Shown here: piece after piece, positions 1 through 64,000 of the stretch
Position numbering within the stretch: position 1 is the first letter of the stretch
How the letters are laid out: every line of letters begins with the position of its first letter
Assembly: GCA_028282785.1 (NCBI GenBank)
Contig: JANQHE010000009.1
Location: 1-64,000 of the forward strand
Direction of reading: 5' to 3'
Source of the DNA: Bacteroidales bacterium
GTDB taxonomy: Bacteria; Bacteroidota; Bacteroidia; Bacteroidales; UBA12077
Length of the DNA stretch: 64,000 nucleotides
Notes under the pieces: generated by a model
Databases searched by the model: none
Told to the model about the DNA's origin: nothing
The model's input: only the letters and a program-made list of their open reading frames with translations
Translations under genes and position numbers: made by a program

Positions 1-282
1 GTGGAAACGTAAACCTCCTTTGTAAGGGCCAATAGCATTGTTAAACTGAACCCGGTAACCTAAGTTTACATTTACTTTTCCATCATCACCTACCCAAGGT
101 ACCTTAAATGTCAATACACGATCCGGTTCAATGATTCTTTCTATGATCCCCGCTGCTTCGAATTGAGGATTTTGATTGTAAATATCCTCGATTGATTCCA
201 AAACTTCTCTTACTGCTTGAAGATATTCAGATTCTCCCGGATGTTTTTGCTCCAATTGAAGCATTAATTTATCTACATTCAT
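1..282 (-). CDS. gdhA: Glutamate dehydrogenase, N-terminal part (partial)
   Basis: The N-terminal 94 residues of a hexameric, NADP-type glutamate dehydrogenase, which interconverts 2-oxoglutarate plus ammonia and glutamate. The reading frame runs off the left edge of the window. The segment carries the family pattern ERIVEPDRVLTFKVPWVGDD followed by YRVQFNNAIGPYKGGLRFH, the start of the substrate-binding site; this closely parallels E. coli GdhA. The start ATG is followed by NVDKLMLQLEQKHPGESEYL, the usual N-terminal helix. Coenzyme preference cannot be read from this part. A promoter-like pair of boxes lies about 55 bp upstream. Confidence 0.93.
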   Translation of the reverse strand, partial: MNVDKLMLQLEQKHPGESEYLQAVREVLESIEDIYNQNPQFEAAGIIERIIEPDRVLTFKVPWVGDDGKVNVNLGYRVQFNNAIGPYKGGLRFH

Positions 283-336
283 TTTTATATAATTTAATGA
301 TAAATACTAGAAATATTACTCGTTAAAAATGTTCGG

Positions 337-368
337 CAAATGTATATTTTAATATTTAATTTATGCAA
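337..368 (-). promoter_or_regulatory. Bacteroidota-type promoter for gdhA
   Basis: On the minus strand TACATTTG matches the -7 consensus TAnnTTTG exactly, and a TTG lies 21 bp upstream, in the range expected for the -33 box. The site is about 55 bp before the gdhA start. The assignment is inference from consensus and position. Confidence 0.5.
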
Positions 369-484
369 GAAAATTATCACCAGAAAATATGATATTAAAC
401 ACATTTTAAAAACAAGTTTAACTACATTTTTTTGAAACTAAATTTCCGGTCATTTAACATAATATTAAATCTAAGATACAACTC

Positions 485-946
485 TCAAACAAACTGATTA
501 AGAGATTGTTTAAGCATTAATTTATGCTTTTGAGAGAGGGCGCTTAAACTGATCGGCGGGTAATTAGCAACACCTTTTTTAGTTTTAATACTTAAAATGA
601 GATTTTCCTTATATCCAAAAAAGGATTTTTCAAACTTAAAACCTGCAAAATCGCGTTTACTTATTTTAATAGCTTTTTTATTATTGTCAAGTGGACGCAA
701 TGACACAAACCTGAACATTAAAGATTCCTGATCATCTCTAAATGAAAAATAACTGAAATTAATATGATAGGAAATGATATTATAAATTATGTATATAACA
801 CTAATTGAAATAGCCAAAATTACCTTTTGATTTTCTTCAAAAAAACCAGAGAAAAAAAATATTATCATTAATGTAACATAAACTAAAATAAGAATATATC
901 TCCTCTTATTTAATTTCAGAATAATATCTCGGTTATCAAAAATCAT
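485..946 (-). CDS. Small membrane protein of unknown function
   Basis: A 153-residue protein I do not recognise. Two hydrophobic segments are clear at about residues 16-38 (YILILVYVTLMIIFFFSGFF) and 42-62 (ILAISISVIYIIYNI), followed by a soluble C-terminal part of about 80 residues with alternating charged and hydrophobic residues. This layout resembles small membrane proteins with a cytosolic PH-like domain, but no motif proves it. The gene is alone between gdhA and the oppositely oriented aroB, with about 125 bp to the aroB start. Confidence 0.6.
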   Translation of the reverse strand: MIFDNRDIILKLNKRRYILILVYVTLMIIFFFSGFFEENQKVILAISISVIYIIYNIISYHINFSYFSFRDDQESLMFRFVSLRPLDNNKKAIKISKRDFAGFKFEKSFFGYKENLILSIKTKKGVANYPPISLSALSQKHKLMLKQSLNQFV

Positions 947-1014
947 GATTGAATCTTAATAGACTATAAAGATAATTAACTTTCTCTGCTATACATAATT
1001 ATTTTTATAATGTG

Positions 1015-1047
1015 TTTAATTCGTAAAACTGTAGTAATTTTACTTTG
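1015..1047 (+). promoter_or_regulatory. Possible promoter for aroB-aroA
   Basis: TTACTTTG (one mismatch to TAnnTTTG) is preceded by TTTA with 21 bp between them, the same spacing as at the gdhA and aspartokinase promoters in this window. The predicted transcript would start roughly 20 bp before the aroB ATG. Support is consensus only. Confidence 0.4.
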
Positions 1048-1073
1048 TACTTTTGGCCTTAAATAACCGTTAA

Positions 1074-2138
1074 ATGTTAATAGAAACCCAATTTTCGAAC
1101 ATATACATTTCTACTGATATTCAAGCTATTTTAAGTAAAATTTTAAATGAATACCGGAAGAAGAAATTATTTGTAATAGTTGATGAGAACACTAAAAATC
1201 AATGCCTTACACGAATTGAATCAATTATAGATTACACAAATTATATTTTAGTTGAAATTGAAAGTGGGGAACAAAATAAAAGTATAAAGACTTTAGAAAA
1301 AGTTTGGCAAGTATTTACTCAAAATGGAGCTGACAGAAATTCATTATTAATTAATCTTGGTGGAGGAATAATTGGAGATTTAGGAGGATTTGCAGCTTCA
1401 ACCTTTAAACGGGGAATGGATTTTATAAATATCCCAACCACCTTATTATCACAAGTAGATGCTTCTGTTGGCGGTAAAACGGGAATAAACTTTTTAGGGT
1501 TGAAAAATGAAATAGGAGTTTTTAATCATCCTAAACATGTTATTATTGATAGCTCGTTTATTAAGACTCTGGACAAACAAAATATTCTTTCCGGATGGGC
1601 GGAGATGTTAAAACACACCTTAATTTCTGATGAAAAAGATTGGAAAAAATTAATTGTCCATGATATAAAACAAATCGGCTTTAAAGAACTAAATAAACTG
1701 ATTGCAAGATCAATAAGTATTAAGAATTATTTTGTTGAAGAAGACCCCCGGGAAAAAGGAATTCGTAAAGCCTTGAATTTCGGACACACTTTTGGGCATG
1801 CATTTGAGAGTTTATTTATGAATTCTTCAGACGAAATTTTACATGGAGAAGCTGTTGCGCATGGAATGATTTGTGAGGTTTATCTTTCTAATAAAATTTG
1901 CGGTTTTTCCGAAGATAAAATGAACCAGGTTGTTAGATACTTACTTCATATCTACCCAAAGCTGAATATTTCCGAACTTGATTTTGAGAAGTTATTTGAT
2001 TTGACCAGGCACGATAAGAAAAATGAAGGCGTTAATATCAATTTTACTTTACTTGAAGATTTCGGAAAAATAAAAATCAATACAAATTGTACAAAAGAAG
2101 ATATTTTTGAAACTTTAAACTGGTATACAACTCTCTAA
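1074..2138 (+). CDS. aroB: 3-dehydroquinate synthase
   Basis: Second enzyme of the shikimate pathway: converts DAHP to 3-dehydroquinate, using NAD and a divalent metal in the cytoplasm. The 354-residue length is normal. Visible motifs are the glycine-rich nucleotide loop GGGIIGDLGGFAAS near residue 97, DASVGGKTGIN near 130, and the metal and substrate histidines in NFGHTFGHAFE (about 233-243) and HGEAVAHGM (about 256). Its stop codon is one base before the aroA start, so the two genes are almost certainly co-transcribed and probably translationally coupled. No other shikimate genes are in the window. Confidence 0.96.
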   Translation: MLIETQFSNIYISTDIQAILSKILNEYRKKKLFVIVDENTKNQCLTRIESIIDYTNYILVEIESGEQNKSIKTLEKVWQVFTQNGADRNSLLINLGGGIIGDLGGFAASTFKRGMDFINIPTTLLSQVDASVGGKTGINFLGLKNEIGVFNHPKHVIIDSSFIKTLDKQNILSGWAEMLKHTLISDEKDWKKLIVHDIKQIGFKELNKLIARSISIKNYFVEEDPREKGIRKALNFGHTFGHAFESLFMNSSDEILHGEAVAHGMICEVYLSNKICGFSEDKMNQVVRYLLHIYPKLNISELDFEKLFDLTRHDKKNEGVNINFTLLEDFGKIKINTNCTKEDIFETLNWYTTL

Positions 2139-2139
2139 T

Positions 2140-3372
2140 ATGAAAGTAAACATCGTTGCGCCATCAGAAGAAATAAAAAGTTTTATGCCCTTACCGGCTT
2201 CCAAAAGTATAGCAAACCGTGTACTTATAATTAGGGCTCTTTGTAATGAAAGATTTAAAGTAAAAAACCTTTCGGAAGGTAATGATACCAAAGTTTTGAA
2301 TGCATCACTTATTGATATATCAAAGGATATATTCGATATTGGAGCAGCCGGAACTGCAATGCGTTTTTTAACTTCATTTTTCTCAGTAACACCAGGTGAA
2401 AGAATTTTGACCGGAAGTGAACGTATGAAGCAGCGCCCAATTAATGAGTTGGTAAACATTTTGCGTGAATTAGGCGCTAAAATTGAATATTTAGAAAAGG
2501 AAGGTTACCCTCCATTAAAAATCGAAGGGCAAAACCTGAATTCCAAATCGGTAAAAATAAAAGGAAACATTAGTAGCCAATATATCAGTGCTTTATTAAT
2601 GATTGCACCTTACCTGAACAAGGATTTTATATTAGAAATTGAAGATAAAATCTTATCAAAAGATTACATCTGGATGACTATCAAATTAATGCAAGAATTT
2701 GGAATTGAAGTTAAATGGGAAGGCAACATTATTTATGTTAAAAAGGGAGAGTACCAACCAAAAGAATTAATTGTTGAAGGTGATTGGTCATCTGCTTCTT
2801 ACTGGTATGAGATTATTTCATTGTCAGAAAATTCAATGATAGAGCTTACAGGTTTAAAGAAAAACAGTTTACAGGGGGATTCTGTTCTGACAGAATTATT
2901 CAAACCGTTAGGAGTTGATTCTGCATTTACTAATTTTGGAATTCGAATTAAAAATATTCCAACTACCTGTAAATATTTCGAGTATGATTTTACCGATTGC
3001 CCTGACTTAGCACAAACTATTGCTGTTACTTTGGTTGCTAAAAATATTCCATTCAAGTTAACAGGATTAGATAATCTTTCGATCAAAGAAACCGACCGAA
3101 TTAAAGCCCTGGTTGTCGAATTTGAAAAATTAGGGATATACTTCGAATCAACTTTAACAACAATTAGCTGGGAAGGAAATGAATCAATAAAAATCCCGGA
3201 AAACCATTTTGTTGAAACTTATGACGACCACCGAATGGCTTTAGCTTTTGCTCCATTATCAATAGTTACAAAAAATCTGGTAATTAAAGACCCAGATGTT
3301 GTTGCAAAAAGCTATCCTAATTACTGGAAAAATTTGGAGGAAATTGGATTTGATATTAGTAACTTAAGGTAA
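2140..3372 (+). CDS. aroA: 3-phosphoshikimate 1-carboxyvinyltransferase (EPSP synthase)
   Basis: Joins shikimate-3-phosphate and phosphoenolpyruvate to EPSP, the sixth step of the shikimate pathway. The protein has 410 residues, slightly short of the roughly 430 of many family members. Key segments are PASKSIANR (Lys22 and Arg27 bind substrate), GAAGTAMRFLT near 69-79, SERMKQRPI near 92-100, KETDRIKAL near 314 and YDDHRMALAFAP near 363-374. It follows aroB by one base. A stem-loop repeat begins 4 bp after its stop and may end the transcript. Confidence 0.95.
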   Translation: MKVNIVAPSEEIKSFMPLPASKSIANRVLIIRALCNERFKVKNLSEGNDTKVLNASLIDISKDIFDIGAAGTAMRFLTSFFSVTPGERILTGSERMKQRPINELVNILRELGAKIEYLEKEGYPPLKIEGQNLNSKSVKIKGNISSQYISALLMIAPYLNKDFILEIEDKILSKDYIWMTIKLMQEFGIEVKWEGNIIYVKKGEYQPKELIVEGDWSSASYWYEIISLSENSMIELTGLKKNSLQGDSVLTELFKPLGVDSAFTNFGIRIKNIPTTCKYFEYDFTDCPDLAQTIAVTLVAKNIPFKLTGLDNLSIKETDRIKALVVEFEKLGIYFESTLTTISWEGNESIKIPENHFVETYDDHRMALAFAPLSIVTKNLVIKDPDVVAKSYPNYWKNLEEIGFDISNLR

Positions 3373-3375
3373 TAC

Positions 3376-3401
3376 GGTGATTTCGACTTCGCTCAATCAC
3401 C
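3376..3401. repeat. REP-like hairpin, GGTGATT stem with TCGACTTCGCTC loop
   Basis: A perfect 7-bp stem (GGTGATT/AATCACC) encloses the 12-nt loop TCGACTTCGCTC. It lies 4 bp after the aroA stop and is followed by TGTTTTATG, so it may act as a terminator. The same loop, inverted and with a different stem, recurs about 130 bp downstream at the end of the GIY-YIG gene. Confidence 0.75.
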
Positions 3402-3486
3402 TGTTTTATGTTACTTATTACTTCAAGTAGATACTGAGTCAACAGAGTTTATTACTTTGCGAAGCTAAAGGTAACGGCAGGAAAAT

Positions 3487-3840
3487 TCAAGCTACATACT
3501 TTTTTACGACTTTTGGGGGGCTGAGCGAAGTCGAAGTCCCTTTTTTATAATGACTATCATTCTTACATTCCGCTAATTCCTTCAATCTATTAATATCACC
3601 ACTAATAAGTGCTTCTTTCTTCTTCCTACTCCAACCTTGTACTTGTTTTTCTCTATAAAAAGCTTCGTCAATCCTTTGAAATTCTTCAACATAGATGAGT
3701 TCTACGGGTAACCTTTTCTTTGTATGGTTCGCTCCTTCACCGGCTTGATGTTGTGCTAAACGAAGCTCGATATCTTTTGTACTACCTGTATAATAACTTC
3801 CATCAGCACATCTTAATATGTACATAAAACCTCTGCTCAT
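3487..3840 (-). CDS. GIY-YIG family nuclease, small single-domain type
   Basis: A 117-residue protein of the GIY-YIG (UvrC N-terminal/YhbQ-like) family. The fold motifs are MYILRCADGSYYTGSTKD near residues 6-23 (the Y...YTG variant of GIY-YIG), a conserved Arg in ELRLAQHQAGEG, and the Glu-containing LIYVEEF followed by AFYREKQVQGWSRKKKEALI. Members presumably cut DNA, but the natural role of these small forms is unknown. The last ~20 residues (GTSTSLSPPKVVKKYVA) fall outside the domain and are encoded across a REP-like hairpin repeat, so the gene's 3' end appears to have been rebuilt by the repeat. It is oriented convergent to aroA. Confidence 0.85.
   Translation of the reverse strand: MSRGFMYILRCADGSYYTGSTKDIELRLAQHQAGEGANHTKKRLPVELIYVEEFQRIDEAFYREKQVQGWSRKKKEALISGDINRLKELAECKNDSHYKKGTSTSLSPPKVVKKYVA
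3517..3540. repeat. REP-like hairpin inside the 3' end of the GIY-YIG gene
   Basis: GGGGCT and AGTCCC pair, with one mismatch, around the loop GAGCGAAGTCGA, the exact reverse complement of the loop in the hairpin after aroA. The stems of the two copies differ but each remains self-complementary. The copy encodes GTSTSLSPP of the nuclease. Confidence 0.7.
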
Positions 3841-3853
3841 CTTTCACTCATTT

Positions 3854-4990
3854 CTATGTAAAGAAGGTTTTGATTCTTTTTACCCCCTCTTTAACTTCTT
3901 TTTTTTCTCGAGCGATATTTAATCGAATGAAATTCTTTGCATTTTCTGAGAAATGCTCGCCAGGGATTACTGCTACCTTTTGTTCATCATATAAATCAAT
4001 TGTAAACTTAAAACCATTCATAAATTTTTCAGGCAATTGCGCCCATACAAAATAGCCGCCTTTCGTCTCCGGAATCTTAAATCCCAGGTTCTTTAATTCA
4101 TTTGCTAAAAGACTAAATGAATAACTCAATTTATTTCTTAAACCTGAAATGTATTCATTTCCAAAATCATACTGTTTCAAGTATTCAACAATTGCTTGCT
4201 GTAATATAGATGGAGCACATAATCCGGTATAATCATGAATGGACTTTATTTTTTCCATGTGATCCTGATGAGCAATCATGTATCCAATTCGCCATCCGGT
4301 AATAGAAAATAACTTTGAAAAACTATTTGTATAAAATAAATATGGGTTAAACTGATCTAAAGGAATATAGGGTGCTTCTTCAAAATAAAGTTCCCGGTAA
4401 ACTGCATCAAGTACAATATAAACTTTAAGTTTCTTGCTTAATTGAATTAATGATAGCATTTCATCTTTCAGCCATATCTTTCCAAAAGGATTTCCGGGAG
4501 ATCCAAGAAAAATAACTTTTACATTTCCTTCTTTACACGTACTTTCCAATTTCTTAAAATCAATGGATGAATCTTTATTAAATGAAAATGAGATAAAGTC
4601 AGTATTAAAAATTCCGGGCAAATACTTATAACTCTCATAAACCGGATCAAAAGCTAAAGCTGCAAATGGCTTAGGAATAATTTTATTAAAATAAATATAC
4701 AAAAGTGATAAAGCTTCTGTTCCACCTTGTGTTACTAAAAAGTCTTCTTTACTAAAATTATATTCTTTTTGATATTTTTTCACCAATACATCAAGTAGCT
4801 CATTATTACCATTTCCAGGTGCGTACTGGTGAATTTTATGGTTAGAAATTTCGCTTAAAATATTAGTAAGTTCTTTCGGAGGATCAAATCCGGGAATGCC
4901 TTGTGCTAAATTAATACCGCCTTGTGATTTTACTTTATTGCTCATAAAACTGATGTATGAGCCGGTTGGTTTTTGATATTTATTTTGCAT
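3854..4990 (-). CDS. Class I/II aminotransferase, methionine aminotransferase-like
   Basis: A PLP-dependent fold-type I aminotransferase. Family marks are INLAQGIPGFDPPKEL near the start, QYAPGNGNNELLD, GSPGNPFGKIW, the Asp/Tyr pair in VLDAVYRELYF, the PLP lysine in SFSKLFSITGWRIGY (about residue 226) and the C-terminal arginine region NFIRLNIA. Overall it resembles YbdL/kynurenine aminotransferase-like enzymes that use methionine and aromatic amino acids; exact substrate is not provable from sequence. I chose the ATG giving MQNKYQKPTG; an ATG 30 bp upstream would lengthen the overlap with the cation transporter gene. Even so, the two genes overlap by 11 bp, suggesting translational coupling. 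Confidence 0.85.
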   Translation of the reverse strand: MQNKYQKPTGSYISFMSNKVKSQGGINLAQGIPGFDPPKELTNILSEISNHKIHQYAPGNGNNELLDVLVKKYQKEYNFSKEDFLVTQGGTEALSLLYIYFNKIIPKPFAALAFDPVYESYKYLPGIFNTDFISFSFNKDSSIDFKKLESTCKEGNVKVIFLGSPGNPFGKIWLKDEMLSLIQLSKKLKVYIVLDAVYRELYFEEAPYIPLDQFNPYLFYTNSFSKLFSITGWRIGYMIAHQDHMEKIKSIHDYTGLCAPSILQQAIVEYLKQYDFGNEYISGLRNKLSYSFSLLANELKNLGFKIPETKGGYFVWAQLPEKFMNGFKFTIDLYDEQKVAVIPGEHFSENAKNFIRLNIAREKKEVKEGVKRIKTFFT

Positions 4991-5945
4991 TTCTTTTCTT
5001 TTTCTTTCCGCATTCATCATCTATATTTCGGCGAGATAAACCAAATTTTTCTTTTTCTACATTGCCTTTGGGCTCAACATGTATTAGTACATCATAAACA
5101 TTTTCAACTTTCTCCTTAATGTTATTCTCAACCCTTTTTGCCATTTGGTGGCCTTCTTCAATAGTTAAGGAACCATCCATTTCAATATCCAAACCAACCG
5201 TATACATATTTGAATGCTTTCTTATCCTAACTCTATGTGGATTTGCCGCTCCAACTTCTTCAACAGCATCAAATATTTCATAGTACAATTCCGGATTATC
5301 GGTACCATCCATCAATTCACGGCTTGTCTCCATAAAAATCTCAAAACCTGCTTTCATAATCCAAATACTTACCGCCATTGCAGTTATTAAATCCAAAACA
5401 GACAAGTGAAAAACATGAGTAAATATTAATCCGGTTAAAACAGATCCTGAAATTAGTATATCATTCCTCATGTTTTTAGCATTAGCTATTAGCATATTAC
5501 TTTCAATTTTTCTCCCGATCCTGAATTGATATAATGCTAATCCCGATTTTGACAGGATTGAAAACACAGTGACATAAATAGCTAATAATGTTGGAATCTC
5601 ATGTGACTCATTTTTTAATAACCTTAATAATGTTGAAAGAAATAGTTGTGCCCCTGCAAAAAAGATTACAAAACTAAGTGCTTTTGTTGCCACAGCCTCG
5701 GCACGGCTATAACCATACGGGTATTTAAAATTAGGAGGTTTATTCATTATCCTGGCAGCAACCAACGTAATCATATAAGTCAGAATATCAGTTGCCGTAT
5801 CGATTCCATCTCCGACAACTGCTAAACTTCCGGAAATAAAGCCTACAACGATTTTTGCAACTGCTAATACGGTATTGCCAATTATACCTACCCAGGAAGC
5901 CTTTTTAATAAATTGATTTCGTTGTTTTGGATCAAATGAAGACAT
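4980..5945 (-). CDS. Cation diffusion facilitator family transporter
   Basis: A 321-residue inner-membrane metal/proton antiporter of the CDF family, exporting ions such as Zn2+ or Fe2+. The transmembrane part contains GDGIDTATDILTY (first metal site, on TM2) and the related ITAMAVSIWIMKAG region (TM5). A cytoplasmic ferredoxin-like domain follows (residues about 210-300) with HRVRIRKHSNMYTVGLDIEMDG and the TIEEGHQMAKRVE helix. The TM2 motif reads GDGID rather than the common HxxxD, so metal preference is uncertain. It ends in a lysine-rich tail that overlaps the downstream aminotransferase start. Confidence 0.9.
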   Translation of the reverse strand: MSSFDPKQRNQFIKKASWVGIIGNTVLAVAKIVVGFISGSLAVVGDGIDTATDILTYMITLVAARIMNKPPNFKYPYGYSRAEAVATKALSFVIFFAGAQLFLSTLLRLLKNESHEIPTLLAIYVTVFSILSKSGLALYQFRIGRKIESNMLIANAKNMRNDILISGSVLTGLIFTHVFHLSVLDLITAMAVSIWIMKAGFEIFMETSRELMDGTDNPELYYEIFDAVEEVGAANPHRVRIRKHSNMYTVGLDIEMDGSLTIEEGHQMAKRVENNIKEKVENVYDVLIHVEPKGNVEKEKFGLSRRNIDDECGKKKKRNAK

Positions 5946-5983
5946 ATAACAAAATTAGGATAAAAATTTCGCCTTAACAATTA

Positions 5984-6013
5984 TATAAAAAGATTCCGGC
6001 TCGCTGGCCGGAA
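5984..6013 (-). terminator. Stem-loop terminator after lepA, built from a repeat
   Basis: Read on the minus strand, TTCCGGC and GCCGGAA form a perfect 7-bp stem with a 6-nt loop, followed by TCTTTTTATAT. It sits about 13 bp after the lepA stop. The GGAATGACA flank resembles a common Bacteroidota intergenic repeat, so a repeat may have taken the terminator role. Confidence 0.65.
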
Positions 6014-6025
6014 TGACAATATTGC

Positions 6026-7813
6026 TTAATCTAATTTTAGAACTGCAAGGAATGCTTGCTGTGGAACTTCGACATTTCCAACCTGGCGCATTCGTTTTTT
6101 CCCCTTCTTCTGCTTTTCCAAAAGTTTTCGCTTACGTGTGATATCACCACCATAACATTTTGCAGTTACATCTTTACGTACGGCTTTTACAGTTTCGCGG
6201 GCAATTATTTTAGCTCCAATAGCTGCCTGAATAGCAATATCAAATTGTTGGCGAGGTATCAGTTCTTTCAACTTCTCGCACATTCTACGTCCAAAGTTGT
6301 AAGCATTATCTCTATGAATCAAAGTTGATAAAGCATCTACCATCTCACCATTCAATAATATATCTAACCTTGCAAGGTTAGCTTTCTCATATCCTGTTTG
6401 GTGGTAATCGAACGAAGCATAACCTCGCGATATACTTTTTAATTTATCGTAAAAATCAAATACGATTTCAGCAAGAGGCATTTCAAAAGAAACTTCAACT
6501 CGGTCGTTTGGCAAGTATATCTGATTTTTTAATTCACCTCGTTTTTCAATACATAATTTCATTACCTGCCCAACATACTCGGATTGTGAAATTATCTGTG
6601 CCCTGATATAAGGTTCCTCAATATAATCCAGTTCAGTAACAGAAGGCAATCCTGATGGATTATGTACATCTTTAACTTCACCTTTAGTAGTATATGCTTT
6701 ATATGAAACATTTGGAACGGTAGTAATAACATCCATATCGAATTCGCGGTCTAAACGCTCCTGAATAATTTCCATATGCAGCAATCCCAAGAAACCACAA
6801 CGGAACCCGAATCCTAAAGCTGCTGAAGATTCCGGTTCAAAAGTTAAGGAAGCATCATTTAACTGAAGCTTTTCCATCGATTCGCGCAAGTCCTCATAAT
6901 CATCAGCATCAACAGGGTAAATACCGGCAAATACCATTGGTTTTACATCTTCGAAACCAGCAATTGCCTCTTCACAAGGGTGCTCTTTGCTTGTAATAGT
7001 ATCTCCAACTTTTACTTCTTTTGCAGTTTTTATACCGGATATGATATAACCAACATCACCAGCCTTTAATTCTTTTCGTGGCTCTTGTTTATATTTTAAA
7101 ACCCCGATCTCATCTGCATCATATTCCTTTCCGGTAGCCATGAATTTAACCAATTCTCCTTTTCGAATGGTACCATTCTGAATTTTGAAGAAAGCCTCAA
7201 TTCCTCTGTATTGATTAAAAACAGAATCAAAAATCAGTGCTTGTAATGGTGCATTTGGGTCACCTTGAGGAGCCGGTACTTTATTTATAATTGCGGTTAG
7301 TATATCCTCAACACCAATTCCGGTTTTTCCGCTGGCAGCAATAATATCATCACGCTCACAACCTATTAATTCCTCAATCTGGTCCTTCACTTCTTCCGGC
7401 ATAGCAGCATCCAAATCCATTTTATTAAGCACCGGGATAATTTCCAAATCGTGCTCCATTGCTAAAAATACATTAGAAATCGTCTGAGCCTGAACTCCCT
7501 GTGTAGCATCAACAATAAGTAATGCTCCCTCACATGCCGCAATTGACCGCGATACTTCATAAGAAAAATCCACATGTCCGGGAGTATCAATCAGGTTTAA
7601 GATATAATCTTTCCCTTCATGCTTATAATTCATTTGTATTGCATGACTTTTAATAGTAATACCACGTTCCCTCTCCAAATCCATATCATCCAACAACTGG
7701 TCCTGGTAATCTCTTTCAGAAACCGAACCTGTTACCTGTAATAATCTATCTGCTAGCGTACTCTTCCCATGATCAATATGAGCAATGATGCAAAAATTTC
7801 TTATGTTATCCAT
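6026..7813 (-). CDS. lepA: Elongation factor 4 (ribosomal back-translocase LepA)
   Basis: A 595-residue translational GTPase that acts on ribosomes under stress and in initiation/biogenesis. GTPase motifs are [15 protein letters not shown] (G1, residues 11-25), the switch I region [21 protein letters not shown] (G3) and NKMDLD (G4). Domain II, the EF-G-like domains III and V and the LepA-specific C-terminal domain are present, the last with [20 protein letters not shown] and [19 protein letters not shown]. Length and order are typical. It is flanked by a terminator-like hairpin, so it is probably a single-gene unit. Confidence 0.97.
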
Positions 7814-7925
7814 AAAGGTATAATCTATTATCGTTCACTATTATACAAACCCGATTTATTATTTTTCGGAATTGCAAAGATATTGAATAATTACAAATAA
7901 TATATACGATTTCCGTATAAGAAAA

Positions 7926-9494
7926 TTATTGAAAATTTTCTTCAACTATTGTATAAAAATCGTATCCTTCTATAAATTCAGGTTTTAATTCTCCTCTTCT
8001 AAATTCTAATTGTTCTTCATTTGCAATTTTAACAATAGAAAGAAATAAGATCTTTGATAAACTCTCCATTATTTCCGGAGTAATATTAGATATGTTATCA
8101 TATGTAGTATGATATCTGTAGGCCTTATTCTGAGGAAGGTCTCCATAGGCACTGAATGTTAGGGTTGGGATTCCGTACCAATCAAAAAACGCAGCATCTA
8201 ACCTAGGTCTATAGATATTATTAACTGTATCAGCTTTTATATTAGCCTTAATAAAATTAGAATTGGATTCATCTATGTATGAATAAAAATTCGGATAGTT
8301 TTTTGCAAAACCAGCCCAGATCTTATCACCAATACCCACTCCGTCTAAATTCAATAAGCCCACAATATTTTCGTGTGATATAATCGGGTTATTTAAAAAG
8401 TGTTGTGCACCTCTGATTGCAGCTTCTTCTGCACCAAACATCAGGAATATAACAGACCTTTTTAGTTCTATTTCCGTATTAGAAAGTCTTTTGGCTATTG
8501 AAAGAATTACGCTTACAGCCGAAGCATTATCATTTGCTCCCGGCATAATTTCATAACATTTACCTAGAAAATCTAAATGACCTCCAATAATTATGTATTC
8601 ATCTTTAAGTTTAGGATCAGAACCTTCGATTAATCCTATTACATTGGATGTAGTGCCATTAGGGTGTCTTAAAGTATTATTCCTAATTTTAAATTTCTTT
8701 TTAGTGTTAAAAGATTTTGGTGTTAATAAAGAATCAATTTCCTTAACTACTTCGTTATGAGTAAACCCAGTATTCTCGAATATATCATTTACAGCCTGCT
8801 TGCCAATATGAGAGAATACAAATTCTTCAATGTAATCATTATTTGGGTTTGCAATGTGGTAATTATATAGCATTCCAACTGCGCCATGCTTGTATGCATT
8901 CACTAATTTATATTGATGAAATGTATAAGGTCTCCACTTTAAAAAATCCTCGTTACTTGCATTTACGGGTGCCTCTCGTTCCATTAATACAATTTTCCCC
9001 TTTACATCTACATTAGCATAATCATCATAACCTAGTTCCGGTGCAGTTATTCCATACCCGACATAGACAATTTCTCCTTTTACTTCTCCATTGCCAGATG
9101 TGGAACCCGGAATAAATTCTTCTACATATTCGTAGTTTTTTATTACCTGATCATTTTCATCAATCATCTGAACAAAGCATCCTTCAAATACATCATTATA
9201 TGGATGTGGGAATTTTTGTAAATATCCAATTTCATCATTTATAGGTTTCACACCCCACTGCTTAAATTTTTCAGTAATCCATTCGGCTGATCTATCATAT
9301 CCGATGTGACCGGATAATCTACCTTCAAACCTATCTGAACTTAATGTATCTACATAAGCATAAAGCTCTTCACTATTAATATTTTCCATAATTTCAAGTA
9401 CTTCTTCCGATACTTCCGTTTGAGTTATTTGATCACAACCGAATACAAAAAATACTAACAATAAGCTGATAATTTGATAAATAGATCTTTTCAT
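7926..9494 (-). CDS. M28 family metallopeptidase, lipoprotein
   Basis: A secreted di-zinc aminopeptidase of the M28 family. From the chosen ATG the protein begins MKRSIYQIISLLLVFFVFGC, a lipoprotein signal with the cysteine at residue 20; an ATG 24 bp upstream would disrupt the short positive N-terminus. A protease-associated (PA) domain lies at about 120-230. Zinc ligands are visible in GGHLDFLGK, PGANDNASAVSV and FGAEEAAIRGAQHF, with LNLDGVGIG and, near the end, YRYHTTYDN. It probably degrades peptides at the cell envelope. The gene precedes no obvious operon partner; metF lies about 75 bp upstream on the same strand. Confidence 0.9.
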   Translation of the reverse strand: MKRSIYQIISLLLVFFVFGCDQITQTEVSEEVLEIMENINSEELYAYVDTLSSDRFEGRLSGHIGYDRSAEWITEKFKQWGVKPINDEIGYLQKFPHPYNDVFEGCFVQMIDENDQVIKNYEYVEEFIPGSTSGNGEVKGEIVYVGYGITAPELGYDDYANVDVKGKIVLMEREAPVNASNEDFLKWRPYTFHQYKLVNAYKHGAVGMLYNYHIANPNNDYIEEFVFSHIGKQAVNDIFENTGFTHNEVVKEIDSLLTPKSFNTKKKFKIRNNTLRHPNGTTSNVIGLIEGSDPKLKDEYIIIGGHLDFLGKCYEIMPGANDNASAVSVILSIAKRLSNTEIELKRSVIFLMFGAEEAAIRGAQHFLNNPIISHENIVGLLNLDGVGIGDKIWAGFAKNYPNFYSYIDESNSNFIKANIKADTVNNIYRPRLDAAFFDWYGIPTLTFSAYGDLPQNKAYRYHTTYDNISNITPEIMESLSKILFLSIVKIANEEQLEFRRGELKPEFIEGYDFYTIVEENFQ

Positions 9495-9569
9495 GGTAAT
9501 ACATTTTTTAGTAGACAATCAACCTGAGTATTAATTAATATTAATAAGACCTCAATTTTAATACTTAGT

Positions 9570-10523
9570 TTAAAAGATCTCTTTTGCAATTTTCATAATG
9601 TTATCAGATTGATCCAGAGTGTAATAATGAATACCCGGAACACCGTATTTTATCAGAGCTTTGGATTGCATCGTTGCCCACTCAACCCCAACCTGCCGTA
9701 CTTGTTCAATTGTCTTACATTTTTTTATTTCTTTAATCAAATCATTTGGAAGATCAATACTAAAAGTTTGAGGTAACAAAGAGCTATCATTTAAAGTAGA
9801 AACAGGTTTTATCCCCGGTATAATAGGTACATTTATCCCTTTATTTTTACACTTCTCGACAAAGTCAAAATATCTTTGGTTATCAAAAAACATTTGGGTT
9901 ACAATATATTCTGCTCCCTTGTCAATTTTTAATTTTAAATATTCCAGATCAGTATCGATATTCGGAGCTTCAATATGTTTTTCCGGATAGCCTGCTACTC
10001 CAACTGAAAAATCAGTTGGCATAGCTTCTTCCATATCTTTATGTAAATATTTTCCCTTATTCAATCTCATGATTTGTTCGATTAATTCACTCGAATACCT
10101 ATGACCGCCATTTACCGGAATAAACTTCCTTTTTCCTTTTTCCGGATCCCCTCGTACAACCAACAAATTATTAATACCTAAAAAATGCAAATCAATTAAG
10201 GCATCTTCGGTATCTTCTTTTGTAAATCCTCCACAGATCATATGAGGAACAACGGTAATCTTATATTTATTTTGTATAGCAGCTGCTATAGCTACAGTTC
10301 CTGGGCGCTTTCTAATTATCCGTTGTTCCATTAAGCCATCCGGCCTTTGTTTATATTGGACTTCCTGCTGATGATATGTAATATTAATGTATGCCGGATC
10401 AAACTCTATTAAAGGGTCAATTGTATCATAAATTTCTTGTATAGTGTGTCCCTTTAAAGGCGGTAAAAGCTCAAACGTGAATAATGTTTTTTTAGCTTCT
10501 TTTATTTTGTCGATTACTTTCAT
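9570..10523 (-). CDS. metF: Methylenetetrahydrofolate reductase
   Basis: Flavin enzyme reducing 5,10-methylene-THF to 5-methyl-THF, the methyl donor for MetH. The TIM-barrel motifs FTFELLPPLKG near the N-terminus, ITYH (YINITYHQQEV), PHMICGGFTKEDTEDAL, LVVRGDPEKG, VGVAGYPEKH and DKGAEYIVTQMFFDN match the MetF family. I chose the internal ATG (MKVIDKIKEA), where the family usually begins, over one 21 bp upstream. It lies downstream of metH on the same strand, separated by about 180 bp that contain an inverted-repeat element, so co-transcription is plausible but not certain. Confidence 0.95.
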   Translation of the reverse strand: MKVIDKIKEAKKTLFTFELLPPLKGHTIQEIYDTIDPLIEFDPAYINITYHQQEVQYKQRPDGLMEQRIIRKRPGTVAIAAAIQNKYKITVVPHMICGGFTKEDTEDALIDLHFLGINNLLVVRGDPEKGKRKFIPVNGGHRYSSELIEQIMRLNKGKYLHKDMEEAMPTDFSVGVAGYPEKHIEAPNIDTDLEYLKLKIDKGAEYIVTQMFFDNQRYFDFVEKCKNKGINVPIIPGIKPVSTLNDSSLLPQTFSIDLPNDLIKEIKKCKTIEQVRQVGVEWATMQSKALIKYGVPGIHYYTLDQSDNIMKIAKEIF

Positions 10524-10560
10524 TGTTCTTTTTGTTTGCCCCATCCCTAACTAATCAAGG

Positions 10561-10693
10561 AAAATGTCCAAAAAATCAAATCAGTGTGTCATTGCGAGGA
10601 GGTATGACGAAGCAATCTTTTGATGATTAAATGAGTGAGATTGCTTCACTTCGCTCGCAATGACGAACAAAAGATTTTTTGCACAACCTTTTT
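10561..10693. repeat. Composite inverted-repeat element between metH and metF
   Basis: The core inverted repeat has arms from GTCATTGCGAGG...GAAGCAATCTT to GAGATTGCTTC...CGCAATGAC, a pattern common between Bacteroidota genes. Outside it, AAAATGTCCAAAAAATC on the left and GATTTTTTGCACAACC on the right form a weaker outer inverted repeat. These outer arms resemble the AGAGGTTGTCCAAAAAGT arms of the element after the GT39 genes. Confidence 0.65.
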
Positions 10694-10702
10694 GTTAGGC
10701 CT

Positions 10703-13700
10703 CTATTTATAATTCAAATTTTGCATTAGTCGTTTTTCTGCTTCCTCAAAGCTTATCTCACAACGTACTGCGTAATCCTGAACTTGTTCTCGAGAAATTT
10801 TCTGAACATTAAAATACTGCGATTCAGGATGTGCTAAATAAAATCCACTTACTGCAGCTTGAGGAACCATCATATAGTTATCTGTTAATTTTATTTCAGC
10901 TTGATCTTCAGCTTCCAATAAATCAAATAGTGTTTTCTTAAGAGTATGGTCCGGTAATGATGGATATCCAATTGCCGGGCGAATTCCACGATACCTCTCA
11001 TGAAGTATTTCATCAAAAGAAAGTTTTTCATCTGTTGAATATCCCCAGTATTCTTTTCTAACTTTCTCGTGCATCATTTCAGCAAACGCTTCAGCTAACC
11101 TGTCTGCAAGGATTTTCAACATTATGGCATCGTAATCATTTCCTGCTTCTTTAAATTCTTTTACCCATTTTTCGGCTCCCAAACCTGCTGTAACAGCAAA
11201 CAATCCTATAAAATCTTTTCGATTTTCAGATTCAGGAATAATAAAATCCGACAAACACAGGTTTGGTTCATTATCATTTTTTATTCGTTGATTTCGAATA
11301 AAATTAAACTCAACCAGTTTCTCTGAACCGTTGGTATTAAATAATATAATATCCTCATTCCTGGAAACTGCCGGATAAAACCCAAAAATACCATTTGCTT
11401 TAAGCATGTTTTTTTGGATAATTTTATCAAGCATTATTTGTCCGTCTTCATAAAGCTTCTTTGCTTCACTACCCTTAACGGGATCGTCAAAAATTTTTGG
11501 ATACCTGCCAGGAATATCCCATTGGTGAAAGAAATATGTCCAATCTATATACTTTATTAATTGTTTGATTGGATAATTTTCCAACACCTTTGAACCTAAA
11601 AAAGCCGGGCTTTTAGGTTCATATTTGGACCAATCTATTTTTGTTTTATTTTTTCTTGCTTCATCAAGTGTCATGTATTTCGCTCCCGACTTTGTTTTTT
11701 CATATTTTTCAATTGATTTCTGATAATCCTCATATAGTTCTTTTAGATAATCTTCTTTTGAAGCAGAAAGTAAATTATTTACAACATTTACACTTCGTGA
11801 GGCATCTTTAACATAAACTACCGGAGCTGAATATTCAGGGGCAATTCTCAGTGCCGTGTGAATTTTTGATGTCGTTGCTCCACCAATCAATAAAGGAATT
11901 TTAAAATTATTTCTTTCCATTTCCTTTGCAACATGAATCATTTCATCAAGCGATGGTGTAATTAACCCGCTTAAACCTATTATATCAACTTTTTCTTTTA
12001 TTGCTGTTTCAATTATAGTTTCGGAGGGAACCATCACTCCCAGGTCAATTATTTCGTAATTGTTACATGAGAGCACAACACTTACAATATTCTTTCCAAT
12101 ATCATGAACATCACCTTTTACCGTTGCAATTAATATTTTTCCTTTAGATGATAAATCGCCACTTTGTTTTTTCTCTTCCTCGATATATGGCAATAAATAA
12201 GCCACTGCCTTTTTCATTACCCTTGCACTTTTTACAACCTGTGGCAAAAACATTTTTCCTGATCCGAACAGTTCACCAACAATGCTCATTCCTTCCATTA
12301 ATGACCCTTCAATCACTTCCAATGTTGCTTTGAAATTTTTTCTGATTTCTTCTACATCCTGTTCAATGAAATCTAAATTACCTTTTACCAAGGCATAATT
12401 TATTCTTTCCTGAACCGGCCTTTTTCTCCATTCATCAAAACTTTCCTCTGTTTTTCCCTCAGAACCAATTTTATCGGCAAAAGCAAGCAAACGTTGCGTT
12501 GCATCAATTCTTCTATTTAGCACAAGATCTTCTGTTAACTGAAGTAAGTCTTTTGGAATATCATCATAAATTTCAAGCATTGCAGGATTCACAATACCCA
12601 TATCCAAACCAGCCTTTATCGCATGATATAAGAAAACAGAATGGATAGCTTCACGTACCCGGTTGTTGCCTCGAAAAGCAAAAGATAAATTACTTATCCC
12701 ACCACTGGTTTTTGCATGTGGCAGGTTTTCCTTTATCCATTTTACAGCATTTATAAAATCAACTGCGTAATTATTATGTTCTTGCAAGCCTGTTCCAATT
12801 GCCAAAACATTTGAATCGAAAATTATATTTTCCGGTGGAAAACCATTTGCAATCAAGATTTTATAAGACCGCTCAGCAATCTCAATTTTCCTTTCGAAAC
12901 TATCCGCTTGACCAACTTCATCAAAAAGCATTACAATCGCTGCGGCACCATACGCGTGAACTTTTTTAGCTTTCTCAATAAAATCTTGTTCACCTTCCTT
13001 TAAACTTATTGAATTAACAATTGATTTTCCCTGAATGCATTTCAAACCTGTTTCAATAACACTCCACTTGGAAGAGTCTATCATAATCGGGACTTTTGCA
13101 ATATCAGGTTCCGATGCTATCAGGTGTAGAAATTCCGGCATCACTTTTTCAGCATCGATCATTGCATCATCCATGGAAACATCAATTAACTGGGCTCCAT
13201 TTATTACCTGGTGGCGGGCAACATTTAAAGCAACATCAAAATTCTCGTCCCGGATTAATCGTGCAAACTTTTTAGACCCCGATACATTTGTCCTTTCACC
13301 GATATTTACAAAATTTCTTCCTTCGCAAACAATTACAGATTCTAAGCCCGACAATTGTGTTCTACATTTAATTTCGGGTAATTTTCGAGGTTTATATTTT
13401 GCTGCAACCTTTGCAATTTCCTTTATATGTTCACAATTTGTACCACAACATCCGCCAACAATATTTACATCTCCATTTTGCAACATTCCTTCAACCAAAT
13501 CAGCCATCTCTTTAGCCGATTGGTGATATTTTCCAAACAAATCAGGCAAGCCGGCATTAGGGTGAACACTAACATTAAACTTTGAGATACCTGATAATTC
13601 TTCAATAAACGGGCGCAGTTTTTTAACACCGAAAGCACAATTTAACCCAATACTTAACAAGTCAACGTGCGACACAGAATTATAGAAAGCATCAATAACC

Positions 13701-14368
13701 TGTCCGGAAAGTAACCTTCCGCTTTTGTCAACTGTCCCTGAAACCATTACCGGAACAACAATATTCCTGCTTTCAGCAATTTCATTTATTGCGTACAATG
13801 CTGCTTTTGCATTCAATGTATCAAAAATGGTTTCCACTAATAAGATATCAGCTCCACCATCTAATAAACCCTTAGCCTGCATTGCATAAGCATCTTTTAA
13901 TTCATCGAACGTTATATTTCTGAAACCGGGATGGTTTACATCCGGTGAAATCGAAGCAGTCCTATTGGTTGGCCCTATGGAGCCTACTACATAGTGTGAA
14001 TGTCCATCCTTTCTTCCAAACTTTTCAATAGCTTTTCTTGCTATTTTAGCCGACTCGAGATTTAGCTCGTAAGCTAAATCCTCCATTCCATAATCGGATA
14101 AAGAAATAGCATTTGCATTAAATGTATTTGTTTCGATTAAATCAGCTCCTGCTTCCAGGTAGCATTGATGAATCTCGCAAATGATTTTTGGTTGCGTTAA
14201 TGAAAGTATATCATGGTTGCCTTTTATTGGCTGTTTAATATTTTTAAATCTTTCGCCCCGGTAAGCATCTTCATCCAGGTTATAGGATTGAATCATTGTA
14301 CCCATTGCACCATCGAGTACAAAAATTCTTTCTTTTAGTTCTGATTTTAGTTTTTCTAATAGATTCAT
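10703..14368 (-). CDS. metH: Cobalamin-dependent methionine synthase
   Basis: Transfers the methyl group from methyl-THF to homocysteine through cobalamin. All four modules are present in 1221 residues: the homocysteine/zinc domain (about 1-325, with the zinc ligands in GGCCGTN near 306), the pterin-binding domain (about 345-610, [15 protein letters not shown]), the B12 cap and Rossmann domain (about 640-880, with the cobalt-ligand histidine in [10 protein letters not shown] near 754), and the SAM-binding reactivation domain (about 910-1210, with [15 protein letters not shown]). It is thus a full-length enzyme. No cobalamin or SAM riboswitch is visible in its 263-bp upstream gap, only repeats. 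Confidence 0.97.
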
Positions 14369-14390
14369 TTTTTTCCATTTTCTTCTTGTC

Positions 14391-14440
14391 CGTTCTTCGA
14401 TAAACCTGCCTGCCGGACAGGCGGGCTCAGGATGACATTA
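14391..14440. repeat. Nested repeat: CCTGCCTG palindrome inside a TTCGA...GCTCAGGATGACA repeat
   Basis: The palindrome CCTGCCTGCCGGACAGGCGG interrupts a sequence that otherwise reads TTCGATAAA then GCTCAGGATGACA, resembling a widespread Bacteroidota repeat of the form TTCGA-x-GCTCAGGATGACA. It lies in the leader upstream of metH. Related CCTGCCTG palindromes occur before groES, inside queG and after the GT39 genes. Confidence 0.6.
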
Positions 14441-14465
14441 ATGATTTTTTATTAAACCAAAGCTG

Positions 14466-14490
14466 TCAGGCTGAGCCTGTCGAAGCCTGA
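14466..14490. repeat. REP-like hairpin, TCAGGCT stem
   Basis: A perfect 7-bp stem TCAGGCT/AGCCTGA around the loop GAGCCTGTCGA. Read on the other strand the loop is TCGACAGGCTC, sharing TCGAC and GCTC with the hairpin loops around the GIY-YIG gene while the stem differs. Confidence 0.65.
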
Positions 14491-14592
14491 ACAACTTTTA
14501 CCCTAATTTACAAAATAGCTTATATTAAAGTCAAATTAAGCATAATTAAAAATTTCAATTTATTGTGTTTAATGCCAATGGATTAAAATGTT

Positions 14593-14611
14593 TAGAACAT
14601 TAAATGTTCTA
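14593..14611 (-). terminator. Palindromic terminator after the aspartokinase-methionine operon
   Basis: TAGAACATTAAATGTTCTA is a perfect 19-nt palindrome about 20 bp after the homoserine dehydrogenase stop. The minus-strand continuation AACATTTTAATC is only moderately U-rich. It could instead be an operator, but its position behind the last gene of the operon favours termination. Confidence 0.5.
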
Positions 14612-14631
14612 TTACATTTTTCATGTCGGTA

Positions 14632-15819
14632 TTAATTTCTGATATAAGCCATAAATATATCCAGCTTTGGTAAAACAGCTTTTAACTTTAAAAGATTTGA
14701 AAGTTTTATCTTACCTACAACATAGTTATTATGTTGGCCAGAATACTTTTCCGAAACAGAATCAAATTCGAAATAACTAAAATCCACAATGTTGTTATAC
14801 CTTAAATAAATTTCTATTTCGTAATCTGTCCTGTATTTTAGCCGTTTAAAATACTTTTGCTTCTTATACTCATATTTATAATTATGCGACCTGGCTGTAA
14901 TATCTGAAAGCACAGCAGAACCGGTTGGGTAACCTCCTGCTCCTTTACCAAACATAAATTGTTTGTCATAAAATTCTCCTTGAATCACAACTCCATTATA
15001 TTCATCCTCAACATTATAAATGTATTTATCAGGACGAACCAATCTAGGAATTACGAACATGGTAAAGGATTCCTCATCCGATTTTATTAGTTGTGCTACC
15101 AACTTAATTTTAAAATTCTTCTCACGTGCAAATTGAATATCTCCCTCATTTATATTTGATATCCCGTAATTAAAAACTTCATTAGGTTTAACAAAAGTCC
15201 CTAAAGCATGCGTTGCAATAATAATTAACTTGTATAGTGAGTCAAATCCGTCAACATCCAAACCTGGATTGCTTTCTGCAAAACCTAATTCTTGCGCCTG
15301 TTTTAAAGCTGTATTATAATCCAGATCTTCATTAAATATTTTTGAAAGAATGTAATTAGAAGATCCATTTAAAATTCCGGTTACTGATTTTAGTAAATCA
15401 TTATCGTAATACTCTTCAATATTTCTAATAATCGGTATACTTCCACAAGCGGATGCATCGTACAATAAGGACGCTTTAGTTTTTTCCTGTAAATCAATCA
15501 GTTCATCTAAATGATGAGCCAACATTTTTTTATTTCCGGATACTACGCTTTTATTATTTTGCAGGCACTTTTTTACAATGTCATAAGCCTCATCAGCATC
15601 ATCTATTAATTCTACAATAAGGTTAATATCCCGATCATTAATAATATCTTCCTTATTAAAAGTAAAGTATTCTTTTTCCAAGGTCCTTTCTTTTTCCTTT
15701 TGTTTTACGCATATCTTACGTATACCCGCATCGACAGTTTTGCTATGCTTAAGCACATGATAAAGGCTTTCTCCAACAACTCCGTAACCGAAAAGCCCAA
15801 TGTTTATTTTATTATTCAT
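14632..15819 (-). CDS. hom: Homoserine dehydrogenase
   Basis: Reduces aspartate semialdehyde to homoserine, the branch point to threonine and methionine. The NAD(P)-binding loop GLFGYGVVGES is at residues 8-18. The catalytic domain has SGNKKMLAHH, LYDASACGSIPIIR, TGILNGSSNYILSKI, ESNPGLDVDGFDSLYK and GKGAGGYPTGSAVLSDI, the classical hom signature. With 395 residues it is monofunctional; the C-terminal ~50 residues do not look like a full ACT domain. Its start is 10 bp after the metX stop, so it is the last gene of the aspartokinase-metY-metX-hom operon. Confidence 0.93.
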   Translation of the reverse strand: MNNKINIGLFGYGVVGESLYHVLKHSKTVDAGIRKICVKQKEKERTLEKEYFTFNKEDIINDRDINLIVELIDDADEAYDIVKKCLQNNKSVVSGNKKMLAHHLDELIDLQEKTKASLLYDASACGSIPIIRNIEEYYDNDLLKSVTGILNGSSNYILSKIFNEDLDYNTALKQAQELGFAESNPGLDVDGFDSLYKLIIIATHALGTFVKPNEVFNYGISNINEGDIQFAREKNFKIKLVAQLIKSDEESFTMFVIPRLVRPDKYIYNVEDEYNGVVIQGEFYDKQFMFGKGAGGYPTGSAVLSDITARSHNYKYEYKKQKYFKRLKYRTDYEIEIYLRYNNIVDFSYFEFDSVSEKYSGQHNNYVVGKIKLSNLLKLKAVLPKLDIFMAYIRN

Positions 15820-15829
15820 TTCTTAATCT

Positions 15830-16870
15830 TTAATTTTTACAACTTTCTATTTTTTTAACATTTAAAAAGTTTTTAATAATCCTGGTCAATCGTTTAGTTT
15901 CAATTAGGAAACCATCGTGCCCATAAAATGATTCTATTTCAACATACTTTGAATTCTTTATCTGTTGCTGTACCAGTTTAATCTCTTCCGGATAAAATAG
16001 TATATCAGAAGTTATACCTATTAGCAGTGTTTTTGCTTTGATTTTTGTTAAAGCCTGTTCAACACCACCCCTGTTCCTACCAACATTATGAGTATTAAAA
16101 GCTTTAATAATTGAATTATATGAAAAAGCATTAAATCTTTTTATTAATTTGTCTCCCTGGTACCTCTGATATGAAATAGCTTTGAAACTATCTAGTTTAT
16201 CTAACTCTGCTTCCTGTTGCGTATAATTATAAGTAATTGCATTTCGGTAACTTAATAAAGCTATTGACCTTGCGGCTCTTAATCCTGACAATCCTGCTTT
16301 TTCACAATTATCTCCGAATGTCGGATCGGCATGAATAGCTAAACTTTGAGATTCGTTAAAAGCAATATTCCATGGTGATGCAAAAGAACCGCTGGCGATA
16401 AATACAAGGTTTTCAATTAATGAAGGATTAATAATACTCCATTCCAAAGCCTGAAACCCTCCTATTGATGCCCCTATTAGCTTATAAATATTACGAATGT
16501 CCAATTCATTTCTGAGCAATTCGTGTGCTTTCACCATATCCCTTATGGTGATTAGAGGAAAACTATGGTAATACGGATCTCCGGTTAATGGGTTTATTGA
16601 TAAAGGACCTGTTGTTCCATAACAAGACCCTAGTATATTAGCGCAAATAATAAAATAGTTGGATGTATCAAACAACAGTTCGTCACCAATCATATTTGGC
16701 CACCATTCTGTTACATTAGAATTGGCTGTTAAAGCATGGCAAATCCAAATTACATTATCTTTTGCTGCATTTAACTCTCCAGCAGTGTGATAAGTAATTT
16801 GAATATCATGCAATGATTGCCCGTTTTCAAGTCTGAATTCTCCTTTATATTGATATTGATATTCTTTCAT
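15830..16870 (-). CDS. metX: Homoserine O-acetyltransferase
   Basis: An alpha/beta-hydrolase-fold acyltransferase that activates homoserine for methionine synthesis. The nucleophile elbow is GASIGGFQALEWS (Ser near residue 134), the catalytic Asp lies in GITSDILFYPEE and the His in FYGHDGFLIE near residue 318. VIWICHALTANSNVTEWW and GSCYGTTGPLSINP are characteristic MetX segments. Acetyl rather than succinyl specificity is inferred from the family and from the neighbouring O-acetylhomoserine sulfhydrylase. A structured 88-nt segment separates it from metY and ends 14 nt before its ATG. Confidence 0.94.
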   Translation of the reverse strand: MKEYQYQYKGEFRLENGQSLHDIQITYHTAGELNAAKDNVIWICHALTANSNVTEWWPNMIGDELLFDTSNYFIICANILGSCYGTTGPLSINPLTGDPYYHSFPLITIRDMVKAHELLRNELDIRNIYKLIGASIGGFQALEWSIINPSLIENLVFIASGSFASPWNIAFNESQSLAIHADPTFGDNCEKAGLSGLRAARSIALLSYRNAITYNYTQQEAELDKLDSFKAISYQRYQGDKLIKRFNAFSYNSIIKAFNTHNVGRNRGGVEQALTKIKAKTLLIGITSDILFYPEEIKLVQQQIKNSKYVEIESFYGHDGFLIETKRLTRIIKNFLNVKKIESCKN

Positions 16871-16883
16871 AACTGCTTTTGTT

Positions 16884-16971
16884 AAGCGGGTGCCATAGAA
16901 TAATCGGTTTTTTAATTATTGGGAGGATAATTAACTTCGTACTAACCTATCATTGTCTCGGCACTCCGCTT
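16884..16971 (-). ncRNA. Candidate structured RNA between metY and metX
   Basis: On the coding strand AAGCGGAGTGCC pairs with GGCACCCGCTT (11-12 bp with one bulge) and closes a loop of about 65 nt. Inside is a second perfect 8-bp stem, TTAATTAT/ATAATTAA, with the loop CCTCCCA. The 3' arm of the outer stem ends 14 nt before the metX ATG. I do not recognise it as a named riboswitch. It could control metX translation or be a processing or partial termination site. Confidence 0.45.
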
Positions 16972-16976
16972 ATGAT

Positions 16977-18305
<1,329 letters not shown>

Positions 18306-18322
18306 TTATTTCTTTTAAATTT

Positions 18323-19720
18323 TTAAATACAAGTGTTACAACATAACTCATTTATAAAAAACTCCTTATGTATTTCTTTTACTGTTTCGTCACGATCATT
18401 TTGGTTAACTATAAAATACATGGCCACATCACTCGCTCCGAAACAAATAATATTAATATTAATTCCTTTCCTGGCTACAGCTGTAAATATGCGCGCAGCT
18501 ATTCCATGATGTGAAGTAAGTCCTTCGCCTACCGCAGCAATAATTGAGATATTTTCGGATACAATTATTTTGCTGATCCCGCGAATATCTTCTTTATCAA
18601 CAACTTTCTTTGCTTCAATTAAATCATCCTGAGACAAAAGAATATTTATAGCCGTTTGAGAAGTTATTACCGATTTAATATTAATTCCTGCTTTGTCGAG
18701 TTCTGCAGTTGATTTTGCCAAAATACCAGGTTTGATACCAACACCAGACCCTAATAATCTTAATATGCCAAAATTATCGCTGTACGAAACACTTTTTATA
18801 ATACCTTCTTTAACTGTTTCTTTTCCATTAATAATTGTTAACGGATTAATTCCTTTTACAGAATCATCTATATTCAGAATACGGATAGGTATTTTCAAAT
18901 TAATTAATGGTTCCGGAGTCCTGGGATGAAGAATCTTAGACCCAAAATATGCTAGTTCAGCTGCCTCAGCATAAGTTAAAGAGTCAATTTTTACAGCATT
19001 TTGAACGATTTTAGGGTCGGCACTTAAAAAGCCTTTTACATCTTTCCATAAGTCGAGTAAAACAGCATTCAAACAAGCGGCAATAGCTGCAGCTGAATAA
19101 TCAGTCCCACCACGGCCCAATAATGTAATTTTTCCTTTCAAAGAAACTCCATAAAACCCTGGAATAACATAGGTTTTATTTTCACAAAGGTTCTTTTGAA
19201 TTGATGCATTTGATAATTCAAGGTTTACCGTGGCATTCTTGAACTCTCCGTCAGTAATTAAACCTATTTCTTCCGGAAATACTTCCTGGCATTCAATCTG
19301 AGCATTTTGCAGAATGTAATAAAGTACCAGTGAGCTAAGCCTTTCTCCATAACTTAATATTTCGTCATAAAGAGAGGGTGGAACTTCTCCGATATATTTT
19401 ATACCCAGAAGAAATCCTTTAAGTTTATTTATCCTAACCTTTAGCTCTTTTTTAAATTCATTTATCAACTTTTCATCGGATACTGAATTTAAAATTGTAT
19501 TAAGCTTTTGATTATAAATATCACTGATGAAACCATCTAAGTCTAGTTTATCTTTTATTGCCCGGCCTATAGCGTGGGCTAATTTATCGGTATTTCCATA
19601 AAAAGCAGAAATAATTATAACCAGAGGTTGGTTATAACTCTTAATTGCTGCTAGTATTTTATTAATTCCGTCTATATCTTTTAAGTTCGAACCTCCGAAC
19701 TTAACAACTTTGTATGCCAT
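18323..19720 (-). CDS. Aspartokinase, monofunctional with ACT domains
   Basis: Phosphorylates aspartate, the first step toward homoserine, methionine, threonine and lysine. The kinase domain starts with VVKFGGSNLKDIDG (family KFGGTS; here GGSN) and contains YGERLSSLVLYYIL and LGRGGTDYSAAAIAACL. The C-terminal third holds two ACT-type regions, around LGSGVGIKPGILAKS and AAVGEGLTSHHGIAARIF. At 465 residues it is monofunctional, unlike the ThrA fusions found in many relatives. It is the first gene of a methionine operon and lies behind a SAM riboswitch, so it is probably the methionine-responsive isozyme. Confidence 0.93.
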   Translation of the reverse strand: MAYKVVKFGGSNLKDIDGINKILAAIKSYNQPLVIIISAFYGNTDKLAHAIGRAIKDKLDLDGFISDIYNQKLNTILNSVSDEKLINEFKKELKVRINKLKGFLLGIKYIGEVPPSLYDEILSYGERLSSLVLYYILQNAQIECQEVFPEEIGLITDGEFKNATVNLELSNASIQKNLCENKTYVIPGFYGVSLKGKITLLGRGGTDYSAAAIAACLNAVLLDLWKDVKGFLSADPKIVQNAVKIDSLTYAEAAELAYFGSKILHPRTPEPLINLKIPIRILNIDDSVKGINPLTIINGKETVKEGIIKSVSYSDNFGILRLLGSGVGIKPGILAKSTAELDKAGINIKSVITSQTAINILLSQDDLIEAKKVVDKEDIRGISKIIVSENISIIAAVGEGLTSHHGIAARIFTAVARKGININIICFGASDVAMYFIVNQNDRDETVKEIHKEFFINELCCNTCI

Positions 19721-19807
19721 AATTAATTTTTCAGTTTACAATAAAACATACCACTCCCATTTAGGAAACGCTACTATTTTTCGGAAAGACATTAATCAAC
19801 TCTCCGG

Positions 19808-19918
19808 CTAGCGCATGCACATAGGCATTAATGGCATTGTAAAATTGTTAAACCAAAAATGATTGACAATTACAAAACCCAATTCGGAACAACTTTTACG
19901 TAAAAATTCTTTCTTCAT
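19808..19918 (-). CDS. Methionine-rich leader ORF (36 codons)
   Basis: A short reading frame lies between the SAM riboswitch and aspartokinase, beginning 17 nt after the riboswitch and ending 87 nt before the aspartokinase start. It encodes MKKEFLRKSCSELG... and ends TMPLMPMCMR followed by TAG: four of the last nine codons are ATG. Clustered regulatory codons near the stop are the hallmark of attenuation leader peptides. A possible stem starts at the stop codon: CGCTA pairs with TAGCG and CGGAGAG with CTTTCCG. Function as a methionyl-tRNA sensor is inference; no downstream U-rich terminator is convincing. Confidence 0.6.
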   Translation of the reverse strand: MKKEFLRKSCSELGFVIVNHFWFNNFTMPLMPMCMR

Positions 19919-19934
19919 GATTTTTTGCGTTTAG

Positions 19935-20050
19935 TTTATAATTTCCCGCCCTACTATTTCAGGCTTGGGTTAGGTATTGGCACCATAACTTTCTTTTGAG
20001 TCGGTTGCCAGAGGTTCTCAGAGCCTAATCTCTCCCCTCTTCTTTATAAA
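19935..20050 (-). promoter_or_regulatory. SAM-I (S-box) riboswitch
   Basis: The coding-strand sequence contains the S-box core: AGAGG...CCTCTGGCAACC (P2 with the kink-turn and the GGCAACC element), then GGTGCCAATACC in the P3/J3-4 region. P1 is closed by TTTATAA and TTATAAA. It heads the aspartokinase-metY-metX-hom operon, fitting repression when S-adenosylmethionine is abundant. The expression platform is unclear: no strong terminator follows P1, and the leader ORF starts 17 nt later, so translational control of the leader is possible. Confidence 0.9.
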
Positions 20051-20088
20051 TCAAACGCCCTTAGTGAAGGATGTTTGAAATGATGTAA

Positions 20089-20121
20089 CAAAGATAAAGA
20101 CAATTTTTCTTTAAATGCAAA
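20089..20121 (-). promoter_or_regulatory. Promoter of the methionine operon
   Basis: On the minus strand TATCTTTG matches TAnnTTTG exactly, with a TTTG exactly 21 bp upstream. Transcription would start about 30 nt before the riboswitch. The first transcribed segment can fold into a hairpin (TCAAAC...GTTTGA with CCTT/AAGG inside, 20051-20078), which may protect the 5' end. Confidence 0.7.
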
Positions 20122-20181
20122 TTTAAGAATCTAATAAACTAAAATTATTTATATATTTCTGTTCGTGTCTCATATCTTAAT

Positions 20182-22725
20182 TTACCTTATGATACCTCCA
20201 AAGAAAACCGCATTTACAAATAATTTATTTGTTCCGTACCAGTATCCTCTGAAATTTGGATTATCAGCAAAGACAATTATATTTCCTTTTCCGAGAGAAT
20301 AATTTAAAACATATGCTGACTTTTCAAGTTGTTTTTTATTTCTTTTATTTAAATAACCGCTTAATAAAGAATTCTCCGGAATATATACAGGGCATGAAAA
20401 AGGATCATTTAACTTTTCTATTGTAAAGGAACTATTCTTAAAAACAGGAATCGTATTTGTACTCAATCCATATGCAACTGGATGTGTATTATCCACTTTT
20501 GCATTGAAAATTAATCCGTTTACCGAATTAGAACGTCGATATTCTCTAGCTGAAGAATAGTTAAATCTTACCGTAGAATCAAGCTTTTCAGGCTGTCTGA
20601 TTTTCAATTTTATCCATCCATTTTTATCCAGTTCCTTTGCCGAATTCCCTATTGCAATTAGGTTCCCTCCATTTTTTAGCCAAGCTTCAAGCTTTTCCGA
20701 TTCGGTTTCACTAAAGGCATGTTCACCGCCTGGTATTATCAAAGTATTGTAATTAAATAAGTCAATTCTATTTAATCTATTAACATCAACTCTTGTAATT
20801 GGAATATTTAACCTAAAATCAAACAAATGCCAAACTTCTCCCGCTTGCCTGCTATTAATTCCATTACCTACAAGCATTAAGATTTTTGGCTTTTTCAATG
20901 GTATAAAATATGAACTACCCAAATGGATACCAGAATATCGAAATCCATTTTCTAATCCAATAATCTTAATTCCATGTTCTTTAGAAATTTCTTTCATTAA
21001 ATTATAAAGTTTATCTGCGGATTTATTTTGCTTTGATACCGGGATAAAAATACTCCCGTTACCAAAATTGAAGATTTCGTTCTCGACCTTTATTTGGAGA
21101 GGCTTTGATGCAACTTTTACTAATAATCCATGCGCTAATAATTTATGAAGTACCGTTGGTGAGTTATAATTTGTCCAATTAAACAAATAGCCTATTTTAC
21201 TTTGGTTAGTTACATTTCCTATTGGCTTCTCAACATTTTCTATTTTATTACCTAAAACTTTACTGGTAGTTGTCAGTGCTTTATAATCTATATTAAAAGC
21301 TAAAGGGAATGTCCAGGTAGATAAATCATAAAATATGCTATCCTTAAATTCAGTCTTTTTCTCAAATATTGATTTTATAAGTCGATATTGGTTTTGATTT
21401 AATGGTACCACAAAAGCCTCATCAGGCTTATAAATTGAATTATTAATCGCGATGTTTTCTTTGTTCTTATAAAAATCGATCTGATGAGATTCTAAGATAT
21501 CCAGAAAATAATTTATTCTGATCGGATCATCCTTACAACCAAATGCGTATGCTCTTACTGCATCATTTTTAGCAAGTTGATCTATTGAAGAATAAAATTC
21601 CCTCTGATAATCCCGGAACATTTCTTTATTTTCGATAGCAGCATTTATTGTTGATAAAGAAACTGTAAACTGATTTTTAATGGCTTGAGCAAATGTTGTT
21701 ATACCATGATTATTTCTAACAATTTGTCCGTTCACTCTTGATTGTTCAAACAATATTCCTATTGAACCATTCACATCGGGATAAGAAGATCCTTTTCCGT
21801 AATAATAATCATCAAAAATTTCTTCGGAAAAATAAAGTGACCCAATATTATCTAATGCTTTACTATGATAAGTTCCTATTTTATACGTAAGTGTATAATT
21901 CTTTTCAGGTGTTAACGGGTTAATTCTTGACAGTACGCCAGGTTGAAAAAAGAAAGTTCCATTTGTTCCCATTTCATGATGATCGGTTAAAATAGCAGGT
22001 TTCCATTTATGAAATGCTTCCAACCTTGCCTTTGATTCCGGTTGTTGAACCAGAAGCCAATCTCTGTTTAAATCAAACCAATAATGATTTGTTCTTCCTC
22101 CCGGCCATGCCTCTGTAAACTGGACACTTACCTGATCATCGATCCATTTATTGCTTTGATGCATATTTACCCAATTTGCAGCACGATTAAAGCCATCCGG
22201 ATTTAAACACGGATCAATTATGATAACACTTTGTCTCAATATTTCAGAAACCTCTTGTTCCTCAGAGGCTGTTAAATAGTATCCTGTTAAAAGGGAGGAG
22301 TTACTTGCACTAGACTCATTACCATGAACTCCATAACCTAACCAAACAATTATAGGTAAATCTTCATTTGTATTTTCCGAACCATTAGAATAGATATATT
22401 TTAAATGATCCTCTCTAATTTTGTCCAAGGTTGCTAAGTTTTCCGGAGAAGAAATAAACATAAGATATAATGGCCTGTTCTCATGCGTTCTACCATATTC
22501 TACCATTTTAACTCTATTCGATTTCTCATCCAAGTATCTTAAGTAGCTTACAAGCTGATCATGAGTAAAATGCCACTCTCCAAATCTTTGACCTGATAAA
22601 AAACCGGGGCCCTTAACCGTGGAATTTAGTTTTATTTTCTTATTAAAATAAAATGAATAATCAGATTGTGCCGTTAAGATAATTGTGTAAAAAAAAACAA
22701 GTAGAAACAATAGAATCCTTTTCAT
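20182..22725 (-). CDS. M14 family zinc carboxypeptidase, secreted, with GATase1-like C-terminal region
   Basis: An 847-residue exported metallopeptidase with signal peptide MKRILLFLLVFFYTIILTAQ. The M14 domain has the zinc motif in WLGYGVHGNESSASN (about residues 128-142), IIDPCLNPDGFNRAANWVN, and TDHHEMGTNGTFFFQPG. The C-terminal part (about 610-715) reads ILMLVGNGINSRQAGEVWHL ... NTLIIPGGEHAF ... WLKNGGNLIAIGNSA, like a class I glutamine-amidotransferase flavodoxin fold without an obvious catalytic Cys. Such proteins are common in Bacteroidota and probably digest peptides in the periplasm. Single-gene unit. Confidence 0.85.
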   Translation of the reverse strand: MKRILLFLLVFFYTIILTAQSDYSFYFNKKIKLNSTVKGPGFLSGQRFGEWHFTHDQLVSYLRYLDEKSNRVKMVEYGRTHENRPLYLMFISSPENLATLDKIREDHLKYIYSNGSENTNEDLPIIVWLGYGVHGNESSASNSSLLTGYYLTASEEQEVSEILRQSVIIIDPCLNPDGFNRAANWVNMHQSNKWIDDQVSVQFTEAWPGGRTNHYWFDLNRDWLLVQQPESKARLEAFHKWKPAILTDHHEMGTNGTFFFQPGVLSRINPLTPEKNYTLTYKIGTYHSKALDNIGSLYFSEEIFDDYYYGKGSSYPDVNGSIGILFEQSRVNGQIVRNNHGITTFAQAIKNQFTVSLSTINAAIENKEMFRDYQREFYSSIDQLAKNDAVRAYAFGCKDDPIRINYFLDILESHQIDFYKNKENIAINNSIYKPDEAFVVPLNQNQYRLIKSIFEKKTEFKDSIFYDLSTWTFPLAFNIDYKALTTTSKVLGNKIENVEKPIGNVTNQSKIGYLFNWTNYNSPTVLHKLLAHGLLVKVASKPLQIKVENEIFNFGNGSIFIPVSKQNKSADKLYNLMKEISKEHGIKIIGLENGFRYSGIHLGSSYFIPLKKPKILMLVGNGINSRQAGEVWHLFDFRLNIPITRVDVNRLNRIDLFNYNTLIIPGGEHAFSETESEKLEAWLKNGGNLIAIGNSAKELDKNGWIKLKIRQPEKLDSTVRFNYSSAREYRRSNSVNGLIFNAKVDNTHPVAYGLSTNTIPVFKNSSFTIEKLNDPFSCPVYIPENSLLSGYLNKRNKKQLEKSAYVLNYSLGKGNIIVFADNPNFRGYWYGTNKLFVNAVFFGGIIR

Positions 22726-22782
22726 GGCTTTAAAATTATGAGTAATACAAGTATATAAACTTTTAGATAAAAGAATTATTTG

Positions 22783-22813
22783 ATGGTTTAAAACAGCACT
22801 TAATTTAAACCAT
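22783..22813 (-). terminator. Weak stem-loop after the DUF4412-like gene
   Basis: ATGGTTTAAA and TTTAAACCAT are perfectly complementary 10-nt arms separated by 11 nt, about 30 bp after the stop. The following minus-strand bases CAAATAATTCTTTTATC are partly U-rich. It fits termination but is A/T-rich and modest. Confidence 0.45.
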
Positions 22814-22844
22814 TAATAATAAAAAAAGGATTGAATAATTATCC

Positions 22845-23654
22845 TTATTCTTCTAAGCCAATTTCAAGCAGACTTACTTTTTTGTAATCAGAAGGGACTT
22901 TAAATTTAGAAGTATCAATATTTTCTTTTTTCAAATTGGTTACTTCACTTATAGATTCGTATCCACCAAAATAACTAATTGACTTTAAGGGAAAACCCTT
23001 TTTTGCAAACTCAATGTATTTTTCATCATTCTGATAAAATGCACTTGTATTTGCCTGGCTTGTAAAGTCGCCAAAAACATCATAAAATTTACCAATATCA
23101 AATTCTTCGTGAGGTTTATCCGATTCAGAGAGCCATGCTTCTTCCTTTACAGAACCATTTACTTTAACTGCATATTTATGAGCCATTCTTCCTGCAACGC
23201 GTTCTTTATCTGGGGTTTTTTCGATTTGCAAATCATATTCTTCAGGTTCTTCACCTGCAAATTTTGATGGGTCGTCAATACTTTCCATCATTCCTTTATA
23301 CATTTTTTGAATCATTTCTTTTTGTTCCTCTGGAGCATTTTTTAGCTGTTCCTCCATTGCTGATCGCATAGCCTCTTTAATTTCTTTTTTATAATCAGCT
23401 ACCTTGCCTGTCCAGTAAACTTTCTTAGCCGGGCTCATTATTGTGATCATTTCAGTGTTTAAATCAAACATGGTTACCATTTTTGATTGAACTACTTTCA
23501 TGATATTGTCCTGAAGGTATATAGTTTCAATTAATGCCGTTTCTGAGCCTTCATCTGAATCATAACTTTGTTGAGTGATTATCCAGCCAGCTGTAGCCGG
23601 TAAATTTAAGAGTAAAGTGATTATTATAATAAATAAAGATTTCTGCTTTTTCAT
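22845..23654 (-). CDS. Secreted protein, DUF4412-like
   Basis: A 269-residue exported protein with signal peptide MKKQKSLFIIIITLLLNLPATAG. The body is a beta-rich domain (YLQDNIMKVVQSKMVTMFDLNTEMITIMSPAKKVYWTG, split by charged loops) and a helix with repeated Met and Glu. The pattern 'dynamic metabolite pool protein that reports the state of a stored value' typical of DUF4412/LolA-like folds (NNIMKV...TMFDL...KKVYW...AHKYAV) suggests that family, but the biochemical role is unknown. It is in the same orientation as groEL, separated by about 215 bp with a terminator. Confidence 0.6.
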   Translation of the reverse strand: MKKQKSLFIIIITLLLNLPATAGWIITQQSYDSDEGSETALIETIYLQDNIMKVVQSKMVTMFDLNTEMITIMSPAKKVYWTGKVADYKKEIKEAMRSAMEEQLKNAPEEQKEMIQKMYKGMMESIDDPSKFAGEEPEEYDLQIEKTPDKERVAGRMAHKYAVKVNGSVKEEAWLSESDKPHEEFDIGKFYDVFGDFTSQANTSAFYQNDEKYIEFAKKGFPLKSISYFGGYESISEVTNLKKENIDTSKFKVPSDYKKVSLLEIGLEE

Positions 23655-23812
23655 ATCTATACAGTTTACTTATTCTACTTCTAAAAACATATCAAAGTGG
23701 CAGATATTGTTTTGTTTCATGTAAAATTAGAAATTATATTTTAGTTTAATTACAAAGCCTTGAGGTTTTTTAAATAATGAATCTCGATTAACGATATTCA
23801 AATCTTTAAAAG

Positions 23813-23846
23813 AAAAAGCCCCTTGCGCATAAAGCAACAAAGGGCT
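23813..23846 (-). terminator. Rho-independent terminator after groEL
   Basis: On the minus strand AGCCCTTTG and CAAGGGGCT pair (with G-U) and are followed by TTTTTCTTTT. The hairpin lies about 25 bp after the groEL stop. Confidence 0.85.
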
Positions 23847-23871
23847 GAATGTTATATAGGGATGATTGATT

Positions 23872-25539
<1,668 letters not shown>

Positions 25540-25543
25540 TTAA

Positions 25544-25822
25544 TTATTCTACTAATAAAATGTCATCTTCACGCATGATCAGATAATCTTTTCCATCAAT
25601 ATGGATTTCTGTTCCACCATATTTTCCATAGATTACTACATCACCTGCTTTTAAAGACATAGGCTCATCTTTTTTTCCTTCGCCTACTGCTATAACTGTA
25701 CCTTTTTGAGGTTTTTCCTGAGCTGAATCAGGGATGATAATACCACTTGCAGTTTTTTCTTCAGCCTTATGAGGCTCAACTAAAACTCGGTCTTTTAAAG
25801 GCCTGTACTTAAATTCTGACAT
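25544..25822 (-). CDS. groES: 10 kDa co-chaperonin GroES
   Basis: Lid of the GroEL chamber. The 92-residue protein has [21 protein letters not shown] at the start, the mobile loop [18 protein letters not shown] and the C-terminal [20 protein letters not shown]. It is the first gene of groES-groEL. Its 5' leader carries a CCTGCCTG palindrome about 20 bp upstream of the ATG. Confidence 0.97.
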
Positions 25823-25840
25823 TGTTTTTAATATTTATTG

Positions 25841-25860
25841 CCTGCCTGTCGGCAGACAGG
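25841..25860. repeat. CCTGCCTGTCGGCAGACAGG palindromic repeat in the groES leader
   Basis: A near-perfect palindrome between the groES start and the upstream terminator. The same sequence with one changed base (TTG for TCG in the loop) occurs after the GT39 genes, and a degenerate copy lies inside queG. Confidence 0.75.
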
Positions 25861-25923
25861 TTAAACTTATTTTTTGATTGCATTCCCTTTTAAACATAAT
25901 TTATGCCAAATACAAAAGCATAA

Positions 25924-25959
25924 AAAAAGTGTCAGCCTTTATGACAGACTGACACTTTT
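25924..25959 (-). terminator. Rho-independent terminator after secG
   Basis: AGTGTCAG and CTGACACT form a perfect 8-bp stem, extended by A/T pairs, with U-rich flanks on both strands. It closes the sigma54 activator-lptE-TPR-secG operon and separates it from groES. Confidence 0.9.
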
Positions 25960-25977
25960 ATATTTTTTTATTTATCT

Positions 25978-26328
25978 CTAGTTTCCTTCGCCACCTTCGG
26001 TTGGTTGTTCCGTTTCAGGTACAGAAGTTGGGAATTGTGGCATTTGAGTCGGATCAACAGCATTGTTAACTTCTTGCTCTATTTTTGATCTTTCTTCAAC
26101 AGCTCCTCTTGGAATTGTCATAGCTGCAGCTAAACATAAAACTACTAAACTAATTGCCAATGTCCATGTCGCTTTTTCAAGAAAGTCAGCAGTTTTTCTT
26201 ACTCCCATCACCTGGTTTGAAGACGAGAAATTCGACGCTAATCCTCCTCCCTTCGAGTTCTGAACTAACACGATCAGTGTAAGTAATATACTCGCAATTA
26301 TGATTAATACTGAAACTAATACGTACAT
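25978..26328 (-). CDS. secG: Preprotein translocase subunit SecG
   Basis: Small membrane subunit of the SecYEG export channel. The first helix is YVLVSVLIIIASILLTLIVLVQNSKGGGL (Gln-Asn-Ser-Lys-Gly-Gly-Gly is the family signature), then FSSSNQVMGVRKTADFLEKATW and a second helix (TLAISLVVLCLAAAM). The tail of about 40 residues is acidic and low in complexity, a common variation. It is the last gene of its operon, 15 bp after the preceding start-to-stop gap. Confidence 0.93.
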   Translation of the reverse strand: MYVLVSVLIIIASILLTLIVLVQNSKGGGLASNFSSSNQVMGVRKTADFLEKATWTLAISLVVLCLAAAMTIPRGAVEERSKIEQEVNNAVDPTQMPQFPTSVPETEQPTEGGEGN

Positions 26329-26343
26329 TTTAAAATGTTTTTA

Positions 26344-27315
26344 TTATTTATTTAATTTTTCTTCTATTATTTTAATTTGACTCGCAAAGTAAGTATTTTT
26401 TTCCGGATATTTCAAACTTAATTTCTTATAAGATTCAATAGCTTTTTCAAATAAGCCTTGTTTGATGTATACTTTTATTAAAGTTTCTGATAAAAGGTTC
26501 GAATCTTCTTTTACACTTTCTATTGAAATATCATCAATTTCTTCCTCGACTTCTTTTGTTTCAATTCTTGGATTTTCCTTAATAAACTTAGAAATCAAAT
26601 CATCTTTAATCGCTTCTTCCGTTTCATATTCTGAAATATCGAAATAACCTTCTGTGTTCTTTTTCTCCTTTTTATTTACTTCATCCGACTGCATTAATTC
26701 AAAAGGTTCTTCTTTACTTTCATTATTATTTTTAATCTCTTTTCTTTGCTTTTCCAATTCTTCTTCATCAAGCTGAAGAATATCCTTTTGCTTGTTTAAC
26801 TTTTTAACATTCTCAGGATCGGCATCAATTGTTATAATGTTATTTCTTCCATCTCTTTCTTCTTCAATAAAATATATTTCCGAAGGGTATTCCAGTTTAT
26901 CCTTTTCTTTTACTGTAGAAAACTCAATTTGATTTGAAATAGTTTCAGAGATATTTTCACCCATGCCTTCGAAACTATTGTTTATTTTGCGCTTTACTTT
27001 TCGATTTTTTAAAAGGAATTGATCTTTTTTAATATCAGGCTCAACTTTACCTTCAACTTCCATTGGTTCTTCCCCAACTACAATCTCCCGGTTCAGTAGT
27101 TTAAATAATAAATCTCTATCCGAAATATAAATAGAAGAAATGGAGAGTTGTTTTTTAAATTGCTCTTTATCCTGAATTAAAAGAGCTTTTAAATATAAAA
27201 TATGCGCCGTTTGAAAGAATGGAAAATTATAAATCAAATTCTTTAACTGATCCAAATCGCAATTAACAAGCAAGTTGGGATTATTTATATATTTTATTAT
27301 TTCCGGTTGGTTCAT
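26344..27315 (-). CDS. TPR-like protein of the lptE-secG locus, unknown function
   Basis: A 323-residue cytosolic protein. The N-terminal ~80 residues (IIKYINNPNLLVNCDLDQLKNLIYNFPFFQTAHILYLKALL, in pieces) form a helical domain seen in Bacteroidota proteins; the centre is charged and low in complexity. The last 45 residues (LSETLIKVYIKQGLFEKAIESYKKL...) are one tetratricopeptide repeat. It lies between lptE (2 bp gap) and secG (15 bp gap), so it is probably a constant member of this operon. No function is established from sequence. Confidence 0.7.
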   Translation of the reverse strand: MNQPEIIKYINNPNLLVNCDLDQLKNLIYNFPFFQTAHILYLKALLIQDKEQFKKQLSISSIYISDRDLLFKLLNREIVVGEEPMEVEGKVEPDIKKDQFLLKNRKVKRKINNSFEGMGENISETISNQIEFSTVKEKDKLEYPSEIYFIEEERDGRNNIITIDADPENVKKLNKQKDILQLDEEELEKQRKEIKNNNESKEEPFELMQSDEVNKKEKKNTEGYFDISEYETEEAIKDDLISKFIKENPRIETKEVEEEIDDISIESVKEDSNLLSETLIKVYIKQGLFEKAIESYKKLSLKYPEKNTYFASQIKIIEEKLNK

Positions 27316-27317
27316 AA

Positions 27318-27821
27318 TTACCAGTTAACAACTGATTTATTAAAAATATCCTCGATAAGTTTCTCAACAATTTTTTCCATCAATTCTTGCTCAACCGATG
27401 ATAAATCCTGATCACTATCATAATCTTCAAATTGTGAAAATTTCGAATCGAAATTATATTGTGGCTCAATCTCATTTGTAAACTTAACCCTTACCGTAAT
27501 AGTAAGTCTGTTCTGAGCAGCAGTTTCATCACCAGTTATAGCCATTGGCCTTGTATTATAATCAGTAATTTCACCTTCAAAATTTAAATGTCCCAAATCA
27601 TTAACAACCGTTAAACTCGTCTGGGACTTAAATTTATCCTTTAGCTCATCCGTAAAATATTGCTCCATGTTTGATACTCCTAATGGTGCTCGATTTACAA
27701 AGTGCTGTATAGATACAGTTTTTACCTCGGGAGCTATTGAGGCACCAGTTAAAGAATAATTTACAGTACAAGCCTGGCTTATAAGTATGTATGCTACTAA
27801 TATAAATGACAATTTTTTCAT
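27318..27821 (-). CDS. lptE: LptE-type LPS-assembly lipoprotein
   Basis: Probable outer-membrane lipoprotein that plugs the LptD barrel during lipopolysaccharide insertion. The signal MKKLSFILVAYILISQAC ends in a lipobox with the Cys at residue 18. The body has TGASIAPEVKTVSIQHFVNRAPL and TDELKDKFKSQTSLTVVNDLGHLNFEGEIT, a layout of the Bacteroidota LptE family (167 residues). Assignment rests on this pattern and the locus; sequence similarity to proteobacterial LptE is low. Gaps to neighbours are 2 and 3 bp. Confidence 0.8.
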   Translation of the reverse strand: MKKLSFILVAYILISQACTVNYSLTGASIAPEVKTVSIQHFVNRAPLGVSNMEQYFTDELKDKFKSQTSLTVVNDLGHLNFEGEITDYNTRPMAITGDETAAQNRLTITVRVKFTNEIEPQYNFDSKFSQFEDYDSDQDLSSVEQELMEKIVEKLIEDIFNKSVVNW

Positions 27822-27824
27822 TTC

Positions 27825-29054
27825 TTAATCGATATCGTATTCTTTTATTTTTCTATAAAGCGTTCTTTCGGATATTCCTAAATCTTGTGCAGCATATTTT
27901 CTTTTACCATTATGTTTTTCAAGTGCCTTTTTAATTAACTCAATTTCTTTATCCTCTAAAGAAAGTGATTCCTCAACAAACTCTTCAGTATCTTCAATAT
28001 TAGATTCCTCAATCGTATTAATTGCAGCAGTTTTAGAATCAGGTGTATTTATTACGGAAGAGGATTCCTGGTTATAACTTTGAATTAAATGATCAGCACT
28101 TTTTATATCATCCAAGTCTATTCCTTTTTCTATTAAACCATTCACCAGTTTTTTCAGATTATTTAAATCAGATTTCATATCAAATAAGATCTTGTATAAG
28201 ATTTCTCTTTCAGTAGCAAAGGTTTTCTCATCTACTAAATCATTCCGGTAAATTGCCGGTAATTTATTCGGATAATAATCGGGTAAATATTTTTTTAGAA
28301 TATCTTCAGAAATTACTCTTTGTTCTTCTATAACAGAAAGTTGTTCCGTAATGTTTTTTAACTGCCTGACATTTCCCGGCCATTCGTAATTATCTAAGAT
28401 CCTTCGAGCTTCTTCATTTAAACTAACCGGAGGCATTCTATACCTTTCAGCAAAATCAGTTGCAAATTTCCTAAATAATAAATAGATATCACCTCCACGT
28501 TCTTTTAGAGGAGGAATTACAATTGGAACCGTATTTAATCTGTAATACAGGTCTTCGCGAAATTTATTTTCTTCGATAGCCTTTACCAAATCTACATTAG
28601 TTGCTGCAATTACCCGAACATTGGTTTTTTGCACTTTCGATGACCCAACTCTTAAAAATTCACCGGTTTCCAAAACTCTTAACAGTCTAACTTGTGTAGA
28701 CATAGGCAGTTCAGCTACTTCATCCAAAAAGATAGTACCATTATTGGCAACTTCGAAATAACCCTGGCGACTATCATGAGCACCGGTAAATGAACCTTTT
28801 TCGTGTCCAAACAACTCAGAATCTATTGTTCCGTCAGGAATTGCTCCACAGTTTACCGGAATATATTTTCCATGTTTTCGCGAACTAAAATTGTGAATAA
28901 TCTGTGGAAACACTTCTTTTCCTGTTCCACTTTCGCCGGTTATCAACACGGAAAGGTCGGTTGGAGATACTTGAGAAGCTACATCAATGGCACGATTCAA
29001 CCCGTGCGAATTCCCGATAATTCCAAATCTTTGTTTTATTTTCTGTACATCCAT
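27825..29054 (-). CDS. Sigma54-interacting transcriptional regulator
   Basis: AAA+ activator of sigma54 promoters, 409 residues. There is no receiver or other sensory domain at the N-terminus: the AAA+ domain begins near residue 10. Motifs are Walker A GESGTGKE, the sigma54-contact loop GSFTGA (usual GAFTGA), Walker B GTIFLDEVAELP and the arginine region DLYYRLNTVPIVIPPLKERG. A linker of about 110 low-complexity residues leads to a Fis-type helix-turn-helix, KRKYAAQDLGISERTLYRKI, at the end. It heads the lptE-secG operon. Confidence 0.92.
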   Translation of the reverse strand: MDVQKIKQRFGIIGNSHGLNRAIDVASQVSPTDLSVLITGESGTGKEVFPQIIHNFSSRKHGKYIPVNCGAIPDGTIDSELFGHEKGSFTGAHDSRQGYFEVANNGTIFLDEVAELPMSTQVRLLRVLETGEFLRVGSSKVQKTNVRVIAATNVDLVKAIEENKFREDLYYRLNTVPIVIPPLKERGGDIYLLFRKFATDFAERYRMPPVSLNEEARRILDNYEWPGNVRQLKNITEQLSVIEEQRVISEDILKKYLPDYYPNKLPAIYRNDLVDEKTFATEREILYKILFDMKSDLNNLKKLVNGLIEKGIDLDDIKSADHLIQSYNQESSSVINTPDSKTAAINTIEESNIEDTEEFVEESLSLEDKEIELIKKALEKHNGKRKYAAQDLGISERTLYRKIKEYDID

Positions 29055-29087
29055 ATTGGATATAATTTATTCATTTTTTCGATATGA

Positions 29088-29095
29088 CAAAATTA
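29088..29095 (-). promoter_or_regulatory. -7 box candidate of the sigma54 activator-secG operon
   Basis: TAATTTTG on the minus strand fits TAnnTTTG, 33 bp before the gene start. No TTTG -33 box at the usual distance is visible. Confidence 0.4.
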
Positions 29096-29206
29096 CAATT
29101 TTAAATTAGTATTCTCGTTTTTTTAACAAGTTTTAAGAAAATTCTACTGTCATTAAGGCAGATAAAAAAAGTTTTAAGTTTAAAGTTCAAAGTTCAAAGT
29201 TTGTTT

Positions 29207-29214
29207 TACATTTG
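29207..29214 (+). promoter_or_regulatory. -7 box candidate of kdsB
   Basis: TACATTTG fits TAnnTTTG exactly, 23 bp before the kdsB ATG. Just upstream is a run of direct repeats (AAAGTTC twice, then AAAGTTTG). No clear -33 box. Confidence 0.45.
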
Positions 29215-29237
29215 TTCTTAGTATAAATAAAATCATT

Positions 29238-29981
29238 ATGAAATTTATTGGAATTATTCCTGCAAGATATGCTTCAACAAGGTTTCCTGGTAAACCACTG
29301 GTTAATATAAACGGGAAAACAATGATCCAACGCGTTTATGAGCAATCAAAAAAAACGTTAGAAGTAGTTTATGTAGCAACTGATGATCAAAGGATCGTTG
29401 AAGAGGTAAACCGTTTTGGAGGTAATGTTGTAACAACATCTGAAAATCATCAAAGTGGAACAGATCGCCTTGCTGAAGCAATTGAACTCATTCAAAATGA
29501 CCTCAATCAAAAATTCGATGTAGTAGTTAATATCCAAGGTGATGAACCGTTTATACAACCGGAACAAATTGAAGAAATAAAATCTTGTTTTAATGATCAA
29601 ACTACTGAGATTGCTACTTTAGTAAAAGCAATAGAAAGTTCGGAAGATATTTTCAATGAAAATAAGCCCAAGGTTGTTCTAGATAAAAACATGAACGCAA
29701 TTTATTTTAGTCGCTCGCCTATTCCATTTTTAAGAAATACAAAAAAATCCGATTGGTTAAATCATCATACATTTTACCGTCATATAGGCATGTATGCTTA
29801 TAAAACCGAGATATTACAGAAATTAACTAAAATTAAAAGATCGTCTCTAGAAATAGCGGAATCTTTAGAACAACTTCGTTGGATAGAAAATGGTTACAAA
29901 ATAAAAACAGGTAAAACGAATTTTGATTCATTTGGTGTTGATACACCGGAAGATTTAGAAAGAATATTAAGGTTACTATAA
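29238..29981 (+). CDS. kdsB: 3-deoxy-manno-octulosonate cytidylyltransferase
   Basis: Activates Kdo to CMP-Kdo for the inner core of lipopolysaccharide. The 247-residue length is normal. The nucleotidyltransferase signature is IIPARYASTRFPGKPL (residues 6-21), followed by QRVYEQ, VATDDQRIVEE, TSENHQSGTDRLAEA and VNIQGDEPFI (metal-binding Asp) and FDSFGVDTPEDLERI near the end. It stands alone and is ended by a perfect hairpin. Confidence 0.96.
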   Translation: MKFIGIIPARYASTRFPGKPLVNINGKTMIQRVYEQSKKTLEVVYVATDDQRIVEEVNRFGGNVVTTSENHQSGTDRLAEAIELIQNDLNQKFDVVVNIQGDEPFIQPEQIEEIKSCFNDQTTEIATLVKAIESSEDIFNENKPKVVLDKNMNAIYFSRSPIPFLRNTKKSDWLNHHTFYRHIGMYAYKTEILQKLTKIKRSSLEIAESLEQLRWIENGYKIKTGKTNFDSFGVDTPEDLERILRLL

Positions 29982-30008
29982 CAACCTCACTAATATTAAG
30001 ATAACGTT

Positions 30009-30045
30009 AAGAAATAGCTCAAAAATTTGAGCTATTTCTTATTTG
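30009..30045 (+). terminator. Terminator after kdsB
   Basis: AAGAAATAGCTCAAA and TTTGAGCTATTTCTT are perfectly complementary 15-nt arms about 28 bp after the stop, followed by ATTTGT. Confidence 0.75.
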
Positions 30046-30136
30046 TCAACATTTTTTATACGCTCATAAAAAAACAATTGAACATTAGCCATAGAAATCG
30101 TAATTTCATATGACAATTCTATAAAACCGAATTAAA

Positions 30137-30694
30137 ATGGAAATAAAGGGTACCGCTGTAAAATCTATTAAAGATTTTGTTGATAAAAAATTCAAGGAAA
30201 GATCAAAGGAATGGTTTAATTCTTTACCTGAAGCTACTCAAGAAATCTTAAAAGGTGGTGTTTTAGCTAACAACTGGTATCCTATGAAAAATGCTGCAAT
30301 TACACCTACCAAGGCGATTGCTAAAATGTTTTTTAATAATGACGTTAAAGAAGCTGCTTTCCAATCAGGAAGATATAGTGCTGAAATCGGATTAAAGGGC
30401 GTTTACATGATTTTTATAATGATAGCAAAACCGGGCTATATTATTCAAAGAGCAAGTAGAGTATTTCAGTCATATTATAGCCCCACAGACATGGAAGTGG
30501 TCGAAACAAAAATAAAAGGTGTTACATTGCACATAACTAAATTTCCAGAACCTGATCATGTTATTGAATATAGAATTGCGGGGTGGATTCAGAAAGCACT
30601 TGAACTTACAAATTGTAATGATGTGAAGGTGAATATTACGAAATCGCTCACAAAAGGTGATCAAGTTACGGAATTCGATATTTCATGGAACTAA
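30137..30694 (+). CDS. Uncharacterised 185-residue protein, DUF2378/V4R-like fold possible
   Basis: I do not recognise a firm family. The protein is soluble, with an N-terminal helical half (IKGTAVKSIKDFVDKKFKERSKEWFNSLPE, in which WFNSLPEATQEIL stands out, then NNWYPMKNAAITPTKAI) and a C-terminal alpha/beta half (SRVFQSYYSPTDMEVVETK and IAGWIQKALELTNCNDVKV). This pattern, with the S/RVFQ..Y and AGWIQKALELTG core, is like the DUF2378 (Myxococcus)/V4R-type small-molecule-binding domains; that is a guess. It is flanked by terminators on both sides, so it is a single-gene unit. Confidence 0.6.
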   Translation: MEIKGTAVKSIKDFVDKKFKERSKEWFNSLPEATQEILKGGVLANNWYPMKNAAITPTKAIAKMFFNNDVKEAAFQSGRYSAEIGLKGVYMIFIMIAKPGYIIQRASRVFQSYYSPTDMEVVETKIKGVTLHITKFPEPDHVIEYRIAGWIQKALELTNCNDVKVNITKSLTKGDQVTEFDISWN

Positions 30695-30730
30695 ATAGTT
30701 AATTCTGATTTAGGATTCTTTTCTGTTTGA

Positions 30731-30767
30731 AAGTAAGCTCAGACCTGGTTTTGGGCTTACTTTTTTA
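30731..30767. terminator. Bidirectional terminator between two convergent genes
   Basis: AAGTAAGC and GCTTACTT form an 8-bp stem with TTTTTT after it on the plus strand; the stem ends next to the TonB-dependent receptor stop. Confidence 0.8.
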
Positions 30768-33182
30768 TTAAAACTGAACTATAATTCCTAAAGAAGGTAA
30801 TATGGTTCCGGCACCCTCGCTAACAATTGTTTTCATAAGATACCTATCGGGATTATTAACATCTACAATAAAATTTCCATTATTATCAGATTCCGGAATA
30901 AATTTATCGGGTTCATCTGATTTAAAATTATATACATTCTGAATATCCAAATAAAGCATTAATGACCATTTATCGTAAAAGTATTGTTTGTCAATTCTGA
31001 TATCCAACTGGTGAAAGTTACCTAAACGTAAAGTGTTAAACTTTGAAAAATCAAGGTACTCTCTTCCTCTTGCATCCCATGCCGAAATTAAACCGGTTTT
31101 ATTTTTATCAACCGGAGTAAAGGGAGCACCTCCTACAAACCTCCATTTAAACCCGAATTGCCAGTTCTTTTTTAAATCACGTGTTGCAGTAATATTTAAA
31201 AGATGAATATTATCCCAGGCGCTTGGAATATAACCAGAAGTAAAATTTAAATTATCATCAAACTCTTTAAACTCACTTCGAACAAGGGTATAAGACAATA
31301 CCATATTAAAACCATATAAATTCTTGTGCCTTGCCAAAAACTCAATTCCAAATGACCGGCCTTCAGCAATTGATAAAACCTCCTCATCCCCAAAAGTACC
31401 GAAATCTGCCCCCTTGTTTGCTAAAGCAATAGAATCGCTAACTGAAAATGGATAATCCCTATAATACTTATAAAACCCTTCAATAGATAAAAAAGACTGG
31501 CCTGTCGGTAAATATTCTAAACCTGCAACGATATGATCGACAGAAATATATTTTAAGCCATTTTCTTTATTTAGGAACTCTCCGGTACCGTTACTAAACC
31601 CCAATGTTGTATAGGCTGGAAGCTGATAGTACCTTCCCGTATTAAAATTAAAAGAAACCTCAGGTAAGAATTTATAAGAAGCTGAAAACCTGGGAGAAAA
31701 TTGTTCCAACATATTAGACATGCCAGCTGAATAATTATTGGCATCGGCACGCACTCCTAATGATAGTGTCAATTGTTTTTGAAAATATTCTTTACTTACC
31801 TGGCCAAAAAATGACCATTTCCAAAAATCCAGGTTTACATCATAGTCTGTTACAACCGGAGTAAAACCAATAAAATCTTTCCTGAATGTGTTATTCGAAT
31901 ATTGAGCATATTCAATGCCTGCCCCTACATTTATTTTATAACCATTATCTGTTCTGGTTGTATTTTCATATCGAAATTTATTTTCTGCTTCAGCCGAATT
32001 ATAGTCGAAAGTTTTTAATGAGTCTAACTCAATATTGTCTTGGTATTTATATGAATAATTATCTAAAAAACTCCTGCTTAAAACCCAGGTTCCATAACTT
32101 TTTTCTCTATAATGCTTATAAACAATGCCAAAAGTATAACCCCACTGCTCATTAACCGGCAAATAATTTAAGATGTATTTCTGGTCTTCTGTTTCATTTG
32201 CGTCAAGGTTTAATTCAGAAATATCATAGGCTCCTAAACCAATAAATGTAAGTTCATTTTTTTTATTAAACCTTGTTTTTACCTTAAATTGCATATCATT
32301 ATAAGTAGGTAAAAATGGTAATTCCAAAACGGAAAATAACAGTTGCAAGTAAGACCTTCGTACAGAAAAAATATAAGTTGTATTATTTCCTACCGGGCCA
32401 TCTAACGTTAATGCTACTTCGGAAGAACCAAGTGTTCCCTGAATTTCCATTTTCTCTGAGTTTCCATCTTTTTGTTTAAACTCGATCACAGAACTTAAGG
32501 CATCGCCTCTATTAGCAGGGAAAGCACCAGAATATAGATTTACTTCCCGAACAAAATCAACATTGATAATTCCAACTGGTCCTCCGGATGCTCCCTGAGT
32601 TGCAAAGTGGTTTATATTCGGAATTTCAACATCATCCAAAAAAAATGAGTTTTCGCTTGGCCCACCACCTCGAACAATAACATCGTTTCGTTGAGCTGGT
32701 GTTGATGCTACGCCTGGAAAAGACTGAATAACCTTAGAAATATCACGGTTAGCACCAGGTATTTTTTCGATTTCCTGTACACCAATTACTCTTAATGAAA
32801 CCGGGCTTTCTTCTATTTTTCTAAATACCGACGGCTTAACAACTACCTCATCCAACGCAATACTTGATTCAACTAAAGGAATATTGATATTCACAACTTT
32901 TGCATTTGTAACCATTAAATCAGGCGATATATATGTTTCATATCCAACAGCAGAAACTTGCAATTTCACAAAACCCGGTTTTATTCCTTCAAGCTTAAAA
33001 TTTCCATCAAAATCCGATGCAACACCAATATTTGTTTGATATACAACAACATTCGCAAAAGGCACAGGTTCGTTATTCGAACTAATGTAAACCCGTCCTT
33101 TTACAATCCCATTATTTTCACCTTGCGACATTAAGGTTAATGGTAAGAGAAGCAATGCTAAATATAAAATAGATTTAGCCAT
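30768..33182 (-). CDS. TonB-dependent receptor with carboxypeptidase-regulatory-like N-terminal domain
   Basis: An outer-membrane transporter of 804 residues. A signal peptide (ending LMSQG near residue 20) is followed by a carboxypeptidase-regulatory-like beta domain at about 27-105 (VKGRVYISSNNEPVPFANV), a plug domain at about 120-225 (RDISKVIQSFPGVASTPAQR, IVRGGGPSENSFFLDDVEIP), then a barrel that ends in LGIIVQF with a terminal Phe. No SusD-type partner is next to it, so it is more likely a non-SusC transporter. It is divergent from a propeller histidine kinase gene. Confidence 0.9.
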   Translation of the reverse strand: MAKSILYLALLLLPLTLMSQGENNGIVKGRVYISSNNEPVPFANVVVYQTNIGVASDFDGNFKLEGIKPGFVKLQVSAVGYETYISPDLMVTNAKVVNINIPLVESSIALDEVVVKPSVFRKIEESPVSLRVIGVQEIEKIPGANRDISKVIQSFPGVASTPAQRNDVIVRGGGPSENSFFLDDVEIPNINHFATQGASGGPVGIINVDFVREVNLYSGAFPANRGDALSSVIEFKQKDGNSEKMEIQGTLGSSEVALTLDGPVGNNTTYIFSVRRSYLQLLFSVLELPFLPTYNDMQFKVKTRFNKKNELTFIGLGAYDISELNLDANETEDQKYILNYLPVNEQWGYTFGIVYKHYREKSYGTWVLSRSFLDNYSYKYQDNIELDSLKTFDYNSAEAENKFRYENTTRTDNGYKINVGAGIEYAQYSNNTFRKDFIGFTPVVTDYDVNLDFWKWSFFGQVSKEYFQKQLTLSLGVRADANNYSAGMSNMLEQFSPRFSASYKFLPEVSFNFNTGRYYQLPAYTTLGFSNGTGEFLNKENGLKYISVDHIVAGLEYLPTGQSFLSIEGFYKYYRDYPFSVSDSIALANKGADFGTFGDEEVLSIAEGRSFGIEFLARHKNLYGFNMVLSYTLVRSEFKEFDDNLNFTSGYIPSAWDNIHLLNITATRDLKKNWQFGFKWRFVGGAPFTPVDKNKTGLISAWDARGREYLDFSKFNTLRLGNFHQLDIRIDKQYFYDKWSLMLYLDIQNVYNFKSDEPDKFIPESDNNGNFIVDVNNPDRYLMKTIVSEGAGTILPSLGIIVQF

Positions 33183-33303
33183 ATTTTTGTTTGTTTTTCA
33201 TGTTAATTTGTTAAACATACATTTTATAAAAATGTTTTAATGGCTATATTATTTTTTTCATTCAGAAATATCTTCTTACTTTAAGCTGCTCATTATTTGT
33301 TAT

Positions 33304-36300
33304 ATGTTAAAGTTACTTTATTCTTTTTTGTTGGTTTTTGTGCCAATCTTTTATACCAATGCTCAAAATTTCGAAATTAAGAGTATTCGTAATGACTATA
33401 TGACAAAGTTCGAGAATTATACTATTGAATCCGGATTAAGTAATAACAATTGCATAAAAGTTTACCAGGATAAATACGGATTTATTTGGATAGGAACTTC
33501 GAAAGGCCTTAACAGGTTTGATGGGCATACTTTTGTAAACTATCATCATAATCCTGATGATTCGACAAGTATCTCGGGTAATTTCATAAGTGATATTACC
33601 GAAGACAAATATGGAAATTTATGGATAGCCACACATAATGGATTAAACCGATATAACAGGGAACAAGAGCATTTTATCAGATATCAATCATTACGCAGGG
33701 CAAATAGTATTAGTCATAATAATATTCGGAAATTTTTGCCTGACAGTGCGGGATTTTTATGGATAGAAACTCTTGATGGAACATTGAACAAATTCGATAT
33801 TAATAAGAAGAAGTTTTCTCATTACACGCATCCTAAAATTATTCAACCTTTTTATGATTATTATGGTATGCTTCAGGATCCGGAAGGTTTAATCTGGATT
33901 GGGGGAAGAAACCTGGGGCCTGGTTTTTTTAATCCTGACAGTGAAGAATTTAGGTTTATAGAAACTGTACCTCAAGTCAAAGGTAAAAAAAGAGATTCAG
34001 ACGTAGCTTGTTATTTTATTGATTCTTACAATACATTTTGGATTTCCGGTATTGATGGGATTTACACTTACGATCGTGAGCATGATTATTTTTCAAAGTT
34101 CCTTGGAACTTCAACTTTCTCGATCATTCAATCCAAGGATGGCATTATCTGGTTTGCATCAGGCAGTGGTATATATACTTATAACTATAAAACACAAGTT
34201 ATTACTCATTACACTAATGATGAAAATAATTCAGTTTCGTTAATCGACAATCATGTTAGTGATATTCTCGAGGATCGTAACGGAAATATTTGGATTGCAA
34301 CTCGTTCAGGTTTAAGCAAGCTTGATTTTCGAACTAACAAATTCGGGCACATTTATCATATTCCGGAAAATGAAAATAGCCTGGCATCAAATAAGGTTTC
34401 CAGTATTGTTCAAGATAATCAGAATAATTTATGGATTGCATATAAAAACAAAGGATTCGACAGGTACAACCTTGAGAACAAAAACATAGAGCATTTTCAA
34501 ACAAAAACTCATTCGGGATTAAAATCGGATGTTGTTTCTAAGCTATATTTTGACAAAGACTGGAATCTGTGGATAGGTTTATGGCGAGGTGTTGGATTTA
34601 ATATCTATAATCCAAGATTAAAGGAGTTCAAACATTACGTACTTGATAAGAATTCCCGGAAAAGAGACTGGTATTCGGATTTTTTAGAAGATAATCAAGG
34701 AAATTACTGGATTGCAGTGTGGGGTTCTGTCGGATTGCACAAGTTTAATATTGCAAGCAATAAATTTGATCCGGATCATTTTAGGCCTATTAACAGGCCA
34801 TTAAATAAACACATTAACAGCCTTGTTATTGATAAAAACCAAAATTTATGGATTGGCACAAAAGATCGCCTTATATTCAGATATAATATAAACAATGAAA
34901 AGTTTGAATCGTTTATTTACCAGGAATATCCTCTTACTGTAGAATCCGAAAGATTTCTTAAAACAAGGAAAGGAGCGTTTGATCAATTTAATGAGGTTTC
35001 TCACACCACTCTTGACCAATTAGGTAATCCGTGGTTTATTGCAAGTAATCAAATTATTAAATATGATTTAAAAGAAGAGAAATTTAGCTCTTTTAAAGTT
35101 GATTCCGGCCAATACATTAAACCGTTGAAGAATGGTTTATTATTTAGGTTTGAAGAATCTTTTCTGTTGTTTTCATTTGCTGGCCAAAAATTTAAAAACC
35201 CGCATTTTAACTCCTATACCGATCTATGTGATGTCCTTGACATCGTATCCGGTTTTAAAAATAATCTGCTTATAATAAAAAGCCAAAAGGTACAGTTGGG
35301 TAACAAAAAGGAGTTTAAGCTAAAAGATTCTGTTGACTATATTTATAAATCGTATATTGATTCAAAAAATCAAATCTGGTTATTTTCCAGAAACCAATTG
35401 ATTATTCTTGATGAGGACTTAAATGAAATTTATCTTCATGGTTTAGTTAATCATTTTAATCATACCGAAGTATTTTGTTTGTATGAGTTTAATGATATGA
35501 TATGGATTGGAACCAATAATGGATTATTTGCTATTGAGGATTTTATCATAAAACAGCATTATACTTTTGATTCCATGGATCAATACTCACTTATCAACAA
35601 TAAGGTGTACAGTATTTGCTCTAACCTTACTAATTCATTATGGATTGGAACAGAAACAGGTTTATGTTTACTTGATATACCAAATCACAAATTCACACCC
35701 TATAACACCCCTGGCCAGGATGCTTTAACATCACATTTAACCAGTTGTTTGTTAGAAGATTCGAAAGGCAATATTTGGATTGGAACAACAAATTTTGGTT
35801 TAAATAAATTAGATTCCGAAACTGGAAAAGTTCAACATTACACACACAAGTCCTACGATTCTTTAAGTATTTCATCCAATCAAATTAATTTTATTTTCGA
35901 AGATTCAAAAAGCAATTTATGGATAGCAACCCATAATGGTTTAAATCAACTCACGGCTCATTCGAACTTTAAACGATATGGCATTTGTGATGGTTTGCCT
36001 GATCACGTTATTAGTTCTATTACAGAAGATAATGATGGGAATCTTTGGTTAACTTCTCCCAAGGGAATTTCGAAATTTGATCCCAGAACAAAAAAAATTA
36101 ACAGTTTGAATAAAAATTCCGGCTTAGCCGGTAATCATTATAATACTGCTCTAAAATTAGATGATGGCAGGTTGGTTTTTGGAGGAGAAAATGGAATCAA
36201 TATTTTTGATCCTTTAGAAATTGCATGCGATATGCCTATTCCAAATATTCAAATCACCGGATTCGATATTTTCAATAAAACCTATAAGCATGATTTAACC

Positions 36301-37305
36301 AATATTGAAAAAATAAAACTTAGCTACAAACAGAACTTTTTTTCCATACAGTTTTCTTCATTGCAATTTAATAAAAATCATCATTATAAATTTTACTACA
36401 AATTAGAAAATGTTGATCCGGACTGGAATAAAATCAATCATGAACCCAACGTCAGCTATACCGATATTAAGCCAGGGCACTACAGTTTTCATATTAAAAT
36501 AACACCTGATGATGGATTAATACAATATACAAAAAAGCTTAAAATTATTATTACGCCCCCGTTTTGGAAAACTTATTGGTTTTATTCTATCGTAACTATA
36601 ATTATACTAATTGTATTAGCCTGGATGATAAGGTTAAAGTTTAGAAGTATAAGAGCAGAACTGGCTAAATCAGAAATTGAACAGAGAATGTTAAGAACAC
36701 AAATGAATCCGCATTTTATCTTTAACATACTTACAACCTTACAGAATCTTATTCTGAATAATGATGTTTCAAATGCCAATAAGTATTTAACCCGTTTCTC
36801 GAAGTTACTGAGAATGATCCTACAGAATTCAAGGTCAACCTATATTTCTATTTCGGAGGAGGTTAATATCATTACTAACTACATTGAACTACAGAAGCTC
36901 AGATATAACAACAAATTTAATTACAAAATTGATGTTGATAATACGCTTGATCTTGAATTGGATCAAATTCCACCCATGTTAGCTCAGCCTTTTATTGAAA
37001 ACTCGATTGAGCATGGTTTTGTAGAAGCCAATCAGGAGTACCTTTTAGATATTTCGATTATAAGGGATAATAACTTTATAATATACACAATTGCCGATAA
37101 TGGTATTGGAATTGAAAAATCACTAAAAATAAAATCTCAATATAAAGAAGATTATAAAAGTTTGGGTATTAAAATTATTAATGATCGTATGATCAATTTA
37201 AATAAGATTCAGAAACAAAATATAGATTTAAAAGTAAAAGATATAAGCACTAAAACTAAATCAGAACAAGGAACAAAAGTTATAATAACTATCAAAAATG
37301 CTTAG
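33304..37305 (+). CDS. Propeller sensor histidine kinase, LytS type
   Basis: A 1333-residue transmembrane sensor. The secreted part (after a signal at 1-20) contains about eighteen propeller repeats of the form ED.xGNxWIGTxxGLNxFD, forming most likely two seven-bladed propellers, and then a Y_Y_Y domain (about 980-1070). One transmembrane helix (about 1088-1110) leads to a LytS-type kinase: MNPHFIFNILTTLQNL with the histidine near 1137, and the ATP lid ADNGIGIEKSL. It differs from the HTCS of Bacteroides in that its regulator is a separate gene, which overlaps its stop by 8 bp. Confidence 0.93.
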   Translation: MLKLLYSFLLVFVPIFYTNAQNFEIKSIRNDYMTKFENYTIESGLSNNNCIKVYQDKYGFIWIGTSKGLNRFDGHTFVNYHHNPDDSTSISGNFISDITEDKYGNLWIATHNGLNRYNREQEHFIRYQSLRRANSISHNNIRKFLPDSAGFLWIETLDGTLNKFDINKKKFSHYTHPKIIQPFYDYYGMLQDPEGLIWIGGRNLGPGFFNPDSEEFRFIETVPQVKGKKRDSDVACYFIDSYNTFWISGIDGIYTYDREHDYFSKFLGTSTFSIIQSKDGIIWFASGSGIYTYNYKTQVITHYTNDENNSVSLIDNHVSDILEDRNGNIWIATRSGLSKLDFRTNKFGHIYHIPENENSLASNKVSSIVQDNQNNLWIAYKNKGFDRYNLENKNIEHFQTKTHSGLKSDVVSKLYFDKDWNLWIGLWRGVGFNIYNPRLKEFKHYVLDKNSRKRDWYSDFLEDNQGNYWIAVWGSVGLHKFNIASNKFDPDHFRPINRPLNKHINSLVIDKNQNLWIGTKDRLIFRYNINNEKFESFIYQEYPLTVESERFLKTRKGAFDQFNEVSHTTLDQLGNPWFIASNQIIKYDLKEEKFSSFKVDSGQYIKPLKNGLLFRFEESFLLFSFAGQKFKNPHFNSYTDLCDVLDIVSGFKNNLLIIKSQKVQLGNKKEFKLKDSVDYIYKSYIDSKNQIWLFSRNQLIILDEDLNEIYLHGLVNHFNHTEVFCLYEFNDMIWIGTNNGLFAIEDFIIKQHYTFDSMDQYSLINNKVYSICSNLTNSLWIGTETGLCLLDIPNHKFTPYNTPGQDALTSHLTSCLLEDSKGNIWIGTTNFGLNKLDSETGKVQHYTHKSYDSLSISSNQINFIFEDSKSNLWIATHNGLNQLTAHSNFKRYGICDGLPDHVISSITEDNDGNLWLTSPKGISKFDPRTKKINSLNKNSGLAGNHYNTALKLDDGRLVFGGENGINIFDPLEIACDMPIPNIQITGFDIFNKTYKHDLTNIEKIKLSYKQNFFSIQFSSLQFNKNHHYKFYYKLENVDPDWNKINHEPNVSYTDIKPGHYSFHIKITPDDGLIQYTKKLKIIITPPFWKTYWFYSIVTIIILIVLAWMIRLKFRSIRAELAKSEIEQRMLRTQMNPHFIFNILTTLQNLILNNDVSNANKYLTRFSKLLRMILQNSRSTYISISEEVNIITNYIELQKLRYNNKFNYKIDVDNTLDLELDQIPPMLAQPFIENSIEHGFVEANQEYLLDISIIRDNNFIIYTIADNGIGIEKSLKIKSQYKEDYKSLGIKIINDRMINLNKIQKQNIDLKVKDISTKTKSEQGTKVIITIKNA

Positions 37306-38047
37306 AACACTTATAATAGAAGATGAAGTTAATGCCCAGGAAGCTTTACAAAAGCTTATCGAGAATCATTGTGATCATGTTAAAATCATAAGTTTGGCCA
37401 ACACGGTTAAATCAGGGATAAATGATATTAAGGTTCATAATCCTGATTTGGTTTTATTGGATATTAAACTATCAGATGGCAGTGGTTTTGATATTTTAAA
37501 ACTAATTGACAGTAGTAATATTCATGTAATTTTTACTACTGCCTATAATGAGTTTGCTATTAAAGCATTTAAATTCAGTGCTATTGATTATTTGCTAAAA
37601 CCCATAGATATAGATGAGTTTAAAGATGCTATTGATAAAGTGGTTATTGCACAAGATCAAAAAAATACTCAAAAGAAACTAGATGTATTTCTGGAAAATA
37701 TAAATAATATATCGAAAGAAGTAAAAAAGATTGTTCTGAAAACCAATGATAGTATCCACCTGGTAAATGTAAATGATATTTTAAGATGTCAATCTGATGG
37801 GAACTATACCTATTTTTACTTTACCAACCAAGCTCCTGTATTAGTATCTAAAAACTTAAAGGAATATTATGAGATGCTTAAAGACTATCAGTTTTTCAGG
37901 CCACATCAATCTCATATTGTAAATATAAACTACATTAAAAAATATCATAAGTTAGATGGCGGGTATCTTATTTTGCAAGATAAATCTACAATTCCTGTAG
38001 CCACCAGAAAAAGAGATGAACTTATGAAAATATTTGAAACCCTTTAA
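37298..38047 (+). CDS. LytTR-type response regulator
   Basis: Partner of the propeller kinase. The receiver domain occupies about 1-115 (TLIIEDEVNAQEAL, phospho-acceptor Asp near 55 in LVLLDIKLSDG, TAYNEFAIKAFKFSAIDYLLKPI) and the LytTR DNA-binding domain about 145-245 (IVLKTNDSIHLVNVNDILRC, HQSHIVNINYIKKY). Both domains look complete. Its start overlaps the kinase stop by 8 bp, so the two are co-translated. Targets are unknown; the divergent TonB-dependent receptor and the genes that follow are the nearest candidates. Confidence 0.93.
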   Translation: MLRTLIIEDEVNAQEALQKLIENHCDHVKIISLANTVKSGINDIKVHNPDLVLLDIKLSDGSGFDILKLIDSSNIHVIFTTAYNEFAIKAFKFSAIDYLLKPIDIDEFKDAIDKVVIAQDQKNTQKKLDVFLENINNISKEVKKIVLKTNDSIHLVNVNDILRCQSDGNYTYFYFTNQAPVLVSKNLKEYYEMLKDYQFFRPHQSHIVNINYIKKYHKLDGGYLILQDKSTIPVATRKRDELMKIFETL

Positions 38048-38155
38048 TCAGATTTTTATAAAGCTCCGGCAAATTTTAATCATATCGCTACAAATTTTAA
38101 TCCGGTAACATTTTATTGAATCGGTTAGCTATATTCGTGTTATACTTTATACAAC

Positions 38156-38656
38156 ATGAATAATTTAATTATAATCGATGATTTATTATGCATGAACGAG
38201 CTACGTAGTTTGTTAAATAAGTATTCTAACCAGGTTAAATTATTCCTTTCAGAAGAAGACTATAACATTGATCTTGAAGGTTTGGTCAAGCAAATTAAAA
38301 ATGATTTAAGCATTCAGAAAATTGTATCTGTTTCAACGGAAAATGAACTATTAAAAATACTTATTAAAGACATTCTTTTCATAGAAACAAATAAGAATGA
38401 AGTTTTCATCAGTTTAGCAAATGGTGAAACTCATCGGTTGGATAAGCCATTTATTCATTACAAGAATAATTGGAATCAATATAGTATTATTCAAGTTAAT
38501 GACAATTATCTGGTAAATATTAATTCGGTTAAGGAATTCACTTTAGATGATAATACCATCACATTAATTAACGGCGATAAAATCAATGCAGATAAATCAT
38601 TTAGGAATCAAATCATACAAGCATTAAAGAATATGGAAACGAATATTAACAATTAA
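38156..38656 (+). CDS. Orphan LytTR domain protein without a functional receiver
   Basis: A 166-residue protein whose C-terminal half (about 65-160) is a LytTR domain: ILIKDILFIETNKNEVFISL and QVNDNYLVNINSVKEFTLDD match the DNA-binding family. The first ~65 residues (NLIIIDDLLCMNELRSLLN ... LIKQIKND) resemble only the opening strand of a receiver, with no phospho-acceptor Asp pattern. It follows the LytTR regulator by about 110 bp and precedes a secreted protein by 16 bp. It may be a degenerate paralogue that modulates or competes with the complete regulator. Confidence 0.75.
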   Translation: MNNLIIIDDLLCMNELRSLLNKYSNQVKLFLSEEDYNIDLEGLVKQIKNDLSIQKIVSVSTENELLKILIKDILFIETNKNEVFISLANGETHRLDKPFIHYKNNWNQYSIIQVNDNYLVNINSVKEFTLDDNTITLINGDKINADKSFRNQIIQALKNMETNINN

Positions 38657-38672
38657 AAATTGAGAAATAACT

Positions 38673-39446
38673 ATGAAAAAATTAGGATTATTATTTTTAT
38701 CATTAACTCTTTCTTTAGGAGTTTTCGCACAAGCCAAGTACCAAGCTAAAGTCATTATTGTTTTTATGGGCGAAAAGAATGCAACTTTTGACGAATCACT
38801 GTTTCCAAATTGTGAGTTTTACTATACTCCGGGAATTATAGCTACAGAAAAAAAGACCAACACTTTAAGTGGTAAAATTGCCGGCTCTATTACAGGTGAT
38901 GATTACAGTACTGCTTATGATGTTAGCTTCTCCGGCACCCCGGAAGCGGCTTATAAAACAAAAATGACAGAAACGGTTCTTTTTGATATTAACGGTTATG
39001 TTTCTGGTCTTTATAAATCATTTGATAATATTGTCCTAAGTCCTAAAAAGAACTTGCAAGGTACTTATGATTATGCTAGTTACAATGCAGTAAGCAAGGA
39101 TTACATTAAAAAAGGAGATGAAACGAAGAAGGCAAAAAAAGCTCCTAAAAAACCAAAACATTTATTTGACTATTACGGCATGGAAATTCCATTTGATTTT
39201 GAGGTAGAAAATGCTGCCGGAGAGAAAAAATCTATAAGAAATATTGTAAAGGGTGAACCTTTAACAATCCTTCACACGCTTTATATATCTCCTGATGCAG
39301 ATTTCAAATCGGGATTGGAAAGTGGAGCCAATAAGACAGGCAAAGAATTTCTTAGCGATAGAAGTAATACCAGCAAAAGTTTTAGAGCCTTGAAAATACT
39401 CTTCGAGTTTGAAGAGAATATATATGGAAACAAAGTAATATTGTAA
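38673..39446 (+). CDS. Secreted protein of unknown function
   Basis: A 257-residue exported protein with signal MKKLGLLFLSLTLSLGVFAQ. I do not recognise the mature part. It has a beta-rich centre (FPNCEFYYTPGI, IATEKKTNTLSGKI, YDVSFSGTPEAAY) and a lysine-rich linker (KKAKKAPKKPKH) before an acidic/hydrophobic end. The two-LytTR locus upstream and 16-bp spacing to the orphan LytTR gene suggest the gene is controlled by that system; this is inference. Confidence 0.6.
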   Translation: MKKLGLLFLSLTLSLGVFAQAKYQAKVIIVFMGEKNATFDESLFPNCEFYYTPGIIATEKKTNTLSGKIAGSITGDDYSTAYDVSFSGTPEAAYKTKMTETVLFDINGYVSGLYKSFDNIVLSPKKNLQGTYDYASYNAVSKDYIKKGDETKKAKKAPKKPKHLFDYYGMEIPFDFEVENAAGEKKSIRNIVKGEPLTILHTLYISPDADFKSGLESGANKTGKEFLSDRSNTSKSFRALKILFEFEENIYGNKVIL

Positions 39447-39539
39447 ATTATTCATTTTAGAATTAAATAAACCGTACCAATAAAAATGTAATAAACTATG
39501 CTTTTATAAGGATAGAATTAATTTAAACCAATTGACAGT

Positions 39540-39580
39540 GAGGCTTTTATGCTCCAATGCAGATAGAAGCCTCTTTTTTA
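39540..39580 (+). terminator. Terminator after the secreted protein
   Basis: GAGGCTT and AAGCCTC enclose about 20 nt and are followed by TTTTTTA, about 95 bp after the stop, shared with the convergent GSCFA gene. Confidence 0.75.
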
Positions 39581-40561
39581 TAGCTGCGACTTAAAATAAT
39601 TTAATTCATCATCAAAATTCAAAAAATCATTTTTCTTGATTATTTTATGAATTAAATCAATCTGACTTTCCAAAAATCTTTGATGACCTTTTGTTCCCGG
39701 ATTCATTGGGCAATGGTTTTTAGCGCGAACGATTTTTTCGACATCCTGAATTACTTCATTCGTAGTTTGGTCAAAATATGTTTGCCCAAATTGCTGCCAA
39801 ATATAATCAATAGCGACTTTTGAAGGGTGCAACATATCGTCTGCATAAAAACGATAGTCGCGTAAATCATCCATCATAATTTCGTAAGCAGGAAAGTATT
39901 CAATATGATCAAATATTTTAATAAGCTGATGAATGGCCAAAATTAAAGTTGACTTACTTAATTGGTTTTGAATTGCTCCATCTTTCCAGTGCCTAACCGG
40001 GCTGACTGTAAAAATAATCTTTAAACCGGGGTTATAATCCTCCATTCTGTTTAACACTTTAGCCCATTGAACAAAAATATCCTCTACACCCAGTTTAAAT
40101 CGTTCAAACTCCTTAGCTGGAATTTTATGGCAATTAGAAACAATCCTTTTTATTTTGAGATATTTATAAACCCAAGCCGTACCAAAAGTTACAATCAAAT
40201 ATTTTGCTGTTTTCAAATGAGCCCTTGCTTGATTGAGCCTCCCATTTATTTTTTTTAAGCACTCCTGTTTATCCGGATTTGAAAATTCAGTATCGTGATA
40301 AAAACTAAACCACAGGTTATTAAAAAAATCTAAATCGCTTTCTTCAAAATCTCTTTTATCTAAAATGATTTCCAAGCTTTGCCTTACTGAAACCGGATTA
40401 TACAAAACACCAAAAGGATTTACCAAAACAGGGAACTTAAAATCAACCATTTTATTGCCAATATTCTCGGTAAAGCATGATCCCATGAACAAAACAGGCG
40501 TGTGGTAACTTATTTTGTTACTTGATCTTTCCGGTTCTATTTTAGTACGAAATTCTTTCAT
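39578..40561 (-). CDS. GSCFA domain protein
   Basis: A roughly 327-residue protein of the GSCFA family, whose name comes from the Gly-Ser-Cys-Phe-Ala motif, here FMGSCFTENIGN near residue 26, i.e. GSCFT. Other marks are NPFGVLYNPVSVRQSL, TFGTAWVYKY, TVSPVRHWKDGAIQNQLSKS and DDMLHPSKVAIDYIW. The serine and the DxxH near the end suggest an SGNH-type hydrolase, but the substrate is unknown. I chose the ATG for MKEFRTKIEPERSS; seven extra upstream residues (MADSYLT) are encoded by repeat sequence. Confidence 0.82.
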   Translation of the reverse strand: MKEFRTKIEPERSSNKISYHTPVLFMGSCFTENIGNKMVDFKFPVLVNPFGVLYNPVSVRQSLEIILDKRDFEESDLDFFNNLWFSFYHDTEFSNPDKQECLKKINGRLNQARAHLKTAKYLIVTFGTAWVYKYLKIKRIVSNCHKIPAKEFERFKLGVEDIFVQWAKVLNRMEDYNPGLKIIFTVSPVRHWKDGAIQNQLSKSTLILAIHQLIKIFDHIEYFPAYEIMMDDLRDYRFYADDMLHPSKVAIDYIWQQFGQTYFDQTTNEVIQDVEKIVRAKNHCPMNPGTKGHQRFLESQIDLIHKIIKKNDFLNFDDELNYFKSQL

Positions 40562-40571
40562 TGTTAAATAG

Positions 40572-40600
40572 CTGTCAGCCACTAGCCATTAGCCACTAGT
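40572..40600. repeat. Imperfect TAGCCACTAGCCATTAGCC repeat at the end of a four-helix-bundle gene
   Basis: GTCAGCCACTAGCCATTAGCCACTAG-like sequence (in units AGCCACT/AGCCATT) lies between the GSCFA start and the four-helix-bundle stop. A related run, TAACAGCTAGCAGCTAAAAGCT, lies upstream of the four-helix-bundle gene. Such repeats commonly flank this gene family. Confidence 0.5.
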
Positions 40601-40884
40601 TTATTCATAAAGCCATAAATCATCATTTGTTCTTCTGCTATTATAGCTTGGGTTTCAACTTCAAAAGATGAGCCCAGTGCAATTTCTAAAAATCTATAAT
40701 AATCCTTTTCACTTCTTCTGGAACTTCCTTCTGCAATATTTGAGGGAATTGACACTGCTGCTCTTGTTATTTGGGTATATAATCCATACTTCTCTTTTTC
40801 TGGCAAAAGATTAGCAATGTTATAAGCTTCTTTGACTATTTCAATTCCTTTTTGCCAAATCTTCAATTTTTTAAAATTTTTCAT
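40582..40884 (-). CDS. Four-helix-bundle protein (23S rRNA IVP family), C-terminally altered
   Basis: A 100-residue protein of the intervening-sequence protein family, first found in the inserted sequences of 23S rRNA; function unknown, probably not tied to rRNA here. FKKLKIWQKGIEIVKEAYNI and ITRAAVSIPSNIAEGSSRRS then YRFLEIALGSSFEVETQ are diagnostic. After ETQ the usual final helix (about 20-25 residues, ending in a INSL type tail) is missing: it reads AIIAEEQMMIYGFMNKLVANG and stops inside the repeat. It is probably a decayed or shortened copy. Confidence 0.7.
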   Translation of the reverse strand: MKNFKKLKIWQKGIEIVKEAYNIANLLPEKEKYGLYTQITRAAVSIPSNIAEGSSRRSEKDYYRFLEIALGSSFEVETQAIIAEEQMMIYGFMNKLVANG

Positions 40885-40942
40885 TAATTAATACATTTTT
40901 ATTGTTAAACTAACAGCTAGCAGCTAAAAGCTATTAGTATAC

Positions 40943-41782
40943 TCATAATTTATTTTCTACCCATTTTAAAACAAACTCAAAAATCTGATCTTTTTCTAAT
41001 TCATTATGCAACTCATGGTATAATCCCTCCCATTCCTTGTATACAATATCTTTTTCCTTATTTTTTGCTTTTTCAAAAAAATCTTTACTTGCCTTATATG
41101 ATGTTATATTATCGTCGTTACCATGCTGAATAAGAACCGGTAAATTAAGCTTTTCAGTATTTTCTAATACCCAATGCCCTGCATTATAAATTTCAAAAAA
41201 CATTCGGGCCGAAATCTTTTCATGAATTAAAGGGTCCCTAATATATTGATCAACTATATTTTTATCATGTGTTAAGCCTATAAGCTCTAACTTTGAATTT
41301 TGAGTAAATTTGGGATACAATTTATTCATTATTCTTGCAAAAATCAAAGTTATTGAAGAAGGATTAAAAGCTAATCTATACCATGGAGAAGAAATCACAG
41401 CTCCAATAAATGAATTTTTTCTTTTTAAAATATAATTGGTTACGATATTCCCGCCCAAACTATGCCCATAGATGAATTGAGGTAAATCGGGAAACAGCTT
41501 TTTTGATTCTTTAAGTAAGACATCAATATCCTTTAAAAGATCTTCAAAGCTTGATATATAACCTCTTCGTCCGTCTGATTTTCCGTGGCCACGATAATCA
41601 ATGGCATGTACAGCAAATCCTTCATTTGCAAATTTCATTGCCCAGTAATCATAGCGTTCACTATATTCACCAAATCCGTGTACTAAATTTATAATTGCCT
41701 TTGGGCTTTCTTTAGGTTCCCATATATAACCCGAAAGTTTCATACCATCAAAGGAGGCGTATGCTGCTGATTTGTAATTCAT
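40943..41782 (-). CDS. Alpha/beta hydrolase, monoacylglycerol lipase/lysophospholipase type
   Basis: A serine hydrolase of the S33/hydrolase_4 family. Motifs: NLVHGFGEYSERYDYWA, IDYRGHGKSDGRRGY, and the nucleophile elbow YGHSLGGNIV with Ser near residue 107; the catalytic Asp in LIQHGNDDNITSY and His in YHELHNELEKD follow in order. Likely substrates are monoacylglycerols or lysophospholipids. I chose the ATG giving MNYKSAAYASFDG; the 34 residues upstream (MISYKSLCSF...) are hydrophobic and Cys-rich, lack the family's sequence and overlap the divergent yjbQ gene. Confidence 0.85.
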   Translation of the reverse strand: MNYKSAAYASFDGMKLSGYIWEPKESPKAIINLVHGFGEYSERYDYWAMKFANEGFAVHAIDYRGHGKSDGRRGYISSFEDLLKDIDVLLKESKKLFPDLPQFIYGHSLGGNIVTNYILKRKNSFIGAVISSPWYRLAFNPSSITLIFARIMNKLYPKFTQNSKLELIGLTHDKNIVDQYIRDPLIHEKISARMFFEIYNAGHWVLENTEKLNLPVLIQHGNDDNITSYKASKDFFEKAKNKEKDIVYKEWEGLYHELHNELEKDQIFEFVLKWVENKL

Positions 41783-41828
41783 AGTTAAGTAACCTAACTT
41801 TAAAATTCTAATCAAATTTACAGATATT

Positions 41829-42245
41829 ATGCAACAAATCATACAAATATCAACGAATGAACATAACGACTTATATGATATCACTGACCGGGTTGAAAAT
41901 ATAATTTCAAGTAGTAATATTATAAGTGGATTAGTAAATATTTATGCTCAAGGTGCAACAGCAGCTATAATGATCCAGGAAAACTGGGATAACTCAGTTC
42001 AAAATGATGTGATTACTTTACTGAAAAAATTAATTCCTTCGGGTGTGTGGCAGCACGACGCTCAAGACAATAATGGCGATGCACATTTGAAAGCGGGTAT
42101 TGTTGGCCCAAGCGAAACCATTCCAATTATCGATGGTAAAATGGGATTATCCACCTGGCAAAACATCTTCTTCTGTGAGTTTGACGGGCCACGTTCTAAA
42201 AGAAATATTGTAGTTTCAATTCTTCCCGGTGATTCCAAAAATTAA
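41829..42245 (+). CDS. YjbQ family protein (secondary thiamine-phosphate synthase type)
   Basis: A 138-residue protein of the UPF0047/YjbQ family. Conserved residues include GLVNIYAQGATAAIMIQE, AQDNNGDAHLKAGIVGPS (His and Asp region), ETIPIIDGKMGLSTWQNIF and CEFDGPRSKRNIVV. Members have been reported with weak thiamine-phosphate synthase activity, but the real role is not clear. thiL is in the same window but far away and not linked. It starts 46 bp from the divergent hydrolase. Confidence 0.85.
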   Translation: MQQIIQISTNEHNDLYDITDRVENIISSSNIISGLVNIYAQGATAAIMIQENWDNSVQNDVITLLKKLIPSGVWQHDAQDNNGDAHLKAGIVGPSETIPIIDGKMGLSTWQNIFFCEFDGPRSKRNIVVSILPGDSKN

Positions 42246-42303
42246 CTGAACAAAAAATAAACATCTTTGTATAGATAGATTATAAATTTAAAACCAATAG
42301 AAA

Positions 42304-43188
42304 ATGATCCAAAAAATTGCATCAATTACCGCTTTTATATTTTTAACCTCTTTACTATTTGCACAAGAAGAAGCCGATTCGGCAAAAACCTGGAAGTTTA
42401 ATGGATTAACATCTTTAAATTTTTCTCAAGTATCTCTTACTAATTGGGCCGCGGGTGGAGAAAATTCTTATGCTTTTAATGGGTTAGTTAATTTATCGCT
42501 AAAATATTCTAAAGATAAAAATGACTGGGCCAATACATTGGATATAGGTTATGGAATTCAAAAACAAGGCGACCAAGAATATAGAAAGACTGATGATCAT
42601 ATTGATTTTACATCGAAATACGGGCGAAAAGTTTCAAAAGGTTTTTTTATAAGTGCTTTATTGAATTTTAAAACACAGATGAATGAAGGTAAGAAATTTG
42701 AAACTGATCCGGATACCAGTTATGTAATTTCAGAATTTTTAGCTCCTGGTTATTTAACCGGTGCTATTGGTATGGAATACAAACCAAGTGAAGTGTTTTA
42801 TGCTGTTTTATCTCCGGTTGCAGGAAAATTAACAATGGTACTGGATGATACCTTATCAGCCCGAGGCTCCTTTGGTGTTGATCCGGGGTCAAAAACAAGG
42901 ATTGAACTTGGAGGTTCTGCTACAATAGGAGTAAAAAAGGAGGTAATGAAAAACGTAATATTTACTTCTACGCTTGCATTATTTTCAAACTATATGGAAA
43001 ATCCACAAAATGTAGACGTGGATTGGAAGGTTTTAATCAATATGAAAATAAATGACTATTTATCAGCTAACCTAAATACACATTTAATATATGATGATGA
43101 TATAGCATATATCGATGAAGAAGGTGAACACGGGCCTCGCGTTCAGTTCAAAGAGGTATTTGGTGTTGGTTTGACCTACAAATTTTGA
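42304..43188 (+). CDS. DUF3078 family outer-membrane protein
   Basis: A 294-residue exported protein with signal MIQKIASITAFIFLTSLLFA. The mature part is beta-strand rich with WKFNGLTSLNFSQVSLTNWA, GGENSYAFNGLVNL, YKPSEVFYAVLSPVAGKLT and a final YLSANLNTHLIYDDDIAY...GVGLTYKF, with a C-terminal Phe, the hallmark of a barrel protein. The SFSQVSLTNWAAGGENSYA segment is the DUF3078 pattern. Function unknown. It follows yjbQ by 58 bp and may be co-transcribed. Confidence 0.85.
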   Translation: MIQKIASITAFIFLTSLLFAQEEADSAKTWKFNGLTSLNFSQVSLTNWAAGGENSYAFNGLVNLSLKYSKDKNDWANTLDIGYGIQKQGDQEYRKTDDHIDFTSKYGRKVSKGFFISALLNFKTQMNEGKKFETDPDTSYVISEFLAPGYLTGAIGMEYKPSEVFYAVLSPVAGKLTMVLDDTLSARGSFGVDPGSKTRIELGGSATIGVKKEVMKNVIFTSTLALFSNYMENPQNVDVDWKVLINMKINDYLSANLNTHLIYDDDIAYIDEEGEHGPRVQFKEVFGVGLTYKF

Positions 43189-43245
43189 TAATCTTAACAG
43201 GTTTCCTTTATCCGGTTATAATAAGAATTTAAAGCTCAAAACTCA

Positions 43246-43875
43246 TTATATTTCTATGAGTTTATTTTTCATGGCAAACATAACCAAATGTGCTGAATTT
43301 TTGGTTTTTGTTTTTTTTAATAGTGCAGTCCTATGGTTATCAGCAGTTTTGGGGCTAATAAATAAGCTTTCACCTATTTCATTATTTGTATGACCATTGC
43401 ATATTAAAATCAAGACTTCCTGCTCTCTATCCGTCAGTTCAATTTCTACTTCGTTCTTTTTGTTAAAAGAAACAATCACTTTTTGCAATAATTCCTGGCT
43501 AAAATAATTTCCCCCTTCATAAATTTCTTTAATTGCCTTTATCATTTCAAATGAACCGGATTTCTTGAGTATAAATCCTTTTACTCCCAAATCTATCATT
43601 TTATGATAATGTTCCTCATCATCGAACATACTTAATATCAATATTTTAATGCCCGGATGCTTCTGCAGAGCTTTTTTAGTTGTATCAAATCCATCCATTA
43701 CAGGCATCGAAATATCCAATAAAATGATATCAGGTCTTTTATTTTGTAAGAAAGAAATTAGTTCAGCGCCATTTTTAAAACTACCTATAACCTCAATATC
43801 CTTTTCTTCGGATAGTATCATTCTAACACCATCTCTAAAAAGGTCATGATCATCTGCAATAGCTACATTAATCAT
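43246..43875 (-). CDS. NarL/FixJ-type response regulator
   Basis: A 209-residue regulator. The receiver domain covers about 1-120, with the phospho-acceptor Asp near 54 in DIILLDISMPVMDG and the switch Thr/Lys in KILILSMFDDEEHYHKM...VKGFILKKSG. The LuxR-type helix-turn-helix is at about 145-205 (LTDREQEVLILICNGHTNNEIGESLFISPKTADNHR, in order). It lies 41 bp after the PAS kinase gene on the same strand and is its likely partner. Confidence 0.94.
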   Translation of the reverse strand: MINVAIADDHDLFRDGVRMILSEEKDIEVIGSFKNGAELISFLQNKRPDIILLDISMPVMDGFDTTKKALQKHPGIKILILSMFDDEEHYHKMIDLGVKGFILKKSGSFEMIKAIKEIYEGGNYFSQELLQKVIVSFNKKNEVEIELTDREQEVLILICNGHTNNEIGESLFISPKTADNHRTALLKKTKTKNSAHLVMFAMKNKLIEI

Positions 43876-43916
43876 TTTTGAATAAATTTAACTTAAAGAT
43901 ACATTATTTTCAGATT

Positions 43917-46382
43917 TTATGCCGGTAACTCGATCTGGTATTTTGAACCTTTATTGATACCTCCCTTGAATTCAACTTTTCCTCCAATCGATTCAATCCT
44001 GCTTTTTATATTTATTAATCCCTGCCCTTTTTTCTTTTTTAATTCTTTTTCGTAATCAAATCCTTTTCCATTGTCAGAAAATTTGACTTTTATAACTTTT
44101 CCATTGAAATTAATATCGAGTCGAATCAAACTCGAATCAGAATACTTAATACTATTATTCAATATTTCAGTTAGAGCTCTATAAATTGAAATTTCAATTT
44201 CGTCTCTAAATCTTTCTTCCGTATTCATTGTAAATTCAATTTTACATCCGGAAGCAATTTCAAATTGCTTAATTTGTTTTTTTAATGATTTATTAAGGCC
44301 AAAATTCTCTAATATTTTAGGTGTTAGATTGTTAGAAATAGTTGATATATTGGAAATAGCTTCATCAATTATATTATATAGCTGTGGTTCAATTTCTTGT
44401 TTTAGTTCAGGTTTAGTTGTTGTACAGTACTTTTCAGTAAACATTTTTAGTGTAGAGAGTAGAGGTCCAATACCATCGTGTAATTCTTTTGATATACGTG
44501 CACGTTCCTTTTCCTCTGCAGAAATGATCGAGTTAAGCATATTATTTTGCATCATCTTTTTATCCGTAATATCCTCAATTATTAAAAAAAGGCTTTTATA
44601 TTTTACTTTTTGATATGTAATGCTTAAGTGTTTTTTAAGATCTTCCGAATAAATCTCTTCCACAATCGGATTTCCTTTTAAAACCGCCTCAGAACAATTA
44701 ATGAAAAAACTATTATCCAAGCCTGGCAAAATACTACTAATAGTTTTCTCAAAAATATCCTCAATTTCTTTGTTAGTTAATTGCAGAAAAGCTTGATTTG
44801 CATTAAGCACAACAAAATCCTTAAAAATGCCCTCAACCCTATTTACACCCCTTATTACAATAAAGCTATTTTTTATTGCTGCTACCAAATCACTAAAATA
44901 CTTTCTTTGCTGATTAAGTTTTTTTACAGAGCTGGTAATTTCCGTATTATCTACAATAGCACTTACATATCTGTAAGGTACACTATTTTTATAGTAAACA
45001 GCACCATATTCTTTTAAGTATATGCTTAGCCCGCTTTTTACAATAATTCTGTATTCTATTGGATCATAAAATGTTCTGTGTTGTCGACCCTTTGAAATCG
45101 TATTTAATCTTTTTGTTAATATACTTCTATACTTACTTTGATCTAAAGGATGAATAAAACTTTGCAGATCTTTTACTGTTAATTGATTTTCATTATTTAT
45201 GTCTAAAATATTCTGCATTTGCTCAGATAAAATAACGGAGCCTGTTTCAAGATTCCAATCTATAATACCCATATTGATCGCCATTTCAGCAATTTTCCAA
45301 CGATTATTACTTTCTTCCAACAGTTTTTTCGACCTTTTCCGTTCGGAGATGTTTCTAAAAATAATCATAACCCTTTGATTATCATAATATTCTATCACCT
45401 GCATCTTAGCTTCAAACTCTATTATGCCTTTTTGGGTAATCAACTCGACTTCTTCCGGATCAAAATCATTAAACAAATTATTATTAACCTGATTAATGAA
45501 ACTATCCCTGCAATTTGGCAAAAGCATTTGATAAACCTTTATTTCCTTAAGGTTATAAGTTTCCTCTCCTATTAGTTTTTTAAATGATTTATTTGAAGTA
45601 ATGTAGTTACATTCAAGGTCGCAAATAACGATTGGATCCTTACTTCCATCAAATATATTTCTAAAGTTTTTTTCTTTTTGAATTATATTTTTTTGAAGTT
45701 CAATATTTTCTCCTATCTTTTTACTAAGTAAACTAACGGTAGCATTTAACTCCGCATTTTCAGCATTTTTGTTTTGTAATAAAGTATTAAGACGCCTGGA
45801 AATATGATTTATAATATAAATAATCAATCCCAGCCAAAGTATTATATCCCATACATTTGATATAACTAATAATGTCTTTTCAACGGAGCCTTTATTATAT
45901 TCTACTTTTTCAACTGTTCCCGAATTATGGAGCCAAACAATAATTAATATGGTTATAAGTGATGCAAAAACTGATAAAATGCTTATTCTAATGTTATATA
46001 AAAGGACTGCAAAAATTGCAACTAAAATAAAAGCTAACCAGCTTACACTTTCAAATCCCTGATATAGTAATCCAACAATTCCACTTATATATGCAAAGAT
46101 TAAGGCGGTGATTAACTTAACATGATACTTAAAAAGATACCTGAGTTGTGCCAATATAATTACTATCAATGCAAATCCAATATCCAGGAGAAATTGAGGC
46201 TGATAACCGAAATAAGTAATTTTTGATAGCGTTATAAATATGTACGGAATTACCAATAATGAAAAAAGAACCAACAAAGAGTTTACAATTTGTTCTATAT
46301 CGATAAAAGCCCTTCGTTCAAATAATGTCGAATATTTCTCTTTCTTAATAAACATAAACTCAAAACATGTATTTTTAAACAT
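43917..46382 (-). CDS. PAS-domain sensor histidine kinase with seven-helix-like membrane part
   Basis: An 821-residue sensor kinase of the HisKA_3/NarX-like group. Six or more hydrophobic helices (about 25-205) are followed by PAS-type domains: one at about 240-350 (IFDGSKDPIVICDLECNYI, GEETYNLKEI), one near 370-490 with the PAC segment PYRYVSAIVDNTEIT, and one near 500-610. The kinase core has ISKELHDGIGPLLSTLKMF (His near 635) and HATPase motifs EILNNSIKYS and FSDNGKGFD. Start codon is uncertain; a second ATG lies nine codons in. Partner is the downstream regulator. Confidence 0.9.
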   Translation of the reverse strand: MFKNTCFEFMFIKKEKYSTLFERRAFIDIEQIVNSLLVLFSLLVIPYIFITLSKITYFGYQPQFLLDIGFALIVIILAQLRYLFKYHVKLITALIFAYISGIVGLLYQGFESVSWLAFILVAIFAVLLYNIRISILSVFASLITILIIVWLHNSGTVEKVEYNKGSVEKTLLVISNVWDIILWLGLIIYIINHISRRLNTLLQNKNAENAELNATVSLLSKKIGENIELQKNIIQKEKNFRNIFDGSKDPIVICDLECNYITSNKSFKKLIGEETYNLKEIKVYQMLLPNCRDSFINQVNNNLFNDFDPEEVELITQKGIIEFEAKMQVIEYYDNQRVMIIFRNISERKRSKKLLEESNNRWKIAEMAINMGIIDWNLETGSVILSEQMQNILDINNENQLTVKDLQSFIHPLDQSKYRSILTKRLNTISKGRQHRTFYDPIEYRIIVKSGLSIYLKEYGAVYYKNSVPYRYVSAIVDNTEITSSVKKLNQQRKYFSDLVAAIKNSFIVIRGVNRVEGIFKDFVVLNANQAFLQLTNKEIEDIFEKTISSILPGLDNSFFINCSEAVLKGNPIVEEIYSEDLKKHLSITYQKVKYKSLFLIIEDITDKKMMQNNMLNSIISAEEKERARISKELHDGIGPLLSTLKMFTEKYCTTTKPELKQEIEPQLYNIIDEAISNISTISNNLTPKILENFGLNKSLKKQIKQFEIASGCKIEFTMNTEERFRDEIEISIYRALTEILNNSIKYSDSSLIRLDINFNGKVIKVKFSDNGKGFDYEKELKKKKGQGLINIKSRIESIGGKVEFKGGINKGSKYQIELPA

Positions 46383-46625
46383 AAACCCAAAGTAATTATT
46401 TTAATTGTAGAACTTTGAGTTTAAAATGCAAGTTAAGATTCTTATTTAAAATTGCCTATAGTAAATTCCTAATTATAATTTTATTGAAACTAAGAAAATT
46501 ATGAAACGCTATATTTTTAAAATAAGAAAGGAGCAAACTATCTAAGTTTACCCCTTTCATTTGTAGAACTTAACCTAAACCATCAATAAAGATTTTATTT
46601 AAAAAAATAAAATTATATCATCATT

Positions 46626-47033
46626 TCATTTTCCTTTGTGATCATAATTAGGATCAAATGAATTTTCTGCTACTAATTTAATAAGGTTAAAATTGAATAA
46701 CTTGTATTTGTTTTTAAATACTTCTCCTATATCATGAATATCTTCATCATCCTCTTCAAAATACCAATCTATTTTAACGTCTTTTATATGAGTGCTTTTA
46801 AAAAGTATTTTTAATAAATCAGCTATCATTCTTATTGAAACACTGTTTATTATTTCAAGATTAATCGTTAGATCGACATTTTTTTCCGTAAAATTTGACA
46901 CCCATTTTCTTAATGGTATATAAAAATCAACTTCGCTAAATGGTAAAGACCTACCTTTAATTAACATGCGACCGGATTTGTAAAATTCCACATTAGGAGT
47001 GTATCTTGTTTGCCCGATTATCAAGTCTGTCAT
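46626..47033 (-). CDS. SiaC-like (DUF1987) regulatory protein, copy 1
   Basis: A 135-residue protein of the DUF1987/SiaC family. Members act as partner-switch phosphoproteins with a kinase/phosphatase pair. Marks are TPNVEFYKSGRMLIKGRSLP, VDFYIPLRKWV, DLTINLEIINSVSIRMI and VKIDWYFEEDDEDIHDIGEVF. At the position of the phosphorylated Thr of SiaC (family FNTSSSK) it has Ser-Val-Ser (INSVSIRM). No siaA/B kinase-phosphatase genes are adjacent. It is 59 bp from copy 2. Confidence 0.8.
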   Translation of the reverse strand: MTDLIIGQTRYTPNVEFYKSGRMLIKGRSLPFSEVDFYIPLRKWVSNFTEKNVDLTINLEIINSVSIRMIADLLKILFKSTHIKDVKIDWYFEEDDEDIHDIGEVFKNKYKLFNFNLIKLVAENSFDPNYDHKGK

Positions 47034-47092
47034 GATTTACAATCTTAGTGCATTCAACTATATTTTCTCTTAGACTTATTTCTAAATATGTA

Positions 47093-47473
47093 TTACACAT
47101 ATTCCATATCAATACACTCGACATAATTAAAACCAGACCTTTCTAGTTTATCCTCAATCATTTCACCAATCTCCTCCATATCAACGTCATCCATTTCGTA
47201 GTGCCATTCAATGTTTATTGTCTCTATATTTTTATTATTTTCAATCGCCTGAAGAAGATTAAAAAACATTTTAGTTGAGGCTGTATTCATATATTCTATC
47301 TTAGATATTAAATCAACTTTCTTAACATTTAATTTATTTACCCACTCAAATAATCTTAAGTAGAATTTTTTAGGATCTTCAGAAAGTGATCTACCTTCGA
47401 TATATAGTTCTCCGTTTTCTTTAAAAGATACAAATGGGGTAACATCTTCTTTTGAAATAATCAAATCGGCCAT
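47093..47473 (-). CDS. SiaC-like (DUF1987) regulatory protein, copy 2
   Basis: A 126-residue paralogue of the next gene. It has VTPFVSFKENGELYIEGRSL, FYLRLFEWVNKLN, KIEYMNTASTKMFFNLLQAI and INIEWHYEMDDVDMEEIGEMI. Here the putative phospho-acceptor motif is MNTAST, keeping Thr. The sequence has diverged widely from copy 1, so the duplication is old. It starts 48 bp after the repeat-protein stop. A role in a partner-switch or c-di-GMP pathway is inference from SiaC of Pseudomonas. Confidence 0.8.
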   Translation of the reverse strand: MADLIISKEDVTPFVSFKENGELYIEGRSLSEDPKKFYLRLFEWVNKLNVKKVDLISKIEYMNTASTKMFFNLLQAIENNKNIETINIEWHYEMDDVDMEEIGEMIEDKLERSGFNYVECIDMEYV

Positions 47474-47520
47474 TCTTGTAAGTATTTATCGTTTAGTTGA
47501 TTGTTGTTATAAATATGGGT

Positions 47521-48102
47521 CTATTTTTTTTCTGCTAAGTATAAATTTCCTTCTTCAGAATTTTTAAATGTATTCCATTGAGCCAATAGGTTTTCTTTAT
47601 CTGTTCTATAACTTATAAAAACCTCTCTCCAAGATATATATATATGATTTTCATAAGCATTGTAAAAACTTTCAATAATCTCTGTATTAACCTTAATTTT
47701 AACACTTCCATCTGCTAAATATTCTGTCCCATTAGCTTCCTTAGCCTTTGCCAAATTTTCTTTGAATTCATGATCGATTATAACCGGCTCTTCAGATTCT
47801 TTGTATTTTTTCCAAAATATGCTAAAACCTTCCTGATCGTATTTGTAGGTATGAAGAATTTCTTCCCAAGAGAGCTGATCATTATCCATACTTGATAAAT
47901 AATCATAATACTTTTCAATCATTTCAATGTTTACCTGAACTTTTACTTTACCATCTTCAGACATTTCCACACCATTATTTTGTTTAGAGTTTATTAGGTT
48001 ACTCATGTTTTCAGCATCAATATTTTGTGCTGTAACATTATTTAAACTTATAATTAAGAATAAGCTAAATGCTATTGTTAAAGTTCTATTTTGTGTTTTC
48101 AT
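47521..48102 (-). CDS. Secreted protein with two internal repeats, unknown function
   Basis: About 193 residues with signal peptide MKTQNRTLTIAFSLFLIISL...TAQ. The mature protein is two copies of a roughly 60-residue unit: NGVEMSEDGKVKVQVNIEMI followed by EKYYDYLSS..QLSWEEILHTYKYD, and NGTEYLADGSVKIKVNTEII followed by ESFYNAYENHIYISWREVF. I do not recognise the unit. The internal ATG MKTQNRTL is a better start than one 9 bp upstream. It is first in an apparent operon with the two SiaC-like genes. Confidence 0.65.
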   Translation of the reverse strand: MKTQNRTLTIAFSLFLIISLNNVTAQNIDAENMSNLINSKQNNGVEMSEDGKVKVQVNIEMIEKYYDYLSSMDNDQLSWEEILHTYKYDQEGFSIFWKKYKESEEPVIIDHEFKENLAKAKEANGTEYLADGSVKIKVNTEIIESFYNAYENHIYISWREVFISYRTDKENLLAQWNTFKNSEEGNLYLAEKK

Positions 48103-48338
48103 AATCCTCACTTTTTAAATTAATCCATTATTGATCAAATCCTTTTTGCAGGTTTACGTTCAATGAATGCATTAGGTAAGAAGGTGAAAACACGAAACTG
48201 AATAGGAATTACTTCGTTTTATATAGGGTAATTACCCCTCATCATCAAGTAACTGATTAATTACAAAACACTTAGCAGAAAAAAGATAAATTGACTCTAA
48301 TTTATGTTTGATTTTAAATTTGATTATATAGTAGCTTT

Positions 48339-49295
48339 TTACTTTAGCTTCTCTATATTTTTTTTGAATTTCTCAAATTTTATACGCTCAATGGGAGAAT
48401 TCTTCGATAGCTTTTTGAAAACTTCCTTATTAAGTTCGCGCCAATCTTCTTTATTTAACTTTTGTAGATCTTCAGTTATTTTAAATTGAGGTTCATTATG
48501 TGGTTTTGCTTTTGAGCCCTGCCGGACCTGCCTCGTCGGCAGACATGCTGGTAGGTTCCATGGACAAACATCCTGGCAGATATCACAACCAAATATCCAG
48601 TCGTTTAGTTTATCATTGAATTCTTTAGGTATGTCTCCTTTTTTCTCGATTGTTAGATATGAAATACACTTTCTTGCATCCAGTTGATAAGGAGATAATG
48701 CATTTGTTGGACAAGCATCAATACAGTTGGTGCAATTTCCACAATAATCTTTAACCGGATGATCATATTCCAGTTCCAAATCAATGATGAGCTCACCTAT
48801 AAACTGAAAAGAGCCCAGTTCCTTTGAAATTAGATTTGTATTTTTCCCAATCCATCCTAATCCGGATCTTGCGGCCCATACTTTATCCATTACCGGTGCT
48901 GAATCTACAAATGCCCGTCCTGATATTTCTCTTATTTCTGAATTTATATATTCAAATAGTGCAAATAATTTTTCTTTTAATACATAATGATAATCCCTGC
49001 CATATGCATATTTAGAGATTTTATAAGTATTCTTGATTTGTTTTTCTTTAGGATAATAGTTGAATAGAACCGAGATTACTGATTTAGCTCCTTCAACTAA
49101 TTCTCTTGGATCAATACGCTTTTCAAAATGATTTTCCATGTATTGCATTTCACCATGAAAATCTTTGTCAAGCCATTCTTTTAGTTGTTTAGATTCTTTT
49201 TCGAGGTAATCGGCTTTAGAGATACCAATAGCAGAGAAACCAAGGTCAAGTGCCTTTTGTTTTATTTTCTTTGTATGTTCCGTTGTTGTGCTCAT
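48339..49295 (-). CDS. queG: Epoxyqueuosine reductase
   Basis: Cobalamin- and iron-sulfur-dependent enzyme for the last step of queuosine synthesis in tRNA. Marks: [80 protein letters not shown], and the two Fe4S4 clusters [16 protein letters not shown] and [13 protein letters not shown]. After CPWN the family goes directly to KPHNEP; here [16 protein letters not shown] intervenes, encoded by a palindromic repeat read in frame. The rest is intact, so it may still function. Confidence 0.93.
48518..48560. repeat. CCTGCCTG-type palindromic repeat inside queG
   Basis: CCTGCCTCGTCGGCAGACATG and GCTGGTAGG are a degenerate form of the CCTGCCTGTCGGCAGACAGG repeat, preceded by a partial CCTGCCGGA. 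It occupies the codons for [14 protein letters not shown] in queG without shifting the frame. Confidence 0.65.
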
Positions 49296-49496
49296 TGATT
49301 AGAATCATTACATACAAAAGTATTAAATTCATTATTAATTTAACCGCATAGCACACAAATCTTTCTACGGCAGGCAGAGAAGGTACAAAGGTTAACAAAG
49401 ACATTTTAAATTTGTAACCTGGAGCTTAAAATTTTGAACTTATATCAAATATGGAATAATTCTAATCCATAAATAAAAACTACAGATACGTAAAGG

Positions 49497-49817
49497 TTAT
49501 AATAAACCGAGATCGAGCATAGCTTCTTCACTCATCATGCTTTTATCCCAAGGCGGGTCGAAGACTAAATTGATTTTTGCTTCTTTGACTCCTTCTATTG
49601 CATTAGTTTTTTCGTTAACCTCACCTAATAATTGATCAGCCATTGGACAATTTGGAGCGGTTAGTGTCATTTTTACTTCAACATTTCTGTTGTCATCTAC
49701 ATCAATTGCATAGATTAGTCCAAGATCATATATATTTACCGGTATTTCAGGATCATAAATATCCTTCAGTGTTTTTACAATTTCTGCTTCTAAAGCCATT
49801 AATTCATTTGGGTCCAT
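49497..49817 (-). CDS. sufT: SUF system MIP18-like protein
   Basis: A 106-residue DUF59/MIP18 protein. ALEAEIVKTLKDIYDPEIPVNIYDLGLIYAI and MTLTAPNCPMADQLLGEV, with VNLVFDPPWDKSMMSEEA-like ending (INLVFDPPWDKSMMSEEAM), are diagnostic of SufT-type iron-sulfur maturation factors. It is the last gene of the suf operon, 16 bp after sufE. Confidence 0.93.
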   Translation of the reverse strand: MDPNELMALEAEIVKTLKDIYDPEIPVNIYDLGLIYAIDVDDNRNVEVKMTLTAPNCPMADQLLGEVNEKTNAIEGVKEAKINLVFDPPWDKSMMSEEAMLDLGLL

Positions 49818-49833
49818 AATAGTTCCTCCTTAC

Positions 49834-50259
49834 TTACTTACCTACCTTAGCATTATACGCCATCGCATACAACTTCATTTGCTTTACCATAGCCAATAAA
49901 CCATTCGAACGAGTTGGCGATAAATTCTGTTGCAATCCTATTCTTTCAATAAAATAAAGCTCATTATTCATTATATCAGATGGTTTTTGCCTATCCAATA
50001 CCCGAATTAATAATGCAGCAATTCCTTTTGTTATAATTGCATCACTATCCGCAGAATATCTAATAACATCACCTTCCAAATCAGCAAACAACCACACTTT
50101 AGACTGGCATCCTTCTATTAGATATTGCTGTGCTTTATATTTAGGATCAATTTCCGGAAGATCTTTACTCAACTCAATTAAGTAGTTATATTTATCCATC
50201 CAGTCATCAAATACCGAAAATTCTTCTATAATTTCGTTTTGTCGTTCGTTTAAACTCAT
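49834..50259 (-). CDS. sufE: Cysteine desulfuration protein SufE
   Basis: Accepts sulfur from SufS on its cysteine and passes it to SufB. In 141 residues, the active Cys is in LIEGCQSKVWLFADLEG near residue 51, and YNYLIELSKDLPEID, GIAALLIRVLDRQKP and GLQQNLSPTRSNGLLAMV follow. Between it and sufS lie two small hairpins with TTTA loops. Confidence 0.95.
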   Translation of the reverse strand: MSLNERQNEIIEEFSVFDDWMDKYNYLIELSKDLPEIDPKYKAQQYLIEGCQSKVWLFADLEGDVIRYSADSDAIITKGIAALLIRVLDRQKPSDIMNNELYFIERIGLQQNLSPTRSNGLLAMVKQMKLYAMAYNAKVGK

Positions 50260-50279
50260 AATTCAAAACTTTTACGCTT

Positions 50280-50355
50280 CAGGACTTTAGTCCTGTAATT
50301 TATCTTGTTAATCACCCCGGGCTTAATCAAGAAAAAACCGTTGGGCTTTAGCCCA
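50280..50355. repeat. Two hairpins with a shared TTTA loop between sufE and sufS
   Basis: CAGGAC-TTTA-GTCCTG and TGGGC-TTTA-GCCCA lie 46 bp apart. Both have perfect stems and the same loop, while the stem sequences differ. They resemble small extragenic palindromes. They may attenuate sufE-sufT expression or stabilise the sufS message, but this is inference. Confidence 0.6.
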
Positions 50356-50377
50356 TTATTTTAAAATTGGCACAAAA

Positions 50378-51598
50378 TTAACCAAACATTTGCTTAACTG
50401 TCATAATTGCTTCGCACAATTTATCAATTTCTTCCTTTGTATTATAGAATGAAAATGATGCTCTTATGGTACCTTCAATATTGAGTCGTTGCATTAATGG
50501 TTCAGCACAATGATGGCCCGTACGTACAGCTATTCCCATTTTATCGATAACCATACCTGCATCGTAGGGATGAATGTTTTCTAAATTAAATGAAATAACA
50601 CTTACTTTATTTTCAGCAGTACCTATAATTTTCAAACCTTCAATTGATTCAAGTTTTTGGGTTGCATAGTCAAGAAGCTCTTTTTCATATGCAACAATAT
50701 TTTCTAATCCAAGTTGTTGAATGTATTCAATTGCAGTTGCTAACCCAATGGCTGCAACGTAATTTGGTGTTCCTGCTTCAAACTTAAATGGTAATTCGTT
50801 AAAAGTAGTTTTTTCAAAAGTTACTTTTTTGATCATTTCCCCGCCTGTCATAAACGGAGGTATTTCGTTTAACCACTTTTCTTTTCCATAGATAACACCT
50901 ATTCCGTTTGGCCCATAAACCTTGTGACCAGAGAATACATAAAAATCGCAATCTAATTCCTGTACATCAACTTTGCCGTGCTGAATACTTTGGGCTCCAT
51001 CAATTAAAACCGGTACGTTATTTTGATGTGCAATCTCAATAATACTTTTAACATCATTTACAGTTCCTAAAGCGTTAGAAACATGATTTACGGAAACTAT
51101 TTTAGTTTTAGGTGAAATCATTTTCTCATACTCATCAAGTAATATTTCGCCCTTTTCATTGATAGGAATGACCTTTAATACCGCCTTCTTACGTTCACAA
51201 AGCATTTGCCATGGAACTATATTAGCATGGTGCTCAAGCGTTGAGATTATAATTTCATCTCCCTCATATACATATTTTTCACCAAATGAAAAGGCTATTG
51301 TATTAATAGATTCTGTCGTTCCGCTCGTAAATATTACCTCGTGATCATTAGGAGCATTAATAAATTTCTGAACAACCTTTCTAGCATCTTCATACCGTTG
51401 TGTAAGTTGCTCGCTTAAAAAATGTACACCACGATGTATGTTGCTATTTTCTTGAGTATAGATTTTTATTTCCTCGTCAAGTACAACTCGCGGTTTTTGA
51501 GTAGTAGCACCATTATCAAAATAAATAAGCGGTTTTTTATATACTTGTTGACTTAGAATTGGAAAGTCTTTACGTATTTTTTGAATATCTAGGCTCAT
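50378..51598 (-). CDS. sufS: Cysteine desulfurase SufS
   Basis: Takes sulfur from cysteine for Fe-S cluster assembly. The 406-residue class II enzyme has IYFDNGATTQKP at residues 24-35, HANIVPWQML, the PLP lysine in FYVFSGHKVYGPNGIGVIYG near 225 and the catalytic Cys in VRTGHHCAEPLMQRL near 363. SufS is separated from sufD by about 110 bp including a T-tract, but all suf genes share one strand. Confidence 0.96.
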   Translation of the reverse strand: MSLDIQKIRKDFPILSQQVYKKPLIYFDNGATTQKPRVVLDEEIKIYTQENSNIHRGVHFLSEQLTQRYEDARKVVQKFINAPNDHEVIFTSGTTESINTIAFSFGEKYVYEGDEIIISTLEHHANIVPWQMLCERKKAVLKVIPINEKGEILLDEYEKMISPKTKIVSVNHVSNALGTVNDVKSIIEIAHQNNVPVLIDGAQSIQHGKVDVQELDCDFYVFSGHKVYGPNGIGVIYGKEKWLNEIPPFMTGGEMIKKVTFEKTTFNELPFKFEAGTPNYVAAIGLATAIEYIQQLGLENIVAYEKELLDYATQKLESIEGLKIIGTAENKVSVISFNLENIHPYDAGMVIDKMGIAVRTGHHCAEPLMQRLNIEGTIRASFSFYNTKEEIDKLCEAIMTVKQMFG

Positions 51599-51710
51599 TT
51601 TTTTTTTTTTATAAAGATCCTTCGCTATTCGCTCAAGATTTCTGCCTACACTATTGTTTCAGCAGATAAAAATTCAACTTTAAGATTTTAAAATCAAAAT
51701 CATAGTTTCA

Positions 51711-53078
51711 CTAACAGCAATGCATCTGACAAGAATTACAACGAGATAATTCACCACGCAACCTTTTGTCAACCAAATCCTGTATTCTTTCTTTTAATGC
51801 AGGAACTTGAATTGCTTTAATTACATCATTTGCAAAGGCATACATCAACAGTAATTTTGCTTCTTTCTTATTTATTCCCCTTGCGCGCAAATAAAACAAT
51901 GCATCTTCATCTAACTGGCCAACTGTTGCACCATGACTACATTTTACATCATCAGCATAAATTTCCAATTGTGGTTTAGTGTTAATATCTGCATCATCAG
52001 TAAGCAAAATGTTGTTATTAGCTTGAAATGCTTGTGTTTTTTGTGCATCTTTTCTTACCAAAACCTTACCATTAAAGGCACCTGTTGCAAAATCATCCAA
52101 TACGCCTTTAAATAACTGATTACTTGTACAATTTGGATAAGCATGATCCATGTGTACATAATTGTCAATATGCTGCCCTTTATCAGTTAGATAAAGGCCA
52201 TATGTATTATTTTCACATCCTTCACCATTCAGCAATACATTTACATTATTTCTGATGAGTCCACCGTGCAAAGAAATTGTGTTAGCATTTACATAACTAT
52301 TTCTTTCTTGTTGAAAATATAGGTGCGAAACTTGTTTTGATCCGTTATGCTCATTTTGCATTCTTGAAAAGTCAAAATGCGCATTTTGACCAATATAAAA
52401 TTCTGAAACAGAATTTGTCAAGAAATTTGGAGTTGATAAGGTATGATCACATACAACAACAGACGCCTGGCTGTTCTCTTCAAGAATATATAAGTTCCTA
52501 TGTTGCGTTAAGCCTTCTTCTTCATCCATCAAAATGTTAATGATCTGAATTGGCTTTTCAATTACAACTCCTTTAGGTACATATAAAAACACTCCATCCT
52601 TAACAAAAGCCGTATTAAGCGCCACCATACCATCTTTTTCCGTATCCGCATACTTTGCAAAATGCCTCTTTACCAACTCCGGATATAGCTCTGCAGCCTT
52701 CTGAAAACTTCCTATCAAAGCTCCACCCGGAAGCTCATGAATTAAATTCTCCCTGTCATAATACCAACCATTCAATAACAGGATAACTTTAGTATTTAAC
52801 TCAGGTACATCGCACCTAAATATATCATTAACCTGGAATCTTATATTCTTTGGAGAGATATAAGTTTTATAACCGTTTTCAAACTCCTTGTTCAGGTCAG
52901 TATATTTATATTGTTCATTCTTCTTATTCGGAAAACCAAGTTTCTGAAAATTTCCAAAAGCTTTCTCTCGAATTTTATTTACATATTCGGGTGAATCACT
53001 TTTGAGTAAATCCTGGTTTTCTTCGTATAGTTCGATGAACTTTTCTTTTGTATCTATTTTAACTGTATCCAAGCTCAT
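51711..53078 (-). CDS. sufD: Fe-S cluster assembly protein SufD
   Basis: Scaffold partner of SufB in the SufBC2D complex. The 455-residue protein has FPNKKNEQYKYTDLNKEFE, VALNTAFVKDGVFLYVPKGV, ILEENSQASVVVCDHTL and the C-terminal helix region with GVATGAFNGKVLVRKDAQK-type strands (ATGAFNGKVLVRKDAQKT), CSHGATVGQLDEDALFYLRARGI. It ends in RCNSCQMHCC, an unusual cysteine-rich tail. Confidence 0.93.
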   Translation of the reverse strand: MSLDTVKIDTKEKFIELYEENQDLLKSDSPEYVNKIREKAFGNFQKLGFPNKKNEQYKYTDLNKEFENGYKTYISPKNIRFQVNDIFRCDVPELNTKVILLLNGWYYDRENLIHELPGGALIGSFQKAAELYPELVKRHFAKYADTEKDGMVALNTAFVKDGVFLYVPKGVVIEKPIQIINILMDEEEGLTQHRNLYILEENSQASVVVCDHTLSTPNFLTNSVSEFYIGQNAHFDFSRMQNEHNGSKQVSHLYFQQERNSYVNANTISLHGGLIRNNVNVLLNGEGCENNTYGLYLTDKGQHIDNYVHMDHAYPNCTSNQLFKGVLDDFATGAFNGKVLVRKDAQKTQAFQANNNILLTDDADINTKPQLEIYADDVKCSHGATVGQLDEDALFYLRARGINKKEAKLLLMYAFANDVIKAIQVPALKERIQDLVDKRLRGELSRCNSCQMHCC

Positions 53079-53114
53079 AAGTTTGCTTTTTAAATTCCGG
53101 CAATAGCTATCAAA

Positions 53115-53870
53115 CTATTGTACTAATTCACCTTTCTTTAACCAGTCGTATCCTTTTTCTTCAAGTTCCAATGCCAGTTCTTTACCTCCTGATTTTATAA
53201 TCTTACCGTTATAAAGTACATGAACAAAATCCGGAACAATGTACTCTAATAATCTTTGATAGTGCGTAATTACTATAGTAGCATTCTCTGAAGATTTTAA
53301 TTTATTTACTCCATTTGCAACAACTCGCAATGCATCAATATCTAATCCTGAATCAGTTTCATCCAAAATTGACAATTTTGGCTCCAACATAGCCATCTGG
53401 AATATTTCATTTCGCTTTTTCTCTCCACCGGAGAATCCTTCATTTACCGAACGGTTTGCCAATGCAGCATCCAGTTCAACTAATGCCTTTTTCTCGCGCA
53501 TTAATTTTAGAAAATCTTGCGAAGATAATGGCTCCAACCCCTTATGCTTTCTTTGCTCATTAACAGCAGTTTTCATAAAGTTAACCATACTAACGCCCGG
53601 AATTTCGATAGGGTATTGAAAGCCAATGAAGATGCCTTCACTTGCTCTTTCTTCAGGAGAAAGTTCTAAAAGGTCATTTCCAAAATACTTTACTTTTCCC
53701 TCGGTAACTTCGAATAATTCTCTACCGGCTAAAACTGACGCTAATGTACTTTTACCTGAACCATTTGGCCCCATTATAGCATGAACTTCACCTGCTTTAA
53801 CTTCCAAATCTATTCCATTTAGAATCTCCTTGCCGTCTATATTTGCATGTAAATTTTTTATTGATAACAT
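53115..53870 (-). CDS. sufC: Fe-S cluster assembly ATPase SufC
   Basis: ABC-type ATPase of SufBC2D. The 251 residues show Walker A GPNGSGKSTL near 36-45, FQYPIEIPGVSMVNFM, the ABC signature NEGFSGGEKKRNEI and Walker B LSILDETDSGLDIDAL. The start ATG is followed by LSIKNLHANIDGKEIL. The gene is preceded by a four-helix-bundle gene rather than directly by sufB. Confidence 0.96.
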   Translation of the reverse strand: MLSIKNLHANIDGKEILNGIDLEVKAGEVHAIMGPNGSGKSTLASVLAGRELFEVTEGKVKYFGNDLLELSPEERASEGIFIGFQYPIEIPGVSMVNFMKTAVNEQRKHKGLEPLSSQDFLKLMREKKALVELDAALANRSVNEGFSGGEKKRNEIFQMAMLEPKLSILDETDSGLDIDALRVVANGVNKLKSSENATIVITHYQRLLEYIVPDFVHVLYNGKIIKSGGKELALELEEKGYDWLKKGELVQ

Positions 53871-53912
53871 CTTATATTATTGTTTAACGTTCAATGTTTT
53901 GTGTTTATTAAA

Positions 53913-54302
53913 TTATTGGAATTTTATTCCTTTATATTCTGATTTTTGAAGATATTTAATTAACCCCATTAGCATCTTAGCAATATCATTGCATTCATTA
54001 TATGTATCTTTAAATTCTTCTTCTGTTATATATTCATGATCTAAAGTTCTATAAAGTTGAGACTTTGTCTCAGCTAAAGAAGATTTAGCTATAAACAAAA
54101 ACTGAATAAATTCCTTTTTTCCTCCACGTTCAAATCCCTCTGCTATATTATCCATAACTGAACCTGACGAATCTTTAATTTGATTTTTCAATGCAAAATC
54201 TTTTGAAAATTCGTTTCGCTGAGTATACTTAAAAATTTGTTTACATAATTCTCTTGCTTTTTTCCAAACTTCTAAATCTTCAAATTTTTCAATAGTTGCC
54301 AT
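53913..54302 (-). CDS. Four-helix-bundle protein (23S rRNA IVP family) inside the suf operon
   Basis: A roughly 129-residue protein of the IVP family with FEDLEVWKKARELCKQIFKY, GSVMDNIAEGFERGGKKEFIQFL and the complete final helix NDIAKMLMGLIKYLQKSEYK. It belongs to a different subgroup than the shortened copy near 40.6 kb. It sits between sufB (about 40 bp) and sufC (about 42 bp) on the same strand, so it is transcribed with suf. The function is unknown. I chose the second ATG (MATIEKF); an ATG 9 bp upstream is possible. Confidence 0.8.
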   Translation of the reverse strand: MATIEKFEDLEVWKKARELCKQIFKYTQRNEFSKDFALKNQIKDSSGSVMDNIAEGFERGGKKEFIQFLFIAKSSLAETKSQLYRTLDHEYITEEEFKDTYNECNDIAKMLMGLIKYLQKSEYKGIKFQ

Positions 54303-54341
54303 ATATAACATTAAACTTTTAACTTCAAATTCAGAACCTTT

Positions 54342-55790
54342 CTATCCAACACTGCCCTCGAGGCTAATTTGTAATAATTTTTGAGCCTCAACTGCAAATT
54401 CCATTGGTAATTTATTTAAAACTTCTTTAGCATAACCATTAACAATTAAACCAATTGCATCTTCGGTTTTAATTCCCCTCTGGTTACAATAAAATATTTG
54501 GTCTTCTCCTATTTTAGAAGTAGTTGCTTCGTGCTCAACCACAGAATTCTTATTATCAACTTCGATGTAAGGAAATGTATGTGCACCACATTTATCACCC
54601 AATAACAAACTATCACATTGTGAAAAATTACGGGCATTCTTAGCATTCTTAATAACCTTAACCAGTCCGCGATAACTATTCTGGCTAAATCCGGCTGAAA
54701 TACCTTTTGACACAATAAGACTCTTTGTATTTTTACCAATGTGGATCATTTTGGTACCTGTATCTGCCTGTTGATGGTTATTGGTTACAGCAACAGAATA
54801 AAATTCTCCAGTAGAGTTATCTCCCAACAAGATACAGCTTGGGTATTTCCAGGTAATTGCAGATCCGGTTTCAACTTGGGTCCATGAAATTTTCGAATTT
54901 TCACCAGCACATTTACCACGTTTAGTTACAAAATTATAAATACCTCCATTACCATTTTTATCTCCGGGATACCAATTTTGTACTGTTGAATATTTAACCT
55001 CTGCATTACGAGCTGCCACAATTTCAACTATTGCTGCATGTAACTGATTTTCATCCCGCTGTGGCGCTGTACAGCCTTCCAGGTAACTTACATAGGAATC
55101 ATCATCGGCTACTATTAGTGTTCTTTCAAACTGCCCGGTATTAGCCGCATTAATTCTAAAATAAGTAGACAATTCCATTGGGCATCTAACCCCTTTTGGA
55201 ATATAGCAAAAAGAACCATCACTAAAAACAGCTGAATTTAAAGCTGCAAAATAATTATCCGTATAAGGAACTACTGATCCCATATATTTTTTAACTAAAT
55301 CCGGATGTTCCTGAACAGCCTCACTAAAAGAGCAGAAAATGATCCCAAGTTCAGCCAAATTTTCTTTGAACGTAGTTTTTACCGAAACACTGTCCATAAC
55401 CGCATCTACAGCAACACCAGCCAATTGCTTCTGTTCATCCAGTGGTATTCCTAATTTATCAAAAGTTTCTTTCAATTCAGGATCCACATCATCCATACTT
55501 TCCAGTTTAGCTTTTTGCTTTGGAGCTGAATAATAAATAATATCCTGATAATTAATCTTAGGTATTTTAAGATGTGCCCATTCTGGCATCTTCATAGTTT
55601 GCCAGTGTCGAAACGCCTTTAGTCTAAACTCTAACATAAATTCAGGTTCGTTTTTCTTCTGAGATATCATCCGCACTATATCCTCATTTAACCCTTTTGG
55701 AATTGCCTCTGCCTCAATATCCGTAACAAACCCGTATTTATATTCTCCCTGCGTTACTTCATTTAATATTTTATCTTGATCTTTTTCCAT
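54342..55790 (-). CDS. sufB: Fe-S cluster assembly protein SufB
   Basis: Main scaffold of the SUF system. The 482 residues include [91 protein letters not shown] and the cluster-binding Cys region [20 protein letters not shown]. It is the first gene of the operon; a -7 box and a dyad lie 26-71 bp upstream. Confidence 0.96.
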
Positions 55791-55815
55791 AACTTTGCAA
55801 AACTCTTTTAAAACC

Positions 55816-55837
55816 TAATCTAAGTTTAAATAGATTA
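55816..55837. promoter_or_regulatory. Candidate operator dyad upstream of sufB
   Basis: TAATCTA-AGTTTAAA-TAGATTA is a perfect 7-bp inverted repeat with an 8-bp spacer, 26 bp before the sufB ATG and just downstream of the predicted transcription start. Its size and position suit a repressor. The regulator is unknown; an IscR/SufR-like role is a hypothesis only. Confidence 0.5.
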
Positions 55838-55853
55838 ATTCTAAATTGGGGTA

Positions 55854-55861
55854 CAAATATA
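55854..55861 (-). promoter_or_regulatory. -7 box candidate for the suf operon
   Basis: TATATTTG on the minus strand fits TAnnTTTG exactly, about 64 bp upstream of sufB. No clear TTTG -33 box. The dyad lies just downstream. Confidence 0.5.
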
Positions 55862-55933
55862 TTTAAAATCTAACAACAATTAAAGTATCATTGTTTAATC
55901 TTTTTTATTAATGATAAATATCAATTTTACAAG

Positions 55934-56968
55934 ATGAGTGAGAATAAAAAGAAATATAGAGAAATATCAGAAATAGGTGAGTTTGGGCTTATTAATCATA
56001 TAACGAAAGACATAAATCTTAAACATTCAAATACTTTAAAAGGTGTTGGTGATGATGCCGCGGTGATAGATTATGGTGAAATTTGTGCAGTTGTTACAAC
56101 GGATTTATTAATAGAAGGAATTCATTTTAATTTAATTTATACTCCTTTAAAACATTTAGGTTACAAAGCTGTTGTTGTAAATCTTTCGGATGTTTATGCC
56201 ATGAATGCAATACCAAAGCAAATAATTGTTTCAATTGCCATATCAAAGAAATTTGCTATTGAACATGTTGAAGAAATCTATGAAGGAATTAAACTCGCAT
56301 GTGAGAATTACAATATAGATTTAATTGGTGGTGACACATCGTCTTCATTAACTGGCTTAGCAATAAGTATTACAGCAATTGGAGAAGCTCAAAAAGAAGA
56401 TATTGTATATAGAAACACTGCAAAAAAGAATGATATTCTTTGTGTTACAGGTAATTTGGGAAGTGCATATATGGGATTGCAATTACTCGAACGAGAAAAG
56501 GAGTTATTTAATAATGACCCTAATTTCAAACCTAGCTTAGAAGGATATGATTATATTCTACAACGCCAGTTAAAACCAGAAGCCAGAAAAGAAATAATTG
56601 AGTTTTTTAAAGATTTGGGTATAAAGCCAACTTCAATGATTGACATTTCTGATGGATTATCTTCCGAAATTAAACACATTTGTGAAAAATCAGATGTTGG
56701 CTGCAAAATTTTCCAAGATAAAATACCCATTGATGAAAATGCTTCAAATATGGCTAATGAATTCAATATGGAACCACTAACAGCTGCTTTAAATGGAGGC
56801 GAAGATTATGAGTTACTTTTTACAATTAATGTAAATGATTTGGAAAAAGTACAAAATAATCCTCTTATACATCCTATAGGCCATATTGCAGATAAAGATC
56901 ACGGAGCTGTTTTAATTACCTCATCCGGGAAAAGTATTCACTTGCAGGCACAAGGTTGGATCCATTAA
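55934..56968 (+). CDS. thiL: Thiamine-monophosphate kinase
   Basis: Makes thiamine diphosphate from thiamine monophosphate. The 344-residue protein begins with SEIGEFGLINHI and has KGVGDDAAVIDYGE, TTDLLIEGIHFNL, the ATP motif NLSDVYAMNAIPKQ, GGDTSSSLTGLAISI, MIDISDGLSSEIKHI and LNGGEDYELLFTI. It is divergent from sufB and has no other thiamine genes near it. Confidence 0.95.
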   Translation: MSENKKKYREISEIGEFGLINHITKDINLKHSNTLKGVGDDAAVIDYGEICAVVTTDLLIEGIHFNLIYTPLKHLGYKAVVVNLSDVYAMNAIPKQIIVSIAISKKFAIEHVEEIYEGIKLACENYNIDLIGGDTSSSLTGLAISITAIGEAQKEDIVYRNTAKKNDILCVTGNLGSAYMGLQLLEREKELFNNDPNFKPSLEGYDYILQRQLKPEARKEIIEFFKDLGIKPTSMIDISDGLSSEIKHICEKSDVGCKIFQDKIPIDENASNMANEFNMEPLTAALNGGEDYELLFTINVNDLEKVQNNPLIHPIGHIADKDHGAVLITSSGKSIHLQAQGWIH

Positions 56969-56972
56969 ATTT

Positions 56973-57830
56973 CTAGTCAAGTTTTATTGGTTTTATTACC
57001 CAAATAATTCCAACCAAAGAAACAAGAGCTGTTATCAAATAAAATGATAAGCTCAATGCAACCGATATTTCGGGGTCAAGTGCCAAATAATTTGCACCAA
57101 TCAAGAATGTGAATTCTCTTGCACCCACTCCTCCAATTGTTAACGGAAGAATCGCAACAATAGATGAAATTAAAAATAAAGTAAGGTATTTAAATACTTC
57201 ATCCTGGTATCCTAGTGCGGATAAAATAAAATAGGCACAAATTAACTGTAGCATTTGCACTCCCAGAGAGTAAACAAAAATTGTTGGATAAATCCCTAAA
57301 TATAGTTTATAGAAAAGCCTAAGAAATACATAGAATCCAACAAGGAGTAAAAAAGTAAGTAAAAAAGTAAACTTTTGATAAGGAAAAATCTGTTCAATAA
57401 ATGGAACTATAAAAGTTACAAGTACAGTTAATGCTAAAACACCTACCAAACGATCTACAAACACAGCTCCAAATGCTGATTTAACTGTAGCTCCCTTATT
57501 TTTATTTAATAAATATATTTTATATCCATCTCCACCTATTCCGCCTGGTAAAAACAGGTTATAGAACATTCCCAGCCAATAAAGTTTCAAATTTGGTTGA
57601 AAACCTATATCAATATTGGTTTCCTTAAATATTAAATTTAGCCTCATGGAAGCAATTACTTTTGACAAGGCAAAGAGACCAATTGCTACCGTCATATCAA
57701 AAACTCTTGCCTTACCAATTATTCCAATTACTTCGATAAAATTTATCTTAGTAAATACCCAATAGAGAGCAATTCCTGTAACAAGAAATTTTCCTAATGT
57801 TTTAAGCAGATTCCAATACTTCTTTTTCAC
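56973..57830 (-). CDS. Lysylphosphatidylglycerol synthase-type membrane protein (UPF0104/flippase-like)
   Basis: A 285-residue protein with seven or eight transmembrane helices. SKVIASMRLNLIFKET, LYWLGMFYNLFLPGGIGGDG, YKIYLLNKNKGATVKSAFGAV and LPLTIGGVGAREFTFLIGAN are family signatures (the PGGIGGDG and GGVGAREF motifs). Homologues move lipids or lipid-linked glycans across the membrane. Its start overlaps the GT2 stop by 29 bp, so it probably serves the same glycolipid. Confidence 0.88.
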   Translation of the reverse strand: MKKKYWNLLKTLGKFLVTGIALYWVFTKINFIEVIGIIGKARVFDMTVAIGLFALSKVIASMRLNLIFKETNIDIGFQPNLKLYWLGMFYNLFLPGGIGGDGYKIYLLNKNKGATVKSAFGAVFVDRLVGVLALTVLVTFIVPFIEQIFPYQKFTFLLTFLLLVGFYVFLRLFYKLYLGIYPTIFVYSLGVQMLQLICAYFILSALGYQDEVFKYLTLFLISSIVAILPLTIGGVGAREFTFLIGANYLALDPEISVALSLSFYLITALVSLVGIIWVIKPIKLD

Positions 57831-58764
57831 TTACAAATACATTTTTAATTCGGTATGGCTTTTTTTGTTGCGATTCATAATAGGTCCTCATAAGAAACTC
57901 AGCTAAAATCCCAATGGTGATAAATTGAATTCCTCCAATAAATAAAATCACTCCTAAAATTAATAATGGCTTTCCCCAGATATTATTTCCTAATAATTTA
58001 AGAATTAGCAAATAAAAATTGATTGCTATACCTGCAAATGTAGAAATGAAACCAATCGTACCAAATAAATGCATTGGCTTTTGCAAATATTTTTTAAAGA
58101 ATAACATCAACATTAAATCGCTGATTACTTTAAATGTTCTGGTTAATCCGTATTTTGATTTACCATGAATTCGAGGATGATGGTTAACATTAACCTGGGT
58201 GATTTTAGCTCCTTCGAAGTGTGCCAAAATAGCTATAAAACGGTGTAATTCACCATATAATCCAATGCTTTTTGCAATATATGATCTGAACACCTTAAGC
58301 GCACAACCATTATCTTTCATATGTACGCCAGTAGATTTTCTTATAATATAATTTGCAATTTTAGAAGGAAGTTTTCTTAATACAAATCCATCTTTTCGTT
58401 TTGCACGGATACCAGCCACCAAATCCCAACCTTCATCTTCCGCTAATTTTACCATATGAGGAATATCTATCGGGTCGTTTTGCAAATCACCATCCATTGT
58501 GATAATATAATCTCCGGTCGCATAGTCAATTCCTGCTGCTAACGCTGAACTCTGACCATAATTCTTTTGTAATTCCAGCAGGTGCACATTTGGATCTTTC
58601 AAAGATCTTATCGTACTTATTGTTTTATCTGTTGATCCATCGTCAACATATATTATTTCGTAATTAAAACCTTTTAAGGCCCGATTAATTTTCTCCGTTA
58701 ACGGAGTAACATTTTCCTCTTCATTAAAAACCGAAACAACAATTGAAAGCTTTATATTTTCCAT
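57802..58764 (-). CDS. Glycosyltransferase family 2, polyprenyl-phosphate sugar transferase (GtrB/ArnC-like)
   Basis: The 320-residue enzyme has the GT-A nucleotide site IYVDDGSTDKTI, DYIITMDGDLQNDPIDIPHMV (DxD) and the acceptor region KDNGCALKVFRSYIAKSI, HRFIAILAHFEGAKI. Two transmembrane helices are at the end (about 235-260 and 270-295), as in GtrB/ArnC, which attach a sugar to undecaprenyl phosphate. With the overlapping flippase-like gene and the GT39-type enzymes upstream, it suggests a lipid-carrier sugar transfer route. Confidence 0.9.
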   Translation of the reverse strand: MENIKLSIVVSVFNEEENVTPLTEKINRALKGFNYEIIYVDDGSTDKTISTIRSLKDPNVHLLELQKNYGQSSALAAGIDYATGDYIITMDGDLQNDPIDIPHMVKLAEDEGWDLVAGIRAKRKDGFVLRKLPSKIANYIIRKSTGVHMKDNGCALKVFRSYIAKSIGLYGELHRFIAILAHFEGAKITQVNVNHHPRIHGKSKYGLTRTFKVISDLMLMLFFKKYLQKPMHLFGTIGFISTFAGIAINFYLLILKLLGNNIWGKPLLILGVILFIGGIQFITIGILAEFLMRTYYESQQKKPYRIKNVFVSEKEVLESA

Positions 58765-58869
58765 TTAATAACTTTTTAGCAATATTAGCAACTTGATTAA
58801 GAATAACACTTTAATTAAAGATTACCAAATGATTAATTCACCATAAAATATGACAACCATGACATTTCA

Positions 58870-58902
58870 TTTGTATAATTTTTTAATTTTTTTGTTACTT
58901 TG
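58870..58902 (+). promoter_or_regulatory. Possible promoter for the GT39-type genes
   Basis: TTTG, 21 bp, then TTACTTTG (one mismatch to TAnnTTTG), 61 bp upstream of the first GT39 ATG. The spacing equals that of the riboswitch promoter. Confidence 0.45.
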
Positions 58903-58962
58903 AGTGCCTGTTTTTTATATCTAACTAGATAATACCTATTGTGTGGTATAAAACACAAATAT

Positions 58963-60543
58963 ATGACTCATTTTAGAAAAGAAAAATCCGTATTATTTTT
59001 TATTATCGTATTAGGAGCTTTTGTTTTTTCTTCGAACATCTGGGGAGCAAGCATTTACATCTTAGATGAATCGAAGAATTCTGTTTGTGCAAGAGAAATG
59101 TTGGATAGGAATGATTTTATAGTTCCTACTTACAATGGGGAACTAAGAACTGACAAACCACCGCTGCATTATTTTTTTATGATGCTTTCGTACTCTGTTT
59201 TTGGAGTAAATGAGTTTGCTGCCAGATTTTTTTCAGTAATTGCAGGAATAGGGACTCTATTAATTACGTTCTTTTATACTCGAAAATTTCTTGACTTTAA
59301 AGCAGCAATATGGAGTATTATAGTTTTAATATCTTCTTTGCATTTTGCTTTAGAATTTCATTTAGCTGTTCCTGATCCATATTTAATATTTTTTATAAGT
59401 CTTAGCCTATTTTCATTTTATGATTTCTATATTTCACGGAAAATTACGCAATTGCTTATATTCTATATTGCATTAGGACTTGGAACATTAACTAAAGGAC
59501 CTATAGCCCTGGGCTTACCAGGTTTAATAGCTTTGATCTTTCTGATTGCGAATAGGGATTTTAAATTCAAGACAATCCGTAAATTTAAACCCATATTGGG
59601 AATATTGGTTTATTGTACGGTAACACTTCCCTGGTATATCTTAGTTTATGAAGCAACAGATGGGGAGTGGATATCCGGGTTTTTCTTTAAACATAATATT
59701 GAAAGATTCTCCGGATCAATGGAAGGCCATGGAGGTACTTTTTTGTTACCAACCATTTTTGTGATTTTAGGTTTACTACCTTTTTCTATTTTTATTTTTA
59801 GAGCTTTTCAGAATAGTTGGAAATCAAGAAGAGAAAACAAATTATACTTATTTTTAATTATAGTTTCATTCGTAATTGTTGGCTTCTTCTCAATTTCAAG
59901 CACAAAACTTCCTAATTACCCTATGCCATCTTATCCATTTATAGCTATAATGATTGGATCTTACATAAGTGGAACAGAAAAGAAAAATCTAGAATCGTAT
60001 TTTATCATTAGTTTTTTAATTGGGTTATTTATTACATCCGTGGCATACATCGGTTTATATTTAGAAAAGGATTTATCACATTTAAAAAATTATGCTTTTC
60101 TATTACTAATAATTCCAATAGCATCATTAATCGGATTTTATTTTAGCAAAATTAAAGAAAACATAAAGGCATTAACAACTCTTTCTACTGGTTGGATTAT
60201 TACAGCACTGGTTATCTTTTATATTATTTATCCTAAAATAGATTCAACCAACCCGGTTGCTGAAACCAGGAATATGGTTGGAGAAATTGAAAACGTAGCT
60301 TTTTATGGTAAATTTAATCCATCATTTACTTTTTATGCCAGAAAGGTAATTCCACGATTAAATAGTGTAGAAGAAATTAATCGTTTCTTTGAAGAAAACG
60401 AAAATGCTCTACTATTAACGAATGCCAGGTACGAAGATCAGTTAAAAGGAATTAATGGTGCAAAAGAAATTGTTAGAACCAAAGATCTTTTTGAGATTCG
60501 AATTACCTTAGTTTATTCAAATATTAATATCGAAAACTTATAA
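58963..60543 (+). CDS. GT39/ArnT-like membrane glycosyltransferase, copy 1
   Basis: A PMT_2/ArnT-type enzyme of about 526 residues with ten or more transmembrane helices. The N-terminal loop has LDESKNSVCAREMLDRNDFIVP with the family Asp-Glu and TYNGELRTDKPPLHYFF; the active site lies outside the membrane. It transfers a sugar from undecaprenyl-phosphate to lipid A or another lipid/protein. I chose ATG (MTHFRKE); a TTG eight codons upstream is possible. It is 2 bp from copy 2. Confidence 0.87.
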   Translation: MTHFRKEKSVLFFIIVLGAFVFSSNIWGASIYILDESKNSVCAREMLDRNDFIVPTYNGELRTDKPPLHYFFMMLSYSVFGVNEFAARFFSVIAGIGTLLITFFYTRKFLDFKAAIWSIIVLISSLHFALEFHLAVPDPYLIFFISLSLFSFYDFYISRKITQLLIFYIALGLGTLTKGPIALGLPGLIALIFLIANRDFKFKTIRKFKPILGILVYCTVTLPWYILVYEATDGEWISGFFFKHNIERFSGSMEGHGGTFLLPTIFVILGLLPFSIFIFRAFQNSWKSRRENKLYLFLIIVSFVIVGFFSISSTKLPNYPMPSYPFIAIMIGSYISGTEKKNLESYFIISFLIGLFITSVAYIGLYLEKDLSHLKNYAFLLLIIPIASLIGFYFSKIKENIKALTTLSTGWIITALVIFYIIYPKIDSTNPVAETRNMVGEIENVAFYGKFNPSFTFYARKVIPRLNSVEEINRFFEENENALLLTNARYEDQLKGINGAKEIVRTKDLFEIRITLVYSNINIENL

Positions 60544-60545
60544 TA

Positions 60546-62186
60546 ATGTTTAGAAGTTTAAATCACAGACACATTTTTATCATATCATTAATATTATTTA
60601 TCCCGGCTTATTTTATCAATCTTGGCTTATTGCCATTTATCCCTGATGAAGGAATTAGAAGCTTAGTTGCTTTGGAAATGAAGTTATCTAATGACTTTAT
60701 AACACCAACATTAAGTGGTGCATTATATTTTAAAAAGCCGCCATTATATAACTGGGTTATTCATTTATTTTTTGAAATGTCTGGTACTTATAATGAATTC
60801 TGGATGCGTGTACCTGCTGTCGCAAGTATCTTCTTTTTCACTTTAACGATTTATTTTATTGTTAAAAAAGAGCTAGGGGAAAAAATCGCAATTATAACTT
60901 CTATAATGTTTATGACCTGCGGGCGACTCATAATTTACGAATCTCTTCATGGACTAATAGACATAAGTTATTCATGGTTAACCTATATTTCTTTCATTAT
61001 AGTATATAGATTTTATAAAAAAGATAAGATTCTTTCATTGTTTGTATTTGTGTATCTAATTTCTGCAGTGACATATCTAATGAAGGGTTTACCAACTGTC
61101 GTTTTTACAGGTATTACATTATTTACTTTCTTCATATGGAAACGAAAATTTAAGCTTTTATTTAATTGGAAACATTTTGTGGGAGTTGGCATCTTCTTAG
61201 TTATTGTTGGAGGATATTATTATTTGTATTTTACAAAGAATCAAATTCAAGTAACTGAACTCTTTGGTACATTATTTACGGAATCATCACGGCGAACCGG
61301 TGTAAGATTTGGTATTGTTAAAACCGTATTAAATTTATTTTCATTTCCTTTTGAGATGATTTACCATTTCCTTCCATGGACATTATTTGCTGTTTTTCTA
61401 ATCAGAAAGGACTTTATTAAAAAATTGAAAGAAAATGATTTTGTACATTTTAATGCATTAATTTTCTTTTTTAATATTCTGATTTATTGGTTTTCGGTTG
61501 AAGTTTATGCTCGGTATTTAATTATGCTTGTTCCATTGGCATTTACAGTGCTGGTATATTTTTATGAAAACCGGGCAGATAGCCAAATAATTTTAAATAA
61601 AATACTGGTAGACATATCTTTTGCAGTTACCATGGTTGTTGTTTTTATCGCTTTTATTATTGCTTCAGAGTTTTATCCTGAAATTCTAACCGTTAAGTTT
61701 TATTACATTAAAGTTATTATTTTAAGCATTGCAATTATTTCGGTTTTTATAATTTTTATTAAACGAAAAGAATTGAGAATTGCAATATTCCTGATATTTA
61801 TGTTCATTTTCAGGTTAGGGTTCGATTGGTTTATTTTGCCGCAAAGATATCAAAACACACAAGATGTACATTGCAGGGAAGTTGCCAAAAATATTGGTAA
61901 GATGTATCAAAATGAAAAACTATATACCTACTGGAGTCCCGAAGTTAAACCACACCCTTATTATGGAAAGATTATTACAAACTATATGTTCCTGTTTTAT
62001 TTAACCGCAAGCTATCAGAACATTATCGAACAAACAACTGAAATTGAAAATAATGCAATTTATTTGGTACAGGATAGACATTTTGATAAAAACAAATTCG
62101 AAATAATAGATACTATTCCTTCTTGCCGAGGTTATAATCAGGTTTACGTTACTAATCCCATAATAAGAGGTAAAACAGCTAAATAA
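60546..62186 (+). CDS. GT39/ArnT-like membrane glycosyltransferase, copy 2
   Basis: A 546-residue paralogue with the same DE..A.E layout: LPFIPDEGIRSLVALEMKLS, FITPTLSGALYFKKPPLYNW, FWMRVPAVASIFFFTLTIYF, then many hydrophobic helices. It has clearly diverged from copy 1. The tight 2-bp spacing means they are co-translated. Substrates may differ from those of copy 1. Confidence 0.85.
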   Translation: MFRSLNHRHIFIISLILFIPAYFINLGLLPFIPDEGIRSLVALEMKLSNDFITPTLSGALYFKKPPLYNWVIHLFFEMSGTYNEFWMRVPAVASIFFFTLTIYFIVKKELGEKIAIITSIMFMTCGRLIIYESLHGLIDISYSWLTYISFIIVYRFYKKDKILSLFVFVYLISAVTYLMKGLPTVVFTGITLFTFFIWKRKFKLLFNWKHFVGVGIFLVIVGGYYYLYFTKNQIQVTELFGTLFTESSRRTGVRFGIVKTVLNLFSFPFEMIYHFLPWTLFAVFLIRKDFIKKLKENDFVHFNALIFFFNILIYWFSVEVYARYLIMLVPLAFTVLVYFYENRADSQIILNKILVDISFAVTMVVVFIAFIIASEFYPEILTVKFYYIKVIILSIAIISVFIIFIKRKELRIAIFLIFMFIFRLGFDWFILPQRYQNTQDVHCREVAKNIGKMYQNEKLYTYWSPEVKPHPYYGKIITNYMFLFYLTASYQNIIEQTTEIENNAIYLVQDRHFDKNKFEIIDTIPSCRGYNQVYVTNPIIRGKTAK

Positions 62187-62193
62187 AGTAATA

Positions 62194-62376
62194 AGAGGTT
62201 GTCCAAAAAGTCTTAGTGCTCTTTGTGCCTGCTTTATGAAATTTTGTAGAATAATTATAAAAAACTGTTACACAGAGAACCACAAAGAAAACGCAAACCT
62301 GCCTGTTGGCAGACAGGGTTTCTCAAAGTAAAAAATACGAACAAAATTCAACAATTCTACTTTTTGGACAACCTCT
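62194..62376. repeat. 183-bp inverted-repeat element between convergent genes
   Basis: AGAGGTTGTCCAAAAAGT (18 nt) at the left end is the exact reverse complement of the right end. Inside are a CCTGCCTGTTGGCAGACAGG palindrome (62298-62317) and CTCTTTGTG/CACAGAG-type sequences. It has no ORF. It fills the gap between the GT39 and barrel genes and may be a MITE-like or REP-cluster element; the hairpin could also stop transcription from both sides. Confidence 0.7.
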
Positions 62377-62387
62377 TTATTTCTACC

Positions 62388-63638
62388 TTAATCAAACTTC
62401 CTTTTCATAAACCACAAATCTTGTAATGACATATTCAAACTTAATGTATAAAAGTTTTCCTCTATCAGGTTTCCGCTAATAGTACCATTTTTTCCATATT
62501 CAAATGCTATATTCAGCATACTCAAATTTCTGTTAATTGGTATTCCAAAACCTGCCGTGATAGCCATTGAATTTATATCGTAGCTATTTACCTCCAGGTA
62601 AGAGCTATTATAATAAGCACCTAACCTGTAATACCAACTTTTAAGAGTATTATTACTAAACCTTCCCTCCGGTGAAAATTCAAATCCTAATGCAAACTTA
62701 TGACTGTCTTTGGTATTTAATTCTAAATTTGAAAACTCTATTTCAGACCATTGATTTAAAATATAATCAAAAGCCATAGTAAATTTATTTTCTTTGGAGA
62801 AAGCTATTCCTATTCCAACTTTACGAGGGATTACATAATCTTCCTGGCTTTCTAAATCCTCTTCCGTATATAGAATATATTCATCATCTTCGTATATTGT
62901 CCTGTCCATATATGAATTTAGATTTCTTTTATGTCCGTAAATTGCTCCTAAGTTAATTTTATAATTTTTTACAGGAATCCGAAATTGTAAACCATAATCA
63001 ATATAAAATCCTTTAACATAGTTTTGATCACTGATTCTATAATCAACATAATCGCCTCCACTAAAAGATATCTCCTCATCTTCTTCAAACGATCCGAACA
63101 AATATGATAAATTTACACCAAGTGAAATATGATCGGTTAATTTAAATGAATTCCCAAAATATACTTGATTAATACCTCCGTCTCCTACATAAGTATTTGT
63201 GTATATACTATTATCATTTACCATATCATTATAGGTTTTTATATTATATCCTACGGTACTAAATGGTGCTAATCCGACACTAATTCCCCATCTGTTTTTT
63301 GCACGAAACCCAATAGCTATATTTGATAAATTTCCTGAAATACTTGATTGATTGTCTGTTTTAGTGGAAAATTTAGAATACTCAGTAAAAAAACCTAGTT
63401 CATAAATAAAAAATAAACTATCTATCTCATTATAAGAAGCAGGATTTGAACTATTAAGTACTGTTTCTGACTTTAAAGCTATTCCAGCCCCTCCCATAGC
63501 AAAATTCCTGCTCGAACCTTTCGTTCTGATTTCACCAACTCCAAATACCGAATATGGAGAACTTGTTAAATTCTGAGATAAAGAAACATTAATAAATTGA
63601 ATGTTAATAAATAGTATAATTATAAGCCTAAGCTTCAT
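62388..63638 (-). CDS. Outer-membrane barrel protein, OmpP1/PorV-like
   Basis: A 416-residue exported protein with signal MKLRLIIILFINIQFINVSLSQ. The mature N-terminus SPYSVFGVGEIRTKGSSRNFAMGGAGIAL is typical of Bacteroidota transport-related barrel proteins, and the rest is alternating beta strands with aromatic ends (NIAIGFRAKNRWGISVGLAPFS, MAFDYILNQWSEIEF). It ends in MSLQDLWFMKRKFD. Function unknown; possibly a lipid/hydrophobic-compound porin. It starts 14 bp after the partial gene at the window's end. Confidence 0.78.
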   Translation of the reverse strand: MKLRLIIILFINIQFINVSLSQNLTSSPYSVFGVGEIRTKGSSRNFAMGGAGIALKSETVLNSSNPASYNEIDSLFFIYELGFFTEYSKFSTKTDNQSSISGNLSNIAIGFRAKNRWGISVGLAPFSTVGYNIKTYNDMVNDNSIYTNTYVGDGGINQVYFGNSFKLTDHISLGVNLSYLFGSFEEDEEISFSGGDYVDYRISDQNYVKGFYIDYGLQFRIPVKNYKINLGAIYGHKRNLNSYMDRTIYEDDEYILYTEEDLESQEDYVIPRKVGIGIAFSKENKFTMAFDYILNQWSEIEFSNLELNTKDSHKFALGFEFSPEGRFSNNTLKSWYYRLGAYYNSSYLEVNSYDINSMAITAGFGIPINRNLSMLNIAFEYGKNGTISGNLIEENFYTLSLNMSLQDLWFMKRKFD

Positions 63639-63652
63639 GATAAATGTTTTAA

Positions 63653-64000
63653 TTAATTTTCTAAATAGGTAATTTTAAGAATAGGACGTTTATCGGGATC
63701 TTGTTCAGCACTAACAATTAACCTTTCAACAGTTGAGCTGAAATTAGGCGAAGGAATGGTCAACAAAAGTCCTAAATCGTTGTCAAAATATCCATTAGAT
63801 ATTTGAACACCTATATATTCGGTTATATCAAATGTATAATAAGTATTTTCATGATACATTTCATCTAAAACGAATTCTGATGTTGATAAAATATTATCAG
63901 TATTATATATATCAAAGTTATTATTATCGTAAGTGAGGTAAGCAGATAAATTATCCGGAAATTCACCTTCATATGACTCATTTGCAGGTTTTATTATTAA
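63653..64000 (-). CDS. Secreted protein, C-terminal part (partial), DNRLRE/DUF4270-like
   Basis: The frame is open to the right edge of the window (about 115 residues). It reads KPANESYEGEFPDNLSAYLT and continues with LSTSEFVLDEMYHENTYYTF, then ends VERLIVSAEQDPDKRPILKITYLEN in parts. The RPxLxITY end is seen in secreted Bacteroidota proteins of the DUF4270/DNRLRE type. The start lies outside the window. An internal ATG would give only 68 residues, so I take the longer frame. Confidence 0.5.
   Translation of the reverse strand, partial: LIIKPANESYEGEFPDNLSAYLTYDNNNFDIYNTDNILSTSEFVLDEMYHENTYYTFDITEYIGVQISNGYFDNDLGLLLTIPSPNFSSTVERLIVSAEQDPDKRPILKITYLEN

Follow-up and report, generated by a model that had tools for sequence, protein, structure and literature searches.

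What is a short, methionine-rich open reading frame doing between a SAM riboswitch and a methionine operon? The question is raised by one leader in the window (the whole stretch of DNA analysed, 64,000 nucleotides of Bacteroidales bacterium contig JANQHE010000009.1). An earlier note, made from the letters alone, had read this leader as a promoter, then an S-box riboswitch and then a 36-codon ORF with four methionine codons among its last nine, all in front of an aspartokinase-methionine operon, and had supposed that the ORF could sense charged methionyl-tRNA. The observation is confirmed in all these parts and the interpretation is supported, while the mechanism remains inferred, there being no experimental evidence of SAM binding, of leader translation or of stalling.

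The layout on the minus strand is promoter, upstream hairpin P0, SAM-I aptamer, leader ORF and aspartokinase, the ORF beginning 14 nt past the aptamer and ending 87 nt before the aspartokinase start (Table 1). The aptamer matches RF00162 over the full length of the model (positions 1-108 of 108), scoring 67.5 bits (E 2.7e-14) where the gathering threshold is 44.4, and it is the only match at E <= 0.001 in the whole genome, a second SAM riboswitch being absent at that cut-off. The P2 loop and the J3/4 strand carry the complementary letters TTAGG and CCTAA, which we take to be the defining SAM-I pseudoknot; that it forms is inferred, and so is SAM binding, the ligand class being assigned by homology. 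The T-box model has no match up to E=1 in 19600-20200, where the only other Rfam matches up to that value are two that fall far under threshold. The promoter letters are of the Bacteroidota type, for which a consensus is quoted in PMC7366714 (like the other papers cited here, a source available in part only). They are not listed by a generic sigma-70 scan, and the TTTG and TAT-TTTG columns are invariant in an 11-member alignment of the genus (used for the promoter and upstream part only; the leader end is incomplete in five loci). Protein-family matches give the operon order aspartokinase-metY-metX-hom-metH-metF. Within the operon, hom and metH are 263 nt apart (14369-14631).

Table 1. Positions of the leader features and operon genes in the window.
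Feature	Position	Strand	Basis
Bacteroidota-type promoter: TTTG 20121-20118 and TATCTTTG 20096-20089	20089..20121	(-)	read from letters
Upstream hairpin P0 (TCAAAC..CCTT..AAGG..GTTTGA)	20051..20078	(-)	predicted fold, -10.5 kcal/mol; near-invariant in genus
P1 extension: GCGTTT 20058-20053 with AAACGC 19932-19927	19927..20058	(-)	predicted leader fold
SAM-I riboswitch (S box) aptamer	19933..20052	(-)	RF00162
Leader ORF, 36 codons, MKKEFLRKSCSELGFVIVNHFWFNNFTMPLMPMCMR	19808..19918	(-)	homologous ORFs in genus; synonymous bias
Met-rich end MPLMPMCMR	19811..19837	(-)	letters; order-wide enrichment
Long-range pairing of leader end 19860-19808 with 19774-19727, just before aspartokinase start	19727..19860	(-)	predicted duplex
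Hairpin directly past leader stop (CGGAGAG / CTTTCCG)	19782..19806	(-)	predicted fold; like letters in most of 11 genus loci
Aspartokinase, first operon gene	18323..19720	(-)	TIGR00657
metY, O-acetylhomoserine sulfhydrylase	16977..18302	(-)	TIGR01326
metX, homoserine O-acyltransferase	15830..16870	(-)	best model TIGR01392, under its curated cut-off
hom, homoserine dehydrogenase	14632..15819	(-)	NF004976
metH, methionine synthase	10703..14368	(-)	NF007024
metF, methylenetetrahydrofolate reductase	9570..10544	(-)	TIGR00676

The four methionine codons of the ORF lie at 19837-19835, 19828-19826, 19822-19820 and 19816-19814, and the earlier note had accepted that homologous leaders without the ORF or its Met codons would refute the leader idea. 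Within the genus the idea withstood this check. RF00162 matches were found in 11 of 20 genus genomes and not in the other nine, several of which are incomplete, and a homologous ORF with its frame and Met-rich end kept stands behind all 11 riboswitches, followed by aspartokinase in five loci, metY in five and metX in one. The end is MPLMPMCMR or MPLLPMCMR in 10 of the 11 and MPHMPMCMCKKKD in the remaining locus. Ten of the 11 loci agree in every letter over 14 nt of the ATG-rich stretch. This 14-mer, CCTATGTGCATGCG, is present a single time in 10 of 25 family genomes, always at a genus riboswitch locus, and the eleventh locus, L041, has a one-base variant of it. Of 32 distinct substitutions in a block of 20 codons, 14 are synonymous where 7.1 would be expected (P=0.0026, multi-base codon changes being taken one base at a time); with an in-frame indel, this bias shows the leader reading frame to be under selection within the genus. 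The script that located these ORFs used the AAACGC of the extended P1 as its anchor. A later automatic rule missed five of them, where the Rfam aptamer end is placed too early; four of the five were caught by a wider rule and L041 was entered by hand. Six leader peptides had no NCBIfam match, and their two sub-threshold Pfam matches are of no meaning. A search for relatives by way of the aspartokinase gene returned six loci (Ruminococcus, Aureispira) at 28-30% identity, which were of no use. In L037 and L038 a TCG stands in place of the stop TAG, which lengthens the ORF by four codons (SSES) into the following hairpin; L039 has an in-frame three-base insertion upstream of the 20-codon block.

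Searching 393 genomes of the order gave a match in 115, and the 132 places listed made 139 together with the genus loci; two sub-threshold loci (L174, L175) resemble pieces of coding genes and were dropped, leaving 137. A short ORF starts within 52 nt of the riboswitch in 99 of these, or 98 once L140, which has a terminator, is removed from the leader set; the rest comprise 18 riboswitches with a TTATC-type P1, 10 followed directly by the start of metH, and 10 that are neither. The 98 leaders, spread over 44 genera and 35 families, were pooled into 51 genus-gene units for statistics, and in 84 of them the ATG lies 9-16 nt past the aptamer. Methionine in the last 12 codons averages 1.98 per unit versus 0.25 in dinucleotide shuffles (sd 0.05, 200 shuffles), that is, 35 shuffle standard deviations over the shuffles, and the remaining frames have 0.05 and 0.17. 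The frequency of Met is 0.168 in the 12 codons nearest the stop but only 0.008 farther away. Arginine is also raised in the tails (1.14 versus 0.64), and cysteine slightly (0.88 versus 0.54).

At least two Met are present in the last 12 codons of 64 of the 98 leaders (32 genera, 26 families), at least one in 86, and at least two Met or Cys in 74. The other 34 leaders fall short of two Met, 14 standing before metH and another 14 before metY, which counts against the two-input account given below. Sorted by first gene, leaders with at least two Met make up 19 of 21 before aspartokinase, 28 of 42 before metY, 2 of 5 before metX, 9 of 23 before metH and 6 of 7 before unassigned genes, so that the leader is chiefly a feature of the pathway front. 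Outside the genus the leaders are alike mainly at the end (SMCMR, SMDMRCMR, TMPRMR, PMRMR, CMRMRSC, LPMGMH, MFMRGMRSML), their relatedness away from it having been judged by eye only. Met clusters thus also close the leader peptides of many families whose sequences otherwise look unlike one another. Several of the unassigned first genes are of the HcyBio (homocysteine biosynthesis) type, recognised by Pfam at L129 and L166 and by letter resemblance at L130, L145, L152 and L156; five of these six loci have Met-rich leader ORFs, the exception being L152.

In some lineages cysteine joins or replaces methionine, mostly before metY. Within the order, three of five leaders of genus g60 end in cysteine runs, SFCCCFCCC, SSCCCFCCC and SLCCCCCCC (L083, L115 and L119, with Cys in place of Met). 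In the class beyond the order, 104 genomes were searched, of which 75 had a match, and 98 places were analysed: all those listed except the window's own and one sub-threshold match, another sub-threshold match being kept. (A wider search of 395 genomes, 286 with a match, was used only for loci common to the 104-genome search.) When only starts within 20 nt are counted, the 19 metY loci divide into 7 whose short ORF has two or more Met or Cys among its last 12 codons, two whose short ORF lacks such a cluster, and 10 without a short ORF. The 68 metH loci comprise one short ORF with a Met/Cys cluster, four without and 63 loci with no ORF; clustered ORFs were found at 0 of 3 metX and 1 of 7 unassigned loci. 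The ten short ORFs before metY (nine) or an unassigned gene (one) carry 4.0 Cys per tail versus 0.72 in shuffles, and 1.3 Met versus 0.20; L199 among them goes with a riboswitch of the terminator type. Neither residue is raised in the five short ORFs before metH. The cysteine codons of the Cys-rich tails are mixed (26 TGT, 12 TGC), which argues that the amino acid is kept rather than one codon. Two Cys-rich ORFs fell outside the rule and are excluded from the counts: L295, whose start is nearer the aptamer, and L264, a leader-like ORF behind a SAM-I riboswitch that has a GTG start and the end MGCCCCCWLA.

How could the riboswitch act on such an ORF? The leader start codon is placed where the riboswitch could gate it, and the two layers are therefore probably in series. 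The P1 extension of the predicted leader fold ends 8 nt before the leader ATG. The 3' strand of P0 is also used by the extended P1, making the two structures mutually exclusive, and the calculated energies are close, -41.9 kcal/mol with the P1 extension versus -39.4 with P0 (difference 2.5). Compared with shuffles, the upstream hairpin of leader-type riboswitches is stronger (mean z -1.74, SE 0.22, 46 units), against -0.44 (SE 0.34, 14 units) for the TTATC/terminator type and -0.64 (SE 0.33, 7 units) for direct metH loci. Pairing of the aptamer flanks is modest, however (z -0.71, SE 0.15, versus 0.18, SE 0.30), and many lineages extend P1 by little, the median score being 2 pairs, which counts against the gating scheme. 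The best comparative reason for thinking that the start near the aptamer is the regulated one is that metH itself starts there, 11-20 nt past the aptamer, in the 10 loci where others have a leader ORF. These are L057, L062, L075, L084, L102, L103, L123, L124, L125 and L149.

Between the leader and the gene, the stricter scan found no intrinsic terminator from the aptamer end to the gene start in the window leader, so its read-out is probably translational or Rho-dependent. A candidate of the loose scan, at 19770-19752, was rejected as weak, with a broken T run and 0.3 such hits expected by chance. A hairpin with a T run between leader end and gene occurs in 8 of 87 leaders versus 3.3 expected from shuffles, compared with 15 of 17 TTATC-type riboswitches (16 when all 18 of that type are counted) versus 1.2 expected. 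A few leaders may thus use termination, such as L101, L116 and L139, where a hairpin of this kind comes out at -9.8 to -14.2 kcal/mol.

The segment from leader end to gene start holds more structure than shuffled sequence, with a mean z of -2.01 (SE 0.23) versus -0.55 (SE 0.20) for a coding control, and of -1.37 (SE 0.21) when taken from the ORF end alone; this test took a single locus from each of 40 units out of the 51, namely those whose gap measures 60-330 nt and whose leader has some Met or Cys. The predicted long-range duplex of the window has -32.3 kcal/mol, a shuffle z of -5.1 and rank 1 of 49 gene starts. All five aspartokinase loci of the genus share the pairing of leader end with gene start (shuffle p 0.003, 0.003, 0.003, 0.040 and 0.047; ranks 1, 1, 1, 3 and 7 of 49 gene starts); these loci are related, and hence not independent. 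It is supported in two of five genus metY loci (p 0.020 each) and not in the other three (0.40, 0.73, 0.86), nor at the single metX locus (p 0.93). Within the window's genus, then, a pairing able to hide the aspartokinase start is well supported as a model. A general rule of the same kind is unsupported outside the genus. With the genus included, the 45-nt leader end against the 60 nt before the gene gives z -0.70 (SE 0.20, 40 units; ORF-head control +0.04, SE 0.13) and against the first 50 nt past the ORF -0.23 (SE 0.20; control +0.10, SE 0.16), while the 54-nt end against -40 to +5 of the gene gives -0.26 (SE 0.18, 41 units), with controls of -0.14 to +0.15 for other stretches and +0.20 for the ORF head. 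Without the window's genus this last value is indistinguishable from shuffles (mean z -0.18, SE 0.19, 38 units). All pairing windows tried are reported here; those for the genus were picked after viewing the fold of the window leader.

These parts can be joined into a switch with two inputs in series. SAM binding would stabilise P1 and its extension at the expense of P0, and translation of the leader ORF would be blocked, a step inferred from the anatomy. When SAM is low the leader would be translated, and a shortage of elongator Met-tRNA would stall the ribosome in the Met-rich end. The stalled ribosome would then break the pairing of leader end and gene start, so that the first gene is translated. 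This last step, the least certain, would be translational attenuation of the sort known from erm leaders. With SAM high or Met plentiful, the pairing would stay or re-form and the operon would be off; leaders ending in cysteine runs would report the supply of cysteine likewise. Codon selection at the leader end is established by the comparisons above, whereas ribosome stalling and sensing are inferences. We put the probability of the first two steps, with any read-out, at roughly 0.7, SAM binding and stalling being inferred; the third step as stated is tentative, and we would rate it slightly under an even chance. One difficulty is that a shortage of methionine should lower initiation too, so that the elongator Met-tRNA must fall before the initiator tRNA.

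The competitor that survives best shares both steps and differs in the read-out: an untranslated leader would expose the RNA to Rho, and a translating or stalled ribosome would shield it. The absence of an intrinsic terminator from the window leader suits this account, and for an Mbox riboswitch the available part of PMC12810186 describes control of a small upstream ORF together with termination by Rho. The Rho account is almost as good a fit as the one we have proposed; we consider it possible but on the unlikely side, as it has no need of the structured segment past the ORF or of the pairing at the aspartokinase start.

Alternatively, the nascent chain in the ribosome tunnel, and not codon supply, might sense SAM or Met, as in an arrest peptide of the plant CGS1 type. 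The recurrence of MPLMPMCM or MPLLPMSM ends in families f1, f8 and f112 with synonymous codon differences is what such a peptide would lead one to expect. Across families, however, the ends share little except Met or Cys (MRMR, MDMRCMR, CCCCCC), a variety more in keeping with codon supply than with one fixed motif read in the tunnel, and an arrest peptide is improbable. It is more improbable still that the ATG-rich stretch is an RNA element, for pairing or for a protein, with the ORF incidental to it: the stretch does pair with the aspartokinase start region in the genus and is identical over 14 nt in 10 of 11 loci, but the ATG enrichment is in frame only, the genus has a synonymous bias, and TGT/TGC codons replace the stretch in other lineages. 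Least credible of all is direct binding of uncharged initiator Met-tRNA by the leader in the manner of the Xanthomonas SAM-I riboswitch, where the same two signals act on one met operon leader (PMC7270179, as far as the available part goes), because the anticodon is described there as unimportant, which leaves codon clusters unexpected, and Cys-rich variants do not suit an initiator tRNA.

For the proposed two-input series switch, a riboswitch combined with a leader-peptide attenuator, the parts are known and the combination is unreported in the open-access titles and abstracts listed. In the classical trp, his and thr attenuators, as in the erm type, a gene is regulated through stalling on the leader ORF ahead of it. 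The window leader meets the requirement of a leader-peptide attenuator for a short ORF with clustered codons for the operon's own amino acid, and does not meet the trp-type requirement for an intrinsic terminator before the first gene; it differs from the erm type in relying on amino-acid codons instead of a drug, and from both in being apparently gated by a riboswitch. With other SAM-I (RF00162) riboswitches it has in common the aptamer, the ligand class by homology and the methionine genes, yet the adjacent start codon is that of a Met-rich leader ORF rather than of the operon's first gene, and the window leader has no terminator.

Closer relatives can be found for single aspects. The Xanthomonas SAM-I leader likewise reads SAM and Met-tRNA status in one met operon leader, primarily at translation, but its expression platform binds tRNA directly, whereas a ribosome translating an ORF is the sensor proposed here. 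The main text of PMC7270179, in so far as it was available, uses none of the terms leader peptide, open reading frame and upstream ORF. The B12 and Mbox riboswitches of M. tuberculosis control, or act with, translation of a small upstream ORF, as here, although for other ligands and in another phylum, and with no amino-acid-specific codon cluster described in the parts available (PMC11260477, PMC12810186). In the Cys-rich leader peptides of Actinobacteria a short ORF before sulfur genes likewise has Cys codons in runs close to its stop, with no conserved terminator hairpin, and the accessible part of PMC1262725 mentions no adjoining riboswitch. In sensing of Met-tRNA, the system of PMC3771891 is a near relative by function.

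Among the matches listed in a search of open-access titles and abstracts, outside which most subscription journals lie, none reports a Met or Cys leader peptide behind a SAM riboswitch. The available portions of two broader sources do not describe the combination either: PMC2258182, which records SAM-I in Bacteroidetes, and PMC3766115, on amino-acid attenuators, from which the words leader peptide are absent. PMC9723704, again in part, has one sentence on leader-peptide attenuation before the amino-acid operons of one flavobacterium, and methionine does not appear in its main text. Leader-peptide-like short ORFs in long 5' UTRs have been described in Bacteroides thetaiotaomicron (PMC7366714, in part).

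Many genera of one class thus appear to combine two long-known layers of RNA control in series, a riboswitch for a metabolite and a leader peptide for an amino acid, forming what would be a natural logic gate and a methionine-coded attenuator. We lean, with somewhat less assurance than for the two steps themselves, towards a class-wide composite regulator, the class presumably being Bacteroidia, in which SAM-I would have as its output not the operon itself but the start codon that opens a leader peptide coded for Met or Cys, so that low SAM and low Met- or Cys-tRNA would form an AND gate, mostly without a terminator and with some lineages sensing one amino acid and some the other. In the papers cited here methionine status is sensed through SAM riboswitches or direct tRNA binding, and the present leaders offer a directly testable case in bacteria without classical Shine-Dalgarno sites (PMC7366714, in part). 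The change from Met to Cys codons by lineage is a natural experiment on what the leaders sense. One of the leaders with a cysteine run, L083, precedes a gene for a PBP-like binding protein (by Pfam), which is not a known methionine gene.
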